Positions 1 through 64,000 of a stretch of 64,000 nucleotides of DNA are shown one piece after another (the first letter of the stretch is position 1; each line of letters opens with the position of its first letter). The stretch is from positions 370,131 to 434,130 of the forward strand of contig NZ_JACSQD010000003.1 in NCBI RefSeq assembly GCF_014836775.1, written 5' to 3'. Under the pieces are notes generated by a model. The model was not told the DNA's origin. It ran no database searches and saw nothing but the letters and a program-made list of their open reading frames with translations. Source of the DNA: Arthrobacter gallicola. GTDB taxonomy: Bacteria; Actinomycetota; Actinomycetes; Actinomycetales; Micrococcaceae. The translations under genes and the position numbers were made by a program.

Positions 1-1
1 A

Positions 2-1402
2 GACCTGGGGGCTGCGTGGGTAGCCCAGTGGGCCGTTTTCGAATCCGCTGGCCTGGTAGGCGGTGCGGATGGGGCCGTTCACACTGGCTTGAGCTCCTGT
101 CGCTGGGGACCAGAGCACGGCACCGCCGGCAAAGTTTTGGTAGCACCCTCCGCCACTAAGCCCACAGACGACGCCGCCACGAGGTGCGCCAAGAGCTGGG
201 TTGGCTGCTGCGGCGACACCAATGGCGTCAGCAGCCGGCGATCCGCTGCGGACAAACCGGTCCAGATCAGCAGTACTCCCGTTGAACACGTTTGAATCAC
301 CAGCGAAAGGCCCGGTACTGGAGTACTGCCAGACCTTGTATGCCGGCCAGCCATTCGGCAGGGCACCGGGGCCGGCCTGGCTGTAGGAAGCAATGTGCAG
401 GGGATGGTTTGCAAAAGCGTTTGTGTTCCCGGTGCAGGTCCGCCACCAGTCAGCGGTGGTGTAGATCATCGGGACGCGCCCGGTGCGGGACTGGATGGTA
501 TTCGAGAAGTCCCTGATCCAGGCAATCATCTGGGCGGCGCTCATGTTGTAGCAGGTATTGCCCAGCTGAGGATACGGGTTGTACTCAATGTCCAGCAGCG
601 GAGGAAGCGTCCGTCCGTCCGCCGACCAGCCCCCGCCGTTATTCACAAAATAATTCGCCTCGGCCGCGGCTGAGCCAACTGAGGGGATAGCGAAGTGGTA
701 GGCGCCCCGCACCATTCCCACATTCCCCGAACCGTTGTACTGCTGGTTGTAGTAGGGGTTCTTGTAGTAGGTTCCTTCGGTTGCCTTGACGTAGGCAAAG
801 CGGGACCCTTGGCGCCACGCGGAACCCCAGTCCACATTCTGTTGGTGGCTGCTGACATCCATGCCCTGGATGCCGGAGGGCATCCAGGTCGCGGCCAGCG
901 CGGCGGCGGGAGCAGCCGCGGATGCTTCGCCGGACACCGCAGCGGCAGGGGCACCCGCCGCTGTGTCCGGAATCTGCAGCGGGTTTTCCAGCCCGGCTTC
1001 AGCATTAGCTTCCTGCTGTTCTTCCCCGGGGGTGGGGACCTGCGCATCGCCCGTAACCAGCAGCCGCTCCAAACCCTGACCCATGCGGGCCCCAAACACT
1101 CCCGCCTCCTCCTTGGCTGTCTCCGCCAGAGCGCGCGCGGCTGCAGTTGGGGATTCGGCAACGGAACCTTCTGCCGACGAATCTACGACGGGATCCGTAG
1201 CATCAGCCGAGGGCACCTCTGTGGCGGGCCCGACGGCAGATTCTAAAGGTGCCTGCACGGATTCGGAGCCAGTATATGCTGAGGACGGGGATGGTGCGGG
1301 TGAGGGCAGGGGCTCTGCTAAAGCGGGGGACAATCCACTGCAGACGAGGGCTCCGGTCAGGGCTGCACTCCCGAGCCAGCGGGTGAGCGATTTTATGTTC
1401 AC
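2..1402 (-). CDS. Secreted GH25 lysozyme with LGFP repeats (C-terminus beyond window)
   Basis: Predicted extracellular 1,4-beta-N-acetylmuramidase that cuts peptidoglycan glycan strands. The GTG start at 1402 follows a GGAG ribosome site and opens a signal peptide of about 29 residues (ends ALA). Residues 30-175 are an Ala/Pro/Glu-rich linker, and the GH25 domain spans about 178-388 with the family motifs MDVSSHQ, GAYHFA, the catalytic DIE at 271-273, and DLDRF. From about residue 393 the sequence becomes an LGFP-type repeat (NPALGAP, GPLGYP), a module seen on actinobacterial cell-wall enzymes. At least 467 residues; the stop lies outside the window. The long disordered linker could span the wall. 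The GH25 call is firm from motifs; anchoring by LGFP is family knowledge. Confidence 0.9.
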
Positions 1403-1586
1403 AGTTACTCCAAATATTTGGCCCGCCATCGGGCCGGGGGTCATTGCAGACTATCGACAGCCGGGCGTTCATCGATAGGAACAACACGGGCATTTGATTC
1501 GGCGGGCCCTGTTTCGGACAGATAGACCTTTCCGCCGCTGTGACGCGCCGCACTCCCGATGTCTTGCAGGTTGCCGAAGAACGGCG

Positions 1587-3011
1587 TTATAGATCCTCAC
1601 ACCGAATCGTCGACCTCCACCCAGCTGGTTCCTGCAGTATTTCGACGCTTGAAAGTGTTGGGTCGGTACTGCAGGAAATTCGGGCAGCGCGCACTCCTTC
1701 GGCCCAGCTGGGCCCGCTGCTGCTAGCGGCATCAACTGGGAAGAAATAGATGGATTGGAGGATCAAGAACACCCCTGCCAATGCTGCGCGGAAGTGGGGG
1801 GTCTTGATAAACGAATCCCGCGTCCGTTGGAGATCAGAGCCTGAAGAGGCTGAAGTAGCCGCGATCAGCAGCGGTATGAGGGCCAGGAGGAACATCGACG
1901 GGGCCGTGCTGTAGCGGCTGAGGAAGAATTCCGACCATTTGTCAAGCGTATCGAATTCGGCGTATTTAAAATACGGTGCCGGATTGACAACGACGGCTGC
2001 TGCCCAAACAATACCGGAGGCGAGCAGCCATGTGATACCTGCAACCCGCTGTACACCAACTGAAAGCCGCATCACCAGGATAGCCACCACTGCAAAAGGT
2101 ATGGCGCTGAGGATGATCGGGGCCGGACCGAAAGCCTGGATATGGTTTGAGATAACGGTACTGCTGCCAAAAGAGACCGCTGCACTGGAATTCAGAAAGT
2201 ATCCATAAATAACCGACAAGATGTCCCAGTCTTGTCCCATGCCATCACGTTCTCTTGGGAACGCTAAAAGTGTGGTTATCTGACACACCACTCCGATGAT
2301 GAAGCCGCCCTTAGCCCACCACAGGCTTTTGTCTTTAATGCGCCAGAGCAGGAGGGGGAGGAAGAGGACCGACTGAATCTCACTCAGTGCTCCCGCCAGC
2401 GCTGCTGCCGCCAGGACTAATTTCTGGGCAAACGTATCGGGATGCTTCAGGAGTACCCAAGGCATGAGCCAAAGCAGATACCAATGGAGATTGGCAGCGT
2501 TACCCATGGTTTCCAATGCGCCGGGTGCAACAAGCACGGGGATGGAAGCCCACGCAAGCCGGGCCGTCACATTAGACGTGAGAGCGGAAGTGCAGTAATA
2601 CGTCAGAGCTGCGATGAGGCCAATGACAACACTGCACGCCGCCGTCAGTGCGACAGCATAAGCCTCCAACCCGAACACCGCCGCCACAAAGGCAACGATC
2701 AGCCGGGGCAAAAAGTGCAGATAACCGTCGTAGGGTGCAAGAAGGCCGGGTCCCTGCTCCAGGTACTCCTGCAGGAAAACGCGTCCGTCCTCAGCCCAAA
2801 CTGTCCCGGAAGAAACGGCCGGGACACGGAAGAAGGCCAGCAGCGTCCCCGCGAGCCCGACTGCAATCAACATCATCCCCGGGGTGAGCTGGGGGGGACG
2901 GGTTCGCCGGCCTTTACCAGACACAGTACGGGGCCTCTCCTTGCGGTCGATTAACCCATTTACGACAGGGATCGGTGTCGGCATTCGGGCACTCGGACCT
3001 TTCGATAGCAC
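1587..3011 (-). CDS. Polytopic membrane protein, GT-C-like putative glycosyltransferase
   Basis: A 474-residue protein with roughly ten to eleven hydrophobic segments after a basic, cytoplasmic N-terminal tail of about 45 residues. The first extracytoplasmic loop carries an acidic AEDGRVF motif, the position where lipid-linked-sugar (GT-C fold) glycosyltransferases keep their catalytic acid, and the C-terminal 40 residues look extracytoplasmic with two Cys. That resemblance is the only reason for the call: no specific family was recognised and the substrate is unknown. It lies upstream of the lysozyme on the same strand and is divergent from an acyltransferase, suggesting a role in surface glycan decoration. 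A shorter start at the second Met (about residue 10) is possible. Confidence 0.6.
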   Translation of the reverse strand: MLSKGPSARMPTPIPVVNGLIDRKERPRTVSGKGRRTRPPQLTPGMMLIAVGLAGTLLAFFRVPAVSSGTVWAEDGRVFLQEYLEQGPGLLAPYDGYLHFLPRLIVAFVAAVFGLEAYAVALTAACSVVIGLIAALTYYCTSALTSNVTARLAWASIPVLVAPGALETMGNAANLHWYLLWLMPWVLLKHPDTFAQKLVLAAAALAGALSEIQSVLFLPLLLWRIKDKSLWWAKGGFIIGVVCQITTLLAFPRERDGMGQDWDILSVIYGYFLNSSAAVSFGSSTVISNHIQAFGPAPIILSAIPFAVVAILVMRLSVGVQRVAGITWLLASGIVWAAAVVVNPAPYFKYAEFDTLDKWSEFFLSRYSTAPSMFLLALIPLLIAATSASSGSDLQRTRDSFIKTPHFRAALAGVFLILQSIYFFPVDAASSSGPSWAEGVRAARISCSTDPTLSSVEILQEPAGWRSTIRCEDL

Positions 3012-3294
3012 CCGGACGCCCCAGGTTCAGTACTAGAGAATACCCTTTATGCTCCGCAGCGATGGCGCCGCACGGTCCGCGACGGGAGCGGCGAACCGCG
3101 AAGGCACGGCCGCAGCATTCCGGCCCACAGGCCGCGGAATCGCTGAACTGGGATCCAGATTCTTCCGGTGTGCGCCAAAACACTCCGCCTGCATTATGCT
3201 GGCCGGGGCTCATGATCCGCGCCCAGGAATCCAGCTGATGCCGCTGTTTCACAGCGCTGCACCAGGTTTTGTCATCACGTTGAAAGATTGATAA

Positions 3295-4395
3295 ATGGCC
3301 GAATACGCACACCTGTCGGTGCAGGCAAAGCGAATTTCCCGCATAACACTGGGTGAGCTTTTCGACCCTAGAAGCAATTCCCTGAATGCAATCCGACTGG
3401 TTCTTGCGTCTCTTGTGGTCGTTTCACATTCATGGGTTATCGGCCGGGTTGGGGACGAGCCTTCTCTGGGCGGAAGACCCCTGGGAGCCTGGGCTGTCCT
3501 TGGGTTTTTCGGTATTTCCGGCTACCTCATTACCCGCAGCCGTTTCAATGGGCAGTCGGCAGCCCGCTTTCTCCGGGCCCGTTTCCTCCGGATATATCCT
3601 GGATTTCTGGCCGCCCTGCTCATGGTTGCCTTTGTGTTTGCCCCATTGTCGGTCGTTCTTGGGTCTGAGGGGTCACTCGAATTTAGTGACTCGCTGATGT
3701 ACGTCGTTCGTAATCTGCTCTTATACCCACCGTTCCTCTCTCAGACCAGCATCGGTACCACGCTGGCGGAAGGAGAAATATGGAACGGTGCCCTCTGGAG
3801 CCTCTTCTGGGAAGCGTGCTGCTACCTCGGCGTCGGCGTCCTGGGTACCGCCGCGCTGCGGGCCCGAAGCAGCGCCCTGTTGCTGCTCATTTTCCTGGGT
3901 TCGACTGCCGCGGCATTGGCTGCACACATGGGACTGGTTCCGCCCAGCGAACTCACCCTCGCTCCTGCGCTCATGGCGGCCTTCAGCGGAGGTGCCCTGA
4001 TGTACATACATGCGCGGAGAATCAGGGTTGTGCCTGCCGTGTCCATCTCTGCGGCCGTGCTCGCATTGTCCGTCGTCACCAACACTGCAACCGTTCTGGC
4101 GCCGCTTCCATTTGCAGTGCTTATCTTCGTCCTTGGCTCCGTCTTACCGCTGAGGCGGGTAGGAGCCAAACGCGACCTTTCCTACGGCATCTACATTTAC
4201 GGGGTGCCGGTCCAGAACCTCTTCGAAGTTGCGCTTCCGGACCTTTCCCTGCCCGTCTATCTCTTCGTTACGTTTGCATGCGTCATACCGCTGGCGCTGG
4301 CAAGTTTCACGTGGATTGAGGCACCGGCGATGAGGCTCAAGCAAAAGGTAAGACCGGAAGCTGCCGTGGTTCTTCCCGCTGGCACCAGCAGATAA
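3295..4395 (+). CDS. Acyltransferase 3 family membrane protein (OafA/YrhL-like)
   Basis: Integral membrane acyltransferase expected to move acetyl or similar groups onto surface sugars. The 366 residues begin with the family signature NSLNAIRLVLASLVVVSHS, whose His is the proposed catalytic residue, followed by FFGISGYLITRSR and the RFLRARFLRIYP block; about ten membrane segments follow. There is no C-terminal SGNH domain, unlike the larger homologue at 10886-13039. The start has only a weak upstream ribosome site, so the exact N-terminus is less sure. It is divergent from the GT-C-like gene, and the 283 bp between them must hold both promoters. Acceptor unknown. Confidence 0.87.
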   Translation: MAEYAHLSVQAKRISRITLGELFDPRSNSLNAIRLVLASLVVVSHSWVIGRVGDEPSLGGRPLGAWAVLGFFGISGYLITRSRFNGQSAARFLRARFLRIYPGFLAALLMVAFVFAPLSVVLGSEGSLEFSDSLMYVVRNLLLYPPFLSQTSIGTTLAEGEIWNGALWSLFWEACCYLGVGVLGTAALRARSSALLLLIFLGSTAAALAAHMGLVPPSELTLAPALMAAFSGGALMYIHARRIRVVPAVSISAAVLALSVVTNTATVLAPLPFAVLIFVLGSVLPLRRVGAKRDLSYGIYIYGVPVQNLFEVALPDLSLPVYLFVTFACVIPLALASFTWIEAPAMRLKQKVRPEAAVVLPAGTSR

Positions 4396-4601
4396 CGCCT
4401 TTACCTGGGGCAAAACGCTCATGTCCTGAATCCGGTGCCCCAAGGCCGGTGACGAACCCAAGAGTTTTCCACATTAGGCGCCCTTCACTCTCGCCAGCCG
4501 TGACTAAATCTCCTATCCTCGCCCCCAACGGCCGCGATGATGGCCAGTCAGATTAGTCTCGTTGCTGCAGCTTCCAGCTGCGGAGAGCCCGGGGGAGCGC
4601 C

Positions 4602-5828
4602 ATGGACGCTGTGCGTATTGTCGAGGATGAGGTTCGTGAGCTCATTCGCGTGCGCGGGCTGGACCCGGCGCGGCAGGTCCCCGAGGTCCGGCGCCTGGTT
4701 GAAGCAGCGGTCCAGGATTATGACGAACGCTCACTCCTGGGGTCGCTGCCGGCCCTTGGCCAACTGGACCAAGCACGGAAAAGGGTGTTCGACGCCGTTG
4801 CCGGGTACGGAGCCCTGCAGCCCCTTCTTGACGATCCCACGGTGGAAGAAATCTGGATCAACTCACCGGGCGAGGTCTACGCTGCCCGGGATGGCCGCTC
4901 TGAGCTGACCGCACTAACGCTCACCGCCGAACAGGTCCGCGACCTGGTGGAACGGATGCTGAAGTCCTCGGGCCGCCGCCTGGATCTATCCTCACCGTTC
5001 GTGGATGCCGCACTTCCAGACGGATCCCGCCTGCACGTGGTGATCCCGGATATCACCCGCAGGCACTGGGCCGTCAACATTCGCAAGTTCATTGTCCGCG
5101 CCAGCCGGCTGGAGCACCTGGTGGAGCTGGGGACACTCACGCCACAGGCGGCCCGGTTCCTGGCCGCCGCGGTGGCAGGAGGCCTGAACATCCTCGTGTC
5201 AGGCGCCACCCAGGCAGGGAAAACCACCCTGTTGAATTGCCTGGCCGCGTCCATCGGGGCCCGGGAACGGGTCGTGACGGTGGAGGAAATCTTCGAACTG
5301 CAGCTGCCCCTCCGCGACGTTGTGGGCCTGCAATGCCGCCAGGCGAACCTAGAGGGAACAGGGGAGATCCCCCTGCGCCGCCTGGTCAAGGAGGCGCTGC
5401 GGATGCGGCCGGACCGCTTAATAGTGGGGGAGGTCCGTGAGGCAGAAAGCCTGGACATGCTGATCGCCTTGAATTCCGGGCTGCCCGGGATGTGCACCGT
5501 CCATGCCAACAGCGCGCACGACGCAGTCACGAAAATTTCCACTCTCCCGCTGCTTGCCGGTGCCAATATCTCCAGCGCCTTCGTGGTTCCCACGGTGGCG
5601 TCCTGCATCGACCTGGTCGTGCACTGTGTCCGCACCTCCAGCGGGCGGCGGGAAATCGCGGAGATACTGGCGCTCGGCCGGCGCGTGGAAAACGGCATCA
5701 TTGAGTCTTCACTGGTCTTTCAGCGTGAGAACGGCAGGTTGATGCCCAGCCTGACGTCCCTTCCGTCGCCGGAAAAATTTGCCCGCGCGGGGATGAACCT
5801 TACGGAGCTGCTGGAGCCGGCAGCATGA
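4602..5828 (+). CDS. Tad pilus ATPase TadA/CpaF family
   Basis: Cytoplasmic hexameric secretion ATPase predicted to power assembly of the Tad (Flp) pilus. It has 408 residues, the normal length. The N-terminal domain leads to VEEIWINSPGEVY (about 81-93), then a Walker A at 201-209 (GATQAGKTT; most relatives have GATGSGKTT), an acidic Walker B box in the RPDRLIVGEVREAES block and the VHANSAHDA His box. The ATG follows a good GGGGAG ribosome site. It opens an operon of seven genes, mostly with overlapping or closely spaced ends. The TadZ/Ssd localisation ATPase that usually precedes tadA is absent from the upstream sequence. Confidence 0.93.
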   Translation: MDAVRIVEDEVRELIRVRGLDPARQVPEVRRLVEAAVQDYDERSLLGSLPALGQLDQARKRVFDAVAGYGALQPLLDDPTVEEIWINSPGEVYAARDGRSELTALTLTAEQVRDLVERMLKSSGRRLDLSSPFVDAALPDGSRLHVVIPDITRRHWAVNIRKFIVRASRLEHLVELGTLTPQAARFLAAAVAGGLNILVSGATQAGKTTLLNCLAASIGARERVVTVEEIFELQLPLRDVVGLQCRQANLEGTGEIPLRRLVKEALRMRPDRLIVGEVREAESLDMLIALNSGLPGMCTVHANSAHDAVTKISTLPLLAGANISSAFVVPTVASCIDLVVHCVRTSSGRREIAEILALGRRVENGIIESSLVFQRENGRLMPSLTSLPSPEKFARAGMNLTELLEPAA

Positions 5829-6679
5829 GTACCGTGGCTGGACTGACACTGGGCATCGGGCTGTTCCTCGTCTGGTGGTCCTGCTGGGCCCTGCCACCCC
5901 GCGCAGGAAAACCGCGGCGCCCAGGGAAATTGGGAGAGCTGCTGGCGGCGTCGGGGGTGTCGTGGGTGAGCCCCGCGGGACTGATCTCCAGCAGCGGTGT
6001 CCTCGGGATGCTGGTACTGCTGGTGGTGTGGCTGCTGACCGGATCGCCTGCCATCGGCGCCTGCTTCGGTGTGTTCGCCTGTGCTGTTCCGCTCACCGCG
6101 GTGCGGTGGCAGGCACGCAGGCGCTCAGCGTCGCTGTTAGAACTGTGGCCGGATGCCGTGGACCACCTGCGTTCGGCTATCCGCGCGGGCTTGTCACTGC
6201 CCGAAGCGCTGATCCAGCTCGGGGAGAACGGACCGCAGGAACTGCGCCCGCCGTTCCGTGAGTTTGGGGCGGATTACCGGGCTGGAGGCAATTTCGACGA
6301 AGCCCTGGGCAGCCTCAAGGAGAGACTGGCGGACCCGGTAGGTGACCGGATCGTGGAAGCCCTGCGTATTACAAGGCAGGTCGGCGGATCCGACCTCGGG
6401 CGGCTCCTTGGAACCCTAGCCGAGTTCCTGCGCGAGAACGCCAGGACTCGAAGCGAGCTCCTTGCCCGTCAATCCTGGACGATCAACGCTGCCCGGCTGG
6501 CCGTGGCGGCCCCATGGATCGTGCTGGTGCTGATGGCCAGCCGTCCCGAGGCCGTGGCCGCCTACAACACTCCCGCGGGAGCTGCCGTCCTCGTATCAGG
6601 AATGGTGATTTCGATCGGCTGCTACCGCCTTATGCTGCGCATCGGCGCCCTGCCACCCGACGAGAGGGTCCTGCGGTGA
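5825..6679 (+). CDS. Tad pilus inner-membrane protein TadB-like (T2SS F family)
   Basis: Platform protein of the Tad secretion apparatus. Its 284 residues contain two N-terminal membrane helices, a cytoplasmic type II secretion F domain (about 95-220, with LWPDAVDHLRSAIRAGLSLPEAL) and two C-terminal helices. The ATG overlaps the tadA stop by four bases (5825-5828), so translation is likely coupled. With the next gene it forms the paired TadB/TadC platform common to these loci. Family assignment rests on gene order plus the F-domain pattern and is reliable; exact partner contacts are inferred from the family. Confidence 0.88.
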   Translation: MSTVAGLTLGIGLFLVWWSCWALPPRAGKPRRPGKLGELLAASGVSWVSPAGLISSSGVLGMLVLLVVWLLTGSPAIGACFGVFACAVPLTAVRWQARRRSASLLELWPDAVDHLRSAIRAGLSLPEALIQLGENGPQELRPPFREFGADYRAGGNFDEALGSLKERLADPVGDRIVEALRITRQVGGSDLGRLLGTLAEFLRENARTRSELLARQSWTINAARLAVAAPWIVLVLMASRPEAVAAYNTPAGAAVLVSGMVISIGCYRLMLRIGALPPDERVLR

Positions 6680-7611
6680 GTGCGGAGTGGCCGGCGGCGT
6701 TCCTCGCCGGAGCCGGACTCGGAATCGGATTATGGCTCACAGTTGTTCGGCTGCCCTTCCTTCGGCCGCGGACTTTTGCCGACCGGATCGCCCCGCAGCT
6801 GCGTGCCGGCACTCATGGCTCGCGCCTGCTCAAGCCCGCTGACGTCACACCCTTCGGACCCCTGGAACGGATCTTCCGTCCGGTACTCCACGACCTGGTC
6901 CTGAAACTGAACCGGCTCAATCCTGCTGCGTCGGCTCTGCACAAGCGGCTGGAGCGTTCGGGCAGAGGGCTGACCGTATTGGAGTTCCGCTCTGAGCAGC
7001 TGCTCTATTCCGGGGCCGGTTTGGTTGTTGGCGGGGCAGGGGCCGTATGGCTGGCCGTGAACGGCCGCGTTTCGGTGCCCGGAGCAGCGGTTCTAACGGT
7101 AGCCGGAGGGCTGCTGGGGTACCTGCTGCGCGACTATCTTTTGACCCGCTCGGTGACGCGGCGCGAGGCGCTGATGCTGGCAGAGTTCCCCAGCCTGGCC
7201 GAGATGATGGCTCTGGCGGTAGGCGCGGGCGAAAGCGCCGGCGGCGCTTTGGAGAGGATCAGAAGGACGGCGCACGGAGAACTGGCCGGTGAATTCGAAA
7301 GGGTCTTGGCGGAAACCCGCTCCGGGGTCCCGCTGCTGGGTGCCCTCGCCAATCTGTCCAAGCGGACACAACTGGCACCGCTGTCCCGGTTTGTGGACGG
7401 CATCTCAGTCGCCATCGAACGCGGCACCCCGCTTGCAGACGTTATGCGGGCCCAGGCCCAGGACGTCAGGGACCTCGCCAAACGCGAACTCATGGAAGAA
7501 GCAGGCAAGAAGGAAATCGCGATGATGGTGCCGCTGGTTTTCGGAGTTCTTCCGCTCACTGTCCTGTTCGCCATCTTCCCGGGCCTCGCCCTGCTGAAGC
7601 TCGGACTCTAA
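6676..7611 (+). CDS. Tad pilus inner-membrane protein TadC-like (T2SS F family)
   Basis: Second platform protein of the pilus machine. The GTG at 6676 overlaps the tadB stop by four bases and gives a 311-residue protein; upstream starts in the same frame would read through tadB and are not believable. Residues 1-25 form a membrane segment, about 110-155 two more, and the F domain follows with EFPSLAEMMALAVGAGES and the terminal LMEEAGKKEIAMMVPLVFGVLP block typical of TadC. It ends in a hydrophobic helix. Position between tadB and the pilin-like gene supports the role. Confidence 0.88.
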   Translation: MSAEWPAAFLAGAGLGIGLWLTVVRLPFLRPRTFADRIAPQLRAGTHGSRLLKPADVTPFGPLERIFRPVLHDLVLKLNRLNPAASALHKRLERSGRGLTVLEFRSEQLLYSGAGLVVGGAGAVWLAVNGRVSVPGAAVLTVAGGLLGYLLRDYLLTRSVTRREALMLAEFPSLAEMMALAVGAGESAGGALERIRRTAHGELAGEFERVLAETRSGVPLLGALANLSKRTQLAPLSRFVDGISVAIERGTPLADVMRAQAQDVRDLAKRELMEEAGKKEIAMMVPLVFGVLPLTVLFAIFPGLALLKLGL

Positions 7612-7667
7612 AGGCCAGGCCCAGCGCTGCTCATTTGCCGCCCCAAGAAAAGAAAGAAAGGGTTCCA

Positions 7668-7898
7668 ATGCAAACAAGGTCCCAGATCCGCTCCTTTCCG
7701 GCCCGGCTTGCCGTCCGCCTGCAGCTCATGCTGCTGGCGGCACTTGCACCGGACAGAACCGACCGTGAACGGGGTGACGTTCCCGGTTGGGTAATGATCA
7801 CACTGATGTCGGCTGTCCTGGTCGCTGCCATCCTTGCGGTCGCCCAGGAGCAGCTCGTAACACTCTTTGAATCTGCCATTGACCAGGTACGGCGGTAA
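7668..7898 (+). CDS. Flp-type pilin-like small membrane protein
   Basis: A 76-residue protein in the slot where Tad loci encode the major pilin. The ATG at 7668 is preceded by AAAGGG. A basic N-terminal stretch of about 30 residues ends in DRERG, followed by a single hydrophobic helix (VPGWVMITLMSAVLVAAILAV) and an amphipathic tail. The arrangement suits a prepilin cut after the Gly, but the residue at +5 is Trp, not the Glu that type IV pilins use for assembly, and no prepilin peptidase gene is nearby. It may be a divergent pilin or a membrane accessory; the role comes mainly from position. Confidence 0.72.
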   Translation: MQTRSQIRSFPARLAVRLQLMLLAALAPDRTDRERGDVPGWVMITLMSAVLVAAILAVAQEQLVTLFESAIDQVRR

Positions 7899-8340
7899 GC
7901 CGGAGTCCGCTGCGGCCAGCGGCCGGGAGCGGAATGCCGGGGCAGCCCGCAAATCCGTCCGAACCGGCGAAGCTGGGTCAGCCGTCGTGGACTTTGTGCT
8001 GATTGGTGCCCTGCTGACGGTGATCGTCGTCGCGGTGATACAGCTGGCCCTGGTGCTTCACGTTCGCAATACGCTCATCGATGCGGCGGCATCCGGTGCC
8101 CGTTACGGTACTCTGGCGGACCGCAGCCCGCAGGAGGGGGTGGAACGTGCCCGGAACCTTATCTCCGGGACGCTGTCTCCGGCCTTCGCCGAAGACATCA
8201 CCTACACCCGCATGGGAGACGGTGCTGCGGCCATGCTTCAGATCCGGGTAGCCGCCCCACTGCCGGTGATAGGACTGATCGGACCCAGCGGAGGGATAGA
8301 GGTGACCGGGCATGCTTATTGGCCTGACGCAGCGGATTAG
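7867..8340 (+). CDS. TadE-like pseudopilin
   Basis: Minor-pilin-like protein of the Tad operon, up to 157 residues from a TTG at 7867 that overlaps the preceding gene by 32 bases. The hallmark is a short basic region followed by GSAVVDFVLIGALLTVIVV, matching the TadE pattern G-SAVV-[DE]-F with an acidic residue at +5, then a long extracytoplasmic domain containing AASGARYG. No convincing ribosome site precedes the TTG; an in-frame TTG at 7879 is equally possible, so the N-terminus is uncertain. The TadE-type helix itself is unmistakable. Confidence 0.82.
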   Translation: MNLPLTRYGGKPESAAASGRERNAGAARKSVRTGEAGSAVVDFVLIGALLTVIVVAVIQLALVLHVRNTLIDAAASGARYGTLADRSPQEGVERARNLISGTLSPAFAEDITYTRMGDGAAAMLQIRVAAPLPVIGLIGPSGGIEVTGHAYWPDAAD

Positions 8341-8770
8341 GGCTGCCGCGGGTGACGACGGCGCTGAGCAGGGGAGTGCCGTGGTGGAGTTCGTGTTCCT
8401 GGGCGTCCTGCTGCTGGTTCCGCTGGTCTATCTCATTGTCGCCGCCGGACAGGTCCAGGGCGCGGCCTACGCGGTGGTGGGTGCCGCAGACCATGCCGCG
8501 AAGGTCTATGCAGCTGCGGGGCCGGACGGCAGCCCCGAAGCCCAGGTGCGCACAGCCGCCGAACTCGCACTCTCCGACTTTGGCTTCGATGGGGCGGGAC
8601 TGGAGATGGCTGTGTCATGTTCAACCGGGTGCCATGCCCCCGGATCGACGGTGACCGTGACCGTGACCTTCGATGTTCCCCTGCCAGCAGCAGGCTCGAT
8701 CCCCGGTCTGGACATGGCGCCGGTCCGGGTCGATGCCACCTCCATGCAGACAGTGGAGCGGTTCGGATGA
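8312..8770 (+). CDS. TadE-like pseudopilin, second copy
   Basis: Second TadE family minor pilin, 152 residues. It starts with ATG at 8312, inside the end of the previous gene (29-base overlap), and carries the motif EQGSAVVEFVFLGVLLLVPLV with the canonical Glu at +5 after the processing Gly. The extracytoplasmic part has two Cys (VSCSTGC) that could form a small disulfide loop, and ends in a beta-rich stretch. It overlaps the next gene by four bases. Having two TadE-like proteins plus one TadG-like protein is typical of actinobacterial Tad loci. Confidence 0.85.
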   Translation: MLIGLTQRIRAAAGDDGAEQGSAVVEFVFLGVLLLVPLVYLIVAAGQVQGAAYAVVGAADHAAKVYAAAGPDGSPEAQVRTAAELALSDFGFDGAGLEMAVSCSTGCHAPGSTVTVTVTFDVPLPAAGSIPGLDMAPVRVDATSMQTVERFG

Positions 8771-9234
8771 GGACGGCGGAGAAGGTGCCGGAGGATGACG
8801 CCGGACAGGTCGGCGTGCTGATTATCGGCTATGTCCTGCTTGCGCTGCTGGTGATCACGGTTGTCGCCGCGGCATCATCGGTTTACCTCGGACATAAGAG
8901 ACTTCTTTCGGCCGCTGACGGAGCGGCGCTCGCAGCAGCCGACACCTTTTCGCTGTCGCAGGTTCAGGGATCGGAGGCAGGGCCCGGAAATGTTCCTGCT
9001 GCCGTGCTTGATGCCGGAGCCGTGACCGCGGCGGTAGAGCGGTACCTGGCCGACAGCCGGGCATCGGAACGGATCGACTCTCTGAACGTGGCAGCCGAGA
9101 CGGGAACAGTCGACAGCCGGACTGCCCGGGTGGTGCTGTCCGGCGTCGTTCACCCGCCGATCGTGAATTTCCTGGTACCGGACGGGATACCCATCACGGC
9201 CCAAAGCGACGCGCGGGCCCGCCTGACGAGGTGA
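8767..9234 (+). CDS. TadG-like / Flp pilus-assembly membrane protein
   Basis: Last gene of the Tad operon, 155 residues from the ATG at 8767, which overlaps the preceding stop by four bases. The N-terminal DDAGQVGVLIIGYVLLALLV helix followed by LLSAADGAALAAAD matches the TadE/G-like putative pilus-assembly domain (often annotated in actinobacteria as helicase-or secretion-associated TadE-like protein). The rest, about 100 residues, is predicted extracytoplasmic. Much shorter than proteobacterial TadG and without a von Willebrand domain. The assignment depends on the helix motif and operon position. Confidence 0.8.
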   Translation: MRTAEKVPEDDAGQVGVLIIGYVLLALLVITVVAAASSVYLGHKRLLSAADGAALAAADTFSLSQVQGSEAGPGNVPAAVLDAGAVTAAVERYLADSRASERIDSLNVAAETGTVDSRTARVVLSGVVHPPIVNFLVPDGIPITAQSDARARLTR

Positions 9235-9261
9235 CCTGTCAGGGGGAGGCGCGCAGCAGGA

Positions 9262-9567
9262 TTAGGACGCCTTTGCCTGCTCCTGCGGGGGATAGTGGCT
9301 CCATCCGCCATGGTCGACTTCCAGCAGCGCGCCGTCGTCGCCGAAGCACAGGGTCACACGCTCTCCGTACTGGTCGCAGGACGGATCGGGGCAACGGTCG
9401 CGGCGTGAACCCGCGTAGTCGGCAGCGGTGTACTGGTCCCAGTCATCGAGTTTGACCAAAGCCCACGGGTCGCCCTGGCCGGCCAGGTCTTCCAGCTGGT
9501 CGCGGCTGTACTTTCTGCCGGATTCGGGATGACGGACTGGAGAAACGGATTCTGGTTGCCGGTTCAT
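9262..9567 (-). CDS. Hypothetical protein, acidic, 101 aa
   Basis: No family recognised. The product is soluble and acidic, with a C-PDPS-C pair (CPDPSC) and a third Cys (TLCFGDDG) that could bind a metal, a QLEDLAGQGDPWALVKLDDWDQY segment and a Gln/Ala-rich end. It converges on the Tad operon and is divergent from prfB. Codon use resembles neighbouring genes, which supports a real gene. A GAAAGGAG ribosome site lies about 14 bases upstream of the chosen ATG, slightly far, so the start is tentative. Confidence 0.6.
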   Translation of the reverse strand: MNRQPESVSPVRHPESGRKYSRDQLEDLAGQGDPWALVKLDDWDQYTAADYAGSRRDRCPDPSCDQYGERVTLCFGDDGALLEVDHGGWSHYPPQEQAKAS

Positions 9568-9737
9568 GGAAATGACGTGGCTCCTTTCACTGCGGTGCTT
9601 CCTAACTGCGGTGGTTCCTTAACTGCTCGCTCCCCATCCCGCAAGGACAGCACCAATCTACTGCCAGCCACCGACGTTCCCTGGTTCATCCAAGGTGCGT
9701 CGGACCGCACCACCGGTCCCCGAACCGGGCCATGGCG

Positions 9738-9743
9738 TAGTCT
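9738..9743 (+). promoter_or_regulatory. -10 box of prfB, near-leaderless transcript
   Basis: TAGTCT (TANNNT form) ends nine bases before the prfB ATG, and no ribosome binding site is present. This is the spacing of leaderless or very short-leader mRNAs common in actinobacteria. Inferred from sequence only. Confidence 0.4.
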
Positions 9744-9752
9744 GTAATCACC

Positions 9753-10871
9753 ATGGCTGAAATTGATTTTCCCGCAGAAATCCGCGCGCTCCGCTCGACA
9801 TTCGCGTCCATCGAGGACGTCTCCGACGTCGCAGCAATGAAGGAGGACATCGACGAACTGAGCGAGATGGCCGGGGAGCCCAACCTTTGGGACGACCCCG
9901 ACGCCGCGCAGAAGATCACCTCCAAGCTCTCGCACCGCCAGAGCGCGCTCGAACGGCTGCAGAAACTCGAAGCCCGCATCGATGACCTTGAAGTGCTGGT
10001 GGAGCTCGCCCAGGATGAGTCCGACGCCGATAGCAAGGCCGAGGCCGTGACCGAACTCGCGTCACTGCGCAAGGCCCTGGCCGACCTTGAGGTTGTCACC
10101 CTGCTCTCCGGCGAGTACGACGAGCGCGAAGCTGTGGTCACGATCCGGGCCGGTGCCGGCGGCGTGGACGCCGCGGACTTCGCCGAAATGCTCCTGCGTA
10201 TGTACCTCCGCTGGGCCGAACGCCACGGCTACCCGACCCAGGTCCTTGACACTTCCTACGCCGAGGAAGCCGGGCTCAAATCCGCTACCTTCGAGGTCAA
10301 ATCACCGTATGCCTTCGGCACGCTGGTGGTCGAAGCCGGCACGCACCGGCTGGTGCGGATCAGCCCTTTCGACAACCAGGGCCGCCGCCAGACCTCCTTC
10401 GCCGCGGTCGAGGTCATTCCGCTGATTGAAGCCACCGACCACATCGACATTCCGGACAACGAGATCCGCGTGGATGTCTTCCGTTCCTCCGGCCCCGGCG
10501 GGCAGTCGGTGAACACAACGGATTCCGCCGTCCGCCTGACGCACCTTCCCACCGGGACCGTAGTCTCCATGCAGAATGAGAAGTCCCAGCTGCAGAACCG
10601 TGCCGCCGCTATGCGCGTGCTCCAATCCCGGCTGCTGCTGCTGAAAAAGGAGCAGGAAGACGCCGAAAAGAAGGCGTTCGCCGGCGATGTGAAGGCTTCG
10701 TGGGGTGACCAGATGCGCTCCTACGTGCTGAACCCGTACCAGATGGTCAAGGACCTTCGCACCGAACACGAGGTTGGCAACACGTCCGCAGTGTTCGACG
10801 GCGAGATCGATGACTTCATCGACGCAGGCATCCGCTGGCGCGCCAACGGCAGTGTCTCGGCCCGGAACTAA
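9753..10871 (+). CDS. prfB: Peptide chain release factor 2
   Basis: Class I release factor that recognises UGA and UAA stop codons and triggers peptide release on the ribosome. The 372-residue protein has the RF2 stop-recognition tripeptide SPF at 204-206 and the catalytic GGQ at 249-251 within [10 protein letters not shown]. Unlike enterobacterial prfB, the reading frame is continuous: there is no in-frame early UGA and therefore no autoregulatory +1 frameshift. No ribosome site precedes the ATG; a TAGTCT -10 element sits close upstream. Followed later by ftsE-ftsX-smpB as in other actinobacteria, here interrupted by one acyltransferase gene on the other strand. Confidence 0.97.
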
Positions 10872-10885
10872 AGTTCCCGTCCGAA

Positions 10886-13039
10886 CTACAATCCCAGGGA
10901 GTCCCGCAGCGGAATGGCGAGGGTCTTGGCGAAGGTGCCGGTGATGTGGTTATCCCGATAGACCAGAACGTTGCCAACTACGCCACGGCAGATACTCTCC
11001 GGGCAGAGGTAGTCCATTAGATCAACCACTGTGGCGCCCTCGATGGCGTCCGCCGCCTCAGCAAGCGGGCTGGTGGTCTGCGGGAGGTCAAAACTGCAGG
11101 CGCCGTCCCGGTCCTTGGCAACACATTCCGGCACGTTGAACGGCGGATAAGGTAAGTCGCTGATGACCGCCACCCGGATGCCGGCGTCAGCAAGCGGTGC
11201 CAAGGCTCCCGCGAAACCGCTGACAGCTTCGGCCTTATCGCCCCAGCGCCAGCCCAGCGCGTCCTCATATCCTGCGGGACTCAGGGCCGCGGTGACTACC
11301 AGGGCGGGCTTTATCGCCAGGATGTCCTTGATGGTCTGTTCGTTCTGACTGGAGCAATTGGTGTAGGTGAACGTATCTGATGTGAGCGGGTGGACACTGA
11401 AGGGACAGCCGTTGCGGGTGAGGACATACAGGCGGTGGCCGCTTTCGCGGGCCAGAATGCTGAGCGAGTCCATATATTGGGACGCGTGGGAGTCGCCCAC
11501 GAGCACTATGCTCCGGCTGCTGGCCGGATCTCCGAAAACACAATCCGTGTAGTCGACCTTCGCCGGGTCATAGCTTGTACGGCATTCATCGGGAGCATGT
11601 GGCTGATCGGCGGTGGCAACCGCCGGGTCCGGCCGCACCGGCATGCGTGGGACTACCGCGTCAGGAGCACCGTAGGCCACCATTGCCCCGGGATATGACG
11701 CCAGGTCCAGCTCAGCGTTGAGCGCCTGTGTCTTCTCTTCCACAACCAGGTAGGGCACGGCAGCCACAGTCATTGGAACCACGGTCAGGAGCGCTCCCAG
11801 CACAAAGACAGAGCGGTACTCCGGCGTTGCTGCACGCCGCCGTCCTCTGGAACGGGATCGAAGCCGCCTTCTGAACCGAGCCGGATCAAATGTACGGAAC
11901 GGTTGCTCCACAAAACGGGTTGAGAGTGCGGCCAGGGCGAGGCTGCCTGCGATGACGGCACCGCCGTGCAGCAAGCTCGGGGCAGGCCCGAAAACATACA
12001 CCGAAAAGACGATCACGGGCCAGTGCCAGAGATAAAGCGAGTAGGAGATATCTCCGATATACGTCACCGGACGAAGCGAGTGCCAGCGCGCAGGAGCAGC
12101 GTACCCGAGGCGGCTCCGGGAACTGCCTGAAGCCAGCAGGGCCATGGTGCCGGCCACGGGCAGGAGCGCCACCCATCCCGGGAAAGCCATGGCGGTCGAG
12201 AACGCCGCGGCCGCAACGAGCACCATCAAGAATCCTGCCAGGCCCAGGACGGCGCTTGCGCGGGTTCCGAAACGGAGCCGTGGAACCAAGATCGCCAGAA
12301 GCCCGCCCAAGCCCAGCTCCCAGATCCTGGTGGTCGTGAAGAAGTAGGCAGGACCGGGAGCGGTGGCGGAATACAGGATTGAGTGGAGGAAGGAGGCCAC
12401 GGTCAGTACACCGAGTACCGCGATGAGGACACCCCGAATCTGGCGCGTTCCGCGGGCCTTCCGGACGACACCGGCACACAGGAGCATGACCAGCGGAATG
12501 AAAAGATAGAACTGTTCTTCAACGGCCAAGGACCAGTAGTGCTGCAGGGGAGACACCGACGCTGTGGCACCTTCATAGCTGGACGCCGAGAAGGCCTGGT
12601 TCCAGTTTTGAATGTTCAAGCCGGCTGCAGCGACGTCACGGGCTACTGATTGCCAGCGTCCTTCCGGAAGGAGCAGGACGGTGGCGGCCAGGGTGGCCAG
12701 CAATACTGTGGCCGCGGCCGGCAGGAGCCGCTTGATGCGCCGGCTGTAGAACCGGGCGAGGGCCAATGTGCCTGTCGACATGATTTCGCGTGCCAGCGAC
12801 CCAACGATCAGGTACCCGGAGATGACGAAGAAGACATCCACGCCCACGAAGCCGCCCGGAAGGGACAGCGGCCAGAGGTGGTACCAGATCACCAGAGTGA
12901 CGGCCAGGGCCCTGAGCCCCTGGATGTCCGGCCGGTGGCCCGCAGGAGGCTGTTGGTGTCCCGCTGCTGCTGCCGGGTGCGTTGCCGGAGGCGGCTGCGC
13001 TGAAGACAGGGGAGACTCAGTCAGAGTGAGGGGTGGCAC
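10886..13039 (-). CDS. Acyltransferase 3-SGNH fusion (OafA-type surface O-acyltransferase)
   Basis: A 717-residue two-domain membrane protein predicted to O-acylate a surface glycan or peptidoglycan. Residues about 30-400 form the acyltransferase-3 domain (DIQGLRALAVTLVIWYH with the key His, FVGVDVFFVISGYLI, RRIKRLLPAA; ten or so helices). The C-terminal SGNH domain lies outside the membrane: the GDSH nucleophile block (VLVGDSHASQYMD) and a DNHIT motif near the end supply the Ser/Asp/His triad. Between them is a proline-rich linker. Start is GTG with a weak ribosome site; a later start is possible. It sits alone, convergent with prfB, in a place where related genomes have prfB next to ftsE. 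Confidence 0.9.
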   Translation of the reverse strand: MPPLTLTESPLSSAQPPPATHPAAAAGHQQPPAGHRPDIQGLRALAVTLVIWYHLWPLSLPGGFVGVDVFFVISGYLIVGSLAREIMSTGTLALARFYSRRIKRLLPAAATVLLATLAATVLLLPEGRWQSVARDVAAAGLNIQNWNQAFSASSYEGATASVSPLQHYWSLAVEEQFYLFIPLVMLLCAGVVRKARGTRQIRGVLIAVLGVLTVASFLHSILYSATAPGPAYFFTTTRIWELGLGGLLAILVPRLRFGTRASAVLGLAGFLMVLVAAAAFSTAMAFPGWVALLPVAGTMALLASGSSRSRLGYAAPARWHSLRPVTYIGDISYSLYLWHWPVIVFSVYVFGPAPSLLHGGAVIAGSLALAALSTRFVEQPFRTFDPARFRRRLRSRSRGRRRAATPEYRSVFVLGALLTVVPMTVAAVPYLVVEEKTQALNAELDLASYPGAMVAYGAPDAVVPRMPVRPDPAVATADQPHAPDECRTSYDPAKVDYTDCVFGDPASSRSIVLVGDSHASQYMDSLSILARESGHRLYVLTRNGCPFSVHPLTSDTFTYTNCSSQNEQTIKDILAIKPALVVTAALSPAGYEDALGWRWGDKAEAVSGFAGALAPLADAGIRVAVISDLPYPPFNVPECVAKDRDGACSFDLPQTTSPLAEAADAIEGATVVDLMDYLCPESICRGVVGNVLVYRDNHITGTFAKTLAIPLRDSLGL

Positions 13040-13242
13040 GAAGCGAAAGTATATGCGAACTACGCGGCGGCGCTTTGCCCTATGCTGCGGGACTGAGCCA
13101 GATAACGGGAGCCTGTCGGCTCATCTGATGGACGGCGGCTGGAGCGCCTGGAGGCCCAAATGACTGCGCTGTTCGAACGTGCCCGGCTGCAGGCCCGGCG
13201 ACACACCCGCAAAGGCTCTGCCCGCCGCGGCATTCCGCTGGC

Positions 13243-13248
13243 TATAGT
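13243..13248 (+). promoter_or_regulatory. Possible -10 box upstream of ftsE
   Basis: TATAGT lies 75 bases before the ftsE ATG in the 283-bp gap shared with the divergent acyltransferase gene. No good -35 hexamer is visible at 16-18 bases upstream. The rest of the gap shows no gene. Confidence 0.3.
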
Positions 13249-13322
13249 CGAAAGGCCGGTTACCTGCTCCCAAGCCCAAGGCCCTTGCCGTTCCGGTTGT
13301 TACGCGAGGGCATGAAACAGCG

Positions 13323-14147
13323 ATGATCACTTTCGACAACGTCACCAAGGTCTATGACCGCAATTCCCGGCCGGCCCTGAACTCGGTCAGCCTCGACGTC
13401 GACCGCGGTGAGTTCGTTTTCCTGGTAGGAGCATCCGGTTCCGGGAAATCCACCCTCATCCGCCTGGTGCTCAAGGAAGAGCACGCGACCCGCGGCACCG
13501 TGTATGTGGCCGGCTCCAACGTCGCCAAGATCCCGAGCTGGCGCGTACCCCGCCTCCGCCGCGGCATCGGCGTCGTTTTCCAGGACTTCCGCCTGCTTCC
13601 CAACAAGACCGTCTTCGCCAATGTGGCTTTTGCCATGCAGGTCATCGGCCGCAGCCGCGCCGTCATCCGGGAGACCGTTCCGGAGGTCCTGAAGACCGTT
13701 GGCCTGGAAGGCAAGGACCAGCGGCTCCCGCATGAACTCTCCGGCGGCGAACAGCAGCGTGTGGCCATTGCCCGCGCCATCGTGAACAAGCCCGGCATCC
13801 TGCTCGCGGATGAACCGACCGGAAACCTGGACCCCACCACGTCCCTGGGCATCATGAAGGTCCTGGACCGGATTAACCAGAACGGGACCACCGTTGTGAT
13901 GGCCACGCATGACCACGACATCGTTAACGCCATGCGCAAGCGGGTCATCGAACTGCGCAACGGCAAGGTGGTCCGTGACGAACGTGAAGGGATCTACCTG
14001 GCGACGGCGATGCAGCCGGTGGTCCCGGCGGCCGGAACCACATCGGCTCCGGCGGACGACGGCGGAAACTCCGGTGCCGAAGCGCCTCCCGAGACCGTCG
14101 ACGCCGCGAAACCCAACGGCCTGGCCGGTTCGGAGGTCTCCGAATGA
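13323..14147 (+). CDS. ftsE: Cell division ATP-binding protein FtsE
   Basis: Cytoplasmic ABC ATPase that, with FtsX, gates peptidoglycan hydrolases at the division site. Walker [10 protein letters not shown] at 36-44, signature LSGGEQQR at 139-146 and Walker B with ILLADEP at about 159-165 are all intact. After the conserved core ends near residue 228, a 45-residue Ala/Pro/Gly-rich tail follows, which is not needed for the ABC fold. The last four bases overlap ftsX, so the two are translationally coupled. Next comes an M23 hydrolase, the likely target. Confidence 0.96.
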
Positions 14148-15055
14148 GGATGGCCTTCGTGATGGGCGAGATCGGTTCCGGGATCCGCCGCAACCTCTCC
14201 ATGGTTGTCTCAGTCATCCTGGTGACCTTTGTGTCCCTGACCTTTGTCGGCGCGGCTGGCCTTCTGCAGCTGCAGATCAACCAGATGAAGGGCTACTGGT
14301 ACGACCGGGTGCAGGTGGCTGTGTTCCTCTGCGTTGACAATGACACGTCCCCGTCATGCGCCTCGGGCGCGGTGACCGACCAGCAGCGCAACGCGATCGA
14401 AGCCAAGCTGAATTCCCCGGAGTTCGAGCAGTACATCGACACGGTCCAGTTCGAAGACCAGCAGACCGCGCTGGGCCACTTCCGCGAACAGTTCGCCAAC
14501 TCCCCAATTGTGGACAGCGTGACCGCGGACCAGCTGCCGGAGACCTTCCGGGTGTCCCTGGTGGATCCGGAAAAGTATGAAGTCATCAACGAGGCCTTTT
14601 CTTCGATGCCCGGCGTCGAGTCCGTCAGCGACCAGCGGGAGCTGCTCGAAAAGGTCTTCTCCTTTATGAACATCGCCTCGCTCGTTGCGTTGCTGATCGC
14701 CGTCCTGATGCTGGTGTGCGCCATCCTGCTCATCGCCACGACAATCCGGCTGTCCGCCTTCAGCCGCCGCCGGGAGACCGGTATTATGCGCCTGGTGGGT
14801 GCGTCCAAGGCGGTGATCCAGCTGCCCTTTGTCCTGGAAGGGGTCATCGCGGCGCTCATCGGGGCCGTGCTGGCCTCGGGTACACTGTGGGCCGTTGCAC
14901 ACTTCTTCATCGGGATGCTGGCACGCCAGTACCCCGCGACTGCCTTCATATCTGCACAGGAAGTACTCATACTGAGTCCGGTATTGCTGATTCTTGGCGC
15001 GTTGCTGGCGGGCGTGTCCTCGCTGCTGACGCTCAGACGGTACATCAAGGTCTAG
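14144..15055 (+). CDS. ftsX: Cell division ABC transporter permease FtsX
   Basis: Membrane partner of FtsE. The 303 residues comprise one N-terminal helix (about 20-45), a large extracytoplasmic domain (about 46-175, containing a [10 protein letters not shown] Cys pair), and three C-terminal helices in the FtsX permease domain ([16 protein letters not shown]). The extracytoplasmic domain is what activates wall hydrolases in characterised systems. Its ATG overlaps the ftsE stop. The gene ends 53 bases before the M23 peptidase, probably in the same transcript. Confidence 0.95.
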
Positions 15056-15108
15056 AGTGTGGGCACTTGCGAAAGGAAAGCTGAAAAGTTTCATGGAAAG
15101 TCCCGCCA

Positions 15109-16500
15109 ATGATTGACCGTCAGGTTTCACGGCCGCGCCGTGCCAAACGGGCGGCAGCCGCTGCCGCTGCGATGGCGCTTGCCCTGGTCCTCGCGTTCAA
15201 TTCCACCGCCAACGCGGATGACCTCACCGACCGCAAGGCAGCGCTCGACGCCGAGCAGCAGCGGGTACAGGAACAGTATGAGTACCTTGGCGAGGACATT
15301 GCCAAGACCGTGGCCCAGCTGAACATTTACCAGAACGAAGAGCTTCCCGCTGCCCAGACAGTACTGGCCGACGCCGAGGGCCGGGTGACTTCCGCATCAG
15401 CCAAGGTGGGTGCCCTGACCGACCGCGTGGCCCTGGCACAGGAAACCCGCAATACCATCAGCGCCCAGATCGACGAGGACAAAAAAGCGCTGGATGAAAC
15501 CCAGAAGGTGATTGGGCAGATCGCCAGCCAGGCGTACAAGAGCGGGGGCGTGCCCTCGAGCCTCAGCCTGCTGTTTGGTGCCGAGGGAGCAGACAGCCTG
15601 ACGGACTCCCTGGGTATGGCCGGGCAGGCACTGCGCGGGCAGAACGCTGCGGTGGAGCGCCTCACCCAGCAGTCGGCCACCAATGTGAATTCCGAGGCAC
15701 GGCTGGCTGCGGTGGAAGAGGAGATCTCCACGCTCAAGGCCCAGGCCGAGGAAGCGCTGAAAGCCGAGCAGAGCGCCCGCGATGAAGCGGCCGCTGAGAA
15801 GGCCAAGGTTGATGAGCTGATTGCCAGCGCCGAAGCCCTCAACAATGAGCTTGAGGCGCAGAAGCCCGTTGTTCAGGCCAAGCTGTCCTCCATCCAGTCC
15901 GAGCAGGCAGCGGTCCAGGCTGAGATTGCCGAGCGCCAGCGCATCCTGCTGGAGGAAGCACGCCGGGCAGAAGAGGCACGGATTGCCGAAGCCAACCGGA
16001 TAGCTGCCGAGCAGGCAGCGCAAAACAACCAGCCGGCACCGCCGCCACAGACTGTGGTTCCCACCAATCCGTCTGCCTTTGGCCTCCGGTACCCGGTCAG
16101 CGCGCCGGTAACTTCAGGGTTCGGCTGGCGCCCGACGCCGGCGGGCACCATCGATTTCTCCGGAACCGGCGGCTACCTGCACTCCGGCATCGACTTCGGT
16201 GCCGGCTGCGGAACACCGATCTACGCCGCTGCTGCCGGCGAGGTATGGCGCTCGGATATGGGCGGCAACGAAATGATCGGTACCGGAAACCGGATTGTGC
16301 TCAACCACGGCGTGATCGGTACCAGTGCCCTGGCAACGAACTACTACCACATGAGCAGCCGGGTGGTCTCCGCCGGACAGTGGGTCAACGCCGGACAGCT
16401 GATCGGCTACGTGGGCTCCACCGGCAACTCGACCGGCTGCCACCTGCACTTTGAGACCATGCTGAACGGTCAGCTGGTTAACCCCTCGGGGTTGCTCTAG
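15109..16500 (+). CDS. Secreted coiled-coil M23 (LytM) peptidoglycan endopeptidase
   Basis: Likely effector of FtsEX. After a signal sequence (about 1-36, ending ANA) come two long coiled-coil stretches (about 38-115 and 190-300), a Pro/Gln linker and a C-terminal LytM domain (about 325-463). The zinc ligands are present: His358 and Asp362 in HSGID, and HLHF at 445-448. This is the architecture of EnvC-type FtsX partners, but EnvC has lost its catalytic residues while this protein keeps them, so it may cut peptide cross-links itself. Distance to ftsX (53 bp) and to smpB (49 bp) suggests co-transcription with ftsEX. Confidence 0.92.
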   Translation: MIDRQVSRPRRAKRAAAAAAAMALALVLAFNSTANADDLTDRKAALDAEQQRVQEQYEYLGEDIAKTVAQLNIYQNEELPAAQTVLADAEGRVTSASAKVGALTDRVALAQETRNTISAQIDEDKKALDETQKVIGQIASQAYKSGGVPSSLSLLFGAEGADSLTDSLGMAGQALRGQNAAVERLTQQSATNVNSEARLAAVEEEISTLKAQAEEALKAEQSARDEAAAEKAKVDELIASAEALNNELEAQKPVVQAKLSSIQSEQAAVQAEIAERQRILLEEARRAEEARIAEANRIAAEQAAQNNQPAPPPQTVVPTNPSAFGLRYPVSAPVTSGFGWRPTPAGTIDFSGTGGYLHSGIDFGAGCGTPIYAAAAGEVWRSDMGGNEMIGTGNRIVLNHGVIGTSALATNYYHMSSRVVSAGQWVNAGQLIGYVGSTGNSTGCHLHFETMLNGQLVNPSGLL

Positions 16501-16549
16501 GCCTACAATGGTTGTTCCGCGTCCTGGATCCACCCTAAGGAGTTGAACC

Positions 16550-17023
16550 GTGCCCAAAGAAAGTGGCCGTAAAGTTGTGGCCACCAACCGCAAGGCCCGG
16601 CACAACTACGAAATCCTCGATACCTATGAGGCCGGAATGGTGCTTATGGGGACCGAGGTGAAGTCCCTCCGGGAGGGGCGGGCTTCCCTGGTGGACGGCT
16701 TTGCGACGTTCTACAACGACGAACTGTGGTTGGAAGCCGTCTACATCCCTGAGTACCTCAACGGGAGCTGGACTAACCACGCGGCACGGCGGCGCCGGAA
16801 ACTGCTGCTGCACCGCGAACAGCTGAACAAAATCTCGCAGAAAATCCGGGAGTCAGGGTTCACGATTGTTCCGCTGCAGCTCTATTTCCTGGACGGACGT
16901 GCCAAGGTGGAAATCGCTGTGGCCCGCGGCAAGCGCGACTATGACAAGCGCCAGACACTGCGGGAGAAACAGGATAACCGGGAGGCGCTCAGGGAGATGC
17001 GCGCCAAGAACCGCGGCGCCTGA
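16550..17023 (+). CDS. smpB: SsrA-binding protein SmpB
   Basis: Small RNA-binding protein that carries tmRNA into stalled ribosomes. 157 residues, normal length, with the family blocks [28 protein letters not shown] and a basic C-terminal tail ([14 protein letters not shown]) that enters the decoding centre. Starts with GTG after an AAGGAG ribosome site at the right distance. The tmRNA gene begins 161 bases downstream on the same strand, so both halves of the trans-translation system are together. Confidence 0.97.
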
Positions 17024-17105
17024 GGTCCTTGCGGCGGCAGCTGCTCCGGAGGGACGGTCGTGAGCGTTCCGTCAACGCTGCGCGGCTGACCAGTGCGGTG
17101 CGGGC

Positions 17106-17135
17106 TGACCAACGCGCGTGAAGATGCGCTATAGT
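17106..17135 (+). promoter_or_regulatory. Putative tmRNA promoter
   Basis: A TGACCA -35-like hexamer (17106-17111) and a TATAGT -10 box (17130-17135) are separated by 18 bases. The mature tmRNA 5' end is at 17185, so the precursor would have a leader of about 43 bases trimmed by RNase P. The GGCTGACCA segment at the -35 occurs twice, 19 bases apart, upstream. Confidence 0.45.
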
Positions 17136-17184
17136 TAACGGTCCGGTGGTTAAACTGCCGGAAGATCAGTTGGTAACTGAATAT

Positions 17185-17551
17185 GGGGATGACAGGTTTC
17201 GACGATGTTAGTCGCGACAGGTGAAGCGGGCCGAGGATGCAGGGTTATCTCGTAAACGCTCCTTGCAAACCAATAAGTGCCGAATCAAAGCGCACTGACT
17301 TCGCTCTCGCTGCCTAAGCAGCGGGCATAGTCCGTCAGACCGGGAATGCTCTCGTCCCGGATCCTGGCGTCATTTAGAGGGCCACTGCTGAGCACTTTCG
17401 CCGTTGGAGTGCTCGGGACTTTTAGACGGCTGGGCCCGGATCAGCCACTTGTTCACATGATGGCTGGGGCCGAGAAACTCCGACGTGAACTGCGCCCGGA
17501 GAAGCCCTGACAACACGACATCGGACGGGGGTTCAATTCCCCCCATCTCCA
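17185..17551 (+). ncRNA. ssrA: Transfer-messenger RNA
   Basis: Rescues ribosomes stalled on broken mRNAs and tags the peptide for proteolysis. The 5' end GGGGATGACAGGTTTCGAC and the 3' end GGGGGTTCAATTCCCCCCAT are the classic tRNA-like arms, with the acceptor stem closed by pairing GGGGATG with CATCTCC. The tag frame runs 17279-17317: resume codon GCC after AATAAGT, encoding AESKRTDFALAA then TAA. The ending ALAA is the universal protease signal. CCA is not encoded. A strong terminator follows at 17563. Confidence 0.97.
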
Positions 17552-17562
17552 CACTGCGAAAA

Positions 17563-17593
17563 GCACCTCGGCCTGCGGGCCGGGGTGCTTTTT
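17563..17593 (+). terminator. Rho-independent terminator of tmRNA
   Basis: An 11-bp stem (17563-17573 with 17578-17588, one G-T pair), four-base loop and a run of T. Begins 12 bases after the tmRNA 3' end. Confidence 0.9.
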
Positions 17594-17882
17594 GTGTGCC
17601 CGGGAACTGGCGGGAGAGCGGCAAGGAGCCCTCCGGCCGTGGATGGCTGGCACGGGGGCCGTGCCTGACCTTGGTAAGCTTGGGGGAAGCCCTCCGCCCG
17701 CCGTCCTGCGCTCTGCAGTGTCCGGATTCAGGTGTGGAGGCGCCCCTTTCCACCGCACCCACCACTGACCTGCTGCTCCGCTGCCCGCGGCCCTTGAAAG
17801 CCGTGCCGACCGGAGCGCTGTGCTGTGCCCCAAAGCCCGGCGGCGGGAAGAACCGCAATACCGTAGGAGAAGCGCCACCCCC
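17594..17882. other. Gap between tmRNA terminator and the UDG-like gene
   Basis: About 290 bases, GC-rich, no gene recognised. Open frames crossing it show no family resemblance. An AGGAGA at 17864-17869 may be the ribosome site of the next gene. No duplicated tmRNA 3' end is visible that would mark an integrated element. Confidence 0.5.
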
Positions 17883-18614
17883 ATGCAGTCCGCCCCCGCA
17901 GAAACAGCCCTTAAAACACCCGCAGCGCTGGAGACACCCGCTGAAACAGCCCTAGAAGCACCAGCAGAAACAGCGCTGGAAACACCCGCAGAGACACCCA
18001 CCGAAGCACTGTCGCTGTTCGACCGCCGCTACGAACCCAACGTCGCCGAGGTGAACCAGCTCTGTGACTCCCTGATGGAACTCAAGCCCGGCAGCCAGGT
18101 GCCGTACATCGACCCGCAGCATGATGTGGACGAAGCCAGGATCGTCAGTCTCTTCTCCAACAACGGTCCGGCGCACCCGTCAGGATTCATTACCGCCGGA
18201 AGCGACGAGGCGATGACCCGCCTGCTGGGGGTCCACTGGCAGGTGGGCCTGCGGCCGGAGTACGTGATGCCGTGGAACGTGCACCCCTGGTACACGCCGG
18301 GGGAGCCGCACACCAAGCTGACTAAGGAAGAAGTCCAGGAGGGGCTGCGGCCGCTGCTGCGCTTCCTGGCGCTGGTGCCGCGTGCCTCGGTGATCGTGGC
18401 GCACGGCACAGAGGCCCAGCGGCTGTGTGCGGCGTTCCTGAAGACCGAGAACCGCATGATCTACCGGCGCAGCTTCAAGATCTACAAGGCCCGGTCCGCG
18501 GAGGGACGCTCCTTCGGGGCCACGGAGGAACGCCAGCAGGAGTCACTCGCAGAGATGCGGCTGGCCTACAAGGACGCGATGGCCCGGACCGGACTGGCTG
18601 CCACCGGACGCTAG
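17883..18614 (+). CDS. Uracil-DNA glycosylase superfamily-like protein
   Basis: Resembles actinobacterial proteins labelled uracil-DNA glycosylase family: the block VPYIDPQHDVDEARI, the SGFITAG turn, MPWNVHPWY and VIVAHGTEAQRL correspond to conserved motifs of that group, though it is not a classic Ung and lacks the usual HPSP box. If active it would remove damaged bases in base excision repair. The start at 17883 gives 243 residues and follows AGGAGA with a long spacer; an upstream start is possible. Residues 1-45 are a degenerate repeat of AETALETP-like units, unlike the rest. Function is moderately supported, family placement from recall of homologues. Confidence 0.62.
   Translation: MQSAPAETALKTPAALETPAETALEAPAETALETPAETPTEALSLFDRRYEPNVAEVNQLCDSLMELKPGSQVPYIDPQHDVDEARIVSLFSNNGPAHPSGFITAGSDEAMTRLLGVHWQVGLRPEYVMPWNVHPWYTPGEPHTKLTKEEVQEGLRPLLRFLALVPRASVIVAHGTEAQRLCAAFLKTENRMIYRRSFKIYKARSAEGRSFGATEERQQESLAEMRLAYKDAMARTGLAATGR
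17896..18010 (+). repeat. Degenerate tandem repeat coding for AETALETP-like units
   Basis: About four to five imperfect copies of a roughly 24-base unit reading GCAGAAACAGCxCTxGAAxC, encoding Ala-Glu-Thr-Ala-Leu-Glu-x-Pro. It forms the N-terminal low-complexity region of the UDG-like protein. Confidence 0.7.
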
Positions 18615-18665
18615 CCGCACCCGGGAACAAACCCGGCCCGGGCTAGCCAGCCGCCGGCCCGGGCA

Positions 18666-19037
18666 TCAGCCGGCTGACACCGGAACATCGACGATTCCGG
18701 TGAAACGGCTGCCAACGCCTTCGTACTCGCTCCGAACGCAGCCCGCGGGAACCGGGGGAAGCTCCCGCACACTGTGGTCGAAACAGACCGTGTGGGTGAA
18801 CTCCGGCCACCACTTTTTTGGCCGTGCCGTCTCGCGGTAGCCGCAGACTGAGCACTCCAGGGAGACCCAGACCGGGCGCTTACCGGTCCGGTTGGCGCGC
18901 GACTGGACAAGCCACTGCGGCGGATTTGCTTCGAGTTCATCGAGCTCGGAACGTTCCAGCTTCGGCGGAATGCCGTGACGGGTGGCCATTTCGAGCGGAA
19001 TATCAAGGATCTGTGCGGCAAGGCGTCTGGTAATCAT
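18666..19037 (-). CDS. Conserved-looking hypothetical protein with Cys cluster, 123 aa
   Basis: No family recognised with certainty. The N-terminal third (MITRRLAAQILDIPLEMATRHGIP) resembles a small helical recognition segment; the middle has a CSVC pair followed later by CFDH and a final Cys, so a zinc ribbon is possible. Starts with ATG after an AAAGG ribosome site. It converges on the UDG-like gene. A 48-base inverted repeat lies 12 bases upstream of its start codon, so if any transcript comes through from the upstream gene, it would fold immediately ahead of the ribosome site. Confidence 0.62.
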   Translation of the reverse strand: MITRRLAAQILDIPLEMATRHGIPPKLERSELDELEANPPQWLVQSRANRTGKRPVWVSLECSVCGYRETARPKKWWPEFTHTVCFDHSVRELPPVPAGCVRSEYEGVGSRFTGIVDVPVSAG

Positions 19038-19048
19038 CGCCTTTAACG

Positions 19049-19096
19049 ATACGGCAGGGCACGACGGCGGGTTCCCGCCGCCGTGCCCTGCCGTAT
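19049..19096. repeat. 48-base near-perfect inverted repeat
   Basis: Two 23-base arms (19049-19071 and 19074-19096) pair with a single mismatch around a two-base loop. It sits between the stop of the DUF1269 gene and the start of the 123-aa gene, both on the minus strand. Most simply a terminator of the DUF1269 gene, although the following U run is weak. Confidence 0.85.
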
Positions 19097-19108
19097 TAAT
19101 CAGCCGGT

Positions 19109-19606
19109 TCAGTCCGCCTCGGCAAAGGCCTGCCGGAGATTCGCCTCCTGCTCCTTGGAGAGGTTGGTGGCGATCAGGGTCGCGTTCGGGAAGCCATCCT
19201 TGAAAGCATCAAGAACCCGGTCTTCAACAGCATCCGATGACAGCACAAAGAGTGCCGACGTTCCCGGCGTGACTTCCTGCCGGACCTGCTTGATGAAGTT
19301 ATCGTCAATGCCGACATCCACCATCGACGCCGACAGGGCACCCACAGCAGCACCAACGGCGGCCCCGATCAGCGGAATGAAGAAGATCAGCCCGAAGAGC
19401 AGCCCCCAGAAACCGCCGCCCAGTGCCCCTGTGCCAACCAGATTGTGCTCCTGGATGGTCCGGGGCTTCTTCTTGTCGCGGGGCCACGTGATGATCGCCT
19501 CGTCCTGCACATTGATCAGGTTCTGGGACTGGAGGCTGGCGAGGGTTTGCGTTGCCCGTTCTGCGGCATCCGCGTCGGGGAATTTCCATACGGTCAGTGT
19601 TGCCAT
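19109..19606 (-). CDS. DUF1269 family membrane-associated protein
   Basis: A 166-residue protein of the DUF1269 type: an N-terminal ferredoxin-like domain (MATLTVWKFPDADAAERA), a glycine-rich hydrophobic hairpin in the middle (GGGFWGLLFGLIFF, then GAAVGAAVGAL) and a C-terminal domain with NATLIATNLSKEQEANL. Relatives are found near stress-response genes; the molecular role is unknown. The start at 19606 is chosen because of a GGAG ribosome site eight bases upstream; longer starts lack one. Monocistronic, followed by a strong inverted repeat. Confidence 0.8.
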   Translation of the reverse strand: MATLTVWKFPDADAAERATQTLASLQSQNLINVQDEAIITWPRDKKKPRTIQEHNLVGTGALGGGFWGLLFGLIFFIPLIGAAVGAAVGALSASMVDVGIDDNFIKQVRQEVTPGTSALFVLSSDAVEDRVLDAFKDGFPNATLIATNLSKEQEANLRQAFAEAD

Positions 19607-19752
19607 GGCAGATACTCCAAACGGTTGTGATCCAGGCACCGCCTGCTGCGCCAGGGGCGCAACAGGCAGAGTAGACGTCACGTTAGCCAGCGCAATACAC
19701 CGAGATCAAGGAAAGCCGGGCCCCGGAGCCGGGTCAGCCTCAGATCAGTTTC

Positions 19753-20865
19753 CTACCGCCCGGAATCACCGTCGCCGGACAGGCTGGACCGGTAAAGCTC
19801 CAGCAGGCCGGCGGTGCCGCCCGTTTCCCTGGCCCGGCGCTGCCGTTCGGCGCCCGTGCCGTTCTCCCAGAGACCGGCGAGGCCTGCCTGAACCCATTCC
19901 GTGTCCTTCTCCGCTTCCAGCGCCGCTCCGGTGAACTCGAGCAGGGCACGGATCCGGTCCTTGGCCGGAACCAGCTCCGCGCTCACCGGGTCAACCAGTG
20001 TGCTGGTCAGGCCCTGACGGGCGGCCTGCCACATCGCGGCGTCGAGCAGCTCGGCTTCCGGGACGGGCCGGTGCACATCCCGCTCTGCTTCCTCCACGGC
20101 GGTGCTGACCAGCCCGCGGATCAAAGCCGCCAGGAGGACAGAATCACGGGCCTCGAGCTGGGCATCGCCGGCACGGACCTCCAACGTGGGGTAGGAATCC
20201 GAAAGCCGGGCCATCCAGGTCAGGACTCCGCGGTCAATGATCGCTCCGGTTGCCACCAGCTGTTTCACCCGGCGCTCGTAATCTGCCGCATCCTGGAAGA
20301 CCGGCGGGCAGCCCTGGACGGGCCAGCGGCGGTAGTGCACTACCCGCCAGCTGCCGAAACCGCTGTCCCGGCCCAGCCAGTAGGGCGAATTGGTGCTCAT
20401 GGCGACGATCACCGGCAGCCATTCCCGGATTCGGTTCAAAGCCTGGACCCCGGACTCCCGGTCCGGAATCGACACGTGCACGTGCAGGCCGTTGACGAAC
20501 TGGTCGCCGACTATGCCCGGTGCACTGTCCCGCAGGTCCCGGTACCGTTCCTTGTCCGTGAGCTCGGGGTAGTGGTCCTCGATAAACGGTGCGGACGCGG
20601 TTCCGGCGGCCACCACTGAAGCCTTTCTGGCTGCTGCCTCAAGCTGGGTGCGGAAATTGAGCAGGTATTCCTCCGCCTCCGTCAGCGTGGAAGAAACCGG
20701 GGTGGCGGTTTCAAGCTGGCAGCTGAGCAGCTCACGCTGGATTTCATCCTCGGTCACCCGCGGGGACTGGTGCAGGTATCCGGCTACCTCATCAGCCTTG
20801 TGCACCGGCAGCCCGGTGGACGGATCCAGCAGCAGGTACTCTTCCTCGATGCCCAGTGTCGCCAT
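19753..20865 (-). CDS. Carboxylate-amine ligase YbdK family (GCS2-like), copy 1
   Basis: Glutamate-cysteine ligase type 2 related enzyme, expected to join an amino acid carboxylate to an amine using ATP. The 370-residue protein begins TLGIEEEYLLLD (nucleotide and metal site), with NGLHVHVSIPD, NSPYWLGRDSGFGSWR and PTLEVRAGDAQLEARDS characteristic of YbdK. The ATG at 20865 follows GGAGG. It lies directly after a second copy on the same strand, with 122 bases between them. Members have weak GCS activity at best; since actinobacteria use mycothiol, the true substrate is open. Confidence 0.9.
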   Translation of the reverse strand: MATLGIEEEYLLLDPSTGLPVHKADEVAGYLHQSPRVTEDEIQRELLSCQLETATPVSSTLTEAEEYLLNFRTQLEAAARKASVVAAGTASAPFIEDHYPELTDKERYRDLRDSAPGIVGDQFVNGLHVHVSIPDRESGVQALNRIREWLPVIVAMSTNSPYWLGRDSGFGSWRVVHYRRWPVQGCPPVFQDAADYERRVKQLVATGAIIDRGVLTWMARLSDSYPTLEVRAGDAQLEARDSVLLAALIRGLVSTAVEEAERDVHRPVPEAELLDAAMWQAARQGLTSTLVDPVSAELVPAKDRIRALLEFTGAALEAEKDTEWVQAGLAGLWENGTGAERQRRARETGGTAGLLELYRSSLSGDGDSGR

Positions 20866-20987
20866 GCATCCCTCCAAGATCGTGTTACGGCCAGGGGCGC
20901 AGGTAGCGCTGAGCCTGTCTAAAAGCCTAGGTCCAAAATCCTTGCCGGCACCAAATAAGAAGTAACCTGAGGTTTTTCTCACGTCCG

Positions 20988-22067
20988 CTACGCGGCAGCG
21001 AGTGACCGGCGGAACAGGTCAGTGAGTCCGGACCAGCCGGCTTGTGCCACGGCGGCCCGCTGGCGGGCGGCTCCAGTGCCGGTCCGGTGCAGCCGCTCCA
21101 GTCCGTGGACAACATAGGGAAGATCGCCGGCGTCTTCCAGTGCGGGCCGGATGTAAGCCAGGAGGGTGTCCAGCTGGGCCTGGGCCGGGGAAGAGACACC
21201 GTCCAGTCCCATCAGGTGCGCGTCGAGGCCGTAGCGGGCGGCCTGCCACAGGGCGGCGTCGTGCATCTCCGGGTCGGTGGGAGAGGCTTCCGGTTCCCGC
21301 AGGACAGTTGTGACCAAGCCGCGCACCAGGGCCGCCAGCAGAACTGAATCCTGTGCCTCCAGCTGCGCGTCGCCCACCCGCACTTCCAGGGTGGGGTACT
21401 GCTGCGAAAGCCGGGCTGCCCAGCCAATGTGGCCGGCGTCCAGCACGACGTCGGTGGCGAGCAGGTGCTCGAGCCGCCGGTCATAGTCGGCGGCATCAGC
21501 AAAGTACGGCGGGCAGCCCTGGACAGACCAGCGCCGGTAATGAATAAGCCGCCAGCTGGAAAAACTCGAATCCCGTCCCCGCCAGAACGGAGAGTTGGCG
21601 GACAGCGCCGCGAGCGTTGCGAGCCAGGGGCGGATGCGGTTCAGGGCGGCTACCCTGTCTTCCCGGTCGGGAATTCCCACATGGATATGCGTTCCGTTGA
21701 GGTAGTGCTCGCCCGCTACGGCGCCTGTCACCTCTCCCATGAGCAGGTACCGCCCGGACTGGGTGATCTCCGCGGGCGGCTCCGGGATGAGGGGAGCTGC
21801 CCCCGTCAGCGCAACACCAACTCCGGAAGCAGAAGCCGCCTCGGCAATATGGGCACGGGACAGCAGGAGCGCGTCAGCCGCCTGCTCCAGGGACTCGCAG
21901 ACAATGGTGGACGTCTCCAGCTGTGAGGCGAGGAACTCTGCGCTCGCCGTCGTCACCAGCGCGGATGTTTCCGCCAGCTTCCCCGAAAGTTCAGCCGCGC
22001 GCGCGGCGGGCATACCGCTGAGTGGATCGATGAGCAGGAATTCCTCCTCAATGCCGAACGTCACCAT
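20988..22067 (-). CDS. Carboxylate-amine ligase YbdK family (GCS2-like), copy 2
   Basis: Paralogue of the preceding gene, 359 residues, with the same order of blocks (FGIEEEFLLIDP, NGTHIHVGIPD, NSPFWRGRDSSFSSWR, PTLEVRVGDAQLEAQDS). By eye more than half the residues agree with copy 1, most strongly in the catalytic core. It is upstream and may share a promoter with copy 1. Tandem copies suggest either different substrates or a heteromer; both remain inference. Ends in an Ala-rich tail. Confidence 0.9.
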   Translation of the reverse strand: MVTFGIEEEFLLIDPLSGMPAARAAELSGKLAETSALVTTASAEFLASQLETSTIVCESLEQAADALLLSRAHIAEAASASGVGVALTGAAPLIPEPPAEITQSGRYLLMGEVTGAVAGEHYLNGTHIHVGIPDREDRVAALNRIRPWLATLAALSANSPFWRGRDSSFSSWRLIHYRRWSVQGCPPYFADAADYDRRLEHLLATDVVLDAGHIGWAARLSQQYPTLEVRVGDAQLEAQDSVLLAALVRGLVTTVLREPEASPTDPEMHDAALWQAARYGLDAHLMGLDGVSSPAQAQLDTLLAYIRPALEDAGDLPYVVHGLERLHRTGTGAARQRAAVAQAGWSGLTDLFRRSLAAA

Positions 22068-22196
22068 GCATTTCCCCTGTTCGCTGCGCTGGCGGAGGAC
22101 CTAACCGGTTGGATTAGTTTAGGTCAGTGCCCGGTGCTGAAGGCAGGGGAAAGGAAGAAGTGCAAGTCTGCTCTGCCCAAGGTTGCCCCCGCCGCG

Positions 22197-22571
22197 CTAT
22201 CCGGCGGCAGCCAGGTGGCCCAGCGCGACCGCGCACACGGACAGCACCAGATTCAGGGCGACGTTGGCGACGGCGAGCCGGCGGCTGCCCTCCGCCCACA
22301 GGAGCACGGTGGCGGTACTCCAGGAACTGAAGGTCGTCAGGCCTCCGGCCAGTCCGGCGGCCGCCGTGTCATAGACGGCACCGTCAATGCTCCCGCGCTG
22401 CAGCAGCCCGAACACCATACCAATCAGGAAGGACCCGGCGACGTTGACGATCAGCGTGGCCAGGGGCAGGCGCGGACGCCCCGCCCGCTGTGATCCCGTG
22501 AACGCGGTGTCCAGGGCGAACCGGAGCAGGGCCCCGGCCATCCCGCCCAGCGCAACGAACAGTGCCGTCAC
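22197..22571 (-). CDS. crcB: Fluoride channel CrcB/Fluc, subunit 2
   Basis: Small four-helix membrane protein of 124 residues that exports fluoride as a dimer. The GTG at 22571 overlaps the stop of the upstream crcB by four bases. The family signature GGLTTFSSWS (about 77-86) and GGMAGALLRF near the N-terminus are present. Two different crcB genes side by side, as here, usually make a heterodimer with antiparallel topology. Last gene of a three-gene overlapping set beginning with the methyltransferase. Confidence 0.93.
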   Translation of the reverse strand: MTALFVALGGMAGALLRFALDTAFTGSQRAGRPRLPLATLIVNVAGSFLIGMVFGLLQRGSIDGAVYDTAAAGLAGGLTTFSSWSTATVLLWAEGSRRLAVANVALNLVLSVCAVALGHLAAAG

Positions 22572-23002
22572 TGAGGTGCTCCGCGGCGGCGGGCCAGGCG
22601 GCGGCCTGCTGCCAGCCCGGCACCGGCCGCAGCCAGCCCGGCGGCTGCGCTCAGGCCCGCATACAGCAGCCAGGTGCCATGCCTGCCGGAGGCGAGCAGG
22701 GTTTCGACGCTGAGTGCCAGTGCCGAGAAGGTGCTGAAGGACCCGAGCAGGCCCGGGCCCAGCCCGGCCCGGAGCCAGAAGGGGACTGCGGGATGGAAAA
22801 GCCACCAGGAGGTCAGGAAGCCCAGCGCGGCACTGGCCGCAACGTTGATGGTGAACGTCATGGTATCGAAGGTGCCGGGAAGAGGCGGATACAGCTGGGT
22901 CAGCAGATACCGTGCCTCGGACCCGGCCAGGCCGCCCACGGCCACAGCTGTCCAGACCCGCCACCCGGGCAGGGCATTTTCACGGGTCCTGCCTCCCGTC
23001 AT
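22568..23002 (-). CDS. crcB: Fluoride channel CrcB/Fluc, subunit 1
   Basis: Second CrcB subunit, 144 residues with four hydrophobic segments. VGGLAGSEARYLL and GSFSTFSALALS are the counterparts of the family's GGxxGAxxR and G-TTFSTF motifs; here the Thr-Thr is Ser-Thr. A basic C-terminus (RRLARRRGAPQ) sets topology. Its ATG overlaps the stop of the upstream methyltransferase (ATGA), and its stop overlaps the start of the other crcB (GTGA), giving a tightly coupled cassette. No fluoride riboswitch is visible ahead of it. Confidence 0.92.
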   Translation of the reverse strand: MTGGRTRENALPGWRVWTAVAVGGLAGSEARYLLTQLYPPLPGTFDTMTFTINVAASAALGFLTSWWLFHPAVPFWLRAGLGPGLLGSFSTFSALALSVETLLASGRHGTWLLYAGLSAAAGLAAAGAGLAAGRRLARRRGAPQ

Positions 23003-23781
23003 TCCCGGACAGCCCGCCACGTGAGTGTGAGGTAAGGCAGGTTCAGCACGTCCGAGGCGGTATGTCCCAGGTGCTCGTGCAGATACCAGGTGAGATTTGC
23101 CAGGACCTTTTCCCGTGTGGTCTCTGAGGCGGAGAGCCAATAGGCCCTGGATTTGGCCAGCTCTGTGAGGTCCGCCGGTGTCATCGGCTGCGTCCAGGCG
23201 CTGGTGTGGGAATCCTCCAGCCGGAACGGCGGCCCGAGCTCCGGCCGGAAGCCCGGCCGCAGGACGTCTCCGGCATGGATGATGCGGGCGAAACGGTGTA
23301 CCCACGGAACGCTGACGTCCAGCTGGTTCCAGATCAGGCCGACCATGCCGCCGGGTTTGAGGATCCGGTCGAACTCACGTGCGGAGGCCAGCGGATCGCA
23401 CCAGTGCCAGGCCTGGGCGACGGTCACGGCGTCGTAAGACGCCGGTGCCAGGCCTGTCTGTTCAGCTGTCCCGGACGTGACGGGCACCGCCGGCAGCGTG
23501 CGGCTCAGCTGGTCCAGCATGTCCTGGGACGGGTCCACGGCATGAACCGCAAAACCGGCAGCGGCCAGGGCCCGGGTGTACTTTCCCGTACCGGCGCCAA
23601 TATCCGCCACGGTCACCGACGACGGTGTACGGGCAGCCAGACCGGGAGTCTCAAAAAGCCAGCGGACGGCGTCGTCGGGGTATCCCGGGCGCACCCGGTC
23701 ATAATGTTCTCCGCCGCTGCGGTAACTCTGCCCCAGCTGCTGCCGGCGCAGTCCGGGAAGCCTGGGTCCGCTGAACGCCAC
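22999..23781 (-). CDS. Class I SAM-dependent methyltransferase
   Basis: A 260-residue methyltransferase with the glycine-rich SAM motif VADIGAGTGKYTRALAAAG (about 58-76), acidic residue in VHAVDPSQDML, and post-motif AQAWHWCDP. The FDRILKPGGMVGLIWN block matches the UbiE/MenG-like methyltransferase_11 group, and the N-terminal GGEHYDRVRPGYPDDAV is a common substrate-side signature of this subfamily in actinobacteria. Substrate unknown. First gene of a cassette with two crcB genes, overlapping by four bases, which may be chance since fluoride export and methylation have no known link. Confidence 0.88.
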   Translation of the reverse strand: MAFSGPRLPGLRRQQLGQSYRSGGEHYDRVRPGYPDDAVRWLFETPGLAARTPSSVTVADIGAGTGKYTRALAAAGFAVHAVDPSQDMLDQLSRTLPAVPVTSGTAEQTGLAPASYDAVTVAQAWHWCDPLASAREFDRILKPGGMVGLIWNQLDVSVPWVHRFARIIHAGDVLRPGFRPELGPPFRLEDSHTSAWTQPMTPADLTELAKSRAYWLSASETTREKVLANLTWYLHEHLGHTASDVLNLPYLTLTWRAVRE

Positions 23782-23795
23782 TTGTATCCGGGAAC

Positions 23796-24605
23796 CTAAA
23801 ACAGGTCGTCGAGGCCGGGGGTCAGCCGCTGCAGTACTTCATTGTGCAGCACGCCGTTTGTCGCGAGCGCGTTGCCGCCAAACGGACCGTCTTCACCGTC
23901 CAGGGAAGAGAAGCGTCCACCGGCTTCGGTGATGATGGGGACCAGGGCTGCCATGTCATACAGGTTGAGCTCCGGTTCGCAGGCAATGTCCACGGCTCCC
24001 TCGGCCACCATGCAGTAGGACCAGAAATCGCCATAGGCCCGGGTGCGCCAGACAGACTCGGTGAGCCCAAGGAATTCCTCGAGATTCCCGCGCTGCTTCC
24101 AGCCGGACAGGCTCGAATAGGAGAGGGACGCGTCCTCCAGCCGGGAGACATCCGAGACCCGCAGCCGGGTGGCGGCTGCCAGCGAACGGCCCATGTAGGC
24201 CCCGGTTCCGGTGGCAGCCCACCAGCGCTTGCCCAGGGCGGGTGCGCTGACGACGCCGACGACGGGAACGCCGTCGTCAACCAGCGCGATCAGGGTGGCC
24301 CACACCGGGACACCTCGGACGAAGTTCTTGGTGCCGTCGATCGGGTCGATGATCCAGCGCCGCGGACCGGAACCGGTGGAGCCGAACTCCTCGCCGAGAA
24401 CGGCGTCGCGCGGGCGGGCCCGGGAGAGCTGCCCGCGGATGGCTTCCTCGGCGGCCTTGTCGGCGTCGGTGACCGGGGTCAGGTCCGGCTTGGTCTCGAC
24501 CCGCAGGTCCTGCGCCTTAAACCTGGACATGGTCTGGTCGTCCACGGAGTCGGCCATCACATGGGCGAGACGCAGATCATCGTTGTAGTTCTGAGCGAAC
24601 GGCAT
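23796..24605 (-). CDS. hisN: Histidinol-phosphatase, inositol-monophosphatase fold
   Basis: Dephosphorylates histidinol phosphate in histidine biosynthesis; actinobacteria use this IMPase-type enzyme rather than HisB. 269 residues with the metal-binding boxes LGEEFG and [15 protein letters not shown] and a late acidic site ([15 protein letters not shown]). The general IMPase fold is certain; hisN rather than another IMPase is preferred because of the close similarity of the N-terminal pattern ([28 protein letters not shown]) to actinobacterial HisN and because it follows rsgA and aroA as in related genomes. Confidence 0.88.
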
Positions 24606-24695
24606 ACCTCAACTTATCGCTAATCCGCAGGCAGTGCCCACGTTTACGCAGGTGCGCCGCGTGCACCAGCGGTATCAGTGGACAAGTCCCCGTCC

Positions 24696-25811
24696 TTACT
24701 GGCTGCCGAGCTCCTTGGCATGGGCCCGGTTCTCCGTGCGCATGCCGGAACCGAGCAGCCGGCGCAGGGACGCCAGGCGGGCGGGTCCGGCGGCGCCGGC
24801 CTGGCCTGACTCCACCCAGGCGTCCAGCCCGCAGTTCACTGCGTCGGCGTCGTGCCGGCATCCGCGTTCGCAGGCTTCGGTGCCGGGCTCCAGATCGGGG
24901 AAGGCGCTGAGGATCCGGTCCGGATCCACATGCGCCAGACCGAAGGAACGGATGCCGGGAGTGTCGATGATCCAGCTGCCGGCCGGGGCATCGTTGACCT
25001 TCAGCGCCAGGGCCGAGGAGGAGGTGTGCCGGCCGCGTCCGGTGACTGCATTAACGCCGCCGGTTGCACGGCGGGATCCGGTCAGGGCGTTCACCAGGGT
25101 GGACTTGCCGACGCCGGAGTGGCCTACCAGGACGCTGACCCGGCCCAGCAGATGTTCATGGAGTGCGGAGACGGCGTTGCCGGCGAGCCGGGCGGACAGC
25201 CCATCGTCGGATTCCGAGTCGACGCCGGAGTCCTCTTCCTGCGCGGTCCGGCTGATGATGACTTCGAGATCCAGATGCTCATAGTTGGCCAGCAGCTCTG
25301 CGGGATCCTTGAGGTCCGCCTTGGTGACGCACAGCAGCGGGGAAATCCCGGCGTCGTACGCTGCAACCAGGGCCCGGTCGATGAACCCGGTGCGCGGTTC
25401 CGGGTTGGCGGCCGCCACCACGATCACCAGCTGGTCCGCGTTGGCTACCACCACCCGTTCCACCGGATCGGTGTCATCGGCGGAACGCCGCAGGAGGGTG
25501 GCGCGCTCATTGACCCGGACCAGGCGGGCCAGGGTGTCCGGGGCGCCGCTGACGTCGCCGACAAGTCCCACCAGATCGCCGGCGACAACGGGGGTGCGGC
25601 GCAGTTCCCGGGCCCGGGCTGCGGTGACGATGCGCTCGTTGGGCGTATCTTCATCCACGATCGCCGTGTACCTGCCCCGGTCCACGGTGATGATCCGGCC
25701 GGTCACGGCGTCGTCATGGGCGGGCCGGTCCTTGGTGCGGGGACGCGACCCCTTTTTGTTGGGGCGGACCCGTACATCGGATTCGTCCCAGCCTCCGGTG
25801 CCTCGTGCCAC
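24696..25811 (-). CDS. rsgA: Ribosome small subunit-dependent GTPase A
   Basis: GTPase that checks late assembly of the 30S subunit. The circularly permuted G motifs appear in order: G4 TKAD, G1 GHSGVGKST, G3 DTPG, preceded by an OB-fold (ITVDRGRYTAIVDED, GDLVGLVGDV), with a C-terminal zinc knuckle (CERGCRHDADAVNC). The GTG at 25811 lies two bases after the aroA stop, so the pair is probably co-translated; earlier starts would run into aroA. 371 residues. An acidic insertion (QEEDSGVDSESDDGL) between G4 and G1 is unusual. Confidence 0.95.
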   Translation of the reverse strand: MARGTGGWDESDVRVRPNKKGSRPRTKDRPAHDDAVTGRIITVDRGRYTAIVDEDTPNERIVTAARARELRRTPVVAGDLVGLVGDVSGAPDTLARLVRVNERATLLRRSADDTDPVERVVVANADQLVIVVAAANPEPRTGFIDRALVAAYDAGISPLLCVTKADLKDPAELLANYEHLDLEVIISRTAQEEDSGVDSESDDGLSARLAGNAVSALHEHLLGRVSVLVGHSGVGKSTLVNALTGSRRATGGVNAVTGRGRHTSSSALALKVNDAPAGSWIIDTPGIRSFGLAHVDPDRILSAFPDLEPGTEACERGCRHDADAVNCGLDAWVESGQAGAAGPARLASLRRLLGSGMRTENRAHAKELGSQ

Positions 25812-25813
25812 CG

Positions 25814-27154
25814 TTAGCCTTCCTGCGCTGCGCCGGCGGGCTGGGATGCGGCCAGGTCCGTCCACATCCTGGCGAAGTCCGGCATGGTCTTGGAGGTGGC
25901 GCCAATGTCCTCGATCACTACGCCGGGGACAGCCAGTCCGATGATCGCTCCGGCCGTGGCCATCCGGTGGTCGGCATAGGTGCCGAACGTGCCACCGTGC
26001 AGCGGAGCAGGTTCGATCCGCAGGCCGTCTTCCGTTTCGGTGACGGAACCACCGAGCCGGTTGATCTCCGTGCTGAGCGCAGCCAGCCGGTCCGTCTCAT
26101 GTCCGCGCAGGTGGGCGATGCCGGTCAAGACCGACGGCGAATCCGCCAGGGCGCACAGCGCCGCGACAGTGGGCGCCAGTTCGCTTGTGTCCGCGAAGAC
26201 TCCGCCGCGGATCCGTCCCCGGCCGGTAATAGTCAGGACGCCGTCTGCCAGCTCAGCATCGGCTCCCATCTGCGGCAGAATCTCCCGCCATTTGTCGCCC
26301 ACCTGGGTGGTCGCTGCCGGCCAGCCCGGTATCCGCACCGTGCCGGCGGTGGCCAGGGCCGCAGCCAGGAAGGGGCCGGCATTGGAAAGGTCGGGCTCAA
26401 TCTCGACGTCGAAGGCCCGGATGGTGCCGGGGGAGACCTTCCACTCGTTCGGCACGGAATCATCAACCTCAACACCGGTTTCCCGAAGGACCTGGACAGT
26501 CATGGCAATGTGGTCAAGGCTGGGCACGGACTCGCCGCGGTGCACCAGGTGCAGTCCGTCCACGAAGCGGGCAGCGGTGAGCAGCAGTGCTGAGACAAAC
26601 TGGCTGGAGGCACCTGCGTCAATCTCCAGGCGGCCTCCCTGGACTTCCCCGGTTCCCGTGACCCGGAACGGGAGCGCCCCGCGGCCGCCGTCGTCAACGG
26701 TGATGCCCAGCCCGCGCAGCGCCTCAATGGTCGCGCCCATGGGGCGCTGCCGGGCATGGGGATCGCCGTCGAAGGACGTGCTGCCGTTCGCCAGCGCTGC
26801 GACCGGCGGGACAAAGCGCATCACCGTCCCGGCCAGACCGCAGTCGACGTCCGCATCTCCGGCCGCACCGGCGGCAAGAGGCTCCACCAGCAGGTCCGGC
26901 CCGAAGGGCCCGGACCCCGGAACCTCGGTGATCTCCGCGCCAAGGGAGCGCAGCGCAGCGATCATCAACGCGGAGTCCCGCGAGTGCAGCGGTGCCCGGA
27001 GCCTGGAGGGCCCGGCTGCCAGTGCGGCGAGTACCAGGTACCTGTTCGTGAGTGATTTGGAGCCGGGAACCTGGACGGTTGCGTTAACGGGCCGGGCCGG
27101 TGTCGGAGCCGGCCAGCCGCCGGTGACGGACTGGAGTGCGGAGGGTGAAGTCAT
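25814..27154 (-). CDS. aroA: 3-phosphoshikimate 1-carboxyvinyltransferase (EPSP synthase)
   Basis: Sixth step of the shikimate pathway: transfers enolpyruvate from PEP to shikimate 3-phosphate. 446 residues in the two-domain inverse-barrel pattern. [19 protein letters not shown] is the PEP/phosphate loop (class I usually has Asn-Ala-Gly or Thr here), GSTSFDGD and ARQRPMG the central loops, and [12 protein letters not shown] the C-terminal signature. Transcribed with rsgA downstream; doxX lies upstream, with its stop five bases past the aroA start, so all could form one operon facing away from sigH. Confidence 0.97.
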
Positions 27155-27159
27155 GGTGC

Positions 27160-27741
27160 CTAGGAACCTACGATGTCAGTCGCTGCGCTGCGAACGGTGC
27201 GATCCGCCTTGGCCAGCTGCTTTTTGGTCTGTTTGGTGATTTTCCGGGAACGGCGGCCGGCATCCTTGCCCAGTGCGCGCACATTCCGTCCGGTATCGGA
27301 GACCAGGTGCTCGGCGCGCCAGGCCAGTCCGGGACGCCCGTTGGTGTCCACCGCGGCCAGCAGGACCCCACCGATCAGGGAGAGGTTCTTGAGCAGCTGC
27401 GTGCGCCGGATCTTCCGGCCTTCCTGTGTGGTGGCGTCAGCGTTGCGGTACTCCACCAGGGTGTTCACCCCTGCCGTGCCGGCCAGGACCAGGCCGGCAA
27501 GCCGGGAGAACTTGCCCAGCCCAAGCATCGCAGCGGCGCCCAGCTGCGTTGCGCCCAGGACACGTGCCACGGCCACGGGATTGTCTGCGAGCCCCGCTGC
27601 GGACGGCGCCACGGTGCCGAGGCGGCTGAGCGTGGGGGAGAGCTGCTGTGCGGTCTGCTCTGCGTTCCGGAGCCTCTCCACTCCGGCCGCGACAAAACCG
27701 GCGGCGAGGAGCGGGCGGGCTAGGGTTCGGACAATCGTCAT
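27160..27741 (-). CDS. DoxX family membrane protein
   Basis: A 193-residue membrane protein with about four helices: [22 protein letters not shown] at the start, [24 protein letters not shown] in the middle and [18 protein letters not shown], a DoxX pattern. The C-terminal 50 residues are strongly basic and cytosolic ([17 protein letters not shown]). DoxX proteins are linked in actinobacteria to membrane-localised thiol/oxidative stress complexes, which fits its position divergent from the disulfide-stress sigma factor gene. ATG follows AGGAGG. Molecular role not established. Confidence 0.83.
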
Positions 27742-27880
27742 GCGTTCCTCCTGGAATACGCCGGATGCCGGCGTGAAGTACTGGGATGATACGGCTGCGC
27801 CAGGCGCGCCGTAAGCAAACGGATATCCCCTAGTCTGGCACCTTTGGCACCCTTATACACTGTCCGCCGCCGCGGGGGTA

Positions 27881-27906
27881 GGAATAACCGGGCGGCCGCA
27901 GTGGTT
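27881..27906 (+). promoter_or_regulatory. SigH/SigR-type promoter of sigH
   Basis: GGAAT (27881-27885), an 18-base spacer and GTT (27904-27906) match the consensus used by SigH/SigR-class sigma factors under disulfide stress. It lies directly ahead of the gene for such a sigma factor, which therefore should activate itself. It also shows that start codons upstream of about 27915 cannot be used from this promoter. Confidence 0.75.
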
Positions 27907-27972
27907 ATGTTCTTCACCGGCGGCACCAACCTGTGCGGGCCGGAAGCCACAGGGAAGGGGCGGAAGCAAGGA

Positions 27973-28746
27973 ATGGCGAACACGCTGCTGGACCCCGGGA
28001 CGCAGGCGCCCACGGACCAGCCCCGCTTGCTGGTACGCACACGGCCCTTAGACTTGAACTTGATGAGAACTGATGTGCCGGAAGGCAGCCCACAGGTGGA
28101 AGATCCGGGCCTCGACGTCGGGACAGAGTCCGAGCAGGCCCGCAAGCTGAGGTTCGAGCGGGACGCAATGCAATACGTGGACCAGCTGTACTCGGCTGCC
28201 ATGCGCATGGCCAGGAACCCCGCTGACGCAGAGGACCTGGTTCAGGAGGCATACACCAAAGCCTTCTCGGCGTTCCACCAGTACAAGCCCGGAACCAACC
28301 TCAAGGCCTGGCTCTACCGCATCCTGACCAACACGTACATCAACCTGTACCGGAAGCGGCAGCGGGAGCCGCTGCAGTCCAACTCCGACGGAGTTGAGGA
28401 CTGGCAGCTGGCGCGGGCTGCGGAACACAGTTCCTCCGGCCTGCGGTCGGCGGAAGCGGAAGCCCTGGACCATCTGCCTGATTCCGATGTTAAAAGTGCA
28501 CTCCAGGCCATCCCGGAAGAGTTCCGCCTGGCCGTGTACTTCTCCGACGTCGAAGGGTTTGCGTACAAGGAAATCTCGGAAATCATGAACACGCCCATTG
28601 GCACGGTGATGTCCAGGCTGCACCGCGGGCGCAAGATGCTCCGCGAGCTGCTGGCCGAATACGCCCATGAGCGGGGCATTAAAGCGAAGGTACGGCCGGC
28701 AGCAGCCGGTGCCGGTGAGAAGAAGAATCAGGGGAATACACTATGA
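27973..28746 (+). CDS. sigH: RNA polymerase sigma factor SigH (ECF, disulfide/heat stress)
   Basis: ECF sigma factor, homologue of mycobacterial SigH and streptomycete SigR. Region 2 ([35 protein letters not shown]) and region 4 ([42 protein letters not shown]) are near-identical to that group. The ATG at 27973 (257 residues) follows purine-rich sequence and is downstream of a SigH-type promoter; a Met at 28063 is a good alternative. The gene overlaps rsrA by four bases, ensuring balanced synthesis of sigma and anti-sigma. Residues before about 60 are variable and C-terminal 25 are Ala/Lys-rich. Confidence 0.94.
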
Positions 28747-29003
28747 GCGATTGCCAGAGCCTGGGCGATTGCGAGGACGCGCGCATCGAGAGGCTGTACG
28801 AATACCTCGACGGCGCGCTCTCCCACGACGATCTGGTCGAGATTCAGGACCATCTGAAAGGCTGCCCGGAGTGCGCAGAGGAACACGACCTGGAGTGCGT
28901 GATCCGTTCGGTGGTGAAGCGGTCCTGCACCGAGGCCGCCCCGGCGACGCTGAAGGCAAGCATCCTGGCGCGGATCAGCCAGATCCAGTCCGTGGACCAC
29001 TAG
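28743..29003 (+). CDS. rsrA: Anti-sigma factor RsrA/RshA family (ZAS)
   Basis: Zinc-containing redox anti-sigma that holds SigH inactive until disulfide stress oxidises its Cys. 86 residues, with the ZAS motif His37-x3-Cys41-x2-Cys44 and a Cys at position 10 equivalent to the reactive N-terminal Cys of RsrA. Cys4, Cys52 and Cys62 are additional. Its ATG overlaps the sigH stop. Because sigH has a SigH-type promoter, the pair forms a feedback loop. A terminator follows 63 bases later. Confidence 0.94.
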
Positions 29004-29066
29004 CCCGCAGCGCCGTCACACGACAGCGGCACAGACACGCTGTTGACGGGACCTGACCAACACAAA

Positions 29067-29098
29067 AACCCCCGCCGCCGTGAGGCTGCGGGGGTTTT
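29067..29098. terminator. Bidirectional terminator between sigH-rsrA and bL37
   Basis: Nine-base perfect stem (29067-29075 with 29088-29096) flanked by A-run and T-run on the two sides, so it can stop both the rsrA transcript and the oppositely oriented bL37 transcript. Confidence 0.85.
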
Positions 29099-29134
29099 GT
29101 GTTTGCTGCGGGTGAACCGCGCAGGCGTCCTGAT

Positions 29135-29209
29135 TTAGGTGTTGGGACGCTTGCCGTGGTTTGCGCCGCCGCGCTTGCGATCCTTGCGCTTGCGTGCTCG
29201 CTTGCTCAT
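29135..29209 (-). CDS. Ribosomal protein bL37 (24 aa)
   Basis: A 24-residue, extremely basic protein, MSKRARKRKDRK then RGGANHGKRPNT, that ends exactly like the actinobacterial large-subunit protein bL37 (…ANHGKRPN-). An ideal AGGAGG ribosome site sits five bases before the ATG, and the codon phase is clean. In mycobacteria the same tiny gene also lies next to sigH. It would bind 23S rRNA; its absence from ordinary gene predictions is due only to its length. The recognition comes from memory of the mycobacterial sequence, not from a search. Confidence 0.85.
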   Translation of the reverse strand: MSKRARKRKDRKRGGANHGKRPNT

Positions 29210-29365
29210 GGCTGCCTCCTTCTTTTTGACAACAAGTTTTGCCCTTCAGTCTCCCACAGGATGCACCATTGGCGTAAATGCGGGCCATCCTGCGCGGGTG
29301 ATGTCCGGACGCTCTGCCAGGCAGGTCACCTAGGATGGAGCAACCAGCGACCAAAGGAGTTCCGC

Positions 29366-30331
29366 ATGCGAGCGGTGTACGCGCAGTCCCAGTCCCAGGA
29401 GGACCCGCTCAGCGGCTTGGTGGTCGGCGAGCTCGACCGCCCGCAGGCCGGTCCCGGGTTCCGGCGGGTCCGGGTCCGTGCTTCAGCATTGAACCGGCAC
29501 GACCTGTGGTCCCTGCAGGGTGTTGGGCTTGCGGCAGAGAACCTTCCAATGGTGCTGGGCTGTGATGCGGCCGGGATCGACGACGACGGCAACGCCGTCA
29601 TTGTCCATTCGGTGATCTCCAGCCCGGGCTGGGAAGGCGACGAGACGCTCGATCCGCGCCGCACCCTGCTCTCCGAACGTTACCCGGGGACGATGGCTGA
29701 CGAGGTCTGGGTGCCGGCCCGCAACCTGGTGCCCATGCCTGCCCAGCTGAGCTTCGAGGAGGCTGCCTGCCTTCCCACTGCCTGGCTCACGGCCTACCGG
29801 ATGATTTTTACGGTCTCACCCGCAGCACCGGGATCGACTGTCCTGGTTCAGGGCGCCGGGGGAGGGGTCGCCACGGCGCTGGTCTCCCTGGCATCCGCTG
29901 CCGGATTCCGGGTCTGGGTCACCGGACGGAGCCGGGAGAAGCTGGATCAGGCCCTGCGGCTGGGCGCGGACGCGGTGTTCGACGCCGGTGCGAGGCTGCC
30001 GGACCGTGTGGACACGGTCTTTGACTCAGTGGGCGAGGCTACATGGGCTCATTCGCTGAAGGCGCTGAAGCCCGGCGGAGCCCTGGTGACCTGCGGTGCC
30101 ACCAGCGGACCGAATCCTTCCGCGGACCTGAACCGGGTGTTTTTCCTGCAGCTCAAGGTGCTGGGATCCACCATGGGAACAAAACCGGAACTGCAGCGGC
30201 TGGTCCAGTTCCTGCTGGCCACCGGTGTGCGGCCCGAAATCGATTCGGTCCTGCCCCTGGAGGATGCCGCGAAGGGTTTCAGGCGGCTGCACGACGGCGC
30301 GGCCACCGGCAAAATCGTCTTCCGGCACTGA
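29366..30331 (+). CDS. Zinc-independent MDR dehydrogenase / quinone reductase-like
   Basis: A 321-residue medium-chain reductase using NADPH. It has the N-terminal GroES-like domain (VRASALNRHDLW, AGIDDDGNAVI) and the Rossmann domain with VLVQGAGGGVATALVSLA; the metal-binding Cys residues of alcohol dehydrogenases are missing, as in quinone reductases of this family. The start at 29366 follows AAAGGAG. Position beside sigH-rsrA hints at an oxidative stress role, but no SigH promoter is evident in front. Substrate unknown. Confidence 0.83.
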   Translation: MRAVYAQSQSQEDPLSGLVVGELDRPQAGPGFRRVRVRASALNRHDLWSLQGVGLAAENLPMVLGCDAAGIDDDGNAVIVHSVISSPGWEGDETLDPRRTLLSERYPGTMADEVWVPARNLVPMPAQLSFEEAACLPTAWLTAYRMIFTVSPAAPGSTVLVQGAGGGVATALVSLASAAGFRVWVTGRSREKLDQALRLGADAVFDAGARLPDRVDTVFDSVGEATWAHSLKALKPGGALVTCGATSGPNPSADLNRVFFLQLKVLGSTMGTKPELQRLVQFLLATGVRPEIDSVLPLEDAAKGFRRLHDGAATGKIVFRH

Positions 30332-30400
30332 ACTTCCGGCAGGCACTGTGGAGCATTCCCGGCCTCTGGCGGGATTACTTCGAATCCACAGGACAAGGAA

Positions 30401-30430
30401 CACAGGGGTCCCCGTTAGAGGACCCCTGTG
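30401..30430. terminator. Strong hairpin between two convergent reductase genes
   Basis: Perfect 11-base stem (30401-30411 with 30420-30430), eight-base loop, no long T tract. It lies between the convergent ends of the two MDR genes and probably stops transcription from one or both sides. Confidence 0.6.
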
Positions 30431-30506
30431 CCAACCTTGTTATGGGTTGCCTCGTCCATTCAGAGGAGCCGCGTCTCTACACTGCTGGACGATTTTTCAT
30501 TGCTGG

Positions 30507-31508
30507 TTAGCGGTTTTGAGGCACGCTTACGACGACCTTGCCGATTTGTCCGTTGGACTCCAAATACTGGTATGCCTCTGCGATGTTCTCCATTTCAAAG
30601 ACCTTGTCCACGGTTGGTTTCAGCGCCCCGCTATTGAGGCCGTCCCGGACGAATGCCACGGCGCCTCGGAGCCGTTCGGGGTCGGTCGTTACCTCGAACA
30701 GTTCGTAGCCGCGAATCGTGATGTGTTTGCCCAGGACCGCCAGCACAGGCAGTGCTGTGTCGTCGGTGCTCAGGGCCCCATAGATGACTACGGTGGCGGC
30801 GGTCGATGCGGCGTCGATGAGCCGAGGCAGCAGGGGCCCGGCAACCGGATCGAAAATCACCTGCACACCCGCCCCATCCGTGATTTGGTCAAGGCGTTCG
30901 ACGACGTGTTCTTCCTCGGTGGCAATTACAGCCGCCGCACCCGCGTCGATGAGCTGCTGGCGCTTGGAACTGGTCCGTGTCAGGGCGACGGGTTTGGCAC
31001 CGATCATGTTGGCGATCTGGATAGCAGCCAGGCCCACGCTGCTGGAGGCGGCTGGGATTACAACGGTGTCACCGGCGCTCAGTCCTGCCAGATCGATCAG
31101 GCCGCCGTAGGCGGTGATGAACGGCATCCAGACTCCCGCAGCTTCCTCCCAGGTCAGCTGTTCGGGATGCTTGACCACTGCATGGGCGGGGGCGAGCACC
31201 AGTTCGCCGTGCAGGGCATACTCTGTCATGGCGAAGGCGGGAACGACGCTCACGGCATCGCCGACAGTCAAACCGGAGACTTCTGCGCCGACGGCCTCGA
31301 CCGTTCCCGCAGCCTCGTATCCAAGCGCTTGCGGGAAAACGGGCTCAACGACGTAGTTGCCGGTCCGGAACATTATTTCGGCCCGGTTCAGGCCCAAGGC
31401 GCGGGTGCGGATCCGCACCTCGCCTTTTCCAGGAAGGGGAACGTCCACTTCGTCGAGGCTGAGGACTTCGGGTCCGCCGAGGTTATGGAATCTAACGGTC
31501 TTGGGCAT
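30507..31508 (-). CDS. MDR-family quinone oxidoreductase/zinc-type dehydrogenase
   Basis: A 333-residue NADPH-dependent reductase with GroES-like N-terminus (RTRALGLNRAEIMFRTG, QALGYEAAGTVEAVG) and Rossmann fold (VVIPAASSSVGLAAIQIAN), lacking the zinc-binding Cys. Starts with ATG after AAGGAG at 31508. It follows an HxlR regulator gene on the same strand with 217 bases between. In corynebacteria, DUF24/HxlR regulators such as QorR control a neighbouring quinone oxidoreductase; by analogy this pair may respond to quinones or electrophiles. Confidence 0.86.
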   Translation of the reverse strand: MPKTVRFHNLGGPEVLSLDEVDVPLPGKGEVRIRTRALGLNRAEIMFRTGNYVVEPVFPQALGYEAAGTVEAVGAEVSGLTVGDAVSVVPAFAMTEYALHGELVLAPAHAVVKHPEQLTWEEAAGVWMPFITAYGGLIDLAGLSAGDTVVIPAASSSVGLAAIQIANMIGAKPVALTRTSSKRQQLIDAGAAAVIATEEEHVVERLDQITDGAGVQVIFDPVAGPLLPRLIDAASTAATVVIYGALSTDDTALPVLAVLGKHITIRGYELFEVTTDPERLRGAVAFVRDGLNSGALKPTVDKVFEMENIAEAYQYLESNGQIGKVVVSVPQNR

Positions 31509-31725
31509 GGGTCTCCTTGGGATTTCGTAGTGGTGTGTGGTTGCAGCCCATTGCGGGCAGTGCCTGCAAATTCGCCTGTTGGCTCCCGGGGCCCCAGGTG
31601 GCCGGTGGAGTGCAGCCAGGCATGGCAAACCCGGCGGAGGGCAGGGGGTGGTAGGGCATGGTCGCTTTACGTGGCTGAAGTCCCTTGTGCTTCCGGCAGT
31701 TGCCGAGCCTGCCGGCCGCTCCGGG

Positions 31726-32112
31726 CTAGGTGGCGGCGTTCCCTGTTGTAGCGGATGGTTGCTCGTTGAGCGGGGTGATGCCGCGCTTGGCGAGCCATTG
31801 CCGTCCCCACGTGTTGAGGCTGTGCAGCAGCGGGGCGAGGTCCAGCGCCTCTTCGGTGAGCGCGTACTCAACCTTCGGCGGGACAACCGGGTAGACGGTC
31901 CGCGAGACGAGTCCGTCCTCCTCCAACTCACGCAGCTGCTTGGTCAGGAGCCTCGGGGTGATTCCGTGCGTCTGGCGGTGGAGTTCGTTAAACCGCAAGC
32001 TGCCGTCGAGCAGGTGGAAAAGGATCACGCCTTTCCACTTTCCGCCAATGATCGCGACACTCGCCTCCATGGCGCATCCTGGAAGGTCATCCGATAAGCG
32101 GGTCCGGCTCAT
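31726..32112 (-). CDS. HxlR (DUF24) family transcriptional regulator
   Basis: Winged-helix regulator of 128 residues. MEASVAIIGGKWKGVILFHLLDGSLRFNEL and ITPRLLTKQLRELEEDGLVSRTVYPVVPPKVEYALTE are hallmark HxlR blocks. The Cys in DLPGCAME, just before helix 1, matches the redox-sensing Cys of YodB and QorR. The start at 32112 is chosen for the GAGGG ribosome site; longer starts are possible. Likely senses quinones or disulfide stress and controls the reductase downstream. Confidence 0.9.
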   Translation of the reverse strand: MSRTRLSDDLPGCAMEASVAIIGGKWKGVILFHLLDGSLRFNELHRQTHGITPRLLTKQLRELEEDGLVSRTVYPVVPPKVEYALTEEALDLAPLLHSLNTWGRQWLAKRGITPLNEQPSATTGNAAT

Positions 32113-32451
32113 TTTCCCTCTTTCGGGGGTTGGTCTTGCCACATTCTGCTGCTGCCAAAGCGGCGCACGCTTTGTCGACGATTCGGTCAAGTCGCCGCCG
32201 TCACATCGTAGTTTACGCTGCGCGTCCGACCGTGTCCGCGGGCGCCCGGTAGTGGACGACGTGGAAATCCGTCGCGAGCCCCTCCGGGGTCCCGGAATTT
32301 ATGCACATGGGGGACATGGCCATGCGGTTGGGGAACTCCGCACCGCGAATCGAATGCGGTTCATTCAACGTGGTAATCAACTAAAAATCTCCCGTCAGTG
32401 ATGCCAGGGGAACCTGGTACCTCCACTCTAGACCATATAGAGATCCACTGA

Positions 32452-32478
32452 TAGTACGCACTTTTTTTATAGGTACTA
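32452..32478. promoter_or_regulatory. Inverted repeat TAGTAC-N15-GTACTA, possible HxlR-type operator
   Basis: Six-base perfect half-sites (32452-32457 and 32473-32478), 21 bases centre to centre, around an A/T tract. On the minus strand it overlaps a TACTAT box that could be a -10 for hxlR, with a leader of over 300 bases. The symmetry and spacing match dimeric winged-helix regulators; binding is inference. Confidence 0.4.
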
Positions 32479-32582
32479 CCCTTTTGCGTAGTGTGCTGGG
32501 GTTATGCCGATTCGAGGACTGCCAGATCCCTAAGCGTCCGGCCCGCGCTGAGAACCGGCCGGCATCGGCCCCGGGAAACGCG

Positions 32583-32611
32583 AAAGGCGCCCGCGGTAGG
32601 CGGGCGCCTTT
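32583..32611 (-). terminator. Terminator of the SGNH-like gene
   Basis: Perfect 12-base stem (32583-32594 with 32600-32611), five-base loop, ending in A/T on both sides. Lies 24 bases past the stop of the minus-strand gene. Confidence 0.8.
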
Positions 32612-32634
32612 GATGCGTGTGGGTCCTGGGCCGG

Positions 32635-33234
32635 TCAGTTCATGTCCGGCAGGTCCAGCCAGCGGTACCAGCCGCGGTGCAGGACCAGCCAGGCAATCAA
32701 TCCGTAGCCGGCCTGTCCGGGAGCCCCGCCGTTCGAGGCGAGGTCCGTGCGCCACTGCTCATGGTTGAGCAGCGGGGTCAGCGTGTCGACGTAAACGTGC
32801 TTGCGGCGGGTCGTTACATCGCCGAAGGCAGCCGAGAGATCGGCCAGTCTCCGGTTGCGTTCCTGGTCCAGGCCGGGCGGCGGGCCCACCACCAGAACCT
32901 TGATGCTCATCTGCGCGGCCCCGTCCAGGATGTTGGCCAGGTTCAGCCGGCTGCGCGCGGTGGAAAGCTCCAGATCCAGGTCCCGGTCGGAGAGACCGAT
33001 CACCAGACGGTTCTCGCAGGTTTCGTCGAACCTGCGGCCGGCCTCCATCAGCCAGCGGTTGGCGAGTGCTTCAGTGCCCTCGCCCGGGGCGGCGAGGCTG
33101 TAGGCCTCGAGCCTTACATGTTCCGGCGTCGTGCGTGCCAGCACGCGTCCCAGCCAACCCAAAGCGCGGGGATCACCGTGACCGGCGAGCAGTTCGTCAC
33201 CGACCGCAGCGAGCCTGATTCTGCGTTGTTCCAC
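32635..33234 (-). CDS. SGNH/GDSL hydrolase-like protein with degenerate active site
   Basis: A 199-residue protein with the overall order of an SGNH hydrolase, but the catalytic positions are changed: the GDS nucleophile block reads VGDELLAG (Ser to Glu), the GxND block reads IGLSDRD (Asn to Asp), and the DxxHP block reads NGGAPGQAGYG (His to Ala). The GTG at 33234 follows AAAGGGA. It is therefore unlikely to act as a Ser esterase; it may bind ligands or use another chemistry. Fold recognition is from motif spacing (VVGPPPGLDQERNRRLADLSAAF, DVTTRRKHVYVDTLTPL). Its terminator follows directly. Confidence 0.78.
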   Translation of the reverse strand: MEQRRIRLAAVGDELLAGHGDPRALGWLGRVLARTTPEHVRLEAYSLAAPGEGTEALANRWLMEAGRRFDETCENRLVIGLSDRDLDLELSTARSRLNLANILDGAAQMSIKVLVVGPPPGLDQERNRRLADLSAAFGDVTTRRKHVYVDTLTPLLNHEQWRTDLASNGGAPGQAGYGLIAWLVLHRGWYRWLDLPDMN

Positions 33235-33287
33235 GAGTTCCCTTTTCCAATAGCCGAAAAGTCCAGATGAAGGGTGCGTTAAAAGGC

Positions 33288-33314
33288 GGGTGGGGCACCA
33301 ACGGTGCCCCACCC
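33288..33314 (-). terminator. Terminator of kgd
   Basis: Perfect 12-base GC-rich stem (33288-33299 with 33303-33314), three-base loop, followed on the minus strand by a short T run. It begins 13 bases after the kgd stop. Confidence 0.88.
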
Positions 33315-33326
33315 AAACCTAGCCTA

Positions 33327-36300
33327 CTATCGGCGTTCGAAAGCCTTCTTGACCAGGATGTCCTGCTCCACGGCATGCCGTTTGGCCGAACCGGTGGCGG
33401 TTGAGGCCGATGCCGGACGCGAGACCAGCGTGAGCGGACGGTCCAGGACCGGCGGCAGGTTCAGGCCAATGAACGGCCACGGTCCCTGGTTTGCCGGCTC
33501 GTCCTGTGCCCACACCAGCTCGGCGTTCGGGTACTTAGCCACTGCCTCGTTGATCTCCTTGGCGGGCAGCGGATACAGCTGCTCCACGCGGATGATGGCC
33601 GTCTTCTCGTCGCCCGTTTTCTGGCGGTTGGCCAGCAGGTCATAGTAGAGGCGGCCGGAGACCAGCAGGACCTTCTCGACGGCGTTGGCGTCAAGTTCGG
33701 CATGCTCGCCGATGACGGGCAGGAACGAACCCTGGGTGAAGTCCTCCACACCGGTGGCAGCGGCCTTCAGGCGCAGCAGCTGCTTCGGGGTGAAGATCAC
33801 CAGGGGCTTCCGCGGCCGGCTGTACGCCTGGCGGCGCAGCAGGTGGAAGTGCGACGCGCCCGTGGTCGGGTTCGCCACGATCATGTTGTCCTCGGCGCAG
33901 AGCTGCAGGAAACGCTCGATGCGCGCCGATGAGTGGTCCGGACCCTGTCCCTCGTAGCCGTGCGGCAGCATCATAACCAGCGAGGAACGCTGGCCCCACT
34001 TCTGCTCGGCCGAGGAAATGAATTCGTCGATGATCGTCTGGGCGCCGTTGACGAAGTCGCCGAACTGGGCTTCCCAGAGCACGAGTGCGTCCGGACGTTC
34101 CACGGAGTAGCCGTATTCGAAGCCGAGGGCCGCGAATTCGGAGAGCAGGGAATCGTAGATCCACAGCTTCGCCTGGTTCGGATCCAGGTCCCCCAGCGGC
34201 ATCCATTCGGCACCGGTGGCGCGGTCATGGAAGACGGCGTGGCGCTGGGTGAACGTACCGCGCCGGGAGTCCTGGCCAGCCAGGCGGACCGGGACACCCT
34301 CCATCAACAGGGAGCCGAAGGCCGCGATCTCCGCGAAGCCCCAGTCGATGTTGCCCTCGCGGGACATCTGCTCGCGCTTCTCCAGCAGCGACTTGAGCTT
34401 CGGGTGCACGGTGAAGCCTTCCGGCGCTGCCACGTGGGCCTTGCCGATGCGGGCCAGGGTGTCAGCGGAAATGGCAGTGCTGGCCGGCGCGACGACGGTC
34501 GAACCCTCCTGCTGTGCCACGGGACGCTCGAGGTCCGAGACAGCTTCCGAGTCCTTGGTGATGACCGGGATCGGTGAGGTCTGCGCGGCATGGGTCTCGG
34601 CGAAGACCCGCTCCAGGCGGCTCTGGTAATCGCGCAGCGCCTGCTCTGCTTCTTCCTGGCTGATGTCGCCGCGCCCGATCAGGGACTCGGTGTAGAGCTT
34701 GCGCACGGAGCGCTTGGCCTCGATCAGCGAGTACATCATCGGCTGGGTCATCGAGGGATCGTCGCCCTCGTTGTGCCCGCGGCGGCGGTAGCAGACCATG
34801 TCGATGACGACGTCCTTGTTGAACCGCTGACGGTAGTCGAACGCCAGCTGGGCAATCCGGACAACCTGCTCCGGATCATCACCGTTCACGTGGAAGATCG
34901 GAGCCTGGACCATCTTGGCCACATCGGTGGCGTACACCGAGGAGCGGGAGGAAGACGGCGCCGTCGTGAAGCCAACCTGGTTGTTCACGATCACGTGGAT
35001 GGTGCCGCCGGTGCGGTAACCGCGCAGCTGGGAGAGGTTCAGCGTTTCCGCCACCACACCCTGGCCGGCGAAGGCTGCGTCGCCGTGGATCAGGATCGGC
35101 AGGACGGGGAATTCATCGCCCCGGTCCAGACGGTCCTGCTTGGCACGGACGATGCCTTCGAGGACGGAGTCCCCGGCTTCGAGGTGCGAGGGGTTGGCGG
35201 CCAGGTAGACCTTCGTCTGGTTGCCGTTATCGGAGGTGAAGGTTCCCTCGGTGCCGAGGTGGTACTTCACGTCGCCGGAGCCCTGCACGGAGCGCGGATC
35301 CTGCGTGCCTTCAAATTCGCGGAAGACCTGGGCGTAGGTCTTGCCGGCAATGTTGGTGAGCACGTTCAGGCGGCCGCGGTGGGCCATGCCGATTCCGACT
35401 TCTTCCATACCGTTGTCGGCAGCACCGGAAATGATGGTGTCCAGCAGCGGAATCAGGGATTCGCCGCCTTCAAGGGAGAACCGCTTCTGGCCAACGAACT
35501 TGGTCTGCAGGAATGTTTCAAACGCTTCGGCGGCGTTGAGCTTGCCCAGGATGCGCAGCTGCTCCTCCCGGGAGGGCTTGCTGTACGGGGCCTCGAGCCG
35601 GTCCTGGAACCAGGTGCGCTCTTCCGGATCCTGGATGTGCATGTATTCGATGCCGGCCGTGCGGCAGTAGGCATCGCGCAGCACACCGAGGATCTTGCGC
35701 AGCTTCAGCATCGGCTTGCCGCCGAAACCGCCGGTGGGCCATTCACGGTCCAGGTCCCAGAGGGTAAGGCCGTGGGTGAGTACGTCGAGGTCGGCGTGCC
35801 GGCGCTGGACGTATTCCAGCGGGTTGGTGTCTGCCATCAGGTGACCGCGGACCCGGTAAGCGTGGATCAGCTGCTGGATGCGCGCAACCTTGTTGATCTG
35901 CTCATCCGGGTTGACCTGGATGTCCGGGCTCCAGCGCACGGGCTCGTAGGGGATGCGCAGCGACTCGAACACGTCGTCGTAGAAGTTCTGCTCACCCAGC
36001 AGCAGCTGGTGGATGATGCGCAGGAACTCGCCGCTGCCTGCACCCTGGATGACCCGGTGGTCATAGGTGGAGGTCAGGGTGATGACCTTGGAGATGGCAT
36101 TCCGGGCCAGGATCTTCTCGTTCGATCCCTGGAATTCTGCCGGGTACTCGAGGGCGCCGGCACCGATAATGCAGGCCTGGCCCTTGGACAGGCGGGGAAC
36201 CGAGTGGACCGTGCCGATGCCGCCGGGGTTGGTCAGCGAGATCGTGGTGCCCTTGTAGTCGTCCGCGGTCAGCTTGCCGTTGCGGGCGCGCTTGACGAGG

Positions 36301-37157
36301 TCTTCATAGGCGTGCCAGAACTCCGAGAAGTTCAGCGTTTCGGCCTTCTTAATGTTCGGAACCACCAGCAGGCGCGTGCCGTCGGGCTTCGGCATATCGA
36401 TCGCAAGGCCGAAATTGACGTGGGCAGGCTGGACGGCAACGGGCTTGCCATCCACCTCGTCGTAGTAGACGTTCTGCGAGGGGAACTGGGCTGCGGCGCG
36501 GATGATGGCGTAGCCGAGCAGGTGCGTGAAGGAGATCTTTCCGCCGCGGGCCCGCTCAAGATGGCTGTTAATAACAATGCGGTTGTCGATCAGGAGCTTG
36601 GCCGGGACCGCACGGACGGTGGTGGCCGTCGGGACGCTCAGGCTGAGGTCCATGTTCGTGGCGATGGCTTTTGCCGGACCGCGCAGGACAGTGACCTTGT
36701 CGTCTTCGGTGTCGGCACTGGGCTTGGTCTTGGGCAGCTGGGCCGGAATGGGCGCGGACTTGGTTTCCGGCTTGGCATCCTGGGCGGCGGAGGCGGCAGC
36801 GGACTTCGGCTCATCCTTGGCCGAAGCTGCTTCCTTGGCAACCGGCGGCTTTCCGGACTCCTGGGTAGCGGCCGGCGACTCGCCGGAAGCCTTGGGAGCC
36901 TGGGGCTCGGCGTTGACCACCGGCAGCTGCCGGGTTGCGGGATTGGCTCCGAGCTCACTCGGGGGAGTGGTGCCGTTGCCCGAAACGGTGCTTCCGGAAG
37001 CGTGCTTGGCGTCTTCGGCCTTAAAAGACTCGAAAATGCTCCACCACTTCTTGTCGACTGAGTCCTTGTCCTTGAGGAACTGCTCGTACAATTCGTCGAC
37101 AAGCCATTCGTTGCCGCCGAATTCCTCCGGCAGGCGGTGGTTGGGTTGGTCTGGCAC
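33327..37157 (-). CDS. kgd: Multifunctional 2-oxoglutarate dehydrogenase E1/E2 fusion
   Basis: Actinobacterial fused TCA-cycle enzyme (2-oxoglutarate decarboxylase E1 with an E2 acyltransferase domain). The 1276 residues begin with the conserved docking helix (NEWLVDELYEQFLKD, 15-31), a disordered Ala/Pro/Lys linker (52-160), the lipoyl-less E2 acyltransferase domain (about 165-390, with His367 in DHRVIQG) and the E1 domain (about 400-1276) with the thiamine diphosphate motif GDAAFAGQGVVAETLN and NNQVGF. No lipoyl domain is present, as in mycobacterial Kgd, which borrows lipoyl groups from another E2. The start is GTG with a GAGG ribosome site. Monocistronic, ended by a strong terminator. Confidence 0.97.
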   Translation of the reverse strand: MPDQPNHRLPEEFGGNEWLVDELYEQFLKDKDSVDKKWWSIFESFKAEDAKHASGSTVSGNGTTPPSELGANPATRQLPVVNAEPQAPKASGESPAATQESGKPPVAKEAASAKDEPKSAAASAAQDAKPETKSAPIPAQLPKTKPSADTEDDKVTVLRGPAKAIATNMDLSLSVPTATTVRAVPAKLLIDNRIVINSHLERARGGKISFTHLLGYAIIRAAAQFPSQNVYYDEVDGKPVAVQPAHVNFGLAIDMPKPDGTRLLVVPNIKKAETLNFSEFWHAYEDLVKRARNGKLTADDYKGTTISLTNPGGIGTVHSVPRLSKGQACIIGAGALEYPAEFQGSNEKILARNAISKVITLTSTYDHRVIQGAGSGEFLRIIHQLLLGEQNFYDDVFESLRIPYEPVRWSPDIQVNPDEQINKVARIQQLIHAYRVRGHLMADTNPLEYVQRRHADLDVLTHGLTLWDLDREWPTGGFGGKPMLKLRKILGVLRDAYCRTAGIEYMHIQDPEERTWFQDRLEAPYSKPSREEQLRILGKLNAAEAFETFLQTKFVGQKRFSLEGGESLIPLLDTIISGAADNGMEEVGIGMAHRGRLNVLTNIAGKTYAQVFREFEGTQDPRSVQGSGDVKYHLGTEGTFTSDNGNQTKVYLAANPSHLEAGDSVLEGIVRAKQDRLDRGDEFPVLPILIHGDAAFAGQGVVAETLNLSQLRGYRTGGTIHVIVNNQVGFTTAPSSSRSSVYATDVAKMVQAPIFHVNGDDPEQVVRIAQLAFDYRQRFNKDVVIDMVCYRRRGHNEGDDPSMTQPMMYSLIEAKRSVRKLYTESLIGRGDISQEEAEQALRDYQSRLERVFAETHAAQTSPIPVITKDSEAVSDLERPVAQQEGSTVVAPASTAISADTLARIGKAHVAAPEGFTVHPKLKSLLEKREQMSREGNIDWGFAEIAAFGSLLMEGVPVRLAGQDSRRGTFTQRHAVFHDRATGAEWMPLGDLDPNQAKLWIYDSLLSEFAALGFEYGYSVERPDALVLWEAQFGDFVNGAQTIIDEFISSAEQKWGQRSSLVMMLPHGYEGQGPDHSSARIERFLQLCAEDNMIVANPTTGASHFHLLRRQAYSRPRKPLVIFTPKQLLRLKAAATGVEDFTQGSFLPVIGEHAELDANAVEKVLLVSGRLYYDLLANRQKTGDEKTAIIRVEQLYPLPAKEINEAVAKYPNAELVWAQDEPANQGPWPFIGLNLPPVLDRPLTLVSRPASASTATGSAKRHAVEQDILVKKAFERR

Positions 37158-37415
37158 TTGTTATACGCCTCTTCCATGAATTGCCGTTTGCCCTGATGGC
37201 ACCATGATCTGAGCGTTTCCGCCTCAAGACTGGCTGGTGCGGCCCGGTGCGCAGTGACCGAGACTTGGTTGCAAGTCTAGTTACAGAAGACCTGAAGTGG
37301 CCAATCTCGCCGGCGTGTGGTTGTGGGATTGGACACATAATGCCATCCGGCCCGCGCAGGGGGACCCCCGTGTTCCTCTGGTGCAGTGAAGCGAAAGCTG
37401 TAAACTGAAATTTCT
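37158..37415. promoter_or_regulatory. Divergent promoter region of kgd and the CNNM operon
   Basis: 258 bases between divergent transcripts. TAAACT at 37401-37406, nine bases before the ATG of the 73-aa frame, is a good -10 element on the plus strand. AT-rich sequence at 37260-37345 could hold the kgd promoter, but no strong -10/-35 pair was identified there. Confidence 0.4.
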
Positions 37416-37637
37416 ATGGACAGCAACTCTAGGCGCCGGCCCGCCTCCTCGTCCGCGGTCACCGCGGCGAAGACGCACAGAGCCGGCAACGCCCGCACCC
37501 GTTCCCCGCATTCTCCGGCAGAGTCATCGGAGCCTTCCAGTCCGGCCTCGGCCGACCATCCTCCGCCGGGCACTAACCCGCCGACCCGCTTCCCGCAGAA
37601 CCTGATGCTCCGCCGCGCTGCGGAGGTGGCTTGCTGA
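37416..37637 (+). CDS. Ser/Pro-rich hypothetical protein, 73 aa (uncertain)
   Basis: No family recognised. The frame starts with ATG nine bases after a TAAACT -10 box, so it could be translated from a near-leaderless transcript, and ends one base before the ATG of the first CNNM gene. The product is Ser/Pro/Ala-rich with no hydrophobic segment (SAESSEPSSPASADHPPPG). It might be a genuine short protein, a leader frame that feeds ribosomes to the next gene, or simply untranslated leader sequence. Confidence 0.35.
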   Translation: MDSNSRRRPASSSAVTAAKTHRAGNARTRSPHSPAESSEPSSPASADHPPPGTNPPTRFPQNLMLRRAAEVAC

Positions 37638-37638
37638 C

Positions 37639-39075
37639 ATGGAGTGGCTTTTCCTCCTGGCAGGCCTGCTGCTTATCTGCGGCACCGGCTTCTTTGTCGC
37701 CGTCGAGTTTGCCCTAGTAGCTCTGGACCAGCCAACGGTCCGCCGGGCAGTCGAAAACGGGGACCAGAAAGCGGTGCCCCTGCTGCACTGCCTGACCACC
37801 CTGTCCACCCAGCTTTCCAGCTGCCAGCTCGGCATCACCATGACCACCCTTCTCACCGGGTTTGTTATGGAACCGTCGGTGGGCCGGCTGCTGCAGGGCC
37901 CGCTGGCCGCCCTGGGGCTGCCGGAGGCAGCGGCATTGTCCGTTTCCGTGGTGGCTGCCATGCTGCTGGCCACCCTGCTCTCGATGCTGCTGGGTGAGCT
38001 GATCCCGAAGAACATGTCGATCGCCCTGCCGTTTAAAGTCGGAAGGGCGCTGGCCCGGCCCCAGCTCGGGTTCACTTTTGTTTTCAAGCCCGCGATCCTG
38101 CTCCTCAACGGATTTTCCAACAAGGTCCTGCACCTGTTCGGCCTCGAGGCCAAAGAAGAGGTGTCCGGAGCGCGCACTCCGGCTGAACTTTCCTCCATGG
38201 TCCGCCGCTCGGCTGAGATGGGCACCCTGGACCGCGGTACCGCCACCTTCCTGGCCCGCACCCTCTCCTTCTCCGAACGGACCGCAGCGGACGTTATGAC
38301 TCCCCGTATCCGGCTGGAAACCATGGACTCGGAACAGCCTGTCTCGGATGTCATCGAGGCCGCGCGCCGTACCGGTTTTTCCCGGTTCCCGGTCCTGGGC
38401 GACTCCCCGGATGACATCCGGGGCGTCGTGCACGTGAAGAAGGCGGTGGCCGTACCGCGGAGCAAACGCAGTGGACTGCCCGTGGCGGCCATTATGAGCG
38501 AGGTTCTCCGCGTGCCGGAAACGGTGCATCTGGATTCGCTGCTCTCGGAACTGCGCGGGGCGAACCTGCAGCTCGCCGTCGTGCTTGACGAGTACGGCGG
38601 GACAGCCGGCGTCGCCACGCTGGAGGATCTTGTCGAGGAAATTGTCGGCGAGGTGTCCGATGAGCACGACAAGCTGAAACCCGGGGTTCTCCAAAGTGCA
38701 TCCGGCTACTGGTACTTCCCGGGCATCATGCGGCCCGACGAGGTCAGCGAACTGATCCCGTCGCTGCACGTTCCGGACGATTCCGGCTACGAAACGGTCG
38801 GCGGCTACATCATGGCCGGACTGGGCCGGATCGCTGAAGTAGGAGACACCGTGCCGGTTCCGGGCGGAACCCTGGAAGTGGAGCGGATGGACGGACGCCG
38901 GATTGACCGGGTCTGCTTTGTTCCCGCAGTGGAGGAAGACTCGGGATCTGATCAGGACTCCGGGAAGCGGCCCGGCGCCGCGTCCTCCGCCGCCCAGGGA
39001 GCGTCTGCCGCCGGCGGCCAGCCTGTCCACGGTTCGACGGCGGCGGCACCGCTGCGGAAAGAAGGTGCCCAATGA
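37639..39075 (+). CDS. CNNM/CorC-type membrane protein with CBS pair (hemolysin family)
   Basis: A 478-residue DUF21-CBS-CorC_HlyC protein, a family now linked to magnesium or divalent cation export. Three or four helices in the DUF21 domain (about 5-165, with FFVAVEFALVALD and SCQLGITMTTLLTGF), a pair of CBS domains (about 215-335, VMTPRIRLETMD; VLDEYGGTAGVATLEDLVEEIVGE), and a CorC_HlyC domain (about 350-430). It ends with a Gly/Ala-rich tail of about 50 residues. GGAGG precedes the ATG at a slightly long distance. Overlaps the next paralogue by four bases. Confidence 0.92.
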   Translation: MEWLFLLAGLLLICGTGFFVAVEFALVALDQPTVRRAVENGDQKAVPLLHCLTTLSTQLSSCQLGITMTTLLTGFVMEPSVGRLLQGPLAALGLPEAAALSVSVVAAMLLATLLSMLLGELIPKNMSIALPFKVGRALARPQLGFTFVFKPAILLLNGFSNKVLHLFGLEAKEEVSGARTPAELSSMVRRSAEMGTLDRGTATFLARTLSFSERTAADVMTPRIRLETMDSEQPVSDVIEAARRTGFSRFPVLGDSPDDIRGVVHVKKAVAVPRSKRSGLPVAAIMSEVLRVPETVHLDSLLSELRGANLQLAVVLDEYGGTAGVATLEDLVEEIVGEVSDEHDKLKPGVLQSASGYWYFPGIMRPDEVSELIPSLHVPDDSGYETVGGYIMAGLGRIAEVGDTVPVPGGTLEVERMDGRRIDRVCFVPAVEEDSGSDQDSGKRPGAASSAAQGASAAGGQPVHGSTAAAPLRKEGAQ

Positions 39076-40142
39076 GTGACCTGGCAGGGATTTTCTGGCT
39101 GGTGGTCCTCCTGGTGGGCAACGCGTTCTTTGTCGGCGCCGAGTTTGCCGTGATGTCCGCCCGGCGCAGCCAGATTGAGCCTCTCGCGGAGGCCGGATCC
39201 AAGCGGGCGAAGACCACCCTGTGGGCGATGGAACACGTCTCGCTCATGCTGGCGTGCGCACAGCTGGGTATCACCGTGTGCTCCCTGCTGATCCTGTATG
39301 TCGCGGAACCGGCAATCCACCATCTCCTGGCTGCCCCGCTGACCGCGTTCGGTGTGCCGGTGGAAGTGGCCGACCTGGCTGGTTTCCTGGTGGCACTGCT
39401 GTTCGTGACGTTCCTGCACGTAACTCTCGGCGAGATGGTGCCCAAGAATATTTCGGTTTCGGTGGCCGACCGCGCCGCCCTGGTGCTGGCCCCGCCGCTG
39501 GTGATGATTTCCCGGGTTGTCCGCCCGCTCACGGCAAGTCTGAACTGGGTGGCGAACCATTCCCTGCGCCTGGTCGGGATCACGCCAAAGGATGAGGTCA
39601 CCTCCTCGTTCACGCTGGAGGAGGTGCAGTCAATCGTGCAGGAGTCCACCCGCCACGGGCTGGTGGCTGACGACTCCGGCGTTATTTCCGGGGCGCTGGA
39701 GTTCTCCGGGCAGACCGCCGGTGAGGTGATGATCCCGCTTGATGAGCTGGTGACGCTGCGCACCGACTGCACGCCGGCGGAGTTTGAGAAGGCCGTTGGC
39801 CGGACAGGCTTCTCCCGGTTCGTACTGATGGACGATGACGGGAACTTCACGGGCTACATGCACCTGAAGGACGTTATGGCGATCCCGCAGGAAGCCTACG
39901 AGCGGCCGATCACCGAAAACAAGGTGCGCACCCTGGCGAACCTGCGGCTGGAAGACGGCATCGAGGATGCCCTGGCGGTTATGCAGCGCACGGGCTCGCA
40001 CGTAGCCCGTGTCCTGGGCCCGGACTCGCAGACCCGGGGAGTGCTCTTCCTGGAGGACATCATTGAGCAGCTCATCGGGGAGATCCGGGATGCCACGCAG
40101 GCGCAGGGCTTCCGCCGCTCCGGGGAGAGCTTCAGCGGGTAG
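39072..40142 (+). CDS. CNNM/CorC-type membrane protein, second copy
   Basis: Paralogue of the previous gene, 356 residues, with DUF21 (GNAFFVGAEFAVMSARRSQIEPLAEAG), and a CBS pair (VMIPLDELVTLRTD; GVLFLEDIIEQLIGEI), but the C-terminal CorC_HlyC domain is absent, which makes it shorter. Its ATG overlaps the preceding stop by four bases. Tandem pairs of one long and one short copy are common in actinobacteria and may form heteromers. Specific ion unknown. Confidence 0.92.
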   Translation: MSDLAGIFWLVVLLVGNAFFVGAEFAVMSARRSQIEPLAEAGSKRAKTTLWAMEHVSLMLACAQLGITVCSLLILYVAEPAIHHLLAAPLTAFGVPVEVADLAGFLVALLFVTFLHVTLGEMVPKNISVSVADRAALVLAPPLVMISRVVRPLTASLNWVANHSLRLVGITPKDEVTSSFTLEEVQSIVQESTRHGLVADDSGVISGALEFSGQTAGEVMIPLDELVTLRTDCTPAEFEKAVGRTGFSRFVLMDDDGNFTGYMHLKDVMAIPQEAYERPITENKVRTLANLRLEDGIEDALAVMQRTGSHVARVLGPDSQTRGVLFLEDIIEQLIGEIRDATQAQGFRRSGESFSG

Positions 40143-40167
40143 AAACCGGGCCGGGACAAACCCAGAT

Positions 40168-40180
40168 GCGAATGATTCGC
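40168..40180. promoter_or_regulatory. Zur-like operator upstream of znuA
   Basis: The 13-base palindrome GCGAAT-G-ATTCGC contains the AATGATT core of actinobacterial Zur boxes. It overlaps the expected -35 region of a promoter with TATGCT at 40189-40194, 88 bases ahead of znuA. Zur is encoded at the far end of the locus. Confidence 0.6.
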
Positions 40181-40267
40181 GTTTGCGTTATGCTGGGATT
40201 TCACCGGGCATTTCCGGATCCTCCACTGACACCCGCAATTTACACCTGAAACGGGGAGCTTGACTCT

Positions 40268-41245
40268 ATGCACCGTCTGCCCATTCGATTGACCGGTACC
40301 CTCATTGCCGCCGGCCTTGCACTTTCAGCGTGCTCTCCGGACAGCGGAGGCAGCGGTGAAGGCAATGGCAGCGGCGACGGGACCATCCGGGTAGTGGCCT
40401 CAACCGACGTCTACGGCAGCATTCTTGAGGCCGTGGGCGGAGAGCACGTCAGCGTGGAGTCGATCATTAACCGGCCTTCACAGGATCCGCATTCCTATGA
40501 GGCCACTGCCCGGGACAAGCTTGCTGTCTCCGAGGCTGGCCTTGTGGTGCTCAACGGCGGCGGATACGACAGTTTTATGGAGAGCCTCGTCAAGGACGAA
40601 CAGCTGCCCGCCGAGGACGTGCTGAATGCCGTCGAGATTTCCGGTCTCGAGGAGGAGTCCGCCCACGCTCATGAGGAGACCGAAGCGGACGCCGCCCATG
40701 ACCACGACGGACACTCGCACGGAGAATTCAACGAGCACGTCTGGTATGACCCGGCAGCGATGGGCCTGCTGGCCGAAGCCGCCGCTGAGCGCCTCGCCGA
40801 ACTGGATCCCGCAAATGAGGCGTCCTTCCGGGACAACGCAGCAGAATTCAGTGCTGGCATCAACGAACTGGAATCCAGGCTGGAAGCGCTTCAGCCGGCA
40901 GCGGAAGGGCGCGGCGTCGCGATGACCGAACCGGTTCCCGCCTACCTCCTGGAGGATGCCGGGCTGCACAATGACACACCCGGGGACTTCACCCAGGCAG
41001 TGGAGGAAGGCTCGGACGTGCCGCCCGCGGTGCTGAAGCAGATGCAGGACCTGATGTCCTCGGCCGACATCGCGTTCCTTGCCTACAACGAGCAGACCTC
41101 CACCTCCCAGACGGAGTCCATCCGCAGCACCGCCGAATCCGCCGGCATCCCCGTGGTGGACTTTTCCGAAACCCTTCCCGAAGGGGAGGACTACCTCAGC
41201 TGGATGAGCCTGAACATCGATGCCATTGAGGGCGTCCTGCAGTGA
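40268..41245 (+). CDS. znuA: Zinc ABC transporter substrate-binding lipoprotein
   Basis: Cluster A-I metal binding protein that delivers zinc to the ABC permease. 325 residues: a lipoprotein signal with lipobox LSAC (Cys22), then the ZnuA fold. Metal ligands include His in DPHSYE, a central His (EHVWYDP), and a flexible acidic, His-rich loop (HAHEETEADAAHDHDGHSHG) that marks zinc-specific members. The Zur-like operator upstream and convergent zur make a zinc role more likely than manganese. Overlaps znuC by four bases. Confidence 0.93.
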   Translation: MHRLPIRLTGTLIAAGLALSACSPDSGGSGEGNGSGDGTIRVVASTDVYGSILEAVGGEHVSVESIINRPSQDPHSYEATARDKLAVSEAGLVVLNGGGYDSFMESLVKDEQLPAEDVLNAVEISGLEEESAHAHEETEADAAHDHDGHSHGEFNEHVWYDPAAMGLLAEAAAERLAELDPANEASFRDNAAEFSAGINELESRLEALQPAAEGRGVAMTEPVPAYLLEDAGLHNDTPGDFTQAVEEGSDVPPAVLKQMQDLMSSADIAFLAYNEQTSTSQTESIRSTAESAGIPVVDFSETLPEGEDYLSWMSLNIDAIEGVLQ

Positions 41246-42057
41246 ACCGCCCGGTTGTCCAGCTCCGCGGCGCCTCCATGGCGTTTGGCGGGCGGACACT
41301 GTGGCAGGGACTCGACCTTGATATTCACGCCGGTGAATTCCTGGCCGTCCTGGGTCCGAACGGTACCGGCAAGACCACTCTCCTGAAGGTGCTCCTTGGC
41401 CTGCAGCCACTGAGCGCAGGCTCGGTGACCGTCAACGGACGGAAAATCGAGCGCGGAAGCAGCGACATCGGCTATATCCCCCAGCAGAAGTCCTTCAGCC
41501 CGGGTACGCCGCTGCGCGCCCGGGACCTGGTGGGCATGGGAGTCGACGGCGACAAATGGGGGCTGCGCCTGCGGCGGGCACCTGTCCGCCGGCGCGTGGA
41601 TGACCTGCTGGCCCAGGTCGGGGCCACCGCCTACGCGGACGAGCCGGTCGGAACGCTGTCCGGCGGGGAACTGCAGCGCCTGCGGGCTGCCCAGGCGCTG
41701 GCCACCGATCCGGACCTGCTGCTCTGTGACGAGCCGCTGCTCTCTCTGGACCTGCACAACCAGAAGGCCATCAGCGCGCTCATTGATGAGCGCTGCCACG
41801 TCCACAACTCAGCCGTGGTGTTCGTGACCCACGAGATCAACCCGATCATCGACTACGTGGACCGCGTCCTGTACCTGGCGGGCGGGCAGTTCCGCACCGG
41901 CACACCGGCCGAGGTCCTGCGCTCCGAGGTTCTCTCCGACATGTACGGATCCCACGTGGAGGTACTGCGCAGCCACGGCCGGATTGTGGTGCTGGGCGTC
42001 CCCGATGCGACAACCCATCACCACGGTGAAAGCGAAGGCGACCTTGGACCTTTCTGA
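41242..42057 (+). CDS. znuC: Zinc ABC transporter ATP-binding protein
   Basis: ATPase of the zinc importer, 271 residues. GTG start overlaps the znuA stop (GTGA). Walker A GPNGTGKTT, Q-loop IPQQKS, signature LSGGELQR and Walker B LLLCDEPLLSLD are complete; VFVTHEIN carries the switch His. The C-terminal 20 residues after the fold contain a short His cluster (THHHGES). Downstream is the permease with overlapping frame. Confidence 0.93.
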   Translation: MNRPVVQLRGASMAFGGRTLWQGLDLDIHAGEFLAVLGPNGTGKTTLLKVLLGLQPLSAGSVTVNGRKIERGSSDIGYIPQQKSFSPGTPLRARDLVGMGVDGDKWGLRLRRAPVRRRVDDLLAQVGATAYADEPVGTLSGGELQRLRAAQALATDPDLLLCDEPLLSLDLHNQKAISALIDERCHVHNSAVVFVTHEINPIIDYVDRVLYLAGGQFRTGTPAEVLRSEVLSDMYGSHVEVLRSHGRIVVLGVPDATTHHHGESEGDLGPF

Positions 42058-42928
42058 TTTCTTTTCCTCCGTCTTCGACTTCAGCGACTACGGACAGCTG
42101 CTGCCGCTGGTGACCAACTCCCTGTGGGCTGCGGCCATCCTGGGGCTGGTAGGCGGGCTGATCGGCATTTTCGTCATGATGCGTGATCTGGCCTTCGCCG
42201 TGCACGGCATCGCCGAACTCTCCTTTGCGGGCGCAGCGCTGGCTCTGCTCATCGGCGCCAACGTCGTCGTCGGATCACTGGTTGGTTCCATCACCGCAGC
42301 GCTGCTGCTGGCAGTGCTCGGCCTGCGTGCCAGGGACCGGAACTCCATCACCGGAGTCATTATGCCCTTCGGGCTAGGACTGGGAATCCTGTTTCTGGCC
42401 CTCTACGAGGGACGTTCGGCCAACAAGTTCGGGCTCCTGACCGGACAAATCGTTGCCGTGGACAGCGTCCAGCTGAACCTGCTGGCCATCTGCGCGGCAG
42501 TGGTGGTTATTGGACTGGTGGTGGTGTGGCGTCCGCTGACCTTCGCCAGCGCGGATCCGGACCTGGCCGCAGCCCGCGGGGTTCCCGTGGGTGCCCTGTC
42601 AATCGTTTTTATGTTCCTGCTCGGGCTCTCCGTGGCGCTGTCCATCCAGGTGGTTGGCGCCCTGCTCGTGCTCTCCCTGCTGATCACCCCGGCTGCCGCC
42701 GCGCTGCTGGTGACGTCCTCGCCGAGACTGGTGGTGGCGCTGAGCGTAGTTTTTGCCCTGGTTTCCGCCGTGGGCGGGATTCTGCTGGCCCTGGGCGGAC
42801 GGATTCCGATCAGCCCTTACGTGACCACGATTTCCTTCGCGATCTACGTGGTCTGCCGCATCATCATGAGGGTGCGGGGACGCAGCCGCACCTTCCGCGC
42901 TGACAGCTCCGCGGTGTCAGCGGGCTGA
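42044..42928 (+). CDS. znuB: Zinc ABC transporter permease
   Basis: Eight or nine hydrophobic segments in 294 residues, with the ABC-3 family pattern MRDLAFAVHGIAELSFAGAALALL and a coupling-region RARDRNSITGVIMPFGLGLGI. The TTG at 42044, preceded by GAAGG, gives a modest overlap with znuC; a GTG at 42026 is the alternative. Completes the znuACB importer; end converges with zur. Confidence 0.92.
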   Translation: MDLSDFFSSVFDFSDYGQLLPLVTNSLWAAAILGLVGGLIGIFVMMRDLAFAVHGIAELSFAGAALALLIGANVVVGSLVGSITAALLLAVLGLRARDRNSITGVIMPFGLGLGILFLALYEGRSANKFGLLTGQIVAVDSVQLNLLAICAAVVVIGLVVVWRPLTFASADPDLAAARGVPVGALSIVFMFLLGLSVALSIQVVGALLVLSLLITPAAAALLVTSSPRLVVALSVVFALVSAVGGILLALGGRIPISPYVTTISFAIYVVCRIIMRVRGRSRTFRADSSAVSAG

Positions 42929-42988
42929 ACCCGGTTCCCGGCAGTCTCCGCAGGCCACGTCCGCGTCCGCCGGCAGCGTCCGTGAGTG

Positions 42989-43414
42989 TTACGGCTGGCG
43001 GGAGCAGTCGGGGCAGAGCCCGAAGACTTCCACCGTGTGTGCAACTTCGGTGAAACCGTGTTCTTTGCCGAGCCGTGCCGCCCAGCTTTCAACAGCCGGA
43101 GCCTCGACTTCCACGGCTTTTCCGCAGTTCCGGCAGACCAGATGGTGATGGTGGTGGGCGGCCTCGCAGCGGCGGTAAAGGACCTCGCCGTCGGCGCCCC
43201 GGAGCACATCCACCTGTTCCTCGTCTGCCATGGACTGCAGGATGCGGTAGGTCGTGGCCAGCGAGACCGGCTCACCGCGGTCCTGCAGCAGCCGGTGGAG
43301 TTCCTGGGTACTGACAAAGTCTTCCAGTGAGTCCAGGGTGCGGCCCACCGCGAGACGCTGACGGGTGACCCGCGGCTCGGCCGTCCGCCTCGAGGGCGAG
43401 GGCTGCGCTGACAT
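42989..43414 (-). CDS. zur: Zinc uptake regulator, Fur family
   Basis: Zn-responsive repressor, 141 residues. The winged-helix part has TRQRLAVGRTLDSLEDFVSTQELH and VSLATTYRILQ; the dimerisation domain has the sensing site YRRCEAAHHHHHLVCRNCGKAVEV and the structural Cys pair CPDC near the end, so both zinc sites are intact. Starts with ATG after AGGAGG. It faces the znuACB operon and presumably binds its operator at 40168. Zur rather than Fur is chosen from context. Confidence 0.93.
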   Translation of the reverse strand: MSAQPSPSRRTAEPRVTRQRLAVGRTLDSLEDFVSTQELHRLLQDRGEPVSLATTYRILQSMADEEQVDVLRGADGEVLYRRCEAAHHHHHLVCRNCGKAVEVEAPAVESWAARLGKEHGFTEVAHTVEVFGLCPDCSRQP

Positions 43415-43559
43415 GGGAGCCTCCTGCGGCTTCGGGATGATCGGGCTGCTCCCCAGATTATCAGCGATGCGCCGTCCAAGCCCCGCCGTCCTGCCCCGCC
43501 GGCCTGCGCCGCCGTCCGCACCCCGCCGTCCTGGCGGGCGGCCGGAGTATCGTGACCGT

Positions 43560-44219
43560 ATGAAAATGACGAAGTACTCCCACTCCTGTGTCCGATTCGA
43601 AAAGGACGGCGCCGTCCTGGTCCTTGACCCCGGAAATTTCTCCGAAGTTGAGGAGGCGCTGGAGGGCGCCGCTGCGATTCTGGTGACGCACGAACATGCG
43701 GACCACCTTGACCGGCCACGGGTGCTTCCGATTCTCTCGCGGCGGGAGGAGCTGCAGCTGTACGCTCCGGCACCGCTGGCAGCGTCACTGCGCGAGGCCG
43801 TGGAGGAGCCGGTCCGGGGCCGGATCCACGATGTCCAGCCTGACACCGCGTTTGAGATTGCCGGCATCGGGGTGCGTTCCTTCGGCGGACAGCATGCCCT
43901 GATTCATCCGCTGATCCCCATGGTCGGCAACCTGGCGTACCTGATTGAGGGCCGCATCTACCATCCGGGGGATTCGTTCGTTGTCCCGAACGGTCTCACT
44001 GCCGCCACCCTGCTGCTGCCGATCCATGCCCCCTGGTCGAAGGTGGGTGAGGTGATCGACTTTTTGATCAGCTGCGGCGCTGACACGGCGTATCCGATCC
44101 ATGACGCACTCCTGAACGGCAACGGCCGCCCGATTGTCGAGAAGCATCTGGAACGCTTCGGCAAAATGTACGGCACCCAATATGTGCGGCTGGCACCCGG
44201 CGATGTGGTGGACGTGTGA
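43560..44219 (+). CDS. MBL-fold metallohydrolase (UlaG-like)
   Basis: A 219-residue metallo-beta-lactamase-fold protein starting MKMTKYSHSC, with the binuclear metal site THEHADHLD (HxHxDH), a further GGQHALIHP His, a HPGDSF block and LLLPIHAPW near the end, like the UlaG/YycJ-type hydrolase group. Substrate unknown. GGAG lies upstream of the ATG. The stop overlaps the start of the sulfurtransferase by four bases, so both may act on related sulfur chemistry, though this group is not the persulfide dioxygenase type. Confidence 0.86.
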   Translation: MKMTKYSHSCVRFEKDGAVLVLDPGNFSEVEEALEGAAAILVTHEHADHLDRPRVLPILSRREELQLYAPAPLAASLREAVEEPVRGRIHDVQPDTAFEIAGIGVRSFGGQHALIHPLIPMVGNLAYLIEGRIYHPGDSFVVPNGLTAATLLLPIHAPWSKVGEVIDFLISCGADTAYPIHDALLNGNGRPIVEKHLERFGKMYGTQYVRLAPGDVVDV

Positions 44220-45055
44220 ACCGGGTCCTGATCGAAGCCGGGGAGCTGCGCGGGCTCCTCGCGGAGGGCCGCCCCGTGCGCCTGCTGGACGTGCGGTGGG
44301 AACTGGGGTGTACCGACGGGCACCGGCAGTATCTTGCCGGCCACCTGCCGGGCGCTGTCTTCGTGAACCTCGATACCGAGCTCTCCGCCCCGCCCGGGCC
44401 CGGGGGACGGCATCCGCTGCCGTCCCCGGAGGGGTTCAGTGCTTCGGCCCGGAGCTGGGGAATTAACGACGGCGACCTGGTGGTTGCGTACGATGCCTCC
44501 GGCGGTTCTGCCGCGGCACGCGCCTGGTGGCTGCTGCGCCATGCCGGCTGGCCGGAGGTCCGCCTGCTCGACGGCGGCCTGCGCGCCTGGCAGGAAGCCG
44601 GCGGCAGCCTTGTGGAGGGCAGCGAGACTCCGGCTCCGGGCACGGCCGTCCTTTCCTGGGGGCACCTTCCGGTGGTGGACCGGGAAACGGCCGGAGAGCT
44701 GGCAACCTCGGGGGTGCTGATTGATGCCCGGGCTCCGGAGCGGTTCCGCGGAGAGCATGAACCCATCGATCCGCGGGCCGGGCATATCCCCGGAGCCATC
44801 AACCTGCCGGCAGCCGGGAACCTGGACGGCAGCGGCCGTTTCGCCGGGGCGCAGGTGCTTCGGTCCCGGTTTGAAGCGGCCGGAATCGACGGCCGTGCAC
44901 CGGTTGCCGCGTACTGCGGCTCCGGGGTGTTTGCGGCGGCAGAAGTGGCCGCCCTGGCAGTAGCCGGGTTCGATGCCGCCCTGTACCCGGGCTCGTGGTC
45001 CGAGTGGTCGTCCACCCCGGGAGCGCCGGTGGAAACCGGTGCCGGTGACGGGTAG
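44216..45055 (+). CDS. Sulfurtransferase, two rhodanese domains (SseA-like)
   Basis: Thiosulfate or 3-mercaptopyruvate sulfurtransferase of 279 residues. The first rhodanese domain (about 5-125) lacks the catalytic Cys; the second (about 150-275) carries AYCGSGVFAAAE with the active Cys. The loop CGSGV is closer to that of mercaptopyruvate sulfurtransferases. GTG start overlaps the MBL gene stop. Cyanide detoxification or persulfide metabolism are both possible roles. Confidence 0.92.
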   Translation: MNRVLIEAGELRGLLAEGRPVRLLDVRWELGCTDGHRQYLAGHLPGAVFVNLDTELSAPPGPGGRHPLPSPEGFSASARSWGINDGDLVVAYDASGGSAAARAWWLLRHAGWPEVRLLDGGLRAWQEAGGSLVEGSETPAPGTAVLSWGHLPVVDRETAGELATSGVLIDARAPERFRGEHEPIDPRAGHIPGAINLPAAGNLDGSGRFAGAQVLRSRFEAAGIDGRAPVAAYCGSGVFAAAEVAALAVAGFDAALYPGSWSEWSSTPGAPVETGAGDG

Positions 45056-45149
45056 CGTCAAAGTCATGTTTACCGGCCGTCCCGTCCCGCCGCCGCTGCC
45101 CGTGCAGCGCCGCAGCCAGGACGCAAGCAGCTTTCACCGAGGAGAACGC

Positions 45150-45578
45150 ATGAGCACACTATTCACCAGGATCATCGAGGGTGAAATTCCCGGCCGTTTT
45201 GTCTGGAAGGACGACGACGTCGTTGCCTTCCTCAGTATCGGCCCGCTCGCGGATGGACACACCCTGGTGGTTCCGCGCCAGGAGGTGGATAAGTGGACGG
45301 ACGCGCCGGCAGACCTGCTGGCGAAGCTGACCGCCGTGGCGCAGGAGATCGGCAAGGTCCAGGTGGAGGTTTTCGGGTCCGAGCGGGCGGGGCTGACCAT
45401 CGCCGGCTTCGAGATCGACCACCTGCACGTCCATGTGTGGCCGGTGAACTCCCTGCAGGACTTCGACTTCAGCCGTGCCGACACGAACCCCGACCAGGAC
45501 CGGCTGGCAGCCAACGCGGACAAACTGCGCGCCGGCCTGCGCGCCGCCGGGCACGCGGAGTTCGTGCCCGAAGCCTAG
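45150..45578 (+). CDS. HIT family nucleotide-binding hydrolase
   Basis: A 142-residue histidine triad protein acting on nucleotide conjugates. STLFTRIIEGEIPGRFVWKDD is the classic HIT N-terminus and the catalytic triad reads HLHVHVWP. The start at 45150 follows GGAG at correct spacing (95 bases after the sulfurtransferase). Exact substrate (AMP-lysine or adenosine phosphoramidate type) is not predictable. Ends 28 bases before the convergent hrpA stop. Confidence 0.94.
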   Translation: MSTLFTRIIEGEIPGRFVWKDDDVVAFLSIGPLADGHTLVVPRQEVDKWTDAPADLLAKLTAVAQEIGKVQVEVFGSERAGLTIAGFEIDHLHVHVWPVNSLQDFDFSRADTNPDQDRLAANADKLRAGLRAAGHAEFVPEA

Positions 45579-45595
45579 CCCCCGGGCCCTTCGCC

Positions 45596-45619
45596 GGCCC
45601 CGGCGGCTATGCCGGGGCC
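45596..45619. terminator. GC-rich hairpin at the hrpA/HIT junction
   Basis: Nine-base perfect stem (45596-45604 with 45611-45619) that overlaps the last codons of hrpA. No T run; it may act as a weak bidirectional stop or as a mRNA 3' stabiliser. Confidence 0.4.
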
Positions 45620-48600
45620 AACGCCTGGTTCAGTGCGGTCCGGATCCGTTTTTCTGAAACGGTCCGGGCCGTTCCCAGTTCCTGGGCAAAGAAACTGATC
45701 CTCAGTTCCTCGATCATCCAGCGGACCTCAGCGAGGGCCGGGGGAGTGCCGGCCCCGGGCAGCAGGGCCGCGACGGCGTCGTCGTAGTCATCTTCGAGCC
45801 CCTGGACCACTGCCATGTTCAGCGAATCCCGCTGGATGTTCGTCGGCAGCTTCTCCAGCCGCCGCTCAATTCCGGCAAGGTAGCGCGGCAGCTGGGCCAG
45901 CTGGGCGTAGCCGGTCCGGGCCACGAACCCGGGGTAGACCAGCTGCTCCAGCTGGGCCCGGATGTCGTTCAGGGCAGAAATCAGTGCAAGGGATGTGGTG
46001 CCCTTGAGCTGTTTCTGGATCCGCCGCGTGCTGGAAAGCACCTTTTCCACGATCGCCGTCACGGTGAACACGGTGTCTATCAGGTCTGCCCGTACGCGCT
46101 CGTAGAGCGCATCGAACTCTTCCCGGGACCAGGGCAGTTTCTCCGGCGTGAGCTTGTCGACCGCCGCCAGGGTGCAGTCCTGGATCAGCGCTGCAACGCT
46201 GCCGTGCGGGTTCTGGCTGAACGTCAGTTTCTCCGCGTTGCTCAGATGCTCCAGAACGTATTTCGCCGGGCTGGGCACCCGCAGCGCCAGCAGGCGGATC
46301 ACTCCGGACCGCATGGCGGCTTCCTGCTCGGAGACATTCTGGAAGACCCGCAGGCCCACGCTGGCGCCCTCATCAACCAGGGCGGGATAACCGGTGACGG
46401 TGTGTCCGGCCACCTCCCGGGCGACCTGCCGCTCAATGGTGCCGAAGGTCCATTCAGTCAGCCCGGACTGTTCCCGGAACGACGGCGGGCCGCCGTTGGG
46501 GGAGGCTGCAGCGCCCGGTGCCTGGCTGCCGGACGGCGCGCCTGGTTTGCCCCGCTGAGGCTTGCCCGCGGGCTTGATGGTCCCCGGCGTTGCCCCGAGG
46601 GATTCCGCGATCGCGCGGCGGTTGGCCGGTGCCAGGGATTCCTGCAGCGCGGCCAGGTCCTTGCCCTCATCCAGGATGCGTCCGGCGGAGTCCACCACGG
46701 AAAAACTCATCCGCAGGTGCTCGGGCACCGCGTCCCAGTTCCAGGAACCGGGCGGAATGATGTGCCCCTTGAGCCGGCGCAGGGCCAGCTCCAGGGACGC
46801 TTCCAACGGATCCGAGGCCGGATCAAAGTCAGCTGCCAGGGCGGCGGCAGCCGCCCGCGCCACGTCCGGCGCCGGAATGAAGTTCTTCCGCACGGCCTTG
46901 GGCAGGGACTTGATCAGCGCGGTAATAAGTTCGGCGCGCAGCCCGGGAATCTGCCAGCGGAACGGCTCCGGATCCAGCTGGTTCAGGAACAGCACCGGAA
47001 CCTGGACCGTCACGCCGTCGTTCGCTCCCGGAACCCCCGGGGTGAACTCATAGGAGAGTGGCAGGTCAAAGTCCGCGAACCGGAAGGCCTTCGGGAAATC
47101 GTTCTCATCCAGGTCCGCGGCGTCGTCGGTGCGCAGGGCGTCGGGGTCGAAATCCAGCAGCCCTGGGTTCTCGTGCCGGGCGTGCTTCCACCACTTGTCA
47201 AAGTGCCGCTCGGAAACAACCTCGGAGCCAACGCGTTCGTCGTAGAACTCGAAGAGCGTCTCATCATCCACCCGCAGGCCGCGGCGGCGGACCCGGGTTT
47301 CAAGTTCTTCCAGTTCCGCCAGCAGGGCACGGTTGCGGTGGAAGAATTTGTGATGCGTGCGCCAGTCGCCTTCCACCAGGGCGTGCCGGATGAACATCTC
47401 GCGTGACAGCACCGGGTCGATGCGTCCGTAGTTCACGCTGCGCCGCGGAATCACGGGCACGCCGTACAGCGTGACCTTCTCATACGCCATGACCGAACCG
47501 TTGCGCTTTGACCAGTGCGGTTCACTGTACGTGCGCTTGATCAGGTGCGGCGCCACTTCCTCCACCCAGAGCGGATCAAAGCGGGCAGCGATCCGGGCCC
47601 AGAGCCGGGAGGTTTCCACGAGTTCAGCGGCCATGACCCAGTCCGGGGACTTCTTGAACAGGGCCGAGCCCGGGAACACCGCGAACCGGGTACCGCGGGC
47701 ACCGGCGTACTCCCGCTTGCGCTGGTCGTAGAGGCCGATGTGGCTCAGCAGCCCGGAGAGCAGGGAAATGTGCACGTCTTTTTCGCGGCCCACGGGATCA
47801 ACTTCCCCGGGTGCGAGCGTGATGCCCAGCGGCTTGGCCAGCTGCCGGAGCTGGGCGAACAGATCCTGCCACTCCCGGATGCGCAGGAAGTTCAGGAACT
47901 CGTTTTTGCACAGCTTCCGGAACTGGGAGGAGGAGAGCTCTTTCTGCTTTTCCTGGATGTAGCGCCAGAGGTTGAGGAAACCCGTGAAGTCTGAGTTCTC
48001 ATCCACGAACCGCTTGTGCAGTTCAGCCGCTTTCTGTGCCCGGGCCGGATCGTCCTTCGACGGACGTTCCCGCGGATCCTGAATGGTGAGGGCAGCGGCC
48101 ACGACCATGACTTCGCGCGTGCAGTTGCGGGCACCGGCTTCCACGATCATGCGGCCGAGCCGCGGATCAACCGGCAGCTGGGCCAGTTTGCGTCCGACGG
48201 CGGTGATGCCGCCCTTGGGCTCCAGGGCACCCAGCTCACGCAGCAGCAGTGCGCCGTCGTTCACGGCCTTGGGATCCGGCGGCTGGACGAACGGGAAGTC
48301 GGCCACGTCCTTGGGGCCCTGTGCCACGCCCATGGCTGCCATCTGCAGGATCACGGCGGCCAGGTTGGTCCGCAGGATTTCCGGGTCGGTGAATTCGGGG
48401 CGGGACTCGAAGTCCTCCTCCGAATACAGGCGGATGGCGATGCCGTCCGAGACACGGCCGCAGCGCCCGGAGCGCTGATTGGCCGAGGCCTGGGAGATCC
48501 GCTCGATCGGCAGACGCTGGACCTTGGTGCGGTGGGAGTACCGCGAGATCCGTGCCGTGCCGGTATCGATGACGTACTTGATGCCCGGAACGGTCAGGGA

Positions 48601-49521
48601 GGTTTCAGCAACGTTGGTGGCCAGCACAATCCGACGCTGCTTGCCCGGGGAGAAGACCCGGTGCTGCTCGGCCAGGGACAGGCGGGCATACAGCGGCAGG
48701 ATTTCGGCATTCGCCAGCCGCGGATTGCGCTGCAGTGTCCCGCGCAGTGCATCGGCGGCGTCGCGGATTTCCCGCTCTCCGGAGAAAAAGATCAGGATGT
48801 CGCCGGGGGCTTCCCGGGAGAGTTCGTCAACGGCGTCGCAGACGGCGTCGAGTGGATCGCGGTCCTCCTCGAGCTCGTCCTCGTCATCGTCCAGGGCGCC
48901 GAGGGCCGGCTGGTTCAGCGGCCGGTAGCGGATTTCCACCGGGAAGGTGCGGCCGGAGACCTCGATAACAGGGGCCGGGGTGCCGTCCGGAGCAGCGAAG
49001 TGCCGGGCGAAACGCTCCGGATCGATGGTCGCGGAGGTGATGATGATCTTCAAGTCGGGGCGTTCGGGCAGCAGCCGCTTGAGGTAGCCCAGGATGAAGT
49101 CGATGTTGAGGCTGCGCTCGTGCGCCTCGTCAATGATGATGGTGCTGTACTTCTTCAGCTTCCGGTCATGCTGAATCTCGGCGAGCAGGATGCCGTCGGT
49201 CATGACCTTGACCTTGGTACCGCGGCTGACCTGCCCGGTGAACCGGACCTGGAAGCCAACCTCGTCGCCGATTTCGACGTCGAGCTCCTCGGCGATCCGC
49301 TCAGCGACGGTGCGGGCGGCGAGCCGGCGCGGCTGGGTGTGGCCGATCATTCCGTTCTCGCCGAGTCCCAGCTCCAGGCACATCTTGGGGATCTGGGTGG
49401 TTTTGCCGGAACCCGTGGCGCCGGCAATGACCGTCACCTGGTTGGCGGCGATGGCCGCCATGATGTCTTCGCGGCGTTCCGAGACGGGAAGCTGTTCGGG
49501 GTAGGAGATTGTCAGTGCCAT
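45607..49521 (-). CDS. hrpA: ATP-dependent RNA helicase HrpA (DEAH box)
   Basis: Large DEAH-box helicase recently tied to ribosome rescue or quality control in bacteria. 1304 residues, almost the length of E. coli HrpA. Motif I GATGSGKT (34-41), motif II DEAH (131-134), SAT, the helicase C RSGRCGRVSDG block, the winged helix/ratchet and OB-like regions, and the long C-terminal DUF3418 domain (from about 720). The chosen ATG lies after a TAGACT box at short distance without a clear ribosome site, so a leaderless message is likely; longer starts are not supported. Convergent with the HIT gene. Confidence 0.96.
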   Translation of the reverse strand: MALTISYPEQLPVSERREDIMAAIAANQVTVIAGATGSGKTTQIPKMCLELGLGENGMIGHTQPRRLAARTVAERIAEELDVEIGDEVGFQVRFTGQVSRGTKVKVMTDGILLAEIQHDRKLKKYSTIIIDEAHERSLNIDFILGYLKRLLPERPDLKIIITSATIDPERFARHFAAPDGTPAPVIEVSGRTFPVEIRYRPLNQPALGALDDDEDELEEDRDPLDAVCDAVDELSREAPGDILIFFSGEREIRDAADALRGTLQRNPRLANAEILPLYARLSLAEQHRVFSPGKQRRIVLATNVAETSLTVPGIKYVIDTGTARISRYSHRTKVQRLPIERISQASANQRSGRCGRVSDGIAIRLYSEEDFESRPEFTDPEILRTNLAAVILQMAAMGVAQGPKDVADFPFVQPPDPKAVNDGALLLRELGALEPKGGITAVGRKLAQLPVDPRLGRMIVEAGARNCTREVMVVAAALTIQDPRERPSKDDPARAQKAAELHKRFVDENSDFTGFLNLWRYIQEKQKELSSSQFRKLCKNEFLNFLRIREWQDLFAQLRQLAKPLGITLAPGEVDPVGREKDVHISLLSGLLSHIGLYDQRKREYAGARGTRFAVFPGSALFKKSPDWVMAAELVETSRLWARIAARFDPLWVEEVAPHLIKRTYSEPHWSKRNGSVMAYEKVTLYGVPVIPRRSVNYGRIDPVLSREMFIRHALVEGDWRTHHKFFHRNRALLAELEELETRVRRRGLRVDDETLFEFYDERVGSEVVSERHFDKWWKHARHENPGLLDFDPDALRTDDAADLDENDFPKAFRFADFDLPLSYEFTPGVPGANDGVTVQVPVLFLNQLDPEPFRWQIPGLRAELITALIKSLPKAVRKNFIPAPDVARAAAAALAADFDPASDPLEASLELALRRLKGHIIPPGSWNWDAVPEHLRMSFSVVDSAGRILDEGKDLAALQESLAPANRRAIAESLGATPGTIKPAGKPQRGKPGAPSGSQAPGAAASPNGGPPSFREQSGLTEWTFGTIERQVAREVAGHTVTGYPALVDEGASVGLRVFQNVSEQEAAMRSGVIRLLALRVPSPAKYVLEHLSNAEKLTFSQNPHGSVAALIQDCTLAAVDKLTPEKLPWSREEFDALYERVRADLIDTVFTVTAIVEKVLSSTRRIQKQLKGTTSLALISALNDIRAQLEQLVYPGFVARTGYAQLAQLPRYLAGIERRLEKLPTNIQRDSLNMAVVQGLEDDYDDAVAALLPGAGTPPALAEVRWMIEELRISFFAQELGTARTVSEKRIRTALNQALAPA

Positions 49522-49534
49522 AGTTGGCACCAGT

Positions 49535-50515
49535 CTAATGCGTCGGCGGTCCCTGCCCGGCGGCCCTGGCCAGGCGTCCCGCTGCCTCCAGGGCACGCTG
49601 GCGCATCTCCTCCGGCGCCAGGATCTCGAACTCAACGCCCAGGGCGGCCATACGGATCAAGGGCAGGTCCAGGGAATCCCATCCGCTGCGCAGCACCGTA
49701 TGACCGGGGCCGTCTGCTTCCAGGACGGCGACCTCCGCCGGTACCTGTTCGGCAACCGCCGCCAGCGGCGCCGCGATCCGCAGTACGACGTCGTACCGGT
49801 AGGGGCTGCGGGTGATGGCGTCCTGGACGTAGGCAGCGAGGTCCTGGGCCGGCAGCGGCCGCGGGGCAAACCGTTCACGGGGCACCGGAATGGACTGGCA
49901 CCGGTCCACCCGGAAGGTGCGCCAGTCCTGCCGGTCCACATCCCAGGCGACCAGGTACCACCGCCGGCCGGTGCTGACGAGTTTGTAAGGTTCCACGATC
50001 CGCCGGCCTTCGGTGGCTTCAAAGGCCTGATAGCGGAAAGCGGAAACCCGGCGCTCCGAAATAGCGGTGGAGAACGCGGTGAGGATGTCCGGGTTCACGG
50101 CGGAGGCGGCGGGTGCGGGACCCGCCAGGACGCTGACCGACTGGCGCAGGGCGGAGAACTTCGGCCGCAGGCGTCCGGGCAGGACCTGTTCCAGTTTGAC
50201 CAGCGCCCGGATAGAGGCTTCACCGATGCCGGAAACCGGGCCGGAGGCGACAGCGGTCAGGCCCAGTGCAACCGCCAGGGCTTCCTCGTCGTCAAGCAGC
50301 AGCGGCGGCAGCTGTGCGCCGGCGCCCAGCTGGTAGCCTCCGGCGATGCCGGGGGAAGCCGAGATGGGGTACCCCAGGGTGCGCAGCTTGCCGATGTCCC
50401 GGCGTACTGTCCGCTCGGTGACGGACATGCGGTCTGCGAGCGCCGCGCCGGTCCACTCGCGGCGCAGCTGGAGCAGGGAGAGCAGGTGCAGCAGCCTGGC
50501 GGAGGTTTCGAGCAT
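49535..50515 (-). CDS. WYL-domain transcriptional regulator (YafY/DeoR-type HTH)
   Basis: A 326-residue regulator. The N-terminal winged helix (ARLLHLLSLLQLRREWTGAALADRMSVTERTVRRDI) is followed by a linker and a WYL ligand-binding domain (about 145-215, GRRWYLVAWDVDRQDWRTFRVDR). WYL proteins sense nucleic acid or nucleotide signals and often respond to DNA damage, but the target here is unknown. Ends 13 bases before the hrpA start on the same strand, so it could share a message with hrpA. Confidence 0.92.
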   Translation of the reverse strand: MLETSARLLHLLSLLQLRREWTGAALADRMSVTERTVRRDIGKLRTLGYPISASPGIAGGYQLGAGAQLPPLLLDDEEALAVALGLTAVASGPVSGIGEASIRALVKLEQVLPGRLRPKFSALRQSVSVLAGPAPAASAVNPDILTAFSTAISERRVSAFRYQAFEATEGRRIVEPYKLVSTGRRWYLVAWDVDRQDWRTFRVDRCQSIPVPRERFAPRPLPAQDLAAYVQDAITRSPYRYDVVLRIAAPLAAVAEQVPAEVAVLEADGPGHTVLRSGWDSLDLPLIRMAALGVEFEILAPEEMRQRALEAAGRLARAAGQGPPTH

Positions 50516-50598
50516 GAGTTCAAGCTACTCCGATATGCGGACAGAAGCTGTCCTGATGTGCAAAGAGCTGACGTGTAGAGCGCCTGATGCGCCGAGGG

Positions 50599-50799
50599 CT
50601 ACCGGAAACGCGGCTGGTACGGCTGGTCGAGGTAAAGATCCCGGGGGTCACTGACATCCCAGAGCGCATTGCCGTGCCAGGGCCGGCCGGAGTGGACCGG
50701 GGGAAGATGGCCGCGTCCGTCGTTGCGGATGCTGTGGACGACGGCGGCGATGCTGGCGATAAGGAGAGCGGTTACAAAGCTGATCAAAAGGAGTTCCAT
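50599..50799 (-). CDS. Small single-pass membrane protein, 66 aa
   Basis: No family assigned. An N-terminal helix (MELLLISFVTALLIASIAAVVHSI) is followed by a polar cytosolic or exported part with a GRGHLPPVHSGRPW proline block. Resembles short uncharacterised membrane proteins found in Arthrobacter relatives (memory only). The ribosome site GGTATGGAACTC is weak. It is upstream of the WYL gene on the same strand. Confidence 0.5.
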   Translation of the reverse strand: MELLLISFVTALLIASIAAVVHSIRNDGRGHLPPVHSGRPWHGNALWDVSDPRDLYLDQPYQPRFR

Positions 50800-50880
50800 A
50801 CCTCTAGGCTCGTCCTGCCGCGGGGAAAAAATAAGTGGCAGAAATGACCATCACCAACAAAAAACTGCCATACTTGAGGC

Positions 50881-51903
50881 ATGCTCAAATCTGTGGCGGT
50901 CATCACACTTGACCGGGTTGGAATCTTCGAACTCGGCCTGCTGGGGGAGATCTTCGGATTGGACCGTTCCGAGCGCGGAACCGGCGTCCCCCGCTTCGAC
51001 TTCACCGTTGTTACACCGGTTCCAGGGCCCGTGCGGACCGGGCCCGGGTTCACCATCGACGTCACGCACGGCCTGGAAGCGGCGGCAGACGCGGACCTCG
51101 TGGTCATGGCGCCGTTCGGTACCACGGACGCCCGCGAGATGCCCGAAGCGGTGCTGGAGCTGCTGCGGGACACGATGCGGCGGGGAGCGTGGGTGATGTC
51201 CGTCTGCTCGGGGGCCTTCGCCCTGGCCGAAGCCGGCATCCTGAAGGGACGGAAAGCAACCACCCACTGGAGGTACTCGGCGGAGCTGGCGGCCTCCTAC
51301 CCCGAGGTGAGCGTGGACGAGGACGTGCTCTACGTTCAGGACGGCACCGTGATCACCAGCGCCGGAACGGCGGCCGGAATTGATGCTGCCCTGCACCTGA
51401 TCCGCCAGGAGCTCGGTGCCAAGGCGGCTGCTGCCATTGCCCGGGACATGGTGGTGCCCCCGCACCGGGACGGCGGCCAGGCGCAGTACGTTGACCGGCC
51501 GATGCCGATTACCGGCTGCGACACCCTGGAAGAGGTGCTCGTGTGGATCAATTCCCACCTGGAGGAGGAGCATTCGGTGACGGCGCTCGCCGCCCGGGCG
51601 CACATGTCCGAACGCACCTTCGCCCGCCGGTTCAAATCCGAGACGGGCACCACGCCGTCGGCGTGGATCAACGCGCAGCGGGTACTCCAGGCCCAGGAGC
51701 TCCTGGAAGATTCCGGGCTGACCATTGAGGAAGTTGCCCGGGCCGTTGGGTTTGGGCAGGCCGTCCTGCTCCGGCACCACTTCAACCGCGAAGTCGGCAT
51801 CAGCCCCGCAGCGTACCGCCGGGCGTTCCGCGGTGCCGCTGCGCCCGGCACCGCTGGGGCCGGCACCGGGGCGGCCCACACCGGATCCATATCCGGTGTC
51901 TGA
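50881..51903 (+). CDS. GlxA family transcriptional regulator (DJ-1/PfpI + AraC HTH)
   Basis: A 340-residue activator with a DJ-1/PfpI domain (about 5-190, with the nucleophile-elbow CSGAFALAEAG) and C-terminal AraC HTH pair (about 220-315: VTALAARAHMSERTFARRFKSETG, IEEVARAVGFGQAVLLRHHF). The Cys of the elbow is retained, but GlxA proteins usually bind rather than cleave ligands. Ends with an Ala/Gly-rich tail. The gene faces poxB; its target genes are unknown. Confidence 0.92.
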   Translation: MLKSVAVITLDRVGIFELGLLGEIFGLDRSERGTGVPRFDFTVVTPVPGPVRTGPGFTIDVTHGLEAAADADLVVMAPFGTTDAREMPEAVLELLRDTMRRGAWVMSVCSGAFALAEAGILKGRKATTHWRYSAELAASYPEVSVDEDVLYVQDGTVITSAGTAAGIDAALHLIRQELGAKAAAAIARDMVVPPHRDGGQAQYVDRPMPITGCDTLEEVLVWINSHLEEEHSVTALAARAHMSERTFARRFKSETGTTPSAWINAQRVLQAQELLEDSGLTIEEVARAVGFGQAVLLRHHFNREVGISPAAYRRAFRGAAAPGTAGAGTGAAHTGSISGV

Positions 51904-51926
51904 CCGTCCGGCGCCCGCGACTTTCC

Positions 51927-53675
51927 TTAGGACCGCGGGATGTTGCGCAGATTGCTGCGGGCCATACTGACCGCCTGGCCTGCGCCCTTGTTCAGCACCA
52001 CCTTGGACATGGCCGTGGCAAATCCCAGCACCTGGTCGGTAGTGATCTTCGGCGGTATGGACAGGGCGTTCGGATCGGTGATCAGCTCCACCAGAGAAGG
52101 ACCCGGGTGTGCGAACGCCTCCCGGTAGGCGTTCATGATCTCTGCCGGGTCGGTAACCCGGACGGTATGGAAACCGATGGCGGCGGCAATGTCCGCGTAG
52201 TTGGTTTCGGGGACGTCCACGGCGTAGTCGGGGAGTCCGTCCACCAGCATTTCCAGCTTGACCATGCCCAGAGTGGAGTTGTTGAACACCACCACGTTCA
52301 GCGGCAGGTTGTACATCCGGGCGGTAATCAGCTCGCCGAGCAGCATTGACAGGCCGCCGTCGCCGCAGACCGCGACCACCTGGCGGTCCGGATGCGAGAT
52401 CTGGGCACCCAGAGCGTGGGGCAGTGCGTTGGCCATGGTGCCGTGCAGGTAGGAGCCCAGGAGCCGGCGGGTCCCCAGCGGATTGATGTACCTGGCGGTC
52501 CAGACGTTGCACATGCCGGTATCGGCGGTGAAGATGGCATCCCTGGATGCGGCTTCATCCAGGAGCGAGGCAGCGTACTCGGGATGGATGGGGCGCAGCT
52601 TTTCCGCCTTCTGCGTGTAGGCGCCCACCGCCTTGTTCATGAGGCGGTCGTGCTTTTTCAGCATGTCGTCCAGGAATCTGCGGTCCTTCTTCTGCTCCAC
52701 GAGGGGCATCAGCGCCTGGAGGGTGGGCAGGATGTCTCCGTGGACGGCAATATCGACGTCGGTGCGCCGGCCCAGGTGCTCGGCGGCCCGGTCCACCTGG
52801 GCTGTTTTAGTGTCCGGAAGGAACTGGTTGTACGGGAAATCCGTACCCAGCAGGATCAGCAGATCGGCGTCCTTGATCCCCTCCGCGGCAGCTCCGTAGC
52901 CCAACAGTCCGGTCATGCCCACATCGGTGGGATTCTCGTATTGGATGAAGTCCTTGCCCCGGAGGGAGTGGCCCACCGGAGCGTTGACCTTGGCCGCGAA
53001 CTCCACCACTGCATCGTGGGCGCCCTCAACACCGATTCCAACGAAGACCGCCACCTTGCGTGCCTCGTTGACGGCGGCGGCAAGCTTTTGCACACTCTCG
53101 GCTGCGGGTACCACGGAAGCGGGGAGGAAGTCCGCGAGGGCGGGGGTGGGCGCCGTCGCCTCCTGGCCGGCAATATCGCCGGGAATCGTGACCACCGAGA
53201 CACCGCGCAGGGCGAGCGCGTGCTGAATGGCGCTGTGCATCACGCGCGGAGCCTGATCCGAGGTGCTCACCAGTTCCGAATACACCGAACACTCGGTAAA
53301 CAGCCGGTCCGGGTGGGTCTCCTGGAAAAAGCCGCTGCCGATCTGGGAGCTCGGTATGTGTGAGGCAATGGCCAGAACCGGGGCGCCGCTGCGGTTGGCG
53401 TCATAGAGCCCGTTGATCAGATGCAGGTTCCCCGGACCGCAGGAACCGGCGCAGACGGCCAGCTTTCCGGTCAGCTGGGCTTCAGCGGAAGCAGCCAGTG
53501 CAGCAGCTTCCTCATGCCGGACATGGATCCAGTCGATTCCGCCGCGCTTGGACCCCCCGGTCCGGCGGACGGCGTCCACGATCGGGTTCAGGCTGTCTCC
53601 GACGATGCCGTAAATGCGCTGTACTCCGGCGGCGCGAAGCTGTTCTATGAGTTGAGTGGCAAGCTGCTTGGCCAT
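51927..53675 (-). CDS. poxB: Pyruvate:quinone oxidoreductase (PoxB-type)
   Basis: Thiamine- and FAD-dependent peripheral membrane enzyme converting pyruvate to acetate and CO2, with electrons to quinone. 582 residues close to E. coli PoxB. HEEAAALAASAEAQ has the catalytic Glu, GDGGLSMLLGELITARMYN gives the thiamine motif, and the C-terminal part with KGAGQAVSMARSNL would form the amphipathic membrane anchor region. Starts AKQLATQLIEQL. Convergent with the GlxA gene. Confidence 0.94.
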   Translation of the reverse strand: MAKQLATQLIEQLRAAGVQRIYGIVGDSLNPIVDAVRRTGGSKRGGIDWIHVRHEEAAALAASAEAQLTGKLAVCAGSCGPGNLHLINGLYDANRSGAPVLAIASHIPSSQIGSGFFQETHPDRLFTECSVYSELVSTSDQAPRVMHSAIQHALALRGVSVVTIPGDIAGQEATAPTPALADFLPASVVPAAESVQKLAAAVNEARKVAVFVGIGVEGAHDAVVEFAAKVNAPVGHSLRGKDFIQYENPTDVGMTGLLGYGAAAEGIKDADLLILLGTDFPYNQFLPDTKTAQVDRAAEHLGRRTDVDIAVHGDILPTLQALMPLVEQKKDRRFLDDMLKKHDRLMNKAVGAYTQKAEKLRPIHPEYAASLLDEAASRDAIFTADTGMCNVWTARYINPLGTRRLLGSYLHGTMANALPHALGAQISHPDRQVVAVCGDGGLSMLLGELITARMYNLPLNVVVFNNSTLGMVKLEMLVDGLPDYAVDVPETNYADIAAAIGFHTVRVTDPAEIMNAYREAFAHPGPSLVELITDPNALSIPPKITTDQVLGFATAMSKVVLNKGAGQAVSMARSNLRNIPRS

Positions 53676-54063
53676 GGGTGCTCCCGGCTACCGGGGCTCA
53701 GTCGTCCGGCTGGCACCCGGTGGGTGGTTAGGCGGATTGATAGAAAAACCCGGCCAGCACCATGCCCTTTCCAATAACAAGCATGCTGACGGCCGGACTT
53801 TCATGCTACGCACCGCCGCTGCGGCCTCCAAGTCCGGCCGGCGCCGGCAAGACTCAGCCCTGAAGATGAAAAGCCTCAGCCCAGGGGATGGAAAACGCCA
53901 GGCTGCGCCGTTTCAGCGCCGAAGTAGCCGTTGCTGCTGGTAGCGTCCATCCCAGTCAAACCGGGGACCGCAGCGCATCCGCAGGGTGTGGTGCCGGGAC
54001 CGGACCACAGTACGCGGCTGGCCCCACCCGGCAGCGGTCTCTATCCACAATTGGAGAGCCCAC
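53676..54063. other. 388-bp gap between poxB and the ABC efflux module
   Basis: No gene recognised. It must contain the divergent promoters of poxB and the efflux operon. GC-rich palindromic stretches occur (for example around 53838-53850 and 53908-53925) and may be operator or leader structure, but no known riboswitch pattern was seen. Confidence 0.45.
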
Positions 54064-55110
54064 ATGGGTGTTGCCAGGCGCATTGTTTTTCCTGTTCTGT
54101 GGCTGGTGGTTTTCGCCGTCATCGCTGCAGCCCTGTTCAAATTAGCGTTCCTCGACGGGCTCAGCGCCCAGGCGGAGACGCAGGTGCCCTCCGCGGCACT
54201 GCAGACTGCAACGGTGCAGGCTGTGCGCGGGAGCATCACCAACACCGTGGACGTCCAGGGCTCCGTGGTCTCGGACCCGGCGGTACCCGTCCGGAGCACC
54301 ACTGACGGGATGGTCGTCTACCTCGACGCCGAGCCGGGACAGCGGATCGAAAAGGGCGAGCGGCTCTTCCAGGTGCGCAAGCCCGTGGAAGAGCAGCTGG
54401 TTCCGGAACCGGCGCCAGCGGAGGATGCCGCTCCGGTCCCTGCGGCCCCGCGTTACACGTACGTCGACGTCACTGCGGCGGCGTCCGGAACCCTGGCCAG
54501 CTTTCCGGTGCTGCTCAACCAGCAGGTGAGTGTCGGTACGGAAATCGCCTCGATCGACCCCGGCACGTTCTCCGTTCAGGGCGCCCTGACCACTGACCAG
54601 CAGTTCCGGATCATGGATCGGCCGAATACGGCCGAAGTGAGCATCAACGGCGGACCCGCACCGTTTGCCTGCAGTGACGTGACCATGGGGAAGACCACGC
54701 CGGCGGCAGAGGGTATTTCCACCCAGGCCCAGGCGCCGGCCCAGCCCGCCGCCGGACAGCCGGCAGCCGGGCAGGGCTCGGGAACCGTGAGCTGCTCCGT
54801 CCCGGCCGGTGTCTCGGTCTTCGCCGGACTCGGCGCAGGTATCACCATCACCGCCGGCCAGTCGCTGGACGCCGTGACGGTGCCGACGACGGCGGTGCAG
54901 GGAGCGGTGCAGAACGGCGTCGTCTGGGTTGTCACTGCTCCGGGTGCCTGGGAGGAAAGGGCAGTGACCCTGGGCCTGACGGACGGCCAGACCGTGGAGA
55001 TCATCGACGGGCTGACCGAGGGGGAGGAGATCCTGTTGTTCGTTCCCGGTGCTGAAGCGCCGCAGGACGGACAGCAGATGATGTACGGGCCCGGGGTGAT
55101 GGGCGGATGA
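54064..55110 (+). CDS. Membrane-fusion-like adaptor (MacA/HlyD type) of ABC efflux
   Basis: A 348-residue membrane-anchored protein: one N-terminal helix (IVFPVLWLVVFAVIAAALFKL) and a beta-rich exported part with VDVQGSVVSDPAVPVRS and GMVVYLDAEPGQRIEKGERLF, the lipoyl-like half motif of adaptor proteins, then LNQQVSVGTEIASI, the second half. A Pro/Ala/Gln-rich insert with two Cys lies near 215-270. GGAG precedes the ATG at 54064. Overlaps the ATPase gene by four bases. Substrate unknown. Confidence 0.8.
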   Translation: MGVARRIVFPVLWLVVFAVIAAALFKLAFLDGLSAQAETQVPSAALQTATVQAVRGSITNTVDVQGSVVSDPAVPVRSTTDGMVVYLDAEPGQRIEKGERLFQVRKPVEEQLVPEPAPAEDAAPVPAAPRYTYVDVTAAASGTLASFPVLLNQQVSVGTEIASIDPGTFSVQGALTTDQQFRIMDRPNTAEVSINGGPAPFACSDVTMGKTTPAAEGISTQAQAPAQPAAGQPAAGQGSGTVSCSVPAGVSVFAGLGAGITITAGQSLDAVTVPTTAVQGAVQNGVVWVVTAPGAWEERAVTLGLTDGQTVEIIDGLTEGEEILLFVPGAEAPQDGQQMMYGPGVMGG

Positions 55111-55877
55111 GCGGGATAACCCTGCCCGTCGATGGTCCGGGAGCGCAGGAGCAGGCACAGTGGGAGGGCCCGCCCGCAGCCGGGGCGCTGGTTTCCATGT
55201 CCGGGGTCACCCGCAGCGTCCTGCTGCCGGACGGAACCCAGCTCACGATCCTGGACGGCGTCGATCTCCAGGTCCACCGCGGTGACCACGTTTCCGTGGT
55301 CGGCCGGTCCGGATCCGGTAAGTCCACGCTGCTCAACATCCTGGGCATGCTGGATCTGCCCACCACCGGCAGCATGGAATTCGACGGGATCCCCGTGGAA
55401 TCCATGAGCGGGAATGCCCGTGCCGTCAAACGGGGGAGCTCGGTGGGGTTCATCTTCCAGCAGTTCAACCTGCTGGCCGAACGGACCGCCCTGGAAAACG
55501 TCATGACACCGCTGCTCTACGCGCGGGGCCGCTCCTTCTGGCAGCGGGAGAAGATTGCCGCGGACATGCTGGAGAAGGTCGGTCTGGGCAACCGGCTCAA
55601 GGACAAACCGCAGAAGCTCTCCGGCGGCGAGCAGCAGCGGGTAGCCATCGCGCGGGCCTTGGTGCGCAGGCCGTCGCTGATCCTGGCTGACGAACCCACC
55701 GGTGCGCTGGACATTGCCACCGGTCAGGCAGTCATGGCGCTCCTGGCCGAGGTTGTGGCCGAATCCGGAGCCGCGCTGGTCACCATCACCCACGATCCGG
55801 GCGTAGCCGCGCTCGCGGACCGGCACTACCTGCTGGACGGCGGGCACCTGCGTGCCGGAACGGAGCCGGCCGCATGA
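55107..55877 (+). CDS. ABC transporter ATP-binding protein (MacB/LolD type)
   Basis: A 256-residue ATPase with Walker [18 protein letters not shown] signature and ADEPTGALD Walker B, and the HDPGVA switch His. Sequence features such as [10 protein letters not shown] and [15 protein letters not shown] place it with the MacB-like transporters that move lipoproteins, peptides or drugs. An N-terminal extension of about 25 residues precedes the first strand. Coupled to adaptor and permease by four-base overlaps on both sides. Confidence 0.92.
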
Positions 55878-57079
55878 GTTTCTCAGGAATTACCGCCACC
55901 CTGGTGGAAGCCTGGACTGAAATCCGGATTCACAAGGCCAGGATCCTGCTGGCCCTGGTGGGTGTGGCGCTCTCCGTGGCGGCCTTGACCGCTGTGGTGG
56001 GGCTGGCGGACATGGCCAGGGCGGCCATGGCCCAGGGCTCCGAGTCGCAGGGCGGACGCCCGGCAACCTTGAATGTTTCCGCCTATTCCATGGACGGATC
56101 CGAAACTGACGCCGCCGGGCTAAGGGAGGCCTATGTAAATGTTGCGGAACGCTACTCCGTTGAACACTCGTCCTTGTTCCTGCCCACCCAGATTCCCTTC
56201 CAGTTCCCCGACGGCGTAGCGCAGACCGATGCCCTTGTTGTGGATGCTGACTTCGGCACCATGCGCCGCGTTAATCTGCAGACTGGAACCTGGTTTACGG
56301 AAGCGGACACCCAGCGCATGGCACCAGCAGTGATCGTCAATGAGGCGTTCTACGCCAGGATGGGTTCCCCGGACCTGGCATTGGATCCCGTGGTGGAAAT
56401 CTGGAACGGCGCTCCGGTGGACGCTGTCATCACCGGGGTCCGGGCCAACACCTGGGAGCAGGAAATGCCCGCCGTCTACCTGCTGACCCCGGCGTACGAC
56501 AGGCTCGGCCTGACCGGAGGGGGCATGGGTGCTTCACCGATGCTGGAACTGTGGGTCCCGGAGGAGCTTGCGCTTCCCCTGCAGGAAGCCATTACCACTG
56601 ACCTCACGGCGCAGTTCCCCAACTTCCACGCCAACGTTTACCGGAGCGACTACGCCGCGTGGGGTGACCCGTACGCCGTGATGGAACTTGTTGTCGGCGG
56701 AATCGCGGCCATGGTGATGCTCCTGGGAGCGGTGGGCCTGCTCAACATCTCCATGGTGACGGTGAAGTACCGGGTCCGGGAGATCGGCATCCGGCGCAGC
56801 TTCGGGGCAACGTCAGGCAGAATCTTCTTCGGCGTGATGCTTGAGTCTGTGGTCGCGACCTTCGCGGCCGGTGTGGTGGGGGTTATGGCCGCCATCGCCG
56901 TCGTCAAACTGCCCATTGTTCAGCAGCAGATCGCCTCTGGTGTAGCCGAACACCCGCCGTTCCCCATCGAAGCGGCCCTCCTGGGGCTCGGGGCTGCCAC
57001 CGCCGTCGGCACCCTGGCCGGGCTGATCCCGGCGCTGGTTGCCGTCCGGGTGAAGGTCATTGACGCTATCCGCTACTAG
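55874..57079 (+). CDS. ABC transporter permease, FtsX/MacB family
   Basis: Membrane part of the exporter, 401 residues: N-terminal helix (about 20-45), large extracytoplasmic MacB_PCD-like domain (about 50-270), and three C-terminal helices with the FtsX signature VKYRVREIGIRRSFGATSGRIF. The ATG overlaps the ATPase stop. Together with the adaptor it resembles MacAB without an outer-membrane channel, as expected in a Gram-positive organism. Substrate unknown. Confidence 0.9.
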   Translation: MSFSGITATLVEAWTEIRIHKARILLALVGVALSVAALTAVVGLADMARAAMAQGSESQGGRPATLNVSAYSMDGSETDAAGLREAYVNVAERYSVEHSSLFLPTQIPFQFPDGVAQTDALVVDADFGTMRRVNLQTGTWFTEADTQRMAPAVIVNEAFYARMGSPDLALDPVVEIWNGAPVDAVITGVRANTWEQEMPAVYLLTPAYDRLGLTGGGMGASPMLELWVPEELALPLQEAITTDLTAQFPNFHANVYRSDYAAWGDPYAVMELVVGGIAAMVMLLGAVGLLNISMVTVKYRVREIGIRRSFGATSGRIFFGVMLESVVATFAAGVVGVMAAIAVVKLPIVQQQIASGVAEHPPFPIEAALLGLGAATAVGTLAGLIPALVAVRVKVIDAIRY

Positions 57080-57088
57080 GCCCAGCCC

Positions 57089-57508
57089 TCAGCACCCGAG
57101 GTCGGACTCCAGTCCGTCCCGGGCGCTGCGGATCTGGTCGATATCATCGGACAGCGAGGCGGCGGCCTGGGGCACCGTCATCGACTCATCGATGTTCGCG
57201 ACGGCGTCGTCGAAGTTCTTCCAGGCATCGTCGAGCGCGGTCCGGCGGTCCTCGGCAACGGACTCCAGGGCCGGTCCCAGGTCCTGATACGCGTTGCGGA
57301 TGCTGTCGCGTTCCGCCTGGATTTCCTCGATGGTGGAAGAAGAGTCGATCGATGTTCGTGCGTCGGAGACGGTGCCGGAAAACTCCGCGTAAGCGTCGCA
57401 GGCCGACTGTGTGTTCTCCGCGGGGGTGTCGTTGCCGCTGCAGGCTGCTGCCGAGAGGGCAGCAGCGGCGAAAACGGCGGTCAGGGCGAATCGGCTGCTG
57501 CGGAACAT
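57089..57508 (-). CDS. Small helical lipoprotein, hypothetical
   Basis: A 139-residue predicted lipoprotein. The ATG at 57508 follows AGGAGG and starts a signal sequence ending SAAAC (lipobox Cys at about 23). The mature part is acidic and helical with repeated hydrophobic/charged spacing (ERDSIRNAYQDLGPALESVAEDRRTAL), likely a helical bundle. No known family. It converges with the ABC permease gene, nine bases away. Confidence 0.72.
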   Translation of the reverse strand: MFRSSRFALTAVFAAAALSAAACSGNDTPAENTQSACDAYAEFSGTVSDARTSIDSSSTIEEIQAERDSIRNAYQDLGPALESVAEDRRTALDDAWKNFDDAVANIDESMTVPQAAASLSDDIDQIRSARDGLESDLGC

Positions 57509-57561
57509 GGACGCCTCCTGGAGAATCATGGATTTCGGCTGCGCACGGCGCTGCAGGAATC

Positions 57562-57666
57562 ATGGGCCGGATCTACATTCTCCGTAACGTGGGAGACAAG
57601 CGGAAGGCAGCGGAGGCGGAGCTGCTGCTGTTCACCGGAAAAGCCCGCAAAAAAGCCAGGCTGTGA
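57562..57666 (+). CDS. Possible 34-aa basic protein (uncertain)
   Basis: Short frame MGRIYILRNVGDKRKAAEAE… ending KKARL, with an AGGA only a few bases before the ATG. Its last codons lie inside the hairpin that ends the tRNA-Arg transcript from the other strand. No family recognised; it could be a real small protein or chance. Confidence 0.25.
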   Translation: MGRIYILRNVGDKRKAAEAELLLFTGKARKKARL

Positions 57667-57696
57667 CTTCCCCGGAGGGAAAATCACAGCCTGGCT
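57654..57696 (-). terminator. Terminator of tRNA-Arg
   Basis: Perfect 13-base stem (57654-57666 with 57684-57696), 17-base loop, followed on the minus strand by six T. Lies 13 bases after the tRNA 3' end. Confidence 0.88.
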
Positions 57697-57708
57697 GTCT
57701 CACATGCG

Positions 57709-57781
57709 TGCCCTCGATAGGATTCGAACCTACGGCCTGTTGCTCCGGAGGCAACCGCTCTATCCCCTGAGCTACGAGGGC
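57709..57781 (-). tRNA. tRNA-Arg (anticodon CCG)
   Basis: 73 bases on the minus strand. Acceptor stem GCCCTCG/CGAGGGC, D arm GCTCAGGGGATAGAGC, anticodon stem-loop GTTGC-CTCCGGA-GCAAC with CCG at positions 34-36, and T arm TAGGTTCGAATCCTA. It reads CGG codons. CCA is not encoded. Terminator follows. Confidence 0.96.
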
Positions 57782-57889
57782 GGGACACTGGTCAGATGCT
57801 GTCAGAGAAACAGCGGCTGAACCGGCTTGTCCTGCAGGGACTCAAGAAGCTTAGCAGGTCCGGGGCGGTGCCCGGAAACCCGCCCCGGG

Positions 57890-59425
57890 TTAGTACCCCA
57901 GGAAGGGGTCCGTGTGGACCTTCCGGACACCCGCCCGGCGGACTTCACGCCGGGCGAAAGCAACAGCCGAGGGTGATCCGGCCAGGAAAGCTGACCGCAC
58001 GGCGGCGTCGGGCACGGCCTGCAGCAACCGGGCCGCATCCGGGAGGCCGGGGCCAAGCCAGGTCCATCCCGGCAGCAGCGGGTCCTGCGGTGTGCAGGCG
58101 AACAACTGCACGCCCAGCTGCGCGAGTTCCGCTGAGTAAGCCAGCTCCTGAGCTGATGAGGCAGCATAAACCAGCACGATGTCCCGTCCTCCAGGCCCTC
58201 CGGCAGGGCCGCTGCCGAGGGACCGCAGCTGGCTGATAAAGGGCGTGATTCCGATTCCCGAAGCCACCATCAAAATCTTCTGCGCAGGATCGCGGGGAAG
58301 CTGGAAGTCTCCGCCCACAGTCGTGGCAGCAACCCGGGTGCCGGGCTTCGCGCCCAGCAGCTTCGTCTTGAAGGAGCTGCCGGGGGAAGCAACCCGCATG
58401 GCTATGGACACTTCGCCCGCGTCTGCGGGATCCGAGGTGATGCTGAAGATCCGCCGCAGCCCCCGTCCATCCGCGTTCTGGTGCGGAAGGCTCAGTTCCA
58501 GATACTGGCCGGCCCGGTAACGCAGGGGGCGTTCCGGAACGAACACCAGTTCGCGGGACGTTGGGGTCAGTTCCCGGGTTTCGCGAAGGCGCAGGCTGAT
58601 GCCGCCGCGCTGACCGGCCGCGAAGGCCAGCAGGTTTCCGACAAGCAGCGCCAGCTCAGGGGACATAAAGACCGGCCCGGCGGAGAGCGGAGTTGCGAAC
58701 AGGACTGCGACGACGCCGGCTTCAGCCAGGCGCTGCCAGCGCAGGGGCGGCAGGGTCAGCGGCTCGGACAGCATAAAACCGGCAAAGAAGATGATGGGGT
58801 AGGAGGTGAAGGCAGTGACCAGCCCTTCCAGGGCTGACTCGCCGGAAACGGCGAACCGGAGAACCACAATCCCAACGGTGACCAGGGTAAACACTCCCGC
58901 CATCGGCAGCAGCCGGCTTCGGTAGAGCACCAGCAGAGCGGCTGGCAGAACGACAATGAGCATCAGTGGAGCGGCAACCCACCACACCGGTGTGTTGAGC
59001 CCCGTCAGGCCAATCACGACGGCGCCGACCGCCGCCGGGTTGAAAATGTGCCGGCGGCGCCAGGCGAGAAGGTATTTCGAGGCAGTGGCGGCAAACGCTG
59101 CCAGGGCAACGGTGCCAAGTTCAGGTCCGCTGGTGGTCGGCCAGAAGAGGAAAAACAGCAGGAGGCCGGTGATCAGCGCAGAGTCTGTCTGCGGGAAGGT
59201 GCGGAACAGCAGGCCCATCACCCGGCTGGCTACCAGTGTTGAGATCACGGCAGTCCCCAGGGCCGCCCCCAGCTCCGCCGGCGTATAGAAAAGTGCGCCG
59301 GTCAGGGAAAGCACGAAGGACCATGCCACCATGGCCAGCAGCGCCAGCACGAGCATGCGGTACATGCTCGTTTTACCGAGCAGGCGCTGCAGCCGAGCGG
59401 TGGGGGTACTCAGGGATACGGTCAT
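57890..59425 (-). CDS. RnfD/NqrB-like membrane domain fused to FAD/NAD(P) oxidoreductase
   Basis: A 511-residue fusion predicted to move electrons across the membrane. Residues about 20-275 hold six or more helices with RnfD/NqrB-like marks (ASKYLLAWRRRHIFNPAAVGAVV; FFAGFMLSEPLTLPPLRW) but without the S-G-A-T flavinylation site of NqrB/RnfD. Residues about 285-511 form a ferredoxin-NADP reductase: FAD motif RRIFSIT and pyridine nucleotide motif MVASGIGITPFISQL. The ATG overlaps the apbE stop by four bases. Together with ApbE and the FMN-binding lipoprotein it makes one three-gene module. Confidence 0.88.
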   Translation of the reverse strand: MTVSLSTPTARLQRLLGKTSMYRMLVLALLAMVAWSFVLSLTGALFYTPAELGAALGTAVISTLVASRVMGLLFRTFPQTDSALITGLLLFFLFWPTTSGPELGTVALAAFAATASKYLLAWRRRHIFNPAAVGAVVIGLTGLNTPVWWVAAPLMLIVVLPAALLVLYRSRLLPMAGVFTLVTVGIVVLRFAVSGESALEGLVTAFTSYPIIFFAGFMLSEPLTLPPLRWQRLAEAGVVAVLFATPLSAGPVFMSPELALLVGNLLAFAAGQRGGISLRLRETRELTPTSRELVFVPERPLRYRAGQYLELSLPHQNADGRGLRRIFSITSDPADAGEVSIAMRVASPGSSFKTKLLGAKPGTRVAATTVGGDFQLPRDPAQKILMVASGIGITPFISQLRSLGSGPAGGPGGRDIVLVYAASSAQELAYSAELAQLGVQLFACTPQDPLLPGWTWLGPGLPDAARLLQAVPDAAVRSAFLAGSPSAVAFARREVRRAGVRKVHTDPFLGY

Positions 59426-60297
59426 GAAAAAAGGACTCCAGCCATAGCGTTGGAAAACTGTGCCCTGCCGTCGGAAAACATCCGGACGTACTCGAAGCTG
59501 AACTCGGCTGCGAGCAGGGCGGGGTCTGTGATGAAAAGTGCGGTTGCCAGGCCGTCGGCGGTCATCGCGTCGGCAGCCAGCACCCAGGTGGCGGCCACGG
59601 CGTCCACCGGGCGGCCCGTGGAAGCATCGAGAACGTGGTGGAGGCCTTCACCCCAGCTCCGGCGGTTGGCGGCTGAGGCGCACAGTGCGCCGTCCTGAAG
59701 GTCCAGAACGCCAATGGCCGCTCCCGGATCGTAAGGGTGTTCCAGGGCAACCCGGAGGCTCTCCGGCCCCGAATGCCTCATATCGGAACCGGCGTCTACC
59801 ACTACCGCAGCATATCCGCGCGCGGTGAGCAGCTCCCAGACGAGGTCCACCAGCTGTCCTTTCCCGGCGGCGCCTACATCCACGGTGGCTGGCTGGTTCA
59901 GGGTCAGCGCCACGGTTTCCACTGCCTCCTGGCGCTGCCAGGAGACGGTGGACGTCCAGCCCGGAGCCGCAGCCGGCGGGCCCAGGGGGCGCAGCGGGTA
60001 TCCGGGTCCATAGCCGAGCTGCTCCAGCGAACCCCCGACCAGCGGGTTCAGCCTGCCCTGTGTCAGCCGTTCCAGGCTGTCGAACAGGTCCAGGAGGGGT
60101 GCGGCATAGCCGGGAAGGATGGCGGTTCCGCCACTGTGGCCCAGAGTGGTCACCGCGGAATCCGGACGGAACCGGGACAACGCTGCGTCGTACTGTTCCA
60201 CGAGCGCGGCCACCTCACTGCGGACAGCAGTGTCCACCGGCACCTCCGTGGTGATGTGCCACTGAGTGCCGATCGCCTCAAAGCTGAAGGACTCCAT
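59422..60297 (-). CDS. apbE: FAD:protein FMN transferase ApbE
   Basis: Flavinyltransferase that links FMN to Ser or Thr of exported proteins. 291 residues, with the family boxes EQYDAALSRFRPDSAVT, TVDVGAAGKGQLVDLV, HHVLDASTGRP and MTADGLATALF. There is no obvious signal peptide, so its location is unclear; exported ApbE proteins are usually lipoproteins. It lies 13 bases after the FMN-binding lipoprotein gene and overlaps the reductase gene, pointing to both as functional partners. Confidence 0.94.
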   Translation of the reverse strand: MESFSFEAIGTQWHITTEVPVDTAVRSEVAALVEQYDAALSRFRPDSAVTTLGHSGGTAILPGYAAPLLDLFDSLERLTQGRLNPLVGGSLEQLGYGPGYPLRPLGPPAAAPGWTSTVSWQRQEAVETVALTLNQPATVDVGAAGKGQLVDLVWELLTARGYAAVVVDAGSDMRHSGPESLRVALEHPYDPGAAIGVLDLQDGALCASAANRRSWGEGLHHVLDASTGRPVDAVAATWVLAADAMTADGLATALFITDPALLAAEFSFEYVRMFSDGRAQFSNAMAGVLFS

Positions 60298-60310
60298 GAG
60301 CTGCGGACCC

Positions 60311-60784
60311 CTAGCCGGCGGCCTCGCCCTTAATCATCTCCAGGGCCTTGTTGAAGCCCTGGCTGGTGAGGGAGGAACCTGCCACCTTGCCGACATCCAG
60401 GCTGTCCAGGGGCTTGCCCACTACCTGCTCCTGGATTCCGTCGGTGAACTCCGCCTGGTACCGCTTCGACGTCGGATTGTTGCCCGACGGCGTGACCTCC
60501 ACAGCGGTTACGGTGCCGCCGGAAAGGGTCATTTTGACGGTGACTTCTTCCTTCTGGTTCGACGGAGGAATGTAGGAACCGGTTCCCGTGTATTCGCCGT
60601 CGGCGTAGTTCCCGGGGCCCTCCGCGCCGGTCCCGGCCGCGGCCGATGCCGGGGAAGAAGCGGGGGAGGACGCCGGCGTGCCTGCGGCATTGTCTGCGGC
60701 ACCGTCAGAGCCGCAGCCTGCGGTCCCGAGCAGCGTTAACCCGGCAACGACGGTCAGAAGGGGCTTTGTGGCCTGGGGTTTCAC
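60311..60784 (-). CDS. FMN-binding domain lipoprotein (ApbE substrate)
   Basis: A 157-residue lipoprotein: GTG start at 60784 after GGAG, lipobox GTAGC (Cys24), Ser/Ala-rich spacer (about 30-57) and an FMN_bind domain (about 58-152). The flavin attachment region reads DVGKVAGSSLTSQGF: relative to the usual S-G-A-T-x-T-S, Ser138 takes the Thr position. It should be flavinylated by ApbE and carry electrons outside the membrane, taken from the reductase encoded downstream. The final acceptor is not apparent. Confidence 0.88.
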   Translation of the reverse strand: MKPQATKPLLTVVAGLTLLGTAGCGSDGAADNAAGTPASSPASSPASAAAGTGAEGPGNYADGEYTGTGSYIPPSNQKEEVTVKMTLSGGTVTAVEVTPSGNNPTSKRYQAEFTDGIQEQVVGKPLDSLDVGKVAGSSLTSQGFNKALEMIKGEAAG

Positions 60785-60908
60785 GGTTTCTCCTTGGTCT
60801 CTGGCGGCGCGTCCGCTGGGAGCAGTTGACCGCCGCGGCGGCTGGGCAGCCGGGCGGGGACGAGAAAGATGCTCCCCCTTTATTACAGCGCATGAACCCT
60901 GCAGGTTC

Positions 60909-60937
60909 GGCTCTTCGGTGCCCGGCACCGAAGAGCC
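60909..60937. repeat. Perfect 14-base inverted repeat upstream of argS
   Basis: Arms 60909-60922 and 60924-60937 are exact complements with a single-base loop. It lies between the divergent FMN-binding gene and argS. It has no T run and may be an operator, cruciform or stem in the lipoprotein mRNA leader. Confidence 0.8.
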
Positions 60938-60996
60938 CCAGGTGCGGTGCACAGGGATCCCCAGCGGAGGAATAAGGGCGCGGCGCCTGTCCCCGC

Positions 60997-61002
60997 TATG
61001 CT
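60997..61002 (+). promoter_or_regulatory. -10 box of argS (leaderless transcript)
   Basis: TATGCT followed by six bases and then the GTG start codon. No ribosome site is possible; the mRNA probably starts at or next to the GTG. Confidence 0.6.
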
Positions 61003-61008
61003 TAACCG

Positions 61009-62658
61009 GTGACTCCTGAAGAACTTTCCTCCGCCGTAACTGCCTGCCTCAAAGACGCCATCGATGCGGGTGATTTCAGCATCGAGCTTCCCTCCGAGGT
61101 TCGTGTGGAGCGGCCAAAAAACCGGGAGCATGGTGACTGGGCCACGAACATTGCCCTCCAGCTCTCGAAGCAGGCCGGCATGAACCCCCGCCAGTTCGCG
61201 GAAATCCTGTCCTCCCGGCTGGAGAAGATCGACGGCGTCGCCAAGGTCGACATCGCCGGCCCGGGCTTCCTGAACATCACGCTCGACGCCGGCGCAGCCG
61301 GTGAGCTGGCCAAGGCGATCGTGGAAGCCGGCCCTGCCTACGGCCGCTCCGATACACTGGCCGGCACCCGGATCAACCTCGAATTCGTCTCGGCCAACCC
61401 CACCGGGCCAATCCACCTCGGCGGAACCCGCTGGGCGGCCGTCGGTGACGCGCTGGCCCGGGTTTTCGAGTCCCAGGGTGCGGACGTCACCCGCGAGTAC
61501 TACTTCAATGACCACGGCGCTCAGATCGACCGTTTCGCCCGCTCCCTCCTCGCCTCCGCCAAGGGCGAACCCGCCCCGGAGGACGGTTATGCCGGCGCCT
61601 ACATCGAGGACATCGCAGCGCGCGTGCTCGCAGCGGAACCGAACATTATGGAACTTCCCGAGGCTGAGGCGCAGGAGCGTTTCCGCGCCGTCGGTGTTGA
61701 TTTGATGTTTGGTGACATCAAGGAATCCCTGCACAACTTCGGTGTCGACTTCGACGTGTTCTTCCACGAGGACTCCCTGCACGAAAACGGCCAGGTGGAG
61801 AAGCTTCTGGAACAGCTGAAGGGCTCGAAGAATCTTTACGAGAAGGACGGCGCGTGGTGGCTGAACTCCACGGAGTTCGGTGACGACAAGGACCGCGTGG
61901 TCATCAAGTCCGATGGCAACGCCGCCTACATTGCCGGCGATATCGCCTACATCCAGAACAAGCGCGAGCGCGGCTTTGATCTGAACATCTACATGCTTGG
62001 CGCCGACCACCACGGCTACGTGGCCCGGCTGAAGGCCGCCGCGGCGGCCCTGGGGCATGATCCGGAGTGCGTCGAGGTGCTGATCGGCCAGATGGTGAAT
62101 CTGGTCAAGGACGGCAAGCCGGTCCGGATGTCCAAGCGCGCCGGCACGGTGGTCACGCTCGAGGATCTGGTCGACGCCGTTGGCGTTGATGCCGCCCGTT
62201 ACACCCTGGCCCGTTTCTCCGCCGACTCGAACATCGACGTCGACCTGGACCTGCTGACCAAGCGCAGCAACGAGAACCCGGTGTTTTACGTCCAGTACGC
62301 ACACGCCCGGACCTATGCCCTGGCCCGCAACGCGGAGGCCGCCGGCGTTGATGATTCCGCGTTCGACGCCTCGCTGCTCACCCATCCCACGGAAGGCGCG
62401 CTGCTGGCAGCCCTGGGCCAGTACCCCGGTGTCCTGGCCCAGGCAAGCACTTTCCGCGAACCGCACCGCGTAGCCCGCCATCTGGAGGTCATCGCCGGCA
62501 CCTACCACCGCTGGTACGATGCCTGCCGCATCGCCCCGCAGAACGGCGAGGAAGTCACCGACGTCAACCGCACTCGGCTGTGGTTGAACACCGCGGCGCG
62601 GCAGGTCCTGGCCAATGGGCTGAACCTGCTCGGCGTCTCCGCACCGGAAAGGATGTAA
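61009..62658 (+). CDS. argS: Arginyl-tRNA synthetase
   Basis: Charges tRNA-Arg; a class I synthetase of 549 residues. Starts with GTG directly after a -10 box. The HIGH motif has the actinobacterial form HLGG (136-139, in [11 protein letters not shown]), and the KMSKS equivalent is MSKRAG (in PVRMSKRAG). The N-terminal Add-1 domain and the C-terminal DALR anticodon domain ([36 protein letters not shown]) are complete. It precedes lysA with seven bases between, the usual arrangement in Arthrobacter-like genomes, and encodes the partner of the tRNA-Arg found 3 kb upstream. Confidence 0.97.
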
Positions 62659-62665
62659 GGCAGCC

Positions 62666-64000
62666 ATGACCGCATCTGAGCTGGCACCTGCCTGGCTGAG
62701 CTACCCCGAAGACGCCAACTCACTCTCCGGGGACATCTGGGCCCGCGATGTGACCCGCGGCGGCAACGGGGAACTGGAGATTTCCGGTATCCCGGTATCG
62801 GCCCTGGCCAAGGAGTACGGCACCCCGCTGTTCGTGGTCTCCGAGGCGGATTTCCGCGCCCGTGCCCGGGACTTCAAGGACTCTTTTGATGCGGCGTTTG
62901 AGAGCCTGTGCGGGGGAGTGGACGTCTACTACGCGGGCAAATCCTTCCTCTGCACTGAAATTGCCCGCTGGGTCGCTGACGAGGGCCTTCGCCTGGACAC
63001 CTGTTCCGGCGGCGAACTTGCCGTCGCCAAGCGCGCCGGCATCCCCGGAGCCCATCTGGGCCTGCACGGCAACAACAAGTCGGACGCTGAACTGAACCGT
63101 GCCCTGGACATGGAACTGGGCCGGATCGTCGTCGACTCACTTCCCGAACTCGACCGGCTGGGCGCGATTGCCGCCGGCCGCGGTCTCCGCGCCAACGTGA
63201 TGCTGCGCCTGACCCCCGGCGTCCACGCCCACACCCACGAGTTCATTGCCACCGCGCATGAGGACCAGAAATTCGGCCTGTCCATGGCCCCGGACCCTGA
63301 AACAGGTTCCTCGCCGGCAGCGGATGCCGTCGCTGCGGCACTGGCGAACCCGGGGATCCGGCTGCTCGGCCTGCACAGCCACATTGGTTCGCAGATCTTC
63401 GATCCCGCCGGCTTTGAGCTGGCCGCCCGCCGCCTGCTGGCGTTTATGGCCGAGATCAAGCAGGTCCACGGCGTCGAACTCCCCGAACTCGACCTGGGCG
63501 GCGGCTACGGAATCGCCTACACCGAAGCGGACACCCCGCGTCCGGCGGCGGAAATCGCCAAAGCCATGGCCGCCGTGGTGGGCGCCACCTGCACCGAACT
63601 GGACCTGGCTGTTCCGCGGATTTCGATCGAACCCGGACGCGCGATCGTGGGGCCGACCACCTTCACGCTGTACCGCGCCGGAACCATCAAGACCGTCCGC
63701 GTGGACACCCCCGAAGGGGGCAGCGCTCCGCGCCGCTACGTATCGGTTGACGGCGGGATGAGCGACAACGCCCGGCCGGTGCTGTACGACGCCGACTACA
63801 CCGCCGTCCTGGCGTCACGGACCTCGGTTCATGACGCGGTTATGTCGCGCGTGGTTGGCAAACACTGCGAGAGCGGGGACATAGTAGTCAGGGATGTTTA
63901 CCTGCCCTCGGACGTGGATCACGGGGACCTGCTGGCCGTTCCCGGTACGGGCGCCTACTGCTGGGCGCTCTCCAGCAACTACAACTACATCGCCCGCCCG
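62666..64000 (+). CDS. lysA: Diaminopimelate decarboxylase (3' end beyond window)
   Basis: Last step of lysine biosynthesis, PLP-dependent decarboxylation of meso-diaminopimelate. At least 445 residues, the stop is outside the window. PLP lysine Lys92 in YYAGKSF, HSHIGSQI, the phosphate loop LDLGGGYGIAY, EPGRAIVG and the intersubunit Cys motif CESGD are present, so the active site is complete. Starts with ATG seven bases after argS, with an AAGG-like site inside the argS end. In related genomes it is followed by hom-thrC-thrB. Confidence 0.96.
   Translation, partial: MTASELAPAWLSYPEDANSLSGDIWARDVTRGGNGELEISGIPVSALAKEYGTPLFVVSEADFRARARDFKDSFDAAFESLCGGVDVYYAGKSFLCTEIARWVADEGLRLDTCSGGELAVAKRAGIPGAHLGLHGNNKSDAELNRALDMELGRIVVDSLPELDRLGAIAAGRGLRANVMLRLTPGVHAHTHEFIATAHEDQKFGLSMAPDPETGSSPAADAVAAALANPGIRLLGLHSHIGSQIFDPAGFELAARRLLAFMAEIKQVHGVELPELDLGGGYGIAYTEADTPRPAAEIAKAMAAVVGATCTELDLAVPRISIEPGRAIVGPTTFTLYRAGTIKTVRVDTPEGGSAPRRYVSVDGGMSDNARPVLYDADYTAVLASRTSVHDAVMSRVVGKHCESGDIVVRDVYLPSDVDHGDLLAVPGTGAYCWALSSNYNYIARP

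Follow-up and report, generated by a model that had tools for sequence, protein, structure and literature searches.

The closest described relatives of the locus considered here are the NQR/RNF-like clusters, which, according to Meheust et al. (2021; eLife e66878, PMC8238504), occur in 127 genomes, mainly of Actinobacteria and CPR, contain exactly the fusion of an NqrB/RnfD-like domain to a cytosolic NAD-binding reductase that is found here, together with an FMN_bind subunit and ApbE, and were proposed to carry electrons from NAD(P)H to the outside. The operational rule of that survey was a match of the protein itself to PF03116. Huang et al. (2024; mSystems e00375-24, PMC11334425) showed the membrane part to lack a flavin site and modelled a complex from Ktedonobacter in which the flavin of the lipoprotein lies close to a pocket for a non-covalent flavin. 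Substrates of ApbE carry the consensus D-x-x-[S/T]-G-A-[S/T], in which Ser as well as Thr is used as acceptor (PMC12052999), and there are precedents for Ser acceptors in other families.

The NQR and RNF complexes have a homologous NqrB/RnfD membrane subunit, an FMN_bind protein (NqrC or RnfG) and a reductase domain (NqrF) in common with the present locus but consist of six or seven subunits as opposed to two, and the locus has neither a 2Fe-2S ferredoxin domain nor a covalent flavin site on its membrane subunit. The MsrQ-like flavinylation systems, which are common in Actinobacteria, and NOX-type reductases such as SpNOX also couple a membrane electron carrier to an FNR-type reductase or to FMN_bind and ApbE, but have bis-His hemes in place of the one conserved His (H126) noted here. 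The locus is a published NQR/RNF-like electron-export system, so the core idea is not new; the fused form, which an earlier note on this DNA had regarded as less familiar, was described in 2021 and 2024 together with its missing membrane flavin site. The differences that mark the present branch, relative to those systems, are an acceptor motif of [AGS][GS]SSL[TS] as opposed to [S/T]GA[S/T], proteins most of which either fail or only just match the survey's Pfam models, and an ApbE without a leader.

Organization and conservation of the operon

The window, a stretch of 64,000 nucleotides from Arthrobacter gallicola, contained the following features.

60311..60784, minus strand: FMN_bind lipoprotein, 157 residues (open reading frame with ribosome-binding site; Pfam FMN_bind)
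59422..60297, minus strand: ApbE FAD:protein FMN transferase, 291 residues, without signal peptide (Pfam, E 4e-38)
57890..59425, minus strand: fusion of an NqrB/RnfD-like membrane domain and a ferredoxin-reductase domain, 511 residues (hhalign, AlphaFold, Foldseek and positive-inside analysis)
60881..60888, minus strand: candidate -10 promoter element, TGTAATAA, approximately 95 nt upstream of the operon start

The lipoprotein gene starts with GTG behind a good ribosome-binding site (AAGGAG) and is separated by 13 bases from apbE, which overlaps the fusion gene by 4 bases, all three minus-strand reading frames lying where the earlier note had placed them. The sequence TGTAATAA is a possible -10 element and appeared by eye to be conserved in relatives within the genus. 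Upstream of the operon lies argS on the opposite strand, and between them a perfect 29-nt palindrome, GGCTCTTCGGTGCC-C-GGCACCGAAGAGCC, was noted at window positions 60909-60937. This palindrome was rejected as an operator because it occurs once in the genome and is absent from relatives, and control by an FMN riboswitch or other RNA was rejected because Rfam matches were to tRNA only. Just downstream of the operon, a minus-strand tRNA-Arg(CCG) gene and, behind it, a strong terminator-like stem of 20 pairs with a run of T were noted at window 57654-57781, and downstream of the operon and this tRNA gene a small, helical predicted lipoprotein of 146 residues and no clear family is encoded on the minus strand (window 57089-57529).

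The nearest named relatives of the three proteins were from Arthrobacter (A. luteolus, A. pullicola, A. citreus and A. koreensis). The trio was present in 29 of 29 genomes of the genus, with one frameshifted copy (G014), and the fusion occurred in each of the other 28 genus genomes as well as in a single genome from another genus of the family, gene order and the 4-base overlap being the same in the intact copies from both genera. By Pfam search, ApbE was present in 29/29 genomes of the genus, and the operon copy was the only one in 28 of these, the pieces of the frameshifted G014 copy being counted as one; genome G025 contained a second ApbE/FMN_bind set besides the operon. The source genome encodes one ApbE and one FMN_bind protein, adjacent to each other.

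A wider scan of named genomes identified 368 relatives of the fusion. Among the best 80 of these 368, which came from Arthrobacter, Pseudarthrobacter, Paenarthrobacter, Agreia, Leifsonia, Glaciihabitans, Mycetocola, Cellulomonas and other genera, ApbE adjoined the fusion in 80/80, and FMN_bind was present in all 77 with sufficient contig. Similarly, among 396 genomes sampled across the phylum, ApbE was nearby for 8/8 full fusions and was not found with stand-alone FNR domains. Every full-length fusion examined thus sits with ApbE, which is the opposite of the wide occurrence of fusions without ApbE and FMN_bind partners that the earlier note had named as fatal to its interpretation. Since order and overlap are kept across the genus and one other genus, and since ApbE is always adjacent among the best 80, the trio is not a chance arrangement.

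Individual copies showed other features. In Glaciihabitans sp. dw_435 (L081), FMN_bind is 2.4 kb away, an opposite-strand aldehyde dehydrogenase gene (1277-2941) lying between it and apbE with the fusion. Both apbE and the fusion are broken by frameshifts in G014 (L031), and an in-frame TAA is present within the membrane part of the fusion in G353 (L120).

Comparison of neighbouring genes among relatives indicated that argS adjoins the operon in Micrococcaceae and unrelated genes do so elsewhere, only the trio being kept together. No redox, iron, heme or respiratory gene was conserved beside the operon in this comparison, and no conserved acceptor or terminal reductase was found next to it. 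Thus, iron reduction is not favoured by context over other acceptors, and the attempt to infer the electron acceptor from neighbouring genes was given up.

The membrane and reductase domains of the fusion

The fusion consists of a membrane domain with 10 transmembrane segments (approximately residues 1-270) and an FAD/NAD(P) ferredoxin-reductase domain (approximately residues 276-511). PF03116 (NqrB/RnfD) matched neither the window protein nor any protein of its genome, so that the fusion falls outside the operational rule of the 2021 survey; nor is it a canonical NqrB or RnfD, the loop that carries flavin in those proteins being missing. Two relatives (G066 and G149) passed the PF03116 cut-off, and in hhalign a profile of 52 fusions aligned over 236 columns, at 95.5% probability and E 1.3e-8, with RnfD/NqrB as represented by RsxD from E. 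coli and by RnfD/NqrB proteins from within the same phylum. These two results indicate that the homology is real; on sequence comparison the membrane half is classed as a true NqrB/RnfD homologue, and the earlier assignment of this domain is borne out. When the membrane part was compared directly, by profile, with sequences of solved structures, no match was obtained; this search and a first AlphaFold run with a shallow alignment (pLDDT 72) were replaced by the 52-sequence alignment, which gave a model of the fusion with pLDDT 91.3 and pTM 0.87.

The core common to the fusion and RnfD/NqrB includes SA[LVI][LIV]TG, a Lys preceding the next loop, and FNPA. Near residue 155 the fusion has a deletion in place of the loop on which RnfD/NqrB carry their flavinylated Thr, in agreement with the claim that the membrane part lacks an S-G-A-T site, and a look-alike, S194-G-E-S197, was rejected as a second flavin site because it is not conserved. 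The membrane part of the 52 proteins contains a single conserved His (H126) in place of the two heme-His pairs of MsrQ and NOX proteins, so bis-His hemes are absent and heme-based transfer of the NOX/MsrQ type was rejected. Mean numbers of Lys plus Arg were 12.4 in predicted inside loops versus 0.33 in outside loops, with inside exceeding outside in 52/52 proteins, and this strong positive-inside topology places the reductase domain in the cytosol.

The two reductase domains of the fusion scored just under the Pfam cut-offs (one at 21.6 bits versus 22), and the protein falls just below PF00175. In a Foldseek search with the AlphaFold model, the C-terminal half resembled FNRs, the FAD domains of NqrF and the dehydrogenase domains of SpNOX; the model clearly points to an FNR/NqrF-like fold.

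The predicted lipoprotein acceptor site and the leaderless ApbE

The lipoprotein has a Sec-type leader with a lipobox (GTAGC) followed by an Ala/Ser/Pro-rich linker, so the FMN_bind gene next to the fusion encodes both a signal peptide and a lipidation site, and a leader and lipobox Cys were likewise found in 74 of 77 lipoproteins of the wider set. The FMN_bind match of the window protein barely exceeded the Pfam cut-off (E 2e-4, 22.4 bits versus 22), and the cut-off was passed in 16 of 29 genomes of the genus, one of which (G025) passed by way of its second, canonical FMN_bind gene.

The acceptor motif in the window is G-K-V-A-G-S-S138-L-T-S, the numbering of Ser138 given earlier being correct. 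In the motif of the branch, [AGS][GS]SSL[TS], this Ser is invariant in 29 aligned orthologues and in 77/77 wider relatives, all 77 sites ending in Ser-Ser followed by L-[TS]; the great majority read [SDG]-K-V-[AS]-[GS]-S-S, and SKVAGSSLTS and DKVAGSSLTS are the commonest forms. Thus, the final Ser of the exact ApbE consensus is kept, while two or three other positions depart from it: Ala is replaced by Ser at -1, Ser/Thr usually by Ala at -3, and the usual Asp is missing from the window copy. Because the canonical V[ST]GATNTS is kept with the two most divergent fusions (G149 and G414), and VSGATYTS in other FMN_bind proteins of actinomycetes, the Ser acceptor looks derived in this branch.

The oddest feature of the locus, which the earlier note overlooked, is the combination of an exported substrate with an ApbE that lacks a signal peptide. 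Residue 7 of ApbE already aligns with solved ApbEs, so the protein starts at its fold. A hydrophobic leader was found in 0/77 homologues; the best 14-residue hydrophobicity of ApbE had a median of 0.40 and a maximum of 1.54 among these, whereas the lipoprotein leaders had a median of 2.03, as determined by a simple hydrophobicity measure rather than a trained signal-peptide predictor. A further 47 ApbE loci from Actinomycetes, 30 with the top scores and 17 chosen by hand, showed nothing ahead of the fold that could convincingly be read as a leader; the start of the fold could not be placed for L189, and in L194 a hydrophobic stretch occurs further upstream in frame. The ApbEs of these Actinomycetes (L164-L210) seem leaderless despite exported FMN_bind partners, even beside canonical VSGATYTS proteins (L200 and L202). 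Tat export was rejected as a way round this puzzle, as twin Arg occurred in 10 of 77 scanned regions, mostly upstream of the likely start.

A 2025 review describes cytosolic ApbEs with intracellular substrates only, and the available portions of the NQR/RNF-like papers (eLife 2021 e66878; mSystems 2024 e00375-24) do not discuss ApbE localisation. We tentatively suggest that cytosolic ApbE may flavinylate the lipoprotein before Sec export, perhaps in Actinomycetes generally, in which case the flavinylated chain would pass through the translocon and [AGS][GS]SS could be an adaptation of this branch; this proposal is possible, though on balance doubtful. The alternative is an unrecognised export route for ApbE.

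The proposed electron path and its alternatives

The preferred reading, to which we assign a probability of roughly 0.82, is that the trio forms a minimal transmembrane electron-export chain belonging to a divergent branch of the NQR/RNF-like systems. Cytosolic NAD(P)H would reduce FAD in the C-terminal reductase domain, from which electrons would cross the NqrB/RnfD-like membrane domain, probably by way of a flavin bound non-covalently, as it is in NqrB, to reach FMN at the outer face, where the lipoprotein is predicted to carry it on Ser138 in a phosphoester linkage made by ApbE. From this FMN, electrons would presumably pass to a diffusible or otherwise unlinked acceptor. This order of carriers, proposed in the earlier note, is consistent with the published model and with all sequence tests, the computed basis being gene anatomy, co-conservation, homology, topology prediction and the absence of both a membrane flavin site and heme ligands. 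Points against it are the departure of the acceptor motif from the consensus, the ApbE without a signal peptide and the lack of a conserved acceptor gene beside the operon. With no return leg in the trio, an ion pump is not expected, in contrast with the NQR and RNF complexes.

Three other readings were weighed. That the degenerate AGSS motif is not flavinylated, with the lipoprotein binding flavin non-covalently or serving another role and ApbE acting on an unseen substrate, would accord with the breaks in consensus at -1 and usually -3 and with the Asp missing from the window copy, but is improbable given that the genome's only FMN_bind protein adjoins its only ApbE, that over 100 copies all have the Ser, which would drift if the site were unused, and that the most divergent fusions retain the canonical motif. 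Somewhat less probable again is a fusion that acts mainly as an NADH:quinone reductase for membrane menaquinone, the lipoprotein flavin being a side or regulatory site. Although NqrB and RnfD are parts of respiratory complexes, and NQR hands electrons to quinone at the NqrA/NqrB interface, the genome has no canonical NqrB/RnfD gene by PF03116 and the lipoprotein is always kept alongside the fusion.

Flow in the inward direction, from an outer donor through the lipoprotein FMN to an FNR domain that makes NAD(P)H, is the least likely of the three and in our estimate very unlikely, since the neighbourhood has no conserved oxidase or dehydrogenase to act as donor and the potential of NAD(P)H favours outward flow in aerobes, even though electrons move inward on the NqrC-to-NqrB leg of NQR and ferredoxin reductases can work in both directions.

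Failure of the PF03116 rule of the 2021 survey and passage of the FMN_bind cut-off in barely more than half of the genus indicate a divergent branch that the 2021 and 2024 method would often miss. Standard Pfam models miss this branch, and the published count of 127 genomes is thus likely too low. The puzzle that the locus exposes is an exported lipoprotein whose only flavinylating enzyme would be an ApbE without a leader, and flavinylation before export, if true, would overturn the rule by which exported flavoproteins receive their flavin outside the cell from an ApbE that is itself exported. For the organism and its relatives, the findings show that an electron-export system already published, but uncharacterised, belongs to the fixed core functions of this whole Arthrobacter-group genus and is common in related genera.
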